32,975 bases of DNA from assembly GCA_945878525.1 (NCBI GenBank), contig CAMCTU010000015.1, forward strand, positions 1-32,975, written 5' to 3'. Below the pieces are notes generated by a model. It saw nothing but the letters and a program-made list of their open reading frames with translations, had not been told where the DNA came from and searched no databases. A program made the translations under genes and the position numbers. Origin of the DNA: Sphingobacterium thalpophilum. Its GTDB lineage: Bacteria; Bacteroidota; Bacteroidia; Sphingobacteriales; Sphingobacteriaceae. Positions 1 through 32,975 of this stretch are shown here, one piece after another. How positions within the stretch are numbered: the stretch's first letter is position 1; each line of letters begins with the position of its first letter.

Positions 1-1
1 G

Positions 2-487
2 ATGATTGTTTCAGAAAACACGCTCAAATGGGCAATGCGATTTTATCCACCTCTATTTTTTCAAAGAATCTGGGTGATTAAATTTGACAAAGGCTTCACA
101 GGAGTTCAAGTTAAGATTTCAAAAAGCATTTTAAATCGTAATTACAATCATACAATCTTTGGGGGTACAATATTTAGCGCATCCGACCCATTTTTTGCCC
201 TCCTTTTTGATCAAATTTTACGAAGAAGAGGTTTAAAATGTCGGGTATGGCTAAAAAGGGCGGAAATTAAATATTTAAAACCGGGGGCATCAAGTTTGTA
301 TTTTTCAATTTCTGTAAGTGAAGAGCAGATCATGGAGGCTAAGACAACACTTGAAATTGAAGGGAAATTCGTTAAAGCCTATCCTATGAATATTTTTAAT
401 TCTGAAGGAGTACTTTGTGCAACGGTTATCAATGAAATATACATTAGAAGCTTATTCATTAGAGAGGAACAAACTGTTTCCTATTAA
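2..487 (+). CDS. DUF4442 hot-dog-fold protein (putative thioesterase-like)
   Basis: A 161-residue protein that I place in the DUF4442 family, which adopts the hot-dog fold of acyl-CoA thioesterases. The central helix region with NHTIFGGTIF and DPFFALLFDQIL, followed by KAEIKYLKPG-like beta strands (here RAEIKYLKPG), is typical. No signal peptide or membrane segment is seen, so it is probably cytoplasmic. The ATG lies at the second base of the window; homologues begin at about the same place, so the gene is probably complete, but its promoter is outside the window. A substrate cannot be read from sequence. The next gene starts 20 bases downstream on the same strand and may be co-transcribed. 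Confidence 0.75.
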   Translation: MIVSENTLKWAMRFYPPLFFQRIWVIKFDKGFTGVQVKISKSILNRNYNHTIFGGTIFSASDPFFALLFDQILRRRGLKCRVWLKRAEIKYLKPGASSLYFSISVSEEQIMEAKTTLEIEGKFVKAYPMNIFNSEGVLCATVINEIYIRSLFIREEQTVSY

Positions 488-507
488 AGTATTAAAGATT
501 AATAACC

Positions 508-1131
508 ATGAACATCAGGAAACTAATTTTAGAAGGGGAAGGAGTTACACAAGACTTTAAAAAGCGAATAACCAGTTGCGAAAAAATCGCAAAAACAATG
601 GTTTCATTCGCTAATAATAAAGGTGGAAGACTTTTGGTTGGAGTATCTGATGATGGAACCATTAGTGGCGTCAAGTCTGAAGACGAAGAAAAATATATGA
701 TTACCAGAGCAGCTCATTTTTATTGTAAGCCAGCGCTCGATCCTAAATTTGAAGAAGTTTATATTGAAGATAAAACAGTTCTTATTGCTGAAATAATTAA
801 GAGTGAATTAAAACCCCACTATGCTTTGGGTGAAGATAAAAAATGGTGGGTTTATATTCGTGTTAAGGATAAAAGTGTGCTGGCAAGTAAAATTGTAATT
901 GATGTCCTGAAACGTGAAAATAATGAACAGGGCGTATTTCTTGAATATTCCTCTAAAGAAAAAGCACTGTTAGAATATTTGGATGAACATGAACGTATCA
1001 CATCACGTGAATATAGTCTGATGCTTAATCTTTCAAGGCGGAGAACCCACCGTATTCTTGTTAATCTGGTACTTTCCGGAGTAATCCGACTTCATACAAC
1101 CGAAAAAGAAGAATATTACACTGCTTCTTAA
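508..1131 (+). CDS. AlbA_2 (Schlafen-type) domain protein with C-terminal winged helix
   Basis: A 207-residue soluble protein. Residues about 10-130 fit the AlbA_2 (divergent AAA-4/Schlafen AlbA) nucleic-acid-binding domain: an E/QDFK strand near residue 16 and the hallmark FANNKGGRLLVGVSDDG at 34-50, which in this family precedes a Gly-rich turn. Residues about 145-205 look like a winged helix (ITSREYSLMLNLSRRRTHRIL, then a basic wing), as in many two-domain members taken to be transcriptional regulators. The ATP-binding label often given to this family is not supported by a Walker motif here. It sits between a DUF4442 gene and a MATE exporter on the same strand, so local regulation is possible but unproven. 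Confidence 0.75.
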   Translation: MNIRKLILEGEGVTQDFKKRITSCEKIAKTMVSFANNKGGRLLVGVSDDGTISGVKSEDEEKYMITRAAHFYCKPALDPKFEEVYIEDKTVLIAEIIKSELKPHYALGEDKKWWVYIRVKDKSVLASKIVIDVLKRENNEQGVFLEYSSKEKALLEYLDEHERITSREYSLMLNLSRRRTHRILVNLVLSGVIRLHTTEKEEYYTAS

Positions 1132-1186
1132 TATAGAATAGTATAAACTACTATTATACAAATACTTAAATTTCAACTATTGTATA

Positions 1187-2551
1187 TTGAAACGAATTTA
1201 CTTTAAATACAGATCTCATTATAAAAGCACTCTGACACTCGCGATACCGGTTGTTATTTCACAACTTGGTCATACGCTTGTTCATACTGCTGACAGTGTT
1301 ATTGTGGGCCATTTTGCGGGTACTATTCCATTGGCAGCAGTATCATTGGTCAATAGTATTTTTATTGTTGCTTTGGTTATAGGTTTAGGCATATCCTATG
1401 GCTTAACTCCATTAATCGCCCAGGAAAGTGGAAGAAACAATAATGAAGAATGTGGTAAACTACTGGTAAATAGCTTATTGATTAATGCAATAATTGGAAT
1501 ACTCCTCTACCTGCTTATCTATTACGGTTCATTATTTTTTATTGACAGAATGAATCAGGATCCTGAAGTTGTTGTTCAAGCAAAGCCATATCTTGGTTTA
1601 TTGGGCTTCTCTATCATTCCATTGATGATATTCATGACATTTAAACAATTTGCCGAGGGTTTAGGATTTACAAAACAGGCAATGATGATTTCCTTGTGGG
1701 GGAATCTCATAAATGTATGTCTGGGAATCATTTTTGTTAAGGGATTATTTGGAATTGAACCCATGGGAGTTCGTGGCGTTGGATGGAGTACCTTAATTGA
1801 CAGGATAATCATGGCAATAGTGATGTGCATTTATGTACTGAAATCAAAATATTTTAAAGATTATCTTAAATCCTTTACTTACAAATCAGTAGATAAATTC
1901 AGATCCTTAAAAATTTTAACGATTGGTACACCTGTTGCGCTTCAATATACATTTGAAGTAAGTGCATTCAGTGTTTCTGCAATTTTAATAGGAAGTATTG
2001 GAGCTATTGAACAAGCTGCGCATCTGGTTGCAATAAATCTGGCTGCAATTACTTATATGATGGCAAGTGGTATTTCTGCCGCTGCAACAATAAAGTCGGG
2101 TAACAATTTCGGAAAAGAAGACTTTCTCAATCTCAGACTTTCGGCGATATCAAGCTACCATATTGTATTAATATTTATGGCTATAACAGCACTACTATTT
2201 GCCGGACTTAATGAATATTTGCCATTGCTTTATACTTCAGATAAAGCAGTAATAAGTATTGCTGCACAGCTGCTTATAATTGCAGCATTTTTTCAGTTAT
2301 TTGATGGAACACAGATTGTGGGTTTAGGAATACTAAGGGGACTTGGGGATGTAAACATACCAACATTGATTACTTTCGTAGCTTATTGGATAATCGGTAT
2401 ACCGGCAGGATACTATCTGGGAATTGTATTAGGATGGGGAGCAAATGGAATCTGGTACGGCCTGACATTAGGCTTACTGGTTTCGGCTGTTCTACTCTTT
2501 ACCAGATTCCATTATTTTTCTAGGAAGCTGGTTCGGCAAGCTCGTATATAA
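1187..2551 (+). CDS. MATE family efflux transporter
   Basis: A 454-residue polytopic inner-membrane protein with about 12 hydrophobic segments in two related halves, as expected for MATE (multidrug and toxic compound extrusion) antiporters, which export cationic drugs or metabolites using H+ or Na+ gradients. The first helix carries LAIPVVISQLGHTLVHTADSV and the next VGHFAGTIPLAAVSL, the typical N-terminal MATE signature; length matches NorM-type proteins. The start is TTG at 1187: the first internal Met is near residue 121, well past conserved helices, so no ATG start is possible. The 3' end overlaps the convergent 63-aa gene by 32 bases. Substrate is unknown. Confidence 0.93.
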   Translation: MKRIYFKYRSHYKSTLTLAIPVVISQLGHTLVHTADSVIVGHFAGTIPLAAVSLVNSIFIVALVIGLGISYGLTPLIAQESGRNNNEECGKLLVNSLLINAIIGILLYLLIYYGSLFFIDRMNQDPEVVVQAKPYLGLLGFSIIPLMIFMTFKQFAEGLGFTKQAMMISLWGNLINVCLGIIFVKGLFGIEPMGVRGVGWSTLIDRIIMAIVMCIYVLKSKYFKDYLKSFTYKSVDKFRSLKILTIGTPVALQYTFEVSAFSVSAILIGSIGAIEQAAHLVAINLAAITYMMASGISAAATIKSGNNFGKEDFLNLRLSAISSYHIVLIFMAITALLFAGLNEYLPLLYTSDKAVISIAAQLLIIAAFFQLFDGTQIVGLGILRGLGDVNIPTLITFVAYWIIGIPAGYYLGIVLGWGANGIWYGLTLGLLVSAVLLFTRFHYFSRKLVRQARI

Positions 2552-2711
2552 TTGATGCCACCGGAATTCTGATTTCATTAAAAATTTGAGATTGCATTTT
2601 CTTTAGTCTTTCAGTATGATCTTCAAGGCGGTCATTGATATTCATATATCTGATTAAATCGCCTGTTCTTGTATCAACAAATCTGTAACGGGTAAAATGT
2701 TGCTTTTCCAT
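2520..2711 (-). CDS. Small conserved-looking hypothetical protein (63 aa)
   Basis: A 63-residue charged protein beginning MEKQHFTRYRFVDTRTG, with a helical, heptad-like middle (DRLEDHTERLKKMQSQIFNEI) and a short hydrophobic tail. I do not recognise a named family. I chose the ATG at 2711; a GTG five codons upstream is also open. It overlaps the last 32 bases of the convergent MATE gene, which could suggest a shadow ORF, but most of it lies outside that gene and its composition looks protein-like. It follows the deacetylase-like gene on the same strand after 68 bases. Probably a real small protein of unknown role. Confidence 0.55.
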   Translation of the reverse strand: MEKQHFTRYRFVDTRTGDLIRYMNINDRLEDHTERLKKMQSQIFNEIRIPVASIIYELAEPAS

Positions 2712-2779
2712 ATTGCAAATGTACACTAAATTTATTGAAAATCAGCTTTTTACCTATCATCGATTTGTGTTACAAATAT

Positions 2780-3682
2780 CTAAAAATATAAATCATTAGC
2801 AACCCTGAAGGTATTACAGTGGGCCTCAATGATATCCGTAATTTTCGGCGAATACCCACCTCCCATACTAACCTGGACCGGTATTTTTAAACTTCGGCAA
2901 TAACTTAAAACCATATGATCCCTTTGTTTGCACCCATCTCTGGAAAGGTTCAATTTTCCAAGTTTATCAGTTGCAAGAACATCTACCCCTGCCAAATAGA
3001 ATATAAAATCAGGCTTAAATGACTCAATTACAATCTTTAGGTTCCTTGTTAACAGATTTAGGTATTCGTTATCAGAGATCCCATCTTGTAAACCAATATC
3101 AAGATCCGACCTTTCTTTCCTGAATGGAAAATTCTTCTCTGCATGAATAGAAAAAGTAAAAACTCTTGGTTCGTTTTTGAATATCTCTGCAGTGCCATTA
3201 CCCTGATGTACATCAAGATCAATAATTAATATTCTGGATGCTAAAAATTTGTTTAATAAGTAATTAGCTGCAATCGCCTGATCATTTAACAGACAAAAGC
3301 CTTCGGCCCAGTCAGTACCTGCATGATGAGTACCTCCTGCAATGTTAAATGCAATTCCATGCTCTAAGGCATAAATACTCCCATCAATGGTACCACGGGC
3401 AATCCTGATTTCTCTTTCGATTAAACTCGCAGTTAATGGAAACCCTGCCCTGCGGATTTCAGCATCACTTAGCCTCAAATCCCGAAGTCTTTCCCAATAG
3501 TTCTGCTCATGTGTCTGAAGAATTATATCTTCATCGAGCTTTCCGGGTGAAAAGAGTGAGTTAAAATTAATCAATCCTTCATGTAAAAGCTGTTCAGGTA
3601 TCAGTTCATATTTGAGCATCGGGAAACGATGACCATCAGGCAAGGGATGAATATAACATGGATCAAATGCAAGAAAAAGCAA
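2780..3682 (-). CDS. Histone deacetylase family protein (AcuC/acetylpolyamine amidohydrolase-like)
   Basis: A 300-residue member of the zinc-dependent arginase/deacetylase fold. Visible active-site elements are the tandem His pair H119-H120 in AGGTHHAG, DLDVHQGNG at 155-163 giving metal ligands D157 and H159, and D234 in AGVDVLATD as third ligand. The N-terminus DPCYIHPLPDGHRFPM is the usual beginning of bacterial family members. The substrate may be an acetylated lysine, acetylpolyamine or another acetyl-amide; the sequence does not decide. The start is TTG at 3682, just before the conserved N-terminal strand; the only nearby ATG (residue 22) would remove it. It begins 5 bases after the stop of the TspO-like gene, so the two are almost certainly co-transcribed. 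Confidence 0.92.
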   Translation of the reverse strand: MLFLAFDPCYIHPLPDGHRFPMLKYELIPEQLLHEGLINFNSLFSPGKLDEDIILQTHEQNYWERLRDLRLSDAEIRRAGFPLTASLIEREIRIARGTIDGSIYALEHGIAFNIAGGTHHAGTDWAEGFCLLNDQAIAANYLLNKFLASRILIIDLDVHQGNGTAEIFKNEPRVFTFSIHAEKNFPFRKERSDLDIGLQDGISDNEYLNLLTRNLKIVIESFKPDFIFYLAGVDVLATDKLGKLNLSRDGCKQRDHMVLSYCRSLKIPVQVSMGGGYSPKITDIIEAHCNTFRVANDLYF

Positions 3683-3687
3683 GAGGA

Positions 3688-4491
3688 TTAATAATTAAGA
3701 GGTGCTTGAGTACTATTTTTTCTAAAAATTCTGATTATTATAAAAATAAGAATGATGGCAAAAGCTCCATAAGCAGCATTAATTACATTCTCAAACAATT
3801 GATAATCAACTTGCTTTCGTTTCAATAAAATGCCATAGAGTGCCCAAAGTATCACAAAACCGAAGGGTAAATTTCTCCTGACCAGAATGATAAACAAAGA
3901 AAGAAGAGTGGCTATTCCAATCAGAATTATAACCCAAAAGCTTTCAGAAATTCCTATTCCATTCCAGCCAGTAAATTTTAACCAAGCACTGATATTAGCA
4001 ATGCTTGCAATACAAATCCAGCCAAAATAAATGCTTAATGGAAAATGCGTAAAAATCATTGTCTGAACAGACCGTTCAGGGTTAGAAATATGTGCTTTGA
4101 TACTGATCCTGATCAGTGTAAAAAGCTGAATCATCATCAGAATAACAGAAACCAGTAATTGTTCGTTCACCCATGCTATTAACCAAAACCCAGTTGAGAT
4201 ATTGTTAATAACAAATAGCCAGCCTATTTTTTGGGTATCCTGATTGACCTGACAGCTTGAACCTTTTGAAAATGATTTGTAAAGATGAAATAAACAAAAA
4301 GCGAGCAGTGAGATATAGATGAGGCCCCAGATAGCAAAAGTAATCCCGGCAGGAGCAAAAACGGTATCAAATTTAGCAGAAACCTGACCTACATCCTGAG
4401 TTGAAAATGATTTTACCTGAACCAGATATGATAACAATAACTGAAATCCAAGTGCTATTAAATTCATGATCGCCAATAATCTTGTTTTCAT
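3688..4491 (-). CDS. TspO/MBR-related multipass membrane protein
   Basis: A 267-residue membrane protein with about seven hydrophobic helices. The segment FAPAGITFAIWGLIYISLL near residues 45-63 is the signature of the tryptophan-rich TspO/MBR-like family found in Bacteroidota and some eukaryotes. These proteins are longer than true TspO (about 160 aa, five helices) and the ligand is not established; porphyrin or tetrapyrrole binding should not be assumed. ATG start at 4491. It is followed after 5 bases by the deacetylase-like gene, implying one transcript. The ligand and any functional link to the hydrolase are unknown. Confidence 0.75.
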   Translation of the reverse strand: MKTRLLAIMNLIALGFQLLLSYLVQVKSFSTQDVGQVSAKFDTVFAPAGITFAIWGLIYISLLAFCLFHLYKSFSKGSSCQVNQDTQKIGWLFVINNISTGFWLIAWVNEQLLVSVILMMIQLFTLIRISIKAHISNPERSVQTMIFTHFPLSIYFGWICIASIANISAWLKFTGWNGIGISESFWVIILIGIATLLSLFIILVRRNLPFGFVILWALYGILLKRKQVDYQLFENVINAAYGAFAIILIFIIIRIFRKNSTQAPLNY

Positions 4492-4565
4492 GTTTCTGTA
4501 ATTAGTATAGAATTATTACGAACGGATTTTATACAGTAAAAAATATACTTAATGTAAAGTTTGGT

Positions 4566-5045
4566 TCAGTAACGAAAATTTATAAGTTCAAGAATATCAA
4601 GTAAATAATCAGCATCAGTTTCATCAAAACTATTTAACTCTTCACTATCAACATCCAGAACGCCGATCACTTTCCCACTTCTGATAATTGGTATTACAAT
4701 TTCAGATTTTGAGGCACTGCTGCAGGCGATATGTCCCGGAAATAAGTCAACATCAGGGACAATAAGGGTTTTTTTCTGTTCCCATGCAGAACCACAAACT
4801 CCTTTACCCAGCTTTATTCTAGTGCAGGCAACTGGCCCCTGGAAGGGCCCTAATACCAGCTCATTACCCTTTACCATATAAAACCCTACCCAAAAGAAGT
4901 TAAACTGTTCTTTGAGGGCAGCGCAAACATTAGCCATATTAGCAATCTGATCAGACTCTCCATCTAATAAAGATGAAATCTGAGGTAATATTGAATCATA
5001 TTGATTCTCTTTACTTCCTAGTATGATTCTTAAATCTTCAGCCAT
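4566..5045 (-). CDS. msrC: Free methionine-(R)-sulfoxide reductase (GAF domain)
   Basis: A 159-residue single-GAF-domain enzyme that reduces free L-methionine-(R)-sulfoxide to methionine, an oxidative-damage repair step in the cytoplasm. It covers the whole fRMsr family length. Cys74 (VACTRI), Cys84 (GKGVCG) and Cys108 (HIACSSASKSE) have the exact 10- and 24-residue spacing of the catalytic cysteines in yeast/E. coli fRMsr, which separates it from sensory GAF domains; an additional Cys41 is present. I use the ATG at 5045; a TTG one codon upstream is less likely. It is 74 bases upstream of the TspO-like gene on the same strand, so it may be the first gene of that unit. Confidence 0.93.
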   Translation of the reverse strand: MAEDLRIILGSKENQYDSILPQISSLLDGESDQIANMANVCAALKEQFNFFWVGFYMVKGNELVLGPFQGPVACTRIKLGKGVCGSAWEQKKTLIVPDVDLFPGHIACSSASKSEIVIPIIRSGKVIGVLDVDSEELNSFDETDADYLLDILELINFRY

Positions 5046-5223
5046 CAAGCAAATTTACCATTCAAAATTCATTGATACTCATTTTGAACCAATAAAATAA
5101 TTAAAATCAGAAGAAATTGAGAATTAAACTCATAGATCAGGTAAATACTTTAATTCACAGCTAATACCTAGATAAATAGTCAAGCTTGTTGAAAATACGC
5201 AAGAAGAATACATCTAGATAAAT

Positions 5224-5231
5224 TACCTTTG
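5224..5231 (+). promoter_or_regulatory. Possible -7 box upstream of crtA-like gene
   Basis: TACCTTTG matches the Bacteroidota primary-sigma -7 consensus TAnnTTTG. A transcript from it would start near 5238, about 24 bases before the ATG at 5262, which argues against the upstream in-frame TTG at 5229. I see no good TTTG element 19-20 bases upstream, so this is a weak call. Confidence 0.35.
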
Positions 5232-5261
5232 GAGGCTGAAACAGAATTTCTTATATACATT

Positions 5262-5984
5262 ATGTTAGTTTCCTTTATTATCGTAAGATACAGACCATTA
5301 TTCATTCCTCTCGCTATTCTTGCCATGGCAGTTCACCGTATTCCACTTTCTTTAAACAAAGCCTGCACTTTTTGGAAATTGATGGGATGTGGCAAAAATG
5401 GTTCATTTGACCTGACACCCGACTGGCAACAATGGGCATTAATGACAGTTTGGAAATCAGAAGAAGATTTAAAAAAATTTCAGCAAAATTCATTTATTGC
5501 TTGGTGGTGGAAAAAATTTACTACCGAACAATGGGTCCTTCTAGGTATTCCTTTAGGTAGTCACGGTAAATGGGATGGTAAAGACCCATTTAAAATGAAT
5601 AATTATGATTCAAACTATACCGGACCAGTAGCTGTTCTAACAAGAGCGACCATAAGGTTCAGTAAATTGACTCAGTTCTGGTCCAATGTTGAACCTGTAG
5701 CCGTAATAATGAGTAAAGCTCCGGGCTTTATAAGCTCCATTGGAATTGGTGAAGCTCCATTTTTCAGGCAGGCTACCCTGTCGATATGGAAAGATATGGA
5801 AAGTATGAAAACCTTTGCATATGGCTCTCCTGAACATGCAGAAGTGATAAGAAAAACCAGAAAACTGAACTGGTACAGTGAAGAACTTTTTGTAAGATTC
5901 CGTTTAATATCAGGATCAGGAACCAATAAAGGAGAAGACCCAATCAAAGAAATCCAACACAAGTTAATAAATTCTAAATCATGA
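5262..5984 (+). CDS. crtA: Spheroidene monooxygenase-like protein (CrtA family)
   Basis: A 240-residue protein resembling CrtA, the O2-dependent haem protein that oxidises acyclic carotenoids at C-2 in purple bacteria; relatives occur in carotenoid-making Bacteroidota. Recognisable blocks are KACTFWKLMGCG, then TRATIRFSKLTQFWSNVEPV, APGFISSIGIGEAPFFRQAT with SIWKD, and a final block of FAYGSPEHAEVIRKTRKLNW plus YSEELFVRF, colinear with CrtA and close to its length of about 240 aa. I prefer the ATG at 5262 over TTG at 5229 because family members begin with this hydrophobic strand and a -7-like box covers the TTG. No other carotenoid gene is in the window, so the true substrate is uncertain. 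Its stop overlaps the next start (ATGA). Confidence 0.85.
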   Translation: MLVSFIIVRYRPLFIPLAILAMAVHRIPLSLNKACTFWKLMGCGKNGSFDLTPDWQQWALMTVWKSEEDLKKFQQNSFIAWWWKKFTTEQWVLLGIPLGSHGKWDGKDPFKMNNYDSNYTGPVAVLTRATIRFSKLTQFWSNVEPVAVIMSKAPGFISSIGIGEAPFFRQATLSIWKDMESMKTFAYGSPEHAEVIRKTRKLNWYSEELFVRFRLISGSGTNKGEDPIKEIQHKLINSKS

Positions 5985-6238
5985 GAGTTATAGCAGAACT
6001 ACCACATCCTGATTTTAAAATAACCTTGTTCTCCATGAATCAAAAATATGTTATTAAACTGGAGAAGGGCACTTTTGAACAAATCTATAAAATATCTGAA
6101 CTGGACATCCCGGAAGGGGTAAATGGAGTTTTTCAGTTACTTGATTCCGAATTCATAAAAACAGCGGCTGAACGCTTTAATCAAATGAGGAATGATTTTA
6201 TAGAAGCGTTCAAAAGATACGATAATAACATATTATAA
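5981..6238 (+). CDS. Hypothetical protein translationally coupled to crtA-like gene (85 aa)
   Basis: An 85-residue soluble protein that I do not recognise. The first half has alternating hydrophobic residues suggesting beta strands (ITLFSMNQKYVIKLEKG); the second half looks helical and ends FNQMRNDFIEAFKRYD. There is no signal peptide, membrane helix or Cys pair. Its ATG overlaps the TGA of the CrtA-like gene (ATGA), a layout that usually means translational coupling and often a shared pathway or complex. Codon and amino-acid use look genuine. Function is unknown; an accessory role for the CrtA-like enzyme is only an inference from position. Confidence 0.75.
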   Translation: MRVIAELPHPDFKITLFSMNQKYVIKLEKGTFEQIYKISELDIPEGVNGVFQLLDSEFIKTAAERFNQMRNDFIEAFKRYDNNIL

Positions 6239-6495
6239 CGAACTGATATATAGTGGTTTATACTCATAAACAAAATTAAATTTTGTAATATAGTTCACTT
6301 TGATGTGGAAATCTCTGACGTAGCTAATTAAATAATTAATATAAATTATTATAAAACATTGATTAACAATATTTTATAATATGCAACAAAATATAATTTT
6401 ATTGCCTAAAAGTGCCAAATTTATGGGAAGTTTAGTCATTTTTATATATTTTAACACATTTTAAAAGCTAAGATATTTTTTGTTATTTTTGAGGT

Positions 6496-7026
6496 ATGAA
6501 ACTTATCAACTCCACCCGTTTTATAGTATTAACACTTCTTGTGATTGCAGCTGCTCTAAGCAGAGCACTACCCTACTTAATTCCACATACCTGGAATTTT
6601 ACAGCTATTGGTGCCTTGGCGATATTTGGCGGCGCACAGTTCAGTGATAAACGATTGGCATTTATAGTACCCATAGCAGCAATGGCAATATCAGATGTCT
6701 TTATTGGAAACGGATTCAGCCTGGTGGTTTATACAGGTTTCGTTGCAATGGTTGGCTGTGGGTTCCTGATCAGAAATAAAGTTAACACAACAAATGTAAT
6801 TTTAGCATCCTTCATAAGCGCGTCAGTTTTTTTCCTGATTACTAATTTTGCTTTTCTATACCCAAGCGCAAGGTACTCCCACAACATTTCGGGTATCCTT
6901 ACTTCTTATGCCGCAGGTCTTCCCTTCTTTAGAAACATGTTAATAGGTAATTTGGTGTTTTCATCAATTTTGTTTGGAACATTTTATCTTCTATCCAAAA
7001 GATTTATCGGACTGGCAAAAGTTTAG
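6496..7026 (+). CDS. DUF6580 family membrane protein (putative transport component)
   Basis: A 176-residue inner-membrane protein with about five to six hydrophobic helices and short loops. The NFTAIGALAIFGGAQFSDKR region, the following AMAISDVFIG and the late NFAFLYPSARYSHN match what I know as DUF6580, described as putative transport protein. Size and topology resemble the substrate-binding S-components of ECF vitamin transporters, but I see no established family motif proving that. ATG start at 6496. The 257-base upstream region is very AT-rich and shows no riboswitch. It is a single-gene unit converging on the nitrilase-like gene. The closeness of a B12 uptake locus is suggestive only. 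Confidence 0.7.
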   Translation: MKLINSTRFIVLTLLVIAAALSRALPYLIPHTWNFTAIGALAIFGGAQFSDKRLAFIVPIAAMAISDVFIGNGFSLVVYTGFVAMVGCGFLIRNKVNTTNVILASFISASVFFLITNFAFLYPSARYSHNISGILTSYAAGLPFFRNMLIGNLVFSSILFGTFYLLSKRFIGLAKV

Positions 7027-7160
7027 GTCGCGGTTTTATACAGGATCTTTGCCATCAAGCAGAGTAAAGTTTTGAATTTTAAAAAAACTTAAAATTGTTT
7101 ATCCCTAAACCTTCTATCTGGGTTGACAATATTTAGAGAATTATTTTTCAAACATAATTT

Positions 7161-8222
7161 TTATATTCTGCGTGCTTCTATTTGTGCCTTTTCACCTTCT
7201 GCAGTAACTTCTTCGTGCGTTTTAAGATTAAATTCTTTTAAAATATCCTTAACACGGACATCAGGTGATAAACTTTCTAAAATAGCCCATTCTTCTTCAT
7301 GGAATACTTTTATATCCACCTTACGACCGTATTTTTTTTGAATCGCAGGAAAATGTTGAACAAAAGGCCATAGATGCAGGAAAGCTTTTTCCAAATTAAC
7401 CGGAGCACAACAAAGCTGCGGGTTCCAGAAACCTGTTTTTGCCAATTCTTCTCCCGTTATATCACATATCTTAGTCGTTCCTTTTCGGGTACTTGAAACC
7501 ACTACACACTTATGCTTCCAGGCTAGTGAGTTGATCATTTGCCCTGCTGAAAATGCTGAGGGGAAGAAAATAATCTCAGCACCCTGCTTACGGTACATTT
7601 CCCATCCATCATCCCATAAGGAATCAAAGCAAATCTGCACCCCAATTTTCCCGAAATCCGTTTGGATCACATCCTGAAACAACGGACCAGGCATCACACC
7701 ACTTTGGATCTCACCCTCAGTAGGGTGAATTTTATGATATGTACCAATACGTTTTCCCTGGCGGTCGATCACAACAGCCGATATGTAAAACATTCCATGT
7801 CCGGCCGGGGTGTCAACTGCACAGATAGTATAGCAATTGTTTTTTTTAGAAAACTCAGAAAATAGAACTAACACTTCCTCCGATTTACTGATCCTTTGTT
7901 CTACACTGAACTTGCCATCCATTTTGGTATTTGCAATGTAAAGACATTCAGGCAAGCATACTACATCAGGACTAAAGGGTTCAATTCCCTTTAGAGATTC
8001 CATCACACTTTTGACCATGCTGTCAGGTGTGTCGGCAGAGAGTTTTTCCTGTGAAAAACTTGCAATCCAAACTTCTCTTGGAAATTTTTGCCTTGGGATA
8101 AGAGTGGTACCCGGATTATGATTGCTTTCTAAGGATTCAGCTAAACCTATGTTGCCCAGAGTTGTGAGTCCGGCAGTTAAAGCTGATTTTTTCAAAAAAG
8201 TTCTTCTTGATTTTTGATGCAT
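7161..8222 (-). CDS. Carbon-nitrogen hydrolase (nitrilase superfamily) with Tat signal
   Basis: A 353-residue protein of the nitrilase/amidase superfamily, which cleaves or forms C-N bonds in amides, nitriles or carbamoyl compounds. The catalytic Glu-Lys-Cys triad is visible: E92 in CLPECL, K164 in YHKIHPTEGE and C198 in QICFDSLW. The N-terminus has a twin-arginine motif, SRRTFLKKSA, followed by a hydrophobic stretch, so export to the periplasm is predicted, which is unusual for a superfamily that is mostly cytoplasmic. I use the ATG at 8222; the longer TTG-started form adds ten residues before the Tat motif. The residues after the triad extend about 100 aa past the core. The substrate is not identifiable. 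It is 170 bases downstream of the sirtuin gene on the same strand. Confidence 0.88.
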   Translation of the reverse strand: MHQKSRRTFLKKSALTAGLTTLGNIGLAESLESNHNPGTTLIPRQKFPREVWIASFSQEKLSADTPDSMVKSVMESLKGIEPFSPDVVCLPECLYIANTKMDGKFSVEQRISKSEEVLVLFSEFSKKNNCYTICAVDTPAGHGMFYISAVVIDRQGKRIGTYHKIHPTEGEIQSGVMPGPLFQDVIQTDFGKIGVQICFDSLWDDGWEMYRKQGAEIIFFPSAFSAGQMINSLAWKHKCVVVSSTRKGTTKICDITGEELAKTGFWNPQLCCAPVNLEKAFLHLWPFVQHFPAIQKKYGRKVDIKVFHEEEWAILESLSPDVRVKDILKEFNLKTHEEVTAEGEKAQIEARRI

Positions 8223-8392
8223 TATTTGATGGATATATTTTAACAGATTCAAGCACTGACCTTAAAATAAATATAATGCTAATCTCCCGGATAATTTAGA
8301 GGCAATTTTACCCAAAGCTGAACTAGCTATATCGTTGAGTAAAAAATATGAGCAAGTCCAGCTTTTGAAGGCACAATTGAGTTGAATTTAAC

Positions 8393-9076
8393 TTATTGAG
8401 TTAAAAGGCGCTCGATCAATTCAGGTACTGCTTTAGCAGCGTTTTCCTGAATGATTTCAATATTTTTTGCAGATATTTCCAAGACATTTGGATCCACCAG
8501 AAATTTCTGCGAATTCGTAGGCACTAAATCAATAAGTCCTGCTGCCGGATAAACCTGAAGTGAAGTACCGATTACTATTACAATATCAGCTTCATAGCAA
8601 TGTTCAGCTGCTAGTTCTATCATTGGAACAGCTTCTCCAAACCAGACGACATGTGGACGCAACTGAGAGCCTAATTCACACAGTTCGCCCATTTTTAATT
8701 CCCATCCTGGAATATCATAGATCAATTTTGGGTTTCTATCCGATTGAGATTTTGTTATCTGTCCATGCAAATGAATAATTTTTGAAGACCCGGCACGCTC
8801 ATGAAGATCATCAATATTTTGAGTGATAATCGTCACATCATACATTTTTTCAAGTTTTACAATTGCATAATGTGCAGGATTAGGTTGAGCAGCAATTACT
8901 GATTTTCGACGCTCATTATAAAATTTTTGAACCAGATCAGGATTCCTTGTCCAGGCTTCGGGAGTAGCTACATCATATACATTATGCCCTTCCCACAGTC
9001 CGCCAGAATCTCTAAAAGTTTGCAAGCCACTTTCAGCAGAGATACCGGCTCCGGTAATTACAATAATTCTTTTCAT
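8393..9076 (-). CDS. cobB: NAD-dependent protein deacylase, sirtuin (CobB/SIRT5-like, zinc-less)
   Basis: A 227-residue sirtuin that removes acyl groups from lysine using NAD+. GAGISAESGLQTFR (9-22) is the NAD site, TQNIDDLHERAG (85-96) contains Q86/N87/D89, H104 in HLHG is the catalytic base, and GTSLQVYPAAG closes the Rossmann fold. Y53 and R56 in YNERR match the Tyr-x2-Arg pair that lets class III sirtuins (SIRT5, E. coli CobB) accept succinyl and malonyl groups. The four zinc cysteines expected after the catalytic His are absent, a state I believe is common in Bacteroidota homologues. It follows the Dph6-like gene by 59 bases on the same strand, downstream of btuB. Confidence 0.93.
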   Translation of the reverse strand: MKRIIVITGAGISAESGLQTFRDSGGLWEGHNVYDVATPEAWTRNPDLVQKFYNERRKSVIAAQPNPAHYAIVKLEKMYDVTIITQNIDDLHERAGSSKIIHLHGQITKSQSDRNPKLIYDIPGWELKMGELCELGSQLRPHVVWFGEAVPMIELAAEHCYEADIVIVIGTSLQVYPAAGLIDLVPTNSQKFLVDPNVLEISAKNIEIIQENAAKAVPELIERLLTQ

Positions 9077-9135
9077 CTGTTGATATTAAATTCTTTTATG
9101 CCGAACATGTGGGATGGAACCTTTGATGACTTCAT

Positions 9136-9828
9136 TCAAATAATATCCAGGTATAAAAACCCTGTATCCTCAGCCCTGTCTGTTTGTTTAATTTGCAAAG
9201 GTCTGAATACAACTTCTCCCGTTTCATAAGCTATAGGCTTTCGAAAAACCGGCCCATTATAACAAAACGTGTGGAACTCACCATTTTCTCCGAATGGATC
9301 AATCCCCTGAGGTAATTTTCTGAAGAAATTCAAAGTTAGGTGTTTACCAATCCAATCCTCCCCTAATTTGTCAGATTGAACACAACAAGTAATAGCTTCA
9401 AAACCTCCATCTAATAACTCTTTCTGAAGCTCAATCGAACTATTCATCCATAAAGGAAAGTATGTTTTCAAACCCGCCTTTGATGCTAAATCCTCCCTGT
9501 ACGTCCGAAGATCTTCCAGAAAAATATCTCCAAATACAAGGGTATCAACACCCATTTCTTTTAATTGTGTGCAGGTTACTTGAAAGACTTTTTCATAAGA
9601 AAAATTGTCAGGCTGATTAGGAACCCACATTTTAATTATTGGAAATCCCAATTGTTCAGCTTGTCTGTCAAGTACTTTTTCAGCTAATCCATGCATTGAT
9701 ATTCGCTTAAAATCACTATTTAAGGTGGTTACAAGTCCCAGTATTTCTACTTGAGGATCTTTTTTAAGCCTATTTAATGCCATTGCTGAATCCTTACCCG
9801 CACTCCAGAATAAAACTGCCTTCTTCAT
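9136..9828 (-). CDS. Dph6-like ATP pyrophosphatase (diphthine-ammonia ligase family)
   Basis: A 230-residue protein of the PP-loop ATP pyrophosphatase fold, Dph6/DUF71 type (PF01902). SAGKDSA at 9-15 is a variant of the SGGKDS PP-loop, and PFGENGEFHTFCYNGPVF near 180-200 is the characteristic second motif. In eukaryotes and archaea the family amidates diphthine on EF-2; bacteria lack that target, so the bacterial substrate is different and unproven. DUF71 genes often occur near cobalamin genes in bacteria. Here it starts 69 bases after the btuB stop, just beyond an intrinsic terminator, so it may be expressed by read-through from the B12-controlled transcript or from its own promoter. Confidence 0.88.
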   Translation of the reverse strand: MKKAVLFWSAGKDSAMALNRLKKDPQVEILGLVTTLNSDFKRISMHGLAEKVLDRQAEQLGFPIIKMWVPNQPDNFSYEKVFQVTCTQLKEMGVDTLVFGDIFLEDLRTYREDLASKAGLKTYFPLWMNSSIELQKELLDGGFEAITCCVQSDKLGEDWIGKHLTLNFFRKLPQGIDPFGENGEFHTFCYNGPVFRKPIAYETGEVVFRPLQIKQTDRAEDTGFLYLDII

Positions 9829-9841
9829 GTTAATCTGTCTT

Positions 9842-9879
9842 AAAACAAAAATAGCGATGAATTTACATCCATCGCTATT
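9842..9879 (-). terminator. Intrinsic terminator after btuB
   Basis: A perfect 10-bp inverted repeat (AATAGCGATG at 9850-9859 and CATCGCTATT at 9870-9879) with a 10-base loop is followed, on the minus strand, by a T-rich run (TTTGTTTT). It lies between the btuB stop at 9898 and the Dph6-like start at 9828, so it should end or attenuate the riboswitch-led transcript. Confidence 0.78.
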
Positions 9880-9897
9880 AATTATTTACATTAATAC

Positions 9898-11796
9898 TTA
9901 TCGGATATCCAACTTAAATCCTGCGTTAAAATTTATTCCTTTAGTTTGATAACCGGCGAATTCAACATAATCTTGATCCAGCACATTCTTTATATCTGTA
10001 AACAAGCTGAGTCTGGTTGAAACTTTGTACTGAGTATATACGTCCAGTAAATTAAATGAACCAAGTTCAGCTTCAACAGTTTTGAAAGTCTTACCATCAA
10101 AATAACGATCTCTGCGATCGCCGGTAAACTTATAAATTAAATTGAAGCTAAGTGATTTGCTTACATCTAATCCAGCATTCAATCCGAAAGAATTCTTTGG
10201 TCTTCTGAAGAGATTAAATGATGTTCCTACCGGAGTAGTCACTTCCCCATTAACATAAGCATAATAAGCATTCAGATTTAGTAAACCAGTCGGTTTGTAG
10301 CTTAATTCCACTTCGTAACCTTTATCGTTCTGCATATTTTGATTTAAATACCCAAATTTACCGGGAGAAACCTGACCAAAATCAATTACATTTTCAATAT
10401 CCCTTTTAAAATAAGAAAGTGAGAGGTTTATTTGCGACGTAAAATTAAGATCAAAACCTGCTTCGTAGGTACGGGATGTTTCAGGACTCAGGGCTAAATT
10501 TCCGTATTGTGAAAACAACTGATATAAAGATGGTACTCTGTAAGCAGAGGAAAGGTTAGCATACACCTTATAACGGTCTGCAATCAGGTAAGAGGGATTA
10601 ATAGTATAAGTAAAGTTACTTCCATAGGTGCTATGATCATTATATCTGCCACCAATTTCTGCCTGAAAACCTATTTTAGATTTAATAAAAACGGAAGAAA
10701 ACATACTTTTGATATTATTATCTGCAACCAACCTCGGGCTAAATGGATTTTTCTGTTCCGTACTCAGATTTCTGTAGGAAATACCACTAGCAATATCAAT
10801 AAAGTTATTTATAGCATAATTAAGGTTAGTTTCCAGATGGGTAATATTCCCTGTATTATTGGTTAGTGAACCCCGATTATTGTATTTATTTCTAAGGTTA
10901 TTCTGGCTTAGATTGAAATTGAGAACAGCTTTATTTAAATCGAGCTTGCCACCAATTCCAGCCAGAAATGAAGATTTGCTATAGGTATAGTCCTTTGCAT
11001 CAGCAAATGCACCATTATCAAGATCTGCGGCATTATTGTTAGCCTGGAAGTTTCCTCTTAGCAGAAATTTTTTACTGACCTGCTGCCCAATATTAAACAC
11101 CATGGATTTCTGATGGAATCCATCTTTGTCAAAGCCTGGTTCAGCATTTGCAGGAATTGCTGAAGAGAAATTCTCTGAATCCAGATTAGAGGCATTGAAT
11201 GATAAAGATGTATTTTCGATTTGTCCGCTCAAACCCAAAACTTGTTTATAAGTCCCGTAACTTCCACCGGTAGCAAGAAGATTTGCCGCTAATTTGCTGC
11301 TACCTTTTCGGGTAATTACATTAATTACCCCTGCCACTGCATCCGAACCATACAAAGTAGAATTTCCTCCTTTTAAAATTTCGATTCGTTCAATATTTTC
11401 AATTGGAATAGCAGAGATATTATATTCGCCGGAAATTTCAGAGGCATCATTAACCGGAATACCATCGATGAGTATTAAAGTATTGGCTGAACTTGCCCCA
11501 CGAAGATATACTGCTTTAACGTCTGCGGGATTACCACCATTCCCTCCAATTGTTAAGCCTGCCACATTGTTTAACAATTCAGGTAAAGTTCTACCCTGAC
11601 TTCTTGAAATTGTTTCAGCGGTAATCACCCTAACTACCTTACCGATTTCCGATAATCTTTTAGGAGAACGACTGGCTACAACCACCACTTCTTCAAGATT
11701 AGACACAGTTCTTTCTTGTGCCTGGATACTGCTATTTAGCAGTACAAGTTGTGCAAGTCCCAGACTCACGCCAACGTAAAGTTTTTTTGTTTTCAT
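9898..11796 (-). CDS. btuB: TonB-dependent outer-membrane vitamin B12 receptor
   Basis: A 632-residue outer-membrane receptor importing cobalamin or other corrinoids with TonB energy. Residues 1-26 form a signal peptide ending in the VLLNSSIQAQE region. A TonB-box-like stretch (LEEVVVVASR) precedes the plug domain, which shows GRTLPELLNNVAGL, YLRGASSANTLILIDG and a closing block of GGNSTLYGSDAVAGVINVIT. The rest is alternating strands of a 22-strand barrel with a C-terminal aromatic-rich half, ending FNAGFKLDIR. I start it at the ATG at 11796, which gives a clean signal peptide; the open frame extends 23 codons upstream but those look untranslated. The assignment to B12 rests mainly on the cobalamin riboswitch immediately upstream; size is also like BtuB. 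Confidence 0.92.
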   Translation of the reverse strand: MKTKKLYVGVSLGLAQLVLLNSSIQAQERTVSNLEEVVVVASRSPKRLSEIGKVVRVITAETISRSQGRTLPELLNNVAGLTIGGNGGNPADVKAVYLRGASSANTLILIDGIPVNDASEISGEYNISAIPIENIERIEILKGGNSTLYGSDAVAGVINVITRKGSSKLAANLLATGGSYGTYKQVLGLSGQIENTSLSFNASNLDSENFSSAIPANAEPGFDKDGFHQKSMVFNIGQQVSKKFLLRGNFQANNNAADLDNGAFADAKDYTYSKSSFLAGIGGKLDLNKAVLNFNLSQNNLRNKYNNRGSLTNNTGNITHLETNLNYAINNFIDIASGISYRNLSTEQKNPFSPRLVADNNIKSMFSSVFIKSKIGFQAEIGGRYNDHSTYGSNFTYTINPSYLIADRYKVYANLSSAYRVPSLYQLFSQYGNLALSPETSRTYEAGFDLNFTSQINLSLSYFKRDIENVIDFGQVSPGKFGYLNQNMQNDKGYEVELSYKPTGLLNLNAYYAYVNGEVTTPVGTSFNLFRRPKNSFGLNAGLDVSKSLSFNLIYKFTGDRRDRYFDGKTFKTVEAELGSFNLLDVYTQYKVSTRLSLFTDIKNVLDQDYVEFAGYQTKGINFNAGFKLDIR

Positions 11797-11911
11797 TTTG
11801 TTGTGAGATTTTGACCCACAGCAAACAGTATGAAGGAATACCAGAAATAGATCTATTCTTAGCAATAGTCCTCTCCAAGCTTCAATCCCCGAAAGCTATG
11901 AATTATAATGC

Positions 11912-12072
11912 TGAGGCAGGTCTTCTGACTTACTCCCGGTTATCCTGCCTTCCCATCCGCCCGGGGCGGAAAGTGGCTTATTTTGGATACCGTTAAGGAG
12001 AACACAGCAGCGGGACTGTCCGGGATTCTAACCCGGTTCCCTTTTAATTCCGATTTTGATTTCGGAAACCTA
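11912..12072 (-). ncRNA. Cobalamin (B12) riboswitch controlling btuB
   Basis: On the minus strand the conserved parts of a cobalamin riboswitch occur in order. First comes a GGGAA-CCGGGT-AGAATCCCGG-x-CAGTCCCGC block (12003-12041), then GCCACT near 11972-11977, then GGGAAGGCAGG (about 11944-11954), and finally the B12 box AGTCAGAAGACCTGCC (11915-11930), which differs slightly from the common AGYCAGGAGACCTGCC. GGCAGG and CCTGCC pair to close the core. About 115 bases separate the B12 box from the btuB ATG and should hold the expression platform; I see an AGCTT/AAGCT stem and the palindrome AATAGATCTATT there but cannot tell whether control is transcriptional or translational. Binding of adenosyl- or other cobalamin is expected to lower btuB expression. 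Confidence 0.95.
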
Positions 12073-12080
12073 AAGCACTA

Positions 12081-12111
12081 CAAATCTAACATAAGCTTGA
12101 AGATATTCAAA
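12081..12111 (-). promoter_or_regulatory. Bacteroidota-type promoter for the riboswitch-btuB transcript
   Basis: On the minus strand TTTG (12108-12111) is followed after exactly 19 bases by TAGATTTG (12081-12088), a full match to the phylum's -33/-7 consensus TTTG-N19-TAnnTTTG. Transcription would begin near 12075, only a few bases before the first riboswitch element, which independently supports both calls. Confidence 0.72.
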
Positions 12112-12322
12112 TGAATTCTAGTTTTGATATTCTGATTTTAAGCCTGATATTTATGTCAAGACATCGCCTAATTCTGTAAATTATTGAAAATCAGCACCTG
12201 ATTTTAAATAAATATTTATAAATTTCATCAATAAATATCAGTTCAAATTTTTGTCGGTGATTTTGTTTTGACACTGTTATATTGGCCTAAAAATTGTCAC
12301 TAACTTCAGTAAACAGTAATTT

Positions 12323-13423
12323 ATGAAGGAATTACCCCTAACAGTTAAGCGGTCAATTGAATTAATGGGAATTTGTCTGATGGGGATGATTTTGTCCTAT
12401 GGTCAGAACATTATTATGCCAGTTATTCTGGCATTTTTTCTGAGTATTGTCCTACTCCCTATTTACAGGTTCTTACATTCAAAGGGATCTCCTGAATTTT
12501 TTTCAATATTTCTGCCAATACTACTAGGTGCATTGATTATTGCATTGGTAATTTGGTTCTTTACAGGACAGGTCAATATCTTGTTAGCTGAATATCCTGA
12601 AATAAGAAAAAATATATCCAATCACTTGGCAGATCTAAGTGGATGGATTAACCAGAAGACTAATTATTCAACTCCTGAGCAGCTCAAATTCATCAATGAT
12701 CAAAGTGACAAGGTTTTAGCAAATGCAGTAAATATCATCAGCGGTGCTGCCAACTCAATTACCTCAATATTAATTTATGTTGGATTAGTTCCCATTTACA
12801 TTTATTTATTTCTATCCTATAAAAGTCTGCTTGTTCGCTTTGTATTTATTTGGTTCGAAAAATCAGAGCATAAAAAGGTAGAGGAAGTAATGAAAGAGAC
12901 CGAACATATCATAAAGGGCTACCTGATTGGACTGATTATTCAAATAAGTTATATTATTATCCTCTTAGGCGGATTATTATTACTTTTTGGAATTAAACAT
13001 GCCCTTTTAATTGGTGTAATCTTTGCGATTTTAAACCTCATTCCTTACATAGGTGCTCTCATAGGGAATATAATTGGTGTACTCCTTACTTTAACTAACT
13101 CACAGGAAATATTACCAGTATTCATTGTTTTAGGAGTAATTGCCGCTGTTCAATTCCTTGACAATAACATTTTAATGCCCAGAATTGTAGGATCAAAGGT
13201 GAGAATCAATGCATTTGCAGCGATTATGGGGGTATTTGTATCCGGAACACTGGCAGGTGTAACCGGGATGTTCCTTGCACTGCCGATGATCGCTATTTTA
13301 AAGGTAATTTTTGATCGTTCTGAAATGTTTAAACCCTGGGGACTTCTACTTGGTGATGAGGTAATCCTCAAAAGGCCAATCAAATTTCCGAAATTTATTA
13401 TTAGAAAAAAGAAAGCTCATTAA
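12323..13423 (+). CDS. AI-2E family transporter (PerM/UPF0118)
   Basis: A 366-residue inner-membrane protein with about eight transmembrane helices. The arrangement is the family's: two N-terminal helices, a long soluble segment (about residues 70-140), then a helical bundle with AILNLIPYIGALIG and, near the end, DNNILMPRIVGSKVRINAFA, both conserved in the family. Members are named for the autoinducer-2 exporter TqsA, but others act as Na+/H+ antiporters or have unknown roles, so AI-2 export is not implied. ATG start at 12323. It is divergent from btuB with about 240 bases between the riboswitch promoter and its start, and convergent with the TIGR02757 gene 32 bases away. Confidence 0.92.
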   Translation: MKELPLTVKRSIELMGICLMGMILSYGQNIIMPVILAFFLSIVLLPIYRFLHSKGSPEFFSIFLPILLGALIIALVIWFFTGQVNILLAEYPEIRKNISNHLADLSGWINQKTNYSTPEQLKFINDQSDKVLANAVNIISGAANSITSILIYVGLVPIYIYLFLSYKSLLVRFVFIWFEKSEHKKVEEVMKETEHIIKGYLIGLIIQISYIIILLGGLLLLFGIKHALLIGVIFAILNLIPYIGALIGNIIGVLLTLTNSQEILPVFIVLGVIAAVQFLDNNILMPRIVGSKVRINAFAAIMGVFVSGTLAGVTGMFLALPMIAILKVIFDRSEMFKPWGLLLGDEVILKRPIKFPKFIIRKKKAH

Positions 13424-13455
13424 ACATAAGCTTAGACAATTTAGATAAGAAATTC

Positions 13456-14367
13456 TCAAATAATCCGATTCTGGAAGTGCTCTTCTATACCCAAACCAAA
13501 TAGTGCAAAATCATATTTTACAGGATCAAGAGGATCAAATTGGCGAAGATTCTCAGTAAGTTCAGTTGCGGTTTGCCAGTCAACCTGTTTTCGGGTGATT
13601 AATTTTAATTTTCTGGCAACACGTTCCACATGCAGATCAGTCGGGCAGATTAAATCGGAAGGTTTAATGCTGGTCCAAAGACCAAAATCGACACCAAGAT
13701 CATCCTTCCTTACCATCCATCTCAAGAACATATTAAGTCTTTTACACGTGGATTTTTGTAATGGGGAACTAATATGCTTTTTAGTACGTGGCGGATAATC
13801 CGGCAGAGAGAAAAAATAGGCTCTGAATGAATTTAAGGCAGCTTCTATTGGAATTTCCGGCTGATTATTTTTCAGATCTCTGAGGTAGCGTGTTGAAGAT
13901 GCGCTTTCTCCAAATCCCGATAAATACTTCCCCTCTTCAACAAATTCTTGCCGAAGGATATTCGGTTTATAAAAATTGAAGGCTGTTTCCAATGTATCAG
14001 ACATTAAATAATGCTGTTTGAAAAATTCTATAAAGTACAATGTATCAGTAAGGTTAAAAGTACGATGCTTAAAATTAGCAAAGCGCTTGAGATCTGTTTC
14101 CTGATGATTTAAAATAAAATCATAAGGAGCACCGTCCATGAGCTGGATAAGCTCTTTGCACTTATTAATAATAGTTTTCCTTTGTCCCCAGGCTAGAATG
14201 GATGCCCAGAAACCCATGATCTCGATATCCTGTTTTTTAGTAAACAGATGAGGAATACAGATCGGATCATTTTCTATAAAACTCAGTCGATTATACTGAT
14301 CGAATTTAATGTCAAGAAAGTCTTTTAATTCCTGAAAAGAATGAAATGATGCCGGATATTCAGTCAT
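13456..14367 (-). CDS. TIGR02757 family protein (DUF2400)
   Basis: A 303-residue soluble protein matching the TIGR02757/DUF2400 family of conserved bacterial proteins without assigned activity. Recognisable parts are DPICIPHLFTKKQDIEIMGFW with ASILAWGQRKTIINK near residues 34-70 and the C-terminal LICPTDLHVERVARKL followed by FDPLDPVKYDFALFGLG, where a helix-hairpin-helix DNA-glycosylase-like fold has been suggested. No catalytic residue can be named. ATG start at 14367, 14 bases after the stop of the cystathionine enzyme gene on the same strand, so the two are likely one transcript. Function unknown. Confidence 0.88.
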   Translation of the reverse strand: MTEYPASFHSFQELKDFLDIKFDQYNRLSFIENDPICIPHLFTKKQDIEIMGFWASILAWGQRKTIINKCKELIQLMDGAPYDFILNHQETDLKRFANFKHRTFNLTDTLYFIEFFKQHYLMSDTLETAFNFYKPNILRQEFVEEGKYLSGFGESASSTRYLRDLKNNQPEIPIEAALNSFRAYFFSLPDYPPRTKKHISSPLQKSTCKRLNMFLRWMVRKDDLGVDFGLWTSIKPSDLICPTDLHVERVARKLKLITRKQVDWQTATELTENLRQFDPLDPVKYDFALFGLGIEEHFQNRII

Positions 14368-14381
14368 TTAGTGCCTTTCAA

Positions 14382-15521
14382 TCAGGAAAGAGCTTGTTTC
14401 AAGTCATCAAGCAGATCTTCTATATCCTCAACTCCTACACTTAATCGTAACAAATTATCAGTTACTCCAACTTTATCACGCTCTGATTTAGGAATAGATC
14501 CATGGGTCATGGTAACCGGATGATTAATCAGAGATTCCACTCCACCAAGTGATTCAGCTAAAGAAAAAACTCTAAAAGAGGAGGCCACTCTAAACGTCTC
14601 CTGTAAATCCGCTCCCTTCAATGTTATAGAGATCATTCCACCAAAATCACGCATTTGCTTTTTTGCCACATCGTGATTTGGATGATCTGTAAATCCTGGC
14701 CAGTATATTTTATCCACTTTAGGGTGTGTTTTCAAATATTCAGCAATTTGCCGTCCGTTTTCACAATGTGCTTTCATCCGAAGATGAAGGGTTTTTAGTC
14801 CTCTTAATACAAGAAAACTATCCATTGGTCCGGGTGTTGCACCACAAGCATTATAAATAAACCAAAGACGCTTGTAAAGATCATCATCATTCAGCATTAA
14901 GGCACCCATCACAACATCCGAATGGCCACCCAAGTATTTTGTAACGGAATGCATTACTATGTCAGCTCCAAGATCAATCGGATTCTGTAGATAAGGAGAT
15001 GCAAAGGTATTATCGACTGCCAAAAAAATATTATTTGCTTTAGCGATTGCTGAAACAGCCTCAATATCAACAATTTGCATGGTTGGATTGGTAGGAGTTT
15101 CGATCCAGATCATTTTGGTATTTTGGTTGATATATTGCTTCACATTCTGAGCATCATTCATATTTATAAAATGAAATTTGATGCCATAGTTTGCAAATAT
15201 CTTCGTGAACATGCGATAAGAGCCACCATATAGATCATCACCTGTTATCACTTCATCACCAGGAACTAAAAGTTTCATCACAGCATCCGTAGCTCCCATG
15301 CCACTGGAAAAAGCCAATCCGTGTTTTGCATTTTCAAGTGCCGCAAGACATGATTCCAATGCTTTACGCGTTGGGTTCGTTCCTCTGGAATATTCAAAGC
15401 CCTTGTTATCTCCGGGCGACTTCTGCCAATAAGTTGAAGTCTGATAGATCGGGGTCATTATTGCCCCTGTGCTTGGATCTGGTTCCTGACCGGCATGTAT
15501 TGCTTTGGTTCCGAATTTCAT
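14382..15521 (-). CDS. Trans-sulfuration PLP enzyme: cystathionine gamma-synthase/gamma-lyase
   Basis: A 379-residue cytoplasmic PLP enzyme of the Cys/Met metabolism family. The Schiff-base lysine is K195 in HSVTKYLGGHSD; YSRGTNPTR near 44-52 and SSGMGAT bind cofactor phosphate, and ETPTNPTMQIVDI and a C-terminal SLGGVESLINHP are diagnostic. Members make cystathionine from activated homoserine (MetB), split it to cysteine (gamma-lyase) or act on homoserine sulfur transfer; sequence inspection does not separate MetB from the lyase, and GATPGPMDSFLVLRGLKTL fits both. No SAM riboswitch is visible in the 68-base gap upstream. It lies downstream of proS and the 89-aa gene on the same strand. Confidence 0.9.
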   Translation of the reverse strand: MKFGTKAIHAGQEPDPSTGAIMTPIYQTSTYWQKSPGDNKGFEYSRGTNPTRKALESCLAALENAKHGLAFSSGMGATDAVMKLLVPGDEVITGDDLYGGSYRMFTKIFANYGIKFHFINMNDAQNVKQYINQNTKMIWIETPTNPTMQIVDIEAVSAIAKANNIFLAVDNTFASPYLQNPIDLGADIVMHSVTKYLGGHSDVVMGALMLNDDDLYKRLWFIYNACGATPGPMDSFLVLRGLKTLHLRMKAHCENGRQIAEYLKTHPKVDKIYWPGFTDHPNHDVAKKQMRDFGGMISITLKGADLQETFRVASSFRVFSLAESLGGVESLINHPVTMTHGSIPKSERDKVGVTDNLLRLSVGVEDIEDLLDDLKQALS

Positions 15522-15589
15522 AGATGTTTTATTAAAAATCTTGCGAATTACAAAATTATGGATGTAGTTATAAATTGAAATTATACAGG

Positions 15590-15859
15590 CTATTTGCTTT
15601 CATTTACCGGAACTAAAGATGGTTTAAGTTCTTGTTTAAGGGTATAGCCTAGCCGTTTACCTGTAGGACGGTCTGAAAAACTGATCCCAACATTTTGATC
15701 AATCTTGGAAAAATCGTTTTGCATATCCAACCAGATCTCCCGAAGTTCTACTTTAAACTGATTAAAAACAGAAGATGTGGTTTTAAAAATTTGCTGTTTT
15801 ACGAAAGCTGTATTCTCTAGCAAGTTTAAAACGTGTTGGGATGATTCAACTTCTTCCAT
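15590..15859 (-). CDS. Hypothetical protein downstream of proS (89 aa)
   Basis: An 89-residue protein starting at the ATG at 15859 (MEEVESSQHVL). The open frame runs 23 codons further into the end of proS but that part is only overlap. It is rich in charged and amphipathic helix (FVKQQIFKTTSSVFNQFKVE) and ends with a basic region containing DRPTGKRLGYTLKQELKP. No signal peptide or membrane helix is seen and I do not recognise a family. It starts 11 bases after the proS stop, so it is co-transcribed with proS. Confidence 0.65.
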   Translation of the reverse strand: MEEVESSQHVLNLLENTAFVKQQIFKTTSSVFNQFKVELREIWLDMQNDFSKIDQNVGISFSDRPTGKRLGYTLKQELKPSLVPVNESK

Positions 15860-15870
15860 TTTTTTAATTA

Positions 15871-17343
15871 TTAGTATGCTCTGGCAAATAATACTCTTTG
15901 TATTGAAGGCTTTCCTGTGAGGATACAAGTTCCATTTTCAAGTTTATTATTTAAAGGAATACAACGAATAGTGGCCTTGGTTTCGTCTTTTATCTGTTTC
16001 TCAGTTTCAGGGCTTCCATCCCAATGTGCAGAAATAAATCCTGCTTTTGAATCCAATAATTCTTTAAATTCTTCGTAGGAATTCGCTTCTCGGGTATTAT
16101 CATCTCTGAATTTCAGTGCTTTGTTATAAATATTCTGTTGAATATCTGATAATAGACTTTCTATGTGATCAACAATTCCATCTCTGGAAATGGTTTTCTT
16201 CTCTTTAGTATCCCTCCTTGCGATTTCAACAGTACCATTTTCAAGATCACGACCTCCAATTGCCAAACGAACCGGAACCCCCTTCATTTCATATTCTGCA
16301 AATTTAAAGCCTGGTCTGAGTGTATCACGATCATCATATTTTACTGAGATATTTCTGCATTTGAGATCTTTTGAAAGCGTTTTAGCAAGTTCAGATATTT
16401 TTTCAAACTCTTCATCAGAACGATAGATTGGAACAATAACTACCTGTATTGGTGCTAGCTTTGGAGGTAAAACTAATCCTGAGTCATCGGAATGTGCCAT
16501 TATTAAAGCGCCGATCAAGCGTGTAGAAACACCCCAGGAGGTGGCCCATACATAATCCAGCTTTCCTTCTTTACTTGTAAACTTAACATCAAAAGCTTTG
16601 GCAAAATTCTGACCCAAAAAATGGGAAGTCCCTGCCTGCAAAGCTTTTCCATCCTGCATCAGGGCTTCAATACAATAGGTGTCAAGTGCACCGGCAAAAC
16701 GCTCATTTGCAGTTTTTCTACCTCTGATCACGGGAACCGCCATCCAATTCTCTGCAAAATCGGCATATACTTCCAGCATACGCTCAGTTTCCTCGACAGC
16801 CTCCTGTGAGGTGGCATGAGCTGTGTGTCCCTCCTGCCATAGAAATTCAGCAGTTCTGAGGAATAATCTTGTGCGCATTTCCCAACGGACAACATTAGCC
16901 CATTGATTTACCAAAATGGGCAGATCTCTGTAGGATTGAATCCAGCCTTTATAGGTATTCCAAATAATAGTCTCGGAAGTGGGTCTAACAATTAATTCCT
17001 CCTCTAACTTAGCATCCTCATCAACAATAATATTTCCATTGCCATCATTTTTAAGTCGGTAATGAGTAACTACAGCACATTCGGTAGCGAAACCTTCAAC
17101 ATGGGAAGCTTCTTTTGAAAAAAATGACTTAGGAATGAATAAAGGAAAATAAGCATTACTGTGACCGGTTTCCTTAAACATTTTATCAAGAGCAGCCTGC
17201 ATATTTTCCCAAATCGCATAGCCATAGGGTTTTATAACCATACAACCCCGAACTGCAGAGTGTTCGGCCATGTCAGCTTTACCTACTAACTCATTATACC
17301 ACTGTGAATAATCTTCTTCTCTACTTGTTAAACCCTTGCTCAT
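15871..17343 (-). CDS. proS: Prolyl-tRNA synthetase (type 3, archaeal/eukaryotic-like)
   Basis: A 490-residue class II aminoacyl-tRNA synthetase that charges tRNA-Pro. It lacks the editing insertion of the E. coli-type enzyme and has the shorter architecture seen in archaea, eukaryotes and many Bacteroidota. Visible are motif 2, [20 protein letters not shown], with the following EGHTAH loop; motif 3 with [20 protein letters not shown]; the anticodon-binding domain ([11 protein letters not shown] onward, about residues 300-400); and a C-terminal domain ending RVLFARAY as in the type 3 family. ATG start at 17343. It is the first of a four-gene run on the minus strand (proS, 89-aa, cystathionine enzyme, TIGR02757). 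Confidence 0.97.
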
Positions 17344-17491
17344 CTTATTTAGCCGTCAAAAAATTACGTATATTTATATAATTTAAACTTCAAGCAAAGT
17401 TATAAAACTAGATGATGTATTATAATATTTCGAAATGCAACCAACCGGGATATAATGGCGTCTATATAATAAGCGTTACAATTAAAATTTA

Positions 17492-18430
17492 ATGACCATG
17501 ATAAAGAAAATCGTTTATTCTTCAATACTGCACGCCTTTTTAGGTTTTACGGTAGGTCTTACTTCGTGCATGAGCACTAAAAATGTCCAATCCACCGTTC
17601 CTGAGGATGATGTTTACTATTCAAATGCCAGAGCCAAGGAAATAGTTCTTACTCAACAAGCTGTTCGTGAAGAACAGCCTTTAAACGACTATGTTACAGA
17701 GGAGGAATTATATGGAGATACTTACAGTAATTATGGCTATTCTGATTATACTTCGAGGATTAACCGATTTAGAGGTTATTATCCTTCTCTGAGTTACTAC
17801 AACAGTATATATGGTTACAATTATGATCCTTTTTTCAGTCCTTCATTCTTTCCTTACAGTTATTTCGGTTCACCCGGCATAAATTTAGGCATTGGGATCA
17901 ACAGTGGTTTTTACAGTTATAACCCGTGGAGATTTCAGGGATTTAATTATGGTTCAAATTTCTGGGGTCCATACTCTTACTTTAATCCATACAACACTTT
18001 TGGAGTTGGATTTGGCGGAGGAAATTTCAACCGGGGATATTACAGCGGTATTTACAGTAGTCCGGCATTCACAGGTCCGAACTACCGTGCCAGACCAACA
18101 AGAGCAGGTGAAAATACCCCTATGGAGAGAGGTGCAGTTATTGGCGTACCAGGTTCTATAATTAGAGATAACGGTGGTAATATCATACAATCTAGAGGAC
18201 GAGCAGAACGTTACGGGGTAGAACCTAGTACTGGTAGTTCCCCTACCCGTACACAACCAACTGCACGTCCTGCAAGAGTAGATCAAAGTCCTCCTTCAAG
18301 ACCAACCCAACCGGAACGAATTTATACCGCTCCTAGACAGGATAATGGTTCAGGGTCCAGAACTTCACAACCATCCAACAACAACGGAGGTGGGAGCAGC
18401 GGTGGTGCTCGTCCCTCAAGAGGAAATTAA
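17492..18430 (+). CDS. Tyr/Asn/Gly-rich lipoprotein, uncharacterised ('vitellogenin II-like')
   Basis: A 312-residue predicted lipoprotein. The N-terminus is basic then hydrophobic and ends in a lipobox, LTSC, with Cys26 as the expected lipidation site. Residues about 65-205 are low complexity, dominated by Tyr, Asn, Ser, Phe and Gly (for example SYYNSIYGYNYDPFF); residues about 205-312 are rich in Pro, Arg, Ser, Thr and Gly and probably disordered, ending GGARPSRGN. Similar Sphingobacteria proteins have been labelled vitellogenin II, which I regard as a compositional misnomer. A second ATG two codons in is possible. It lies 11 bases upstream of the FadL-like porin gene, suggesting joint expression and possibly an envelope complex. 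Confidence 0.75.
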   Translation: MTMIKKIVYSSILHAFLGFTVGLTSCMSTKNVQSTVPEDDVYYSNARAKEIVLTQQAVREEQPLNDYVTEEELYGDTYSNYGYSDYTSRINRFRGYYPSLSYYNSIYGYNYDPFFSPSFFPYSYFGSPGINLGIGINSGFYSYNPWRFQGFNYGSNFWGPYSYFNPYNTFGVGFGGGNFNRGYYSGIYSSPAFTGPNYRARPTRAGENTPMERGAVIGVPGSIIRDNGGNIIQSRGRAERYGVEPSTGSSPTRTQPTARPARVDQSPPSRPTQPERIYTAPRQDNGSGSRTSQPSNNNGGGSSGGARPSRGN

Positions 18431-18441
18431 GAAAGATAATT

Positions 18442-19929
18442 ATGAAGTTAAGAGTTTTATTCTCTTTGGCAGTCATAGTGACTGCTACGGGGAACTTATA
18501 TGCCCAGTATTCGGAAGATGCATTACGTTTTTCAAGATCCCAATGGGGAAGTACTGCCAGATTTAAAGCAATAGGCGCACAAACCGGGGTTGGTGGCGAT
18601 TTGAGTTCTGTTGGAGGAAATCCAGCTGGTATAGGTTTGTTTACACGTTCAGAACTTAGTATAACCCCGGAATTTAATGGGCATAACAATAGTTCAAACT
18701 ATTTAGGACAGAAAACCACTTTAAGGGGTGATAAACTTGGTCTTGCAAATGCTGCAGTTGTGTTTCATTCCAGATTAGAAAAACCACAGGGTGCAAAGCT
18801 TGATCAAGGCTGGCTAAGTTTCAATTTTGGGTTGGCTTATAATCAAACACAAGGTTTTGAAAATAGCATTGGTTATACAGGTAAAAATCCAAAAAATTCA
18901 ATTGCGGACTATTTTGCGGAATCTGCAAATAATATTTTTGGAGCTCCCAATACCCTTCAATCCGGCTCACTTGAAAGAATGGCATATGATAATTATCTGA
19001 TAGGATATGACAGAGGCCGTAGATTTTATTTCCCTGAAACAGATGTCAATAATGTACAGACAAAAAATGATTTGAAATTTGGACAGCAATCTGAGGTTAA
19101 TTTTAGTTTTGGTGCAAATTATAGTAATCAGTTTTATGTAGGCGCAAGTATTGGAATTGCCAATATAAACTTCAATACCAACGACCTTTATAAAGAAAAG
19201 GGGTTCAATGTTACTGAAAATAATGACTATGAACTGTCCTATCGTCAGTCACAATTAACAAGAGGCTCAGGATTCAATGCTAAAATTGGTGCATTATACC
19301 GACCAATTCCCAATGTTCGAATTGGTGCTACTGTCGAAAGTCCAACCTGGTATACTATTGACGACAGCTACTCTGAAGGACTCGATACAAAATATGGTAA
19401 AAACAGAGTCGACTCCCTATTTGTTAATGATGATGAAGTCTACGACTTTACCTATAAATTGCGAACTCCTCTTAAAATTAGTACTGGTATTTCTTACTTT
19501 TTTGATGATAAAGGATTTATCTCTGCTGATATTGATTATATAGATTATTCAACCATTAATTTTGCTCAGGCAAACACAGATGACATTCAGGTTATTTCCG
19601 ATAATAACAGGGCGGTAATGTCAAAATTTACAGATGCGATTAACTTCCGAATTGGAGCTGAGTATAAAATTGATAAGCTGATGCTGAGAGCGGGGTATGG
19701 ATCTCAGGGTGATCCTTACATCTCAGCTGATAGTAAAAGTTTCAGTATAAGCACTTTTAGCGGCGGGCTCGGATATCGAATCAATAATTATTATATTGAT
19801 ATGACTTATCAAAAAGTAATTTCTGATTCTGAAAGATGGCCTTATTCATTGAATGATGTTCCTACATCGATTGCAAACATTAGGAATAACAGGAGTAATT
19901 TATTTTTAACGATAGGGACTAGATTTTAA
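18442..19929 (+). CDS. OmpP1/FadL/TodX family outer-membrane transport protein
   Basis: A 495-residue outer-membrane beta-barrel of the FadL family, which takes up long-chain fatty acids and other hydrophobic compounds. Residues 1-21 are a signal peptide ending NLYAQ. The mature N-terminus contains the Ala/Gly-rich plug-like segment RFKAIGAQTGVGGDLSSVGG followed by NPAGIGLF, matching the family's NPAG motif. The remaining sequence is alternating strands ending with an aromatic residue (LTIGTRF), as expected for outer-membrane assembly. The substrate cannot be inferred. It follows the Tyr/Asn-rich lipoprotein gene by 11 bases and ends 12 bases before the repeat of a strong terminator. Confidence 0.9.
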   Translation: MKLRVLFSLAVIVTATGNLYAQYSEDALRFSRSQWGSTARFKAIGAQTGVGGDLSSVGGNPAGIGLFTRSELSITPEFNGHNNSSNYLGQKTTLRGDKLGLANAAVVFHSRLEKPQGAKLDQGWLSFNFGLAYNQTQGFENSIGYTGKNPKNSIADYFAESANNIFGAPNTLQSGSLERMAYDNYLIGYDRGRRFYFPETDVNNVQTKNDLKFGQQSEVNFSFGANYSNQFYVGASIGIANINFNTNDLYKEKGFNVTENNDYELSYRQSQLTRGSGFNAKIGALYRPIPNVRIGATVESPTWYTIDDSYSEGLDTKYGKNRVDSLFVNDDEVYDFTYKLRTPLKISTGISYFFDDKGFISADIDYIDYSTINFAQANTDDIQVISDNNRAVMSKFTDAINFRIGAEYKIDKLMLRAGYGSQGDPYISADSKSFSISTFSGGLGYRINNYYIDMTYQKVISDSERWPYSLNDVPTSIANIRNNRSNLFLTIGTRF

Positions 19930-19930
19930 A

Positions 19931-19963
19931 TAGGGACCACCGCTTGGTGGTCCTTATTTTTTA
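19931..19963 (+). terminator. Strong intrinsic terminator after the FadL-like gene
   Basis: GGACCACC (19934-19941), loop GCTT, GGTGGTCC (19946-19953), extendable to 11 bp with a G-U pair, then a T-rich tail (TTATTTTTT). The hairpin also lies just past the dps stop on the other strand and may serve both converging genes, though the tail on that side is poorer in T. Confidence 0.92.
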
Positions 19964-20440
19964 ATTCTTTCCAACAAATGATCGGAGCATCCAGTTGTTC
20001 TTCTCTTTAAACTGCATAAATTTATTTATCAGGTCGCTGGTTCCTTCGTCGCCAGACTTGGAGGCCAGAATCATAATCTCACGTTCCATTTCAATTAGCT
20101 TACTAAAATCGTCCATTATTGCAATAACTAAATCTGTATCCTTAATACCTATAGTGTTAATCTCTTTTAGTTTTGATTTTTCAAGGTATTTTGAGAAAGT
20201 GCTGTAAGGCGATTTTCCAATGGTTAGAATACGTTCGGCAAGTTCATCAATGGTAATTTGCGCGTTAGTATACAGTTCTTCAAACTTAACGTGAAGGGTG
20301 AAGAAGTTCGATCCGCTAACATTCCAATGACAGCCTCTTAATTTTTGATAATGAACATGGTAGTTTGCCAGTAAATCATTTAAGTGATCTACAATTGGTT
20401 TCAGTTCTTTTTCTTGCAGACTAATTTCTTTTGCGTTCAT
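19961..20440 (-). CDS. dps: Dps family ferritin-like DNA-protection protein
   Basis: A 159-residue four-helix-bundle protein of the Dps/starvation-protection family, which forms 12-mers, oxidises Fe2+ with H2O2 and stores iron, protecting DNA. The inter-subunit ferroxidase ligands are present with the right spacing: H38 (CHWNV), H50 (TLHVKFEELY), E54, D65 and E69 (IDELAERI). The N-terminal tail is short with few Lys, so direct DNA binding is doubtful. ATG start at 20440, with a 112-base divergent region shared with the DUF4905 gene. It ends at the shared terminator of the FadL-like gene. Confidence 0.92.
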   Translation of the reverse strand: MNAKEISLQEKELKPIVDHLNDLLANYHVHYQKLRGCHWNVSGSNFFTLHVKFEELYTNAQITIDELAERILTIGKSPYSTFSKYLEKSKLKEINTIGIKDTDLVIAIMDDFSKLIEMEREIMILASKSGDEGTSDLINKFMQFKEKNNWMLRSFVGKN

Positions 20441-20499
20441 AGATTTTAGATTATTTTATTAACACTAAAACACAATTTTCATGCCCGAATGTTTTAATG

Positions 20500-20507
20500 T
20501 ATTTTTG
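20500..20507 (+). promoter_or_regulatory. Possible -7 box for the DUF4905-LysM-udk operon
   Basis: TATTTTTG matches TAnnTTTG and would start transcription near 20514, about 39 bases before the TTG start of the DUF4905 gene. The -33 element is poor (TTTTC), so the call is tentative. Confidence 0.3.
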
Positions 20508-20552
20508 ATTTCTTCTTTTCATTCAGCTCACAATTGTTAGATCTGTAAAACA

Positions 20553-21317
20553 TTGACTTTTGACACCAATAAATTGAAACCAATACTTTCTGAAAAATTT
20601 GATGGTGTTATCTGGAAAATTGAACTCAATGAAAACCATGACTTGATTGCAATTGAAAGTAGAACTATACAATCAAGAAAAACATCTTTCAGTGTATTTA
20701 ACTACAAGACAGGTGATATTTTGTTAAAGGAAAAGAGTTTTCGCGAGTTATGGAATCTTAATCTTGCTTACATTACTGAAAATACCCTAATTATCACAGC
20801 TAATAACCTGGCAGGAAGTCCGCAAACCAAGGGGATAACATCAATTAATATTCATGATGCTGAGGTTTTATGGGAACATTATAATTTATCATTGCATAAA
20901 GTCAACGATTTTGGACTACAGGTATTTGATCCAAGAATTAGTCCGCGAAGACTATCCTGGATAAACCATCTCAATGGTGAAATCATTACAGAAGTAAATA
21001 ATTTTGAGTCTGTTAATCAATCTTTACTATTCCCCGATGTAATAAATCCATTCAAAGTACCTGATTTTATATTGAGTGAGGAAATAATTGGAGATCTATC
21101 AGTACTACATTTCAGGGATCAAACGATTATCAGTTTTCACGAAAAAATTAAGACTAAAATTCATCAAAGACTGCTGGTTTATCAGGATAGTAGCATATTA
21201 CTTGACGAAATCTTGATAAAAGATATACAAAAACTACAACCTGAATCGTTCTTTATACAAAAAAACCATTTGTTCTATGTCCGAAACAAGAATGAAATAG
21301 TTTCATATTTAGTATAA
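20553..21317 (+). CDS. DUF4905 family protein
   Basis: A 254-residue soluble protein matching, as far as I recognise, the Bacteroidota-restricted DUF4905 family. It is rich in beta strands with repeating motifs such as SFSVFNYKTGDILLKEKSFRELWNL-type blades, reminiscent of a WD40/PQQ-like propeller, but no repeat is clear enough to assert the fold. The protein has no internal methionine at all, and the frame opens only four codons upstream after a TAG, so the TTG at 20553 is the only ordinary start. It is 24 bases upstream of the LysM gene and heads a three-gene unit ending with uridine kinase. Function unknown. Confidence 0.75.
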   Translation: MTFDTNKLKPILSEKFDGVIWKIELNENHDLIAIESRTIQSRKTSFSVFNYKTGDILLKEKSFRELWNLNLAYITENTLIITANNLAGSPQTKGITSINIHDAEVLWEHYNLSLHKVNDFGLQVFDPRISPRRLSWINHLNGEIITEVNNFESVNQSLLFPDVINPFKVPDFILSEEIIGDLSVLHFRDQTIISFHEKIKTKIHQRLLVYQDSSILLDEILIKDIQKLQPESFFIQKNHLFYVRNKNEIVSYLV

Positions 21318-21341
21318 TTGCAAAATTTTAAAATCAAGTTA

Positions 21342-22211
21342 ATGCTGAAACTATTTTTGTTGTCAATTTCTTTTGTCATTATTTCATTCACTGCAAGTGC
21401 ATCAATAGATTCAATTAATGTAGAAGAATTAAATGGGTTTAAGAACATTGTACATAAGGTAGAAGTAAAAGAGAGTTATTATTCTATTGCCAGAAAGTAT
21501 AATGTTAACCCGCAATCGATTATTCAATTTAACAGTAACCGATCTTTACAGATTGGAACGATAATTCGTGTTCCTACCGAAAGACCATTTAAAGAACTAA
21601 AAACTGATAAAGTTCAGGCCACAAGTGGGTCAAAAGTTGCTGTAATTGACTATAAAGTAGGTCCTCGTGAATATTTAGGTATGATTGCCAGAAAGTTTAA
21701 TACCACCGTAGACGATCTCAAGGCTCTAAATAATTTAAGTAGCATTAATTTGGCTATCGGTCAAATAATAAAAGTACCCTATGGCAGTGCTCCAATTGAA
21801 CAACTTGCTCCAGCACCTCTTTCTCCAACAGATACACCGCTTATCAGTTCTGTAAACCAGCCTAATCAGATTGATAGCAGTAAGAATGCAAGTGATCGCC
21901 TTAAATTACCTCCAGCCAGATATGGTTTGAGAGAAGTAAATGAACGTGGAGCTGCTGTTTGGATTGCGTATGAAAATCTGGACGGAACGAAAATGCTTGC
22001 ATTACATCAAACTGCGCCAATTGGAACAGTGGTAAAAATTACCAATCCAATGACGGGTAAGAGTACTTTCGCCAAGATTGTCGGAAAATTTACGGAGAAT
22101 GAATCAACTAAAGACGTTATAATTGTAGTTACTAAGGCTGCCGCTGATCTAATCGGAGTAATGGACAAACGATTTCAGGCAACTTTAGTATACGGAGTAC
22201 CCAATGAGTAA
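21342..22211 (+). CDS. LysM protein with two LysM repeats and C-terminal RlpA-like double-psi barrel
   Basis: A 289-residue exported protein. Residues 1-20 are a signal peptide (ISFVIISFTASA). Two peptidoglycan-binding LysM repeats follow: about 37-78 (HKVEVKESYYSIARKYNV to IGTIIRVP) and 103-147 (YKVGPREYLGMIARKFNT to IGQIIKVP). After a Pro/Ser-rich linker, residues about 205-285 resemble the double-psi beta-barrel of RlpA/expansins (LHQTAPIGTVVKITNPMTGK), but the Asp of the RlpA catalytic motif is not seen, so a binding rather than lytic role is likely. I prefer the ATG at 21342 to the TTG at 21318. Its last 8 bases overlap the start of udk. Confidence 0.85.
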   Translation: MLKLFLLSISFVIISFTASASIDSINVEELNGFKNIVHKVEVKESYYSIARKYNVNPQSIIQFNSNRSLQIGTIIRVPTERPFKELKTDKVQATSGSKVAVIDYKVGPREYLGMIARKFNTTVDDLKALNNLSSINLAIGQIIKVPYGSAPIEQLAPAPLSPTDTPLISSVNQPNQIDSSKNASDRLKLPPARYGLREVNERGAAVWIAYENLDGTKMLALHQTAPIGTVVKITNPMTGKSTFAKIVGKFTENESTKDVIIVVTKAAADLIGVMDKRFQATLVYGVPNE

Positions 22212-22854
22212 GAAACCTTTAGTAATTGGAATAGCAGGAAGCAGTGGTTCAGGCAAAACATTTTTTTTAAAATGTTTCTTAAATCATTTCAAAGAAAATG
22301 AGGTTTGTCTGCTATCTCAGGATGATTATTACTACAGAGTTGCACATAATATGACTCCGGAAGAAAATAAGTTCTACAATTTTGACAGGCCCTCTACCAT
22401 TGATAATCAACAGTTTATAAAGGATATTGAAAAGCTAATAAAAGGCGAAACTGTTTATCAGAAGGAATACACCTTCAATAACCCGAATGCTGAACCAAAA
22501 CTTCTTGAGATAAAACCTGCACCAATTATCATGGTTGAAGGTTTATTTATTCTGCATTTTAAAGAAATAGCAGAACTAATGGATTTGAAAATATTTATTG
22601 ATACAGATGAGGAAATTGCATTACAACGGCGACTAAAAAGAGATTTGATTGAGCGTGGTTATCCAGAGAGTGACGTGCTATACAAATGGGAGAATCATGT
22701 TGTACCTGCCTATAAAGATTATCTTTTACCTCACAGGGAATTTTGTGATGTCATTATTAAGAACAATACCCAGATTGCTGAGGATATTATCAACATCACC
22801 AGTGAAATTTCAGAAAAGTTAAGAAAAAGTGTATTTGCAGAACAATTACTTTAA
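22204..22854 (+). CDS. udk: Uridine kinase
   Basis: A 216-residue P-loop kinase that phosphorylates uridine (and usually cytidine) to the monophosphate in pyrimidine salvage. The Walker A loop is GIAGSSGSGKT at 9-19; QDDYYY and YNFDRPSTID form the nucleoside-binding region as in Udk proteins, MVEGLFILH is the Walker B-like strand and RRLKRDLIERG the lid. Length fits the family (about 205-215). ATG start overlaps the LysM gene by 8 bases, indicating translational coupling. The 3' end overlaps the convergent CoA-transferase B gene by 4 bases. Confidence 0.93.
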   Translation: MSKKPLVIGIAGSSGSGKTFFLKCFLNHFKENEVCLLSQDDYYYRVAHNMTPEENKFYNFDRPSTIDNQQFIKDIEKLIKGETVYQKEYTFNNPNAEPKLLEIKPAPIIMVEGLFILHFKEIAELMDLKIFIDTDEEIALQRRLKRDLIERGYPESDVLYKWENHVVPAYKDYLLPHREFCDVIIKNNTQIAEDIINITSEISEKLRKSVFAEQLL

Positions 22855-23507
22855 ATCTGCATCTCAGGAATTTGACCCTCAATTATTAATTTTCCGGCTG
22901 TAGCATTCCTTATATAATCCAAACTTACTCCGGGGGCGCATTCCAATAGTCTGAATCCACCTTCTGCCATCACTTCAAGAACCGCAAGTTCTGTAACGAT
23001 TTTTTTAACACAGTTTACACCGGTAAGAGGCAAGGAGCATTCAGGAAGTAATTTACTCTCTCCTGCTTTATTAACATGTTGCATGGCCACAATAATATTC
23101 TTGGCAGAGGCTACCAAATCCATAGCTCCCCCCATCCCCTTGACCATTTTACCTGGAATTTTCCAATTAGCAATGTCGCCATTTTCAGAAACCTCCATAG
23201 CACCCAAAATAGTTAAATCTACCTTCTGGGATCTGATCATTCCAAAACTCATCGCTGAATCAAAAATTGCAGAACCTGGCAGAGTGGTAATTGTTTGTTT
23301 TCCTGCATTAATCAGATCAGGGTCTTCTTCTCCATCAATTGGAAATGGACCCGTTCCCAGTAAACCATTTTCGGATTGCAGAACAACATTTATTCCTTCA
23401 GGAATATAATTAGCCACAAGGGTTGGTATACCTATGCCAAGGTTTACATAATATCCATCCTTAATCTCTTTAGCAATTCGTTTTGCTATTCCGTTTTTAT
23501 CAAGCAT
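22851..23507 (-). CDS. scoB: 3-oxoacid CoA-transferase subunit B
   Basis: A 218-residue beta subunit of a succinyl-CoA:3-ketoacid (or related acyl) CoA-transferase, which moves CoA between succinyl-CoA and acetoacetate for ketone-body or short-chain fatty-acid use. NLGIGIPT (22-29) and the catalytic Glu46 in SENGLLGTGP are the family signatures; GAMEVSENGDIANWKIPG and GGAMDLV are typical of the SCOT B subunit. It works as a heteromer with the A subunit encoded 139 bases upstream on the same strand. The exact acyl substrate cannot be decided by eye. ATG start at 23507. Confidence 0.93.
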   Translation of the reverse strand: MLDKNGIAKRIAKEIKDGYYVNLGIGIPTLVANYIPEGINVVLQSENGLLGTGPFPIDGEEDPDLINAGKQTITTLPGSAIFDSAMSFGMIRSQKVDLTILGAMEVSENGDIANWKIPGKMVKGMGGAMDLVASAKNIIVAMQHVNKAGESKLLPECSLPLTGVNCVKKIVTELAVLEVMAEGGFRLLECAPGVSLDYIRNATAGKLIIEGQIPEMQI

Positions 23508-23621
23508 AATTGATTTGTCGATTTGTTGATCAGTCCATTTGTCAATGTGGTGACAATGGTAATATATTATAATATTTAATTAAACTATGAAAATGGTCTT
23601 TAAGTAGTTTTAAATTGACAA

Positions 23622-23650
23622 ATAGACAAATTACGTCATAGACAAATTAC
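23622..23650. repeat. Short direct repeat between scoA and scoB
   Basis: The 13-mer ATAGACAAATTAC occurs at 23622-23634 and again at 23638-23650, so the copies are 16 bases apart and the second covers the scoA stop codon. A third partial copy (TTGACAAAT) precedes them. Probably a small replication-slippage duplication; a regulatory role is possible but unsupported. Confidence 0.7.
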
Positions 23651-24345
23651 CTTTCTCGGACCGTCCTCTGTTCAATCCTCTTTTCATAATTTTCCCCCTG
23701 AAATATACAATGAACATAAATTCCGGGGGTATGAATCTGATCGGGATCAAGTTCCCCAATCTCAACGAGTTGTTCTACCTCAGCAATGGTTATTTTACCT
23801 GCCATAGCCATCACCGGGTTGAAATTACGGGCAGTGGAGCGATAGATCAAATTACCTGCTGTATCACCTTTCCATGCTTTAACAATCGAAAAATCAGCTT
23901 CAAAAGCCATTTCCATTAAGTAATCTTTACCATTGAAATTTCTTACTTCCTTGCCTTCTGCCACTTCAGTTCCAACACCTGCCGGGGTAAATATAGCTGG
24001 CATTCCGTATCCTGATGCCATACAACGTGTTGCAAGTGTACCTTGTGGAATGAGTTCCACTTCAAGTTCGCCACTTAAAAGCTGTCTCTCAAATTCGGCG
24101 TTCTCACCAACATATGAAGATATCATTTTTTTAACCTGTCTGTTTTTTAACATCAATCCAATACCGAAATCGTCAACTCCGGCATTGTTGGAGATACATG
24201 TTAACTCTCTGACACCTTTCTTGACCAATGCATTTATGCAATTTTCCGGAATCCCACAGAGCCCAAAACCGCCGAGCATCAATGTCATCCCACTCTCAAT
24301 GTCTATAATAGCTTCATCAGCACTTTTTACAACTTTATTGATCAT
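23647..24345 (-). CDS. scoA: 3-oxoacid CoA-transferase subunit A
   Basis: A 232-residue alpha subunit partner of the downstream B subunit. The Gly-rich [10 protein letters not shown] at 25-34, [12 protein letters not shown], and [20 protein letters not shown] are diagnostic of SCOT/AtoD-type A subunits; the subunit carries no catalytic Glu itself. ATG start at 24345. The unusually wide 139-base gap to scoB, compared with the short spacing common in this operon, contains a short tandem repeat and no ORF. Upstream lies the remnant of a sugar dehydrogenase and then mutS2 on the same strand. Confidence 0.93.
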
Positions 24346-24770
24346 AATTTAATTTTGAGAGGATAAAATTAATTTCTCACCCTTAATTTCTGCTGATTTA
24401 ATTCCTTTTAATAACAATAATTTTATCATTAGAACAATTGGCTATTGCAACAAAAACCCGACTATCGGGTGCAACGCAAACGTCTCTTAATCGACCATAA
24501 TTAGCTCTGAATATTTCCTTAGTCTGTTCTATTTTATCAAGTCCTGCATTTAATTTCAGCTGATACAGGGTCTAATCTCTCAAGGTTGCCAAAATAAGGG
24601 AGTTCTTCCAATGAGGTATCGAATCAATGTCATAAAAATCTATTCCGGATACTGCAAGTGTAGGTGTCCAACTCTTTAGCTCCGAAAATGATTAAGGCAG
24701 AGTTAAAAGTGAGCGGGAGTGTTTTCATGTTCCAGTATCTATAGACTAAACAGTAATGGCAATAAACCTT
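24346..24770. other. 425-base gap between scoA and mutS2
   Basis: No intact gene. Most of it (24398-24691) is the decayed sugar dehydrogenase remnant on the minus strand described separately. The rest, next to scoA and next to mutS2, is AT-rich and shows no convincing terminator; the scoA promoter probably lies near 24346-24397. Confidence 0.7.
24398..24691 (-). pseudogene. C-terminal remnant of a PQQ-dependent sugar dehydrogenase (GSDH family)
   Basis: Translating the minus strand in one frame gives ELKSWTPTLAVSGIDFYD, then SIPHWKNSLILATLRD, an in-frame TAG at 24572-24574, then TLYQLKLNAGLDKIEQ, an Arg-rich stretch GRLRDVCVAP and IIVIKRN before a TAA at 24398-24400. WTP-x-AVSGIDFY, P-x-WKNSLILATL and GR-R-DV-x-x-APDG are hallmarks of the C-terminus of glucose/sorbosone dehydrogenase (soluble quinoprotein) proteins. 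The frame is closed at the upstream end by TAA at 24692-24694, and I find no continuation of the N-terminal propeller before mutS2. So this is a truncated gene with a nonsense mutation, about 95 codons of an original of about 400. Once a periplasmic sugar oxidase; now presumably silent. Confidence 0.82.
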
Positions 24771-27134
24771 CTATTTTAGATAAACATAAGTTATACCATC
24801 CCCACCCCTGTCAGCATGTTCATCTTCAATGCGACTGACCTGGGAATATTTACGTAAATATTCGCGGATCAGTTTACGCAAAATACCATCTCCCTTACCA
24901 TGGATGATTTTCAAAGAGGACAAACCCAGCATAACAGCTCTATCAAGATACTTTTCAATTTCATAAAGTGCCTCATCTCCTCTTTTTCCCCGAAGGTCAA
25001 GTTCTGTTTTAAAAGTTGAGAAACTTTCAGTAAGATCAGTTCCATGTGATTTTCTAATTTCCTTTGGTACAGAACGGTTTGATATTTTTTCAACCCGATT
25101 CAATTTAACTACGGACCTTAAATCGCCCATGGCTAAAATGACATTATCACGTGCAATTTCCAAAACCTGACCAACAGTTTCAGAATCATTCAACTTCACC
25201 CAGTCGCCTGATTTAATTTCAACAACTTCCTTAATATTTACAATTTTCTTTTCCTGAACCTGATGTTTAGTTAATTCTTGCTGTAAATTTTGTCTCAGAT
25301 TCTGCGTCTTTATTTTATCGGCTTTACTTTCCTTGATCTCTGAAATTGTGTTTTCAATGAGTTTATTTGCATTTTTAATGATATTCTGAGCTTCGACCTT
25401 TGCATCTTTTAGGATCAACTTCTTATTTTCATCTAAATAAGTTTTCAACTTCTCGTTTTCAGTGAGTAAGGCCTTAACCCATTCTTCCTTTTTTTCAACA
25501 GATCTTTTGGCCTCGATTAGCTCCTTTTTGTCACGTTCGAGATCTACCAATAGTGTATCAACCTTTTTCTGATAATTACCAACTTTTCGTTTCGCGGATT
25601 CAATCACTTCTGTACCAAGGCCAATTTTTTGCGCAATTTCAAAGGCATAAGAACTTCCTGGCTTGCCCATAGAAAGAATATAAAGTGGAAGCATCTTTTC
25701 ATTATCAAATAACATAGATGCATTCTCAAGACCCAATGAACTATTGGCAAAGGTTTTGAGGTTTGAATAATGTGTTGTAACAACTCCCCTAACATTCTTC
25801 TTATTTAAGTTTTCCAAAACCGACTCTGCAATAGGTCCTCCAAACTGAGGATCAGTACCTGTACCAAATTCATCAATTAGAATTAAGGTTTTTGAATTTG
25901 CCCATTCCAAAAAATATTTCATCTTTGAAAGATGGGCACTATAGGTACTCAAATCACTTTCAATGGATTGGTCATCACCTATATCTGCAAAAATCTGTTT
26001 AAAAATGCCCAGTTTAGAATGCTCATCAGCAGGAATTAACAATCCTGCCTGAACCATAATTTGAAGGAGGCCGACGGTTTTCATACAAACAGATTTACCA
26101 CCGGCGTTTGGACCTGATACTACAATAACCCGATCATGGTCATCAATTTTAATGTTTAGAGGTACAACTGAATGGTTTTCCTTTTTTAAACTAATCATTA
26201 ATAAAGGATGCCTCGCATTAATAAGATTCATTTCCGACTCACGAACTAATACCGGCATTGCAGCTTCAATACTTATCGCAAACAAGGCTTTAGCACGAAC
26301 AAAATCAAGTTTGGTCAGTAATCCATGATAAGATAATAATAATGGCACATATGGCCTCAGTTCATTGGTAAGCTCGATCAGTAATTTAATAATCTCTCTT
26401 CTTTTCTCAAATTCGAGATCTCTTAACAAATTATTTAACTGAAAGACTTCTTCAGGTTCCATGTAAACGGTCTGTCCCGAAGCAGATTCATCATGAATAA
26501 ACCCTTTTAATTTTCGCTTATTTTCAGCGAGTACCGGAATACATAATCTGCCATCCCGAATAGTCAGATTTCCGTCGGCAGTCCAGCCATTATTTTGAGC
26601 ATTCTTATAAATATGATCAATTTTCTTCCGTGCTTCCTGCTCAGCTTTAGAAATTCCGGACGTGATATCCATTAGTGCAGAAGAAGCATTAGGCTTAATT
26701 TTTCCCTTCGGATCAATAATTTTTTCAATCTTAAGAATAATAGTCTTCTCGATAGGCAGGTGTTCAAAAAGTGCCTCAAGATTAGGATAAAGACCCTCTC
26801 TGTCAGAGAAATACTGAATTATTGAGAATACTGTTGCCAGTGATGCCGAAACCTTAAAGAATTCATCTTCAGAAAGATAAGTCCCTTCAATTCTGGCCTT
26901 TTCAACCATACTTTTGATATCGAAAAAATTCTGAATACTTAGAGGTGTATCATTCTGAAGAATATTTTTAAACTCATTAGTTTGACGTAAGAACTTATTG
27001 ATATTGTCAAAATTGTTCATTACCTGAATCTTATCGACCAATTCCCGTCCCATTGAGCTCAGGCAATAAAACTTAATCAGTTCTTTAATCTCCAGAAAGC
27101 CCAGTTTTTCACCGGCATTATTAGGGTAAATCAT
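24771..27134 (-). CDS. mutS2: Endonuclease MutS2 (MutS-like ATPase with Smr domain)
   Basis: A 787-residue MutS2 protein. It has the MutS core/clamp helices but not the mismatch-recognition domain. Walker A is GPNAGGKS near residue 341, Walker B LILIDEFGTGTDP near 415, with the linker SDLSTYSAHL between them. A long coiled coil follows (about 500-620, Lys/Glu-rich), then a KOW-like segment (IKSGDWVKLNDSETVGQVLE) and a C-terminal Smr nuclease domain from about 710 (LDLRGKRGDEAL) to HGKGDGILR near 743. MutS2 suppresses recombination in some bacteria and acts in ribosome rescue in others; which applies here is unknown. ATG start at 27134, 5 bases after the DUF4296 lipoprotein stop. Confidence 0.96.
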   Translation of the reverse strand: MIYPNNAGEKLGFLEIKELIKFYCLSSMGRELVDKIQVMNNFDNINKFLRQTNEFKNILQNDTPLSIQNFFDIKSMVEKARIEGTYLSEDEFFKVSASLATVFSIIQYFSDREGLYPNLEALFEHLPIEKTIILKIEKIIDPKGKIKPNASSALMDITSGISKAEQEARKKIDHIYKNAQNNGWTADGNLTIRDGRLCIPVLAENKRKLKGFIHDESASGQTVYMEPEEVFQLNNLLRDLEFEKRREIIKLLIELTNELRPYVPLLLSYHGLLTKLDFVRAKALFAISIEAAMPVLVRESEMNLINARHPLLMISLKKENHSVVPLNIKIDDHDRVIVVSGPNAGGKSVCMKTVGLLQIMVQAGLLIPADEHSKLGIFKQIFADIGDDQSIESDLSTYSAHLSKMKYFLEWANSKTLILIDEFGTGTDPQFGGPIAESVLENLNKKNVRGVVTTHYSNLKTFANSSLGLENASMLFDNEKMLPLYILSMGKPGSSYAFEIAQKIGLGTEVIESAKRKVGNYQKKVDTLLVDLERDKKELIEAKRSVEKKEEWVKALLTENEKLKTYLDENKKLILKDAKVEAQNIIKNANKLIENTISEIKESKADKIKTQNLRQNLQQELTKHQVQEKKIVNIKEVVEIKSGDWVKLNDSETVGQVLEIARDNVILAMGDLRSVVKLNRVEKISNRSVPKEIRKSHGTDLTESFSTFKTELDLRGKRGDEALYEIEKYLDRAVMLGLSSLKIIHGKGDGILRKLIREYLRKYSQVSRIEDEHADRGGDGITYVYLK

Positions 27135-27139
27135 TTCTG

Positions 27140-27505
27140 CTATTGTATCCTTTTGCGTGGAATAATTTCTGCATTATGTAGTTTATGTTCCTTTTCATCA
27201 ATCAAGGCCTGAACCTTATTATACATGGTATCAAGCAAAGCAGGTTTTCTACTGTAGTATTTTAAACTTTCCTCATATGATTGCTGAGTTGTATTATGGG
27301 TTTTATAAATTGTAGCATACAAATTCTTAGTGTTCCTTCTCATAGTGTCATTATAGACAATTGTGGACATATAACCATCCATTATATGAAGGTCTGTCAT
27401 GATTAGAATCATTTTTTTTTCTTCAATTAAATCCTTTGGTTTATTGTTAGGCTCACAAGCAGATACTAACGTAACTAAGAATAACAGAATTTTAAAAACT
27501 TTCAT
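27140..27505 (-). CDS. DUF4296 family lipoprotein
   Basis: A 121-residue predicted lipoprotein beginning at the ATG at 27505. The signal peptide MKVFKILLFLVTLVSAC ends in a lipobox (VSAC, lipidated Cys17). The mature part is helical: MILIMTDLHIMDGY, then STIVYNDTMRRNTKNLYATI and a segment around YEESLKYYSRKPALLDTMY, which is what I associate with the DUF4296 family found across Bacteroidota. It ends in a basic tail (IIPRKRIQ). The longer frame upstream to 27580 has no role. It shares a 104-base divergent region with yggS and is followed by mutS2 after 5 bases. Function unknown. Confidence 0.82.
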   Translation of the reverse strand: MKVFKILLFLVTLVSACEPNNKPKDLIEEKKMILIMTDLHIMDGYMSTIVYNDTMRRNTKNLYATIYKTHNTTQQSYEESLKYYSRKPALLDTMYNKVQALIDEKEHKLHNAEIIPRKRIQ

Positions 27506-27545
27506 TTTTACCGATTTACCCATAAGATTTGATGTGATAATACTG

Positions 27546-27576
27546 TTGCATTTTAGTGTTGTATCCCGTAGGTTTA
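27546..27576 (+). promoter_or_regulatory. Possible promoter for the yggS operon
   Basis: TTG (27546-27548), 20 bases, then TAGGTTTA (27569-27576), one base off the TAnnTTTG -7 consensus. It would start transcription near 27583, about 27 bases before the yggS ATG at 27610, and is the only good candidate in this divergent region. Confidence 0.4.
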
Positions 27577-27609
27577 GCAATTAATAAAATCAATCAAAAA
27601 TACGGATTA

Positions 27610-28287
27610 ATGAGCATCGCAGGTAATATATCGGCTATAAAGAAAGAAATTGAAAATACCGGAGTAAAATTTATCGCAGTCTCGAAAACAAAGCCTTTGG
27701 AAAGTATAACGGAAGCTTATGAGGCCGGACAGCGAATATTTGGAGAAAACACGGTACAAGAACTTGTTGATAAGTATGATAAGCTTCCAAAAGACATTGA
27801 ATGGCATTTGATAGGGCACTTACAAACGAATAAAGTAAAGTACATAGCTCCATTTATCAGCATGATACATTCTGTAGATAGTATGAAACTTTTAAAAGAA
27901 ATCAATAAACAAGCTCTTAAGTACGGTCGTATTATTGATTGTTTGCTTCAACTTGAAATTGCAGATGAAGATACCAAATATGGGATGGATCTATCGGAAG
28001 CGATTGACTTACTTCGATCTGAAGAATTTCTTGAATTAAAAAACATCTGCATATGTGGAGTTATGGGTATTGCAACATTAACTGATAATCCCAAAATTAC
28101 AAAGGAAGAGTTCTATGAATTAAATACTTTCTTTCAGGGCTTAAAGGATACATTTTTTAGGAATAGTTCTGCATTTAAGGAGATTTCCATGGGTATGTCA
28201 GGAGATTATAAATTGGCAATTGAGCAGGGAAGTACAATGATTAGGCTTGGAAGTACAATTTTTGGAAACAGATCAAAGAAGATTTAA
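27610..28287 (+). CDS. yggS: YggS family PLP-binding protein (PLP homeostasis)
   Basis: A 225-residue single-domain PLP-binding protein of the YggS/PLPBP (YBL036C) family. It binds pyridoxal phosphate on K26 (FIAVSKTKP) in an alanine-racemase-type barrel; FGENTVQELVDKYD and EWHLIGHLQTNK are diagnostic, as is the C-terminal SMGMSGDYKLAIEQGSTMIR with LGSTIFG. The family buffers free PLP and affects amino-acid pools rather than catalysing a known reaction. I use the ATG at 27610, not the longer frame from 27556. The GNAT gene starts one base after its stop, so these are co-expressed. Confidence 0.96.
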   Translation: MSIAGNISAIKKEIENTGVKFIAVSKTKPLESITEAYEAGQRIFGENTVQELVDKYDKLPKDIEWHLIGHLQTNKVKYIAPFISMIHSVDSMKLLKEINKQALKYGRIIDCLLQLEIADEDTKYGMDLSEAIDLLRSEEFLELKNICICGVMGIATLTDNPKITKEEFYELNTFFQGLKDTFFRNSSAFKEISMGMSGDYKLAIEQGSTMIRLGSTIFGNRSKKI

Positions 28288-28288
28288 T

Positions 28289-28756
28289 ATGTCTGTAATT
28301 ATACGAGTAGCTTTAAAAGAGGACTGTAAAAGGCTACTGGAGCTGATTAATGAACTTGCGGTTTACGAAAAAGCTCCAAATGAAGTCACAGTCAGTTTGG
28401 AAGAATTTGAAAGTGCAGGATTTGGAATTAATCCTGTCTGGAAAGCCTTTGTAGCTGAACTTGATGGAATCATTCAGGGTTTTGGACTATATTACATACG
28501 CTACTCTACCTGGAAAGGCTGTCGTATGTATTTGGAAGATCTATTGATAACGGAAAATATGCGTGGAAAAGGTCTCGGAACAATGATATTGAACCGCTTA
28601 ATGGAGGAGGCAAAAGAAAAAAAGTTTAAGGGAATGACCTGGCAGGTTCTTGACTGGAATGAACCGGCTATTAATTTCTATAAAAAATATAAAGCTGAGT
28701 TTGATTCCGGATGGATAAATGTATCACTTTCGGAAGATCAGGTTGATAAATTATAA
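28289..28756 (+). CDS. GNAT family N-acetyltransferase (SSAT/thialysine acetyltransferase-like)
   Basis: A 155-residue acetyl-CoA-dependent acetyltransferase. Motif A is MRGKGLGTMIL at 91-101 for CoA pyrophosphate binding, preceded by CRMYLEDLLITENM; the start INELAVYEKAPNEV and the end WQVLDWNEPAINFYKKYKAE are characteristic of the spermidine/spermine acetyltransferase-like subgroup, which acts on polyamines or thialysine. Length (about 155-170) fits. I use the ATG at 28289; the longer form from 28247 overlaps yggS without support. Nine bases separate it from lysC. The substrate is inferred from family resemblance only. Confidence 0.9.
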   Translation: MSVIIRVALKEDCKRLLELINELAVYEKAPNEVTVSLEEFESAGFGINPVWKAFVAELDGIIQGFGLYYIRYSTWKGCRMYLEDLLITENMRGKGLGTMILNRLMEEAKEKKFKGMTWQVLDWNEPAINFYKKYKAEFDSGWINVSLSEDQVDKL

Positions 28757-28765
28757 TTGTATTAA

Positions 28766-30022
28766 GTGAAGGTATTTAAATTTGGAGGCTTTGCTGTTTC
28801 TACCTCAGCAAACATTAAAAATCTGGTTGAAATAATCAACATGAATAGCGATGATCAGCTTTTGATCATTGTCTCTGCTATGGGAAAAACTACCGACGCA
28901 CTTGAAAAACTTTGCTTTGCCTACATCAATAATAAAGAAAATGCATTTTTGATTCTAAAAGAAATCAAACAATTTCATGATCAGATTCTATTGGAGCTTT
29001 TTGAGCTGCAGGATCATCCTGTTTTTGATGAGATTGCCAATACCTTCATCGAGATTGAATGGATCCTTGAGGATGAACCACATCCTGATTATAATTTCAA
29101 TTATGATCAGATTGTTTCAATCGGAGAACTTGTCTCAAGTAAAATTATTTCAGCATTTCTAACTAAATGCAACATCAAAAACAAATGGATTGACGCGAGA
29201 AGCTATATTCATACTGATAATACATACCGTGAAGGAATAATCAACTGGGATAAAACCAAGGCATCAATCGATCAATTGAAAAAAGAATATAAGTCTCAAA
29301 CAATTATTTCTCAGGGCTTTATCGGTGGAACAAGTGAAAATTTCACAACTACGCTTGGAAGGGAGGGTTCAGATTATTCGGCTGCTGTATTTGCAGCTTG
29401 TATGCATGCTGAATCCCTAACAGTTTGGAAGGATGTGCCGGGTATTATGAATGCAGATCCGGCAATATTCAGTTCAGCACGAAAATATGACGAGCTTCCC
29501 TATTCTGAAGCTTTGGAACTGGCTTATTATGGAGCAAATATTATCCATCCCAAAACGATAAAACCACTACAAAATGAGGGTATTGCCTTATTGGTGAAAC
29601 CATTTTTAAATCCCGAAGAAAAAGGAACAAGAATTGACGAATTCGCAAAACCAAATACTCCAATACTGGCGATTATTTTAAAAAAGGATCAGCTTCTTTT
29701 AAATATTTCGACTAAAGACTTCTCCTATATGGATGAAAGGAATTTAAGCGAGTTATTAGAAGCTTTCAGTGAAGCTCATATCAAACTTAATATGATGCAA
29801 TTATCTGCGCTTAGCCTGTCAGTTTGCATCGATCATAGCTCCTTGAAGCTAAAGAAAGTCACTGATTTGTTTGAAAGTAAATTTCTTTTTTCAACTAAGG
29901 ATGGTCTTGAATTATTAACCATAATTAATTTTAAACAAGAAGAACTCAAGAAAGCATGCATGGACAGAACAATTATTTTGGAGCAATACAGTGGTAAAAC
30001 TGCTCAACTTGTTATGATCTAA
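28766..30022 (+). CDS. lysC: Aspartate kinase
   Basis: A 418-residue aspartokinase, the first enzyme of Lys/Met/Thr and diaminopimelate synthesis. KFGG at 5-8 begins the phosphate-binding strand; FITTTLGREGSDYSAA-like signature appears here as NFTTTLGREGSDYSAAVFAA and WKDVPGIMNADP binds aspartate and ATP. The C-terminal 100 residues from about 305 correspond to the regulatory ACT region but are diverged, so feedback control is uncertain. After KFGG the usual Thr/Ala-Ser-Val is Phe-Ala-Val, a small departure at an active-site loop. The start is GTG at 28766; the first ATG would delete KFGG. The methyltransferase gene begins 2 bases after its stop. Confidence 0.94.
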   Translation: MKVFKFGGFAVSTSANIKNLVEIINMNSDDQLLIIVSAMGKTTDALEKLCFAYINNKENAFLILKEIKQFHDQILLELFELQDHPVFDEIANTFIEIEWILEDEPHPDYNFNYDQIVSIGELVSSKIISAFLTKCNIKNKWIDARSYIHTDNTYREGIINWDKTKASIDQLKKEYKSQTIISQGFIGGTSENFTTTLGREGSDYSAAVFAACMHAESLTVWKDVPGIMNADPAIFSSARKYDELPYSEALELAYYGANIIHPKTIKPLQNEGIALLVKPFLNPEEKGTRIDEFAKPNTPILAIILKKDQLLLNISTKDFSYMDERNLSELLEAFSEAHIKLNMMQLSALSLSVCIDHSSLKLKKVTDLFESKFLFSTKDGLELLTIINFKQEELKKACMDRTIILEQYSGKTAQLVMI

Positions 30023-30024
30023 CC

Positions 30025-31209
30025 ATGAATTGGGCTATTTTGGATATTGAAGTTCAAAGCTTTATAAAGGCCAATTTGAATACAGACATTACTGTCCTAA
30101 GCCTAAAAAAAAGTCCATTTTCAACTATTAGCTCCAGGGAACTTGCAGAGCAGTTGGATAGTAAAAAAAGATCCGAGCACAAACTTCCATTATGGTTTCA
30201 AACAGAAGGCATTTATTACCCACCGAGATTAGCAATTGAACAATCTTCGTCAGAACTTGCAGCCATTTACAAATCAAGTTTATTTACAGGTAATAATATC
30301 ATTGATCTAACTGGTGGCTTTGGTGTTGATACTTACTTTTTTTCCATAAAGGCAAAGAATGTTACTCATTGTGAATTGAGTAGTGAACTTTCTGAAATAT
30401 CTCAATATAATTCAAACATCCTTGGCGTAAAAATCAATTATCTCAAAATTGATGGAATAGAATACCTAAAAAGCAATAATAAGACCTTTGACACTGTATA
30501 CATCGATCCATCCCGAAGAGTAAACTCAAAAAAAGTCTTTTTACTCAAGGACTGTGAGCCTGACATTATCTTCAATCTAGAGCTTCTAAAAAGTCGTTCA
30601 GACTTACTTATGATCAAAACAGCTCCTCTGCTTGATATTCAATCTACAATTAATGAGTTAAAAGAAGTCAGCGCCGTTCACATCGTCAGTATCAAAAATG
30701 AATGTAAAGAGGTTCTTTATTTGATAAACCATCTAAACTGCAGCAATGACCCCTTGATTACATGTGCGCTGATTGGTGCTGATCAAACCATTACCTATTC
30801 TTTCAGACCGAGTGAGGAAAGAAATTTCATACTGAATGAATATTCTGATCCAATGGATTTTATTTATCTGCCTGATGGTGCTTTGTTGAAAGCTGGATGC
30901 TTTAAATTGATTAGCCGCGACTTCCATGTTAATAAAATCCATCAGCATACCCATCTATATACCTCTGAAAGATTTAATGACTCATTTCCTGGCAGAAAAT
31001 TTATAATGAAAAGTAGCTGGAGCTTTGGTAAGTTTTTAAAAGAAATTAGCATTACAAAAGCAAACATTATCTGCCGTAATTTTCCAATTACTCCAGAGAA
31101 TCTGAAGAAAAAACTGAAGATTAATGACGGCGGGGATGAATATCTCCTATTCTGTACAAACAAAAATAATGAGTTAATTGTACTGAGCTGCCTGCTGTAC
31201 AAAGGGTAA
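30025..31209 (+). CDS. Class I SAM-dependent methyltransferase with THUMP-like domain
   Basis: A 394-residue protein with an N-terminal helical region, a Rossmann methyltransferase domain and a C-terminal domain of the THUMP-like type. SAM motif I is IDLTGGFGVDTYFF at 93-106, followed by an acidic motif HCELSSELSEIS and motif IV-like YIDPSRR at 159-165. The DPSRR motif and the C-terminal FPGRKFIMKSSWSFGKFLKE region are shared with Bacteroidota proteins such as P. gingivalis PG1098. RNA is a plausible substrate but not proven. It closes the yggS-GNAT-lysC run and ends just before a hairpin. ATG start at 30025. Confidence 0.88.
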   Translation: MNWAILDIEVQSFIKANLNTDITVLSLKKSPFSTISSRELAEQLDSKKRSEHKLPLWFQTEGIYYPPRLAIEQSSSELAAIYKSSLFTGNNIIDLTGGFGVDTYFFSIKAKNVTHCELSSELSEISQYNSNILGVKINYLKIDGIEYLKSNNKTFDTVYIDPSRRVNSKKVFLLKDCEPDIIFNLELLKSRSDLLMIKTAPLLDIQSTINELKEVSAVHIVSIKNECKEVLYLINHLNCSNDPLITCALIGADQTITYSFRPSEERNFILNEYSDPMDFIYLPDGALLKAGCFKLISRDFHVNKIHQHTHLYTSERFNDSFPGRKFIMKSSWSFGKFLKEISITKANIICRNFPITPENLKKKLKINDGGDEYLLFCTNKNNELIVLSCLLYKG

Positions 31210-31240
31210 AAAAATGAGCATTACCACGCTCCATTTTTAG
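31210..31240 (+). terminator. Probable intrinsic terminator of the yggS-lysC-methyltransferase operon
   Basis: AAAAATGAGC (31210-31219) pairs with GCTCCATTTTT (31228-31238) with one bulged C and an 8-base loop; the run of T lies in the 3' arm. It begins at the end of the methyltransferase stop codon. The stem is AT-rich, so strength is uncertain. Confidence 0.5.
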
Positions 31241-31658
31241 AAAATACCTTTTATAATTAATAGACTATTATTTTATTTCTTAAAATAACTCCCAAGTTAA
31301 GCGGTAAAACCCTTATAATTTTTAACTTTTAAGCTCGGATTATCTTTTTGACCTACTCCAGCTTAAATTCTACCTAATCATTATCACGTAATAAATTCGC
31401 TCCAACTTGTATGTCCTTAAAATGAACAAAAATTTACTTCCTGTTTTGTTGAGTAATAAAAACATAAGCCTTTTGGCTATTATACCATTTAAATTTACCT
31501 GTTTCAATAGATATGACCCTGTAATTTATATTAAGAATGAAATTGCTGATTTCTCAATATTGAAAACCTCAATTTAATTTACCAGGCGGATTAGGAATGA
31601 TTATAACAAAAAGTCTAGCTAATTGATAAACTTTAAATGAATAATCAGATTCATCTGG
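31241..31658. other. AT-rich gene-poor gap
   Basis: About 420 bases without a convincing gene. The best open stretch is 39 codons on the minus strand (31434-31553), ending TAA and preceded by TGA, with some protein-like texture (IETGKFKWYNSQKAYVF). It has no start codon and I recognise no family, so it may be a gene remnant or chance. No tRNA, riboswitch or repeat was seen. Confidence 0.55.
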
Positions 31659-32048
31659 TCAAACCAAAAATTTGTCTTGATGTTCTTTACCAAAAATTTC
31701 ACACTCATTTTTCTTACCAAATATTCGATAACGATTGTTTGAAATCATATGATAAACCCAGTTTCTAAAACGTTTTGGAAAGAATGATCCATATTTCAAT
31801 AAGTTAGGCCAGCCTGTAATTATGTTGGAAATTTCTATAATAGCATCAGATTGGTAGAAAACAATGTCCGCTTTAATTAAAATAACAGATTTTAAATCAT
31901 CTTTAATATTATATTTAATCATCAAATTTCTACCTGCATTGCCTTGCTGTGATGCAAAAAACAATTGGTTTTTAGTATCATATTTAATCAATATTTTTAC
32001 GGTTGAACTACAAAGATTACATAGCCCATCAAATAAAATTATATTCAT
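31659..32048 (-). CDS. DCC family thiol-disulfide oxidoreductase (DUF393)
   Basis: A 129-residue thioredoxin-like protein of the DCC family. The N-terminal FDGLCNLCSSTV carries the family's D-x(2)-C-x(2)-C motif (D6, C9, C12 from the chosen ATG), followed by FFASQQGNAGR and, near the C-terminus, RFRNWVYHMISNNRYRIFGK, all typical. The activity is presumed redox exchange, but few members have been tested. I start it at the ATG at 32048; the open frame extends seven codons more. It is divergent from the DUF2071 gene, with a 71-base shared region; the two families often neighbour each other in genomes. Confidence 0.87.
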   Translation of the reverse strand: MNIILFDGLCNLCSSTVKILIKYDTKNQLFFASQQGNAGRNLMIKYNIKDDLKSVILIKADIVFYQSDAIIEISNIITGWPNLLKYGSFFPKRFRNWVYHMISNNRYRIFGKKNECEIFGKEHQDKFLV

Positions 32049-32119
32049 TTGTTTGTGGATTTTAATCAATCAAATATACAATTTGTAAAACAATTGATTC
32101 AAATTATCGTTTATGAGCA

Positions 32120-32833
32120 ATGACTAAGACCTTTTTAAAGGCCAGCTGGGAAAATTTAATAATGGCTAATTATGAAATTGAACCATCTATTTTGGAACCG
32201 TTTCTACCTAAAGGGGTTGAATTAGATTTTTTCAATGGTAAAACTTACGTTAGTCTCGTTGGCTTCATGTTTAAGAAAACAAGCTTGTTTGGAGTCCCAA
32301 TACCATTTTTCGGCTCCTTTGAAGAAATCAATTTAAGATTTTACGTTAGAAGAGTTGAAAATAGAAAAATTAAAAAGGGCGTTGTCTTTATCAATGAGAC
32401 TGTGCCTTTCAAAATTGTAGCATTACTGGCTAATAAATTATATAAGGAACATTATTTATCTATCCCAACGAAGAATAAAATTATTATTGAAGAAGGTAAA
32501 CATATCAGCTATGAGTGGAAAGTGAATAACAAATGGAATTCGATAGCAGTACAATCGGATACCAATAAGTATAAAATTGAACAAGGCACCATAGAGGAGT
32601 ATATTTTTGAGCGTTATTTTGGCTTTACCAAATTATCTAATATTAGTTCACAAGAATACAAAATCAATCACCCCAAGTGGATGATACATGATGTCCTTAA
32701 TTCCAATATTGAATGTGACTTCGGTACTATGTATGGAGATGCTTTTTTGGGATTAAATACCCAAAAACCTGATTCAGTCCTATTAGCGGAGGGATCTAAT
32801 GTGAGTGTAAACTGGAAACGGGATAAATTCTAA
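32120..32833 (+). CDS. DUF2071 (YqjF-like) family protein
   Basis: A 237-residue soluble protein of the DUF2071 family, related to acetoacetate-decarboxylase-like folds. The beginning FLKASWENLIMANYEIEPSI, then FLPKGVELDFFNGKTYVSLV, GFMF, and the central FEEINLRFYVRR are characteristic. The family includes B. subtilis YqjF; catalytic activity is unestablished. ATG start at 32120. It is divergently arranged with the DCC-family gene, sharing a 71-base promoter region. Composition is AT-rich like the flanking noncoding DNA. Nothing in the sequence shows a truncation. Confidence 0.88.
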   Translation: MTKTFLKASWENLIMANYEIEPSILEPFLPKGVELDFFNGKTYVSLVGFMFKKTSLFGVPIPFFGSFEEINLRFYVRRVENRKIKKGVVFINETVPFKIVALLANKLYKEHYLSIPTKNKIIIEEGKHISYEWKVNNKWNSIAVQSDTNKYKIEQGTIEEYIFERYFGFTKLSNISSQEYKINHPKWMIHDVLNSNIECDFGTMYGDAFLGLNTQKPDSVLLAEGSNVSVNWKRDKF

Positions 32834-32975
32834 GTAATTGTAAATATAATTCTGATGTCTTAATTGGCTTATGTCTTTACAATTCTACCCTAAACTGTTG
32901 TAGATAGCAGATGCTTGCAAAAATTGCTAATCTCCATTGTGGAGAATCAGCATACCGATTACTTCGCCACCTGTG

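Follow-up and report, generated by a model that had tools for sequence, protein, structure and literature searches.

Cobalamin riboswitch-led btuB loci of the Bacteroidota comprise the BtuB, BtuG and BtuH systems. The DUF71-B12 subgroup of the DUF71 (COG2102) family was described in 2012 by de Crecy-Lagard et al. (PMC3541065); according to the main text of that paper, the subgroup is marked by the motif ENGEF/YH and is proposed to stand in for bacterial CbiZ, hydrolysing pseudo-B12 to adenosylcobyric acid, which CbiB would then re-assemble. That text leaves the function of the subgroup open and does not contain the words btuB, riboswitch or sirtuin. Literature searches found no later functional report on the subgroup, no paper pairing COG2102 with btuB, none joining riboswitch, btuB and Pedobacter and, among papers containing both sirtuin and btuB, judged by titles and abstracts, none about a locus such as the one reported here, which lies in Sphingobacterium thalpophilum. 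The link of its DUF71 protein to B12 was already known, since the protein carries the GENGEFH motif of the published subgroup; new are the linkage of a sirtuin, a terminator at the border between uptake genes and cytoplasmic genes, the absence of CbiB and CbiZ, and the modelled likeness of a DUF6580 membrane protein to BtuM.

Layout of the locus

The locus occupies the minus strand of the window (the whole stretch of DNA that was analysed, 32,975 nt) in the order cobalamin riboswitch, btuB-like receptor, hairpin terminator, DUF71 protein and sirtuin:

12089..11898, minus strand: cobalamin riboswitch aptamer (RF00174, 104 bits against a gathering score of 31.5)
9898-11796, minus strand: btuB-like TonB-dependent receptor (Pfam plug and barrel), with the riboswitch directly upstream
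9842..9879, minus strand: intrinsic terminator (hairpin at 9879..9850, plus T tract), separating the receptor from the DUF71-sirtuin pair
9136-9828, minus strand: PP-loop ATPase of the DUF71-B12 subgroup (PF01902, 116.8 bits, cut-off 23.2)
8393-9076, minus strand: class III (CobB/SIRT5-like) sirtuin (PF02146, 148.6 bits, cut-off 24)
7161-8252, minus strand: carbon-nitrogen hydrolase (PF00795, 75.8 bits), behind the sirtuin
6496-7026, plus strand: DUF6580 membrane protein (PF20221, 173.5 bits), convergent with the locus

Profile matches and folding of the gap bear out the original prediction, made from the sequence alone, that btuB, a Dph6-like protein and a sirtuin stand in a row on one strand with a strong terminator after btuB, and the coordinates that it gave (8393-9879) are correct. 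Its reading of btuB as riboswitch-led holds for the riboswitch, which is the single cobalamin riboswitch of the genome (3.07 Mb, 99% complete), but not for the receptor at the level of a BtuB equivalog: the best NCBIfam match, TonB-B12, scores 278 bits, under the curated cut-off of 599.7, and the gene is therefore called btuB-like. Its start is most likely the ATG at 11796, which by eye opens a signal-peptide-like stretch; the TTG at 11865 given in the list of open reading frames was rejected. The genome carries one DUF71 gene.

Homologues of the carbon-nitrogen hydrolase occupy the same place in L040, L047 and L058, that is, in a few genomes of the window's genus only, and we are unsure whether it belongs to the unit; by eye its N terminus is twin-arginine-like, and the protein is possibly an exported amidase beside the B12 locus. 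On the plus strand, at about 5982-6239, lies a gene for a small conserved protein of about 82-85 residues, convergent with the sirtuin gene, whose cluster (c3) is found in 55 loci, linked to a riboswitch or not, and for which the relative in L103 has no Pfam match. Next to it (5229-5984, plus strand) is a spheroidene-monooxygenase-like gene (NF045923, 189 bits, under the cut-off of 300), the place of which is conserved in the family (cluster c9). A protein of beta-lactamase fold (PF13354) is often encoded divergently upstream of the riboswitch, as at L069:3214-4464 and 24 similar loci (cluster c6, 25 loci).

Conservation in the Sphingobacteriaceae

The placing of the sirtuin in a B12 locus is a family-level feature of which literature searches found no report. 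A same-strand B12 box lies 2.1-6.5 kb upstream of 45 of the 94 sirtuin loci counted in the family, in six genera; the sirtuin that the original prediction noticed beside btuB and DUF71 is thus truly part of the neighbourhood. The count covers 94 of the 96 genomes with a SIR2 match, leaving out G047 (a fragment under the cut-off) and G023 (SIR2 about 20 kb from the riboswitch by coordinates); G104, with a box at 8.0 kb, and G025, in which receptor, DUF6580 and SIR2 stand in a row on a contig that ends before the riboswitch, were counted as unlinked, and G101 and G106 have no genus in the genus table. B12 boxes were located by a sequence pattern, which gave 52 in 1.56 Mb against none in one shuffle set; the eight compared by eye with RF00174 matches agreed. 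Among 80 named sirtuin loci, linkage was seen in nine, and a box 8.0-8.2 kb away in a further two; these eleven are all from Sphingobacteriaceae. No sirtuin-riboswitch linkage was found among about 65 loci from outside the family. Ten of the 45 linked loci belong to genomes without DUF71. Four genomes of the window's genus lack the sirtuin, three of them with DUF71 behind a riboswitch, which counts against the two-module model proposed below.

Gene content was surveyed in 121 genomes of Sphingobacteriaceae, 49 of which have DUF71-B12. The pairing of btuB with DUF71, whose conservation in relatives had been put forward as a check, is indeed conserved: 38 of 53 DUF71 genes have a B12 box no more than 8 kb upstream. 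The initial observation is right, and stronger than it was stated.

The arrangement differs between genera as follows; the names Mucilaginibacter (g13), Pedobacter (g12) and Solitalea (g5) are inferred labels, CobU, CobT, CobS, DUF5074 and the BtuF-like domain are named by Pfam, and "CobC-like" is a guess from position.

Window's genus: riboswitch, receptor, terminator, DUF71, sirtuin
Mucilaginibacter type (g13): receptor, with or without a BtuG-like gene, DUF6580, terminator, sirtuin, with or without DUF71
Pedobacter type (g12): receptor, DUF6580, terminator, mostly a BtuF-like gene, sirtuin, DUF71
g17: receptor, DUF6580, hairpin, CobU, sirtuin, DUF71
Solitalea (g5), three of four: receptor, DUF6580, hairpin, CobU, DUF71, CobT, CobS, CobC-like gene, sirtuin

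Spacing behind the border is tight: where SIR2 and DUF71 are neighbours in that order, the genes overlap by 8 or 11 bases in 13 of 20 cases, and in three loci the gaps are 0-4 bases between CobU and DUF71 and 3-12 bases between the CobC-like gene and SIR2.

The border terminator

The hairpin at 9879..9850 on the minus strand has a stem of 13 pairs and a loop of 4 bases and is followed by the T tract. The gap between receptor and DUF71 has a folding energy of -19 kcal/mol (z = -4.4 relative to dinucleotide shuffles, none of 200 folding equally well); by itself, a plain scan for the terminator consensus returned 6 sites in the region against 5.2 expected, which is not above chance. A dispersed repeat was rejected, the hairpin sequence being present in a single copy in the 3.07-Mb genome, and an RNA hairpin fits better than a protein-binding DNA palindrome, as the arms differ by G-T pairs between species. 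Within the window's genus, a terminator is kept in all ten riboswitch-linked sirtuin loci, immediately after the receptor, be the next gene DUF71 or the sirtuin, and 9-26 bases separate the hairpin from the next start codon, leaving no room for a promoter behind it.

All 45 riboswitch-linked sirtuin loci allow a border to be drawn where the uptake genes give way to cytoplasmic ones. A lenient scan finds a terminator-like hairpin at 43 of these 45 borders, against 17 of 135 shuffles. Of the 102 other gaps it marks 2, both among the 40 gaps of at least 30 bases. A strict scan finds a terminator at 29 of 45 borders and in none of the 102 other gaps; it finds none between receptor and DUF6580 in 26 loci. 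The sequences are alike inside a genus and unlike between genera, and the border hairpins of Solitalea (g5) have poor T tracts. The strong terminator predicted after btuB is therefore a real element, positionally conserved across genera, and it may either gate or insulate the DUF71-sirtuin pair. In L054, L057, L059 and L064, the terminator hairpin between DUF6580 and CobU holds a second long inverted repeat inside its loop.

The DUF6580 membrane protein

DUF6580, convergent in the window, lies inside the riboswitch-led locus in other genera; its name was not found in the literature searched. A structure predicted from 20 proteins (pLDDT 84) superposes on BtuM with cobalamin at Z 14.7 (rmsd 3.1-3.3 over about 160 residues), where helical bundles can reach Z 13-14 by chance, and ranks 1-11 of the structure comparison are all S components or CbiM, with BtuM best. 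The Foldseek E-value against BtuM is 0.9, at 14% identity, so the likeness is a lead; none of the cysteines is invariant in the 20 aligned proteins. DUF6580 might, on this modelled fold, supply the inner-membrane step of B12 uptake.

The DUF71 and sirtuin proteins

The DUF71 protein of the window has the GENGEFH motif and a SAGKDS loop. GENGE[FY]H is found in 49 of the 53 DUF71 proteins of the 121 genomes; the remaining four are second copies in genus g5 (L140, L141, L142 and L143), with GEQGEYH and the P-loop TGGKDC, in another conserved neighbourhood that is not near a riboswitch. The window's protein aligns to the archaeal Dph6-like structures 2d13 and 3rjz (E about 1e-16) and retains the serine, second glycine, lysine, aspartate, histidine and threonine of the residues that surround the ATP phosphates and are common to both subfamilies (S12, G13, G14, K15, D16, H48 and T189 of PF0828); the first glycine is alanine in it and in at least three others of the 49. 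That this Dph6-like protein is not a diphthamide enzyme, as first proposed, agrees with the replacement of the catalytic Glu188 of Dph6 (motif EGGE/DxE) by His186, and with a score of 83 bits against the cut-off of 197 for the Dph6_archaeal model. Further residues are conserved among the 49 DUF71-B12 proteins, including Cys149 and a GDxFLxDLxxYR stretch; Cys149, conserved in at least 95% of them and glycine in the Dph6-like structures, is a candidate corrinoid or catalytic contact.

For the sirtuin, the nearest solved structure is Escherichia coli CobB (1s5p), and the protein keeps the NAD and catalytic motifs GAGISAESG, TQNID and HLHG. Its score against the CobB equivalog is 199 bits, with the cut-off at 320. 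In the sirtuins of this family the zinc-binding cysteines are gone, and only a single cysteine is invariant in the 13 aligned. Y53 and R56 form a Tyr-x-x-Arg pair that is invariant in the same 13; passages of PMC10652111 describe class III sirtuins as using this pair for acidic acyl groups.

Corrinoid gene content

CbiB (PF03186) is encoded by none of the 49 DUF71 genomes and by one of the 121 genomes overall, which has no DUF71; CbiZ is found in none of the 121. CobS and CobT occur in exactly the same 13 of the 121 genomes and are absent from 39 of the 49 with DUF71, and the window's genome has no match for any of these four. The cobalamin adenosyltransferase PF01923 is present in all 49 DUF71 genomes, the window's own included (lists compared by eye); DUF71 therefore need not replace the adenosyltransferase, adenosylation is not the missing step, and a role as its stand-in was rejected.

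This gene content bears on two roles that have precedents elsewhere. The window's DUF71 protein belongs by motif to the subgroup proposed to replace bacterial CbiZ, and the distribution argument made for that replacement in the main text of PMC3541065 is in its favour; but the product would have to be taken up by CbiB, which no DUF71 genome encodes, and CobS and CobT are also missing in most. The published guess does not match the gene content of the Sphingobacteriaceae: a replacement of CbiZ that feeds CbiB cannot work in this family, and we regard the role as very improbable here. A CbiZ-like product would have no use, leaving a step on the intact imported corrinoid. The leading guess for DUF71-B12 is thus removed, at least in Sphingobacteriaceae, and the gene content points instead to such a step in bacteria that only scavenge B12. 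For the same lack of partners, corrinoid remodelling by lower-ligand exchange, one of the functions originally suggested, is unlikely in the window's genome, where a route through CbiB was rejected. The sirtuin, in turn, had been likened to Salmonella CobB, reported in passages of PMC12713380 to stand in for CobT in lower-ligand activation, and in some loci it is linked to CobU and CobS; yet CobT and CobS always co-occur, so no genome with CobS needs a stand-in for CobT, and the window's genome, having neither, lacks the partner enzymes on which the analogy depends. We give that role hardly any credence.

Association with acyl-CoA mutases

The window's genome encodes a large subunit of the methylmalonyl-CoA mutase type (TIGR00641, 730 bits), which has the MCM-pocket Tyr and Arg, as well as IcmF. 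PF01642 is present in 43 of the 45 genomes with a linked SIR2 gene versus 9 of the 49 with an unlinked one; among genomes with both riboswitch and sirtuin, the figures are 43 of 45 linked versus 8 of 29 unlinked (within-genus permutation, P = 0.001), and among riboswitch genomes 46 of 49 with DUF71 versus 23 of 45 without (P = 0.04 within genera). On the SIR2 tree, five supported independent pairs give an average of 2.7 in the same direction, 0.0 in the opposite direction and 2.3 without difference; the association of sirtuin and mutase is not significant on the tree, where five supported pairs cannot reach significance. Joint loss of receptor and mutase would account for it as well. As genera without a cobalamin riboswitch, moreover, keep the sirtuin, the association, at first taken as support, now counts as weak.

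A two-module model and its alternatives

We tentatively propose that the locus consists of two modules gated by read-through, a reading that we judge possible but short of even odds. The first module, riboswitch and btuB-like receptor (elsewhere also a BtuG-like lipoprotein and DUF6580), would capture cobalamin, and the second, DUF71-B12 and sirtuin (elsewhere with CobU, CobT, CobS or a BtuF-like protein), would work in the cytoplasm. The border terminator would step expression down between them; under B12 shortage, with the riboswitch switched on, some transcripts may, as first suggested, read through into the second module. DUF71-B12 would use ATP for a step on the corrinoid between its import and its delivery to B12 enzymes; the absent genes show that this is not lower-ligand exchange through CbiB, and the chemistry most natural to the fold may be amidation or repair of an acid in a corrin side chain. 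The sirtuin would be a class III deacylase of the ordinary kind, its gene having come to lie in the locus. It could conceivably remove lysine acyl groups when B12-dependent mutases stall and propionyl-CoA and methylmalonyl-CoA pile up, an idea drawn from passages in two papers, one on the rise of lysine methylmalonylation in human methylmalonic acidaemia (PMC10967474) and one on the reactivation of Salmonella propionyl-CoA synthetase by CobB through depropionylation (PMC8603916).

With the same tentativeness it can be argued that the terminator simply ends the riboswitch-led unit, the DUF71-sirtuin pair being transcribed apart from it, from a promoter of its own and without regulation by B12, and the shared neighbourhood reflecting function or history. 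A terminator kept at almost every border, with sequences unrelated between genera, is what such insulation would leave, and SIR2-DUF71 pairs persist without an upstream riboswitch in G038, G109 and G112. The Bacteroidota -7 element TAnnTTTG occurs in 13 of 45 border gaps against 4.7 expected from shuffles, overlapping the terminator T tract in the window; but a full -33/-7 promoter is present in only one of the 45. Separate regulation also accords poorly with the CobU, CobT, CobS and BtuF-like genes that are found beyond the same border, no B12 box intervening, and with genera g10 and g11, in which DUF71 follows a receptor or BtuG-like gene by 5-12 bases without a terminator and can therefore sit directly in the riboswitch-led unit. 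Slightly less probable, in our estimate, is that the sirtuin alone is a passenger, keeping a long-held position next to a small conserved gene while B12 genes came and went, its work unrelated to B12. The convergent small gene of cluster c3 does follow SIR2 at 30 of the 45 linked loci and at 19 of the 49 unlinked ones, and riboswitch linkage requires 12 changes on the SIR2 tree. In genera g4 and g15, which have no cobalamin riboswitch among the matches listed, 19 of the 20 genomes have kept the sirtuin, so that the protein has a B12-independent use. Yet the order within the module has been reshuffled while SIR2 has stayed on the same strand, tight against or overlapping DUF71, CobU, a BtuF-like gene or the CobC-like gene.

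A bolder form of the two-module model, which we think improbable though far less so than the CbiZ and CobT substitutions, makes the sirtuin part of a response to B12 scarcity: the riboswitch, acting through the conserved attenuating terminator, would make a SIRT5-like deacylase and DUF71-B12 rise together, so that lysines acylated by the accumulating propionyl-CoA and methylmalonyl-CoA are cleaned while imported corrinoids are repaired or amidated. If true, bacteria would have a counterpart of what sirtuins do in methylmalonic acidaemia, and the DUF71 family would gain a new reaction. With a sirtuin in the unit, protein deacylation would be coupled to the supply of the vitamin, a coupling for which the border terminator offers a simple test.

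Comparison with known systems

The DUF71 protein shares with the subgroup of PMC3541065, as the main text there presents it, the PP-loop fold, ENGEF/YH in place of the EGGE/DxE of Dph6, and a chromosomal tie to B12 uptake genes; it differs in the adjoining riboswitch-led btuB-like receptor, the sirtuin, the terminator in front and the genomes without CbiB. The sirtuin resembles the class III enzymes CobB and SIRT5 in its NAD and catalytic motifs, its Tyr..Arg pair and its nearest structure, and departs from them in its lost zinc cysteines and a score under the CobB equivalog cut-off. DUF6580 has a predicted fold that superposes on BtuM, the solitary B12 S component, unlike which it has no invariant cysteine, and sequence identity between the two is low. 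Like the btuB loci of other Bacteroidota, the locus is headed by a riboswitch-led TonB-dependent receptor, joined in some genera by a surface beta-propeller-like lipoprotein (DUF5074); unlike them, it includes DUF6580 and, behind a conserved terminator, a second, cytoplasmic module of DUF71-B12 and sirtuin.
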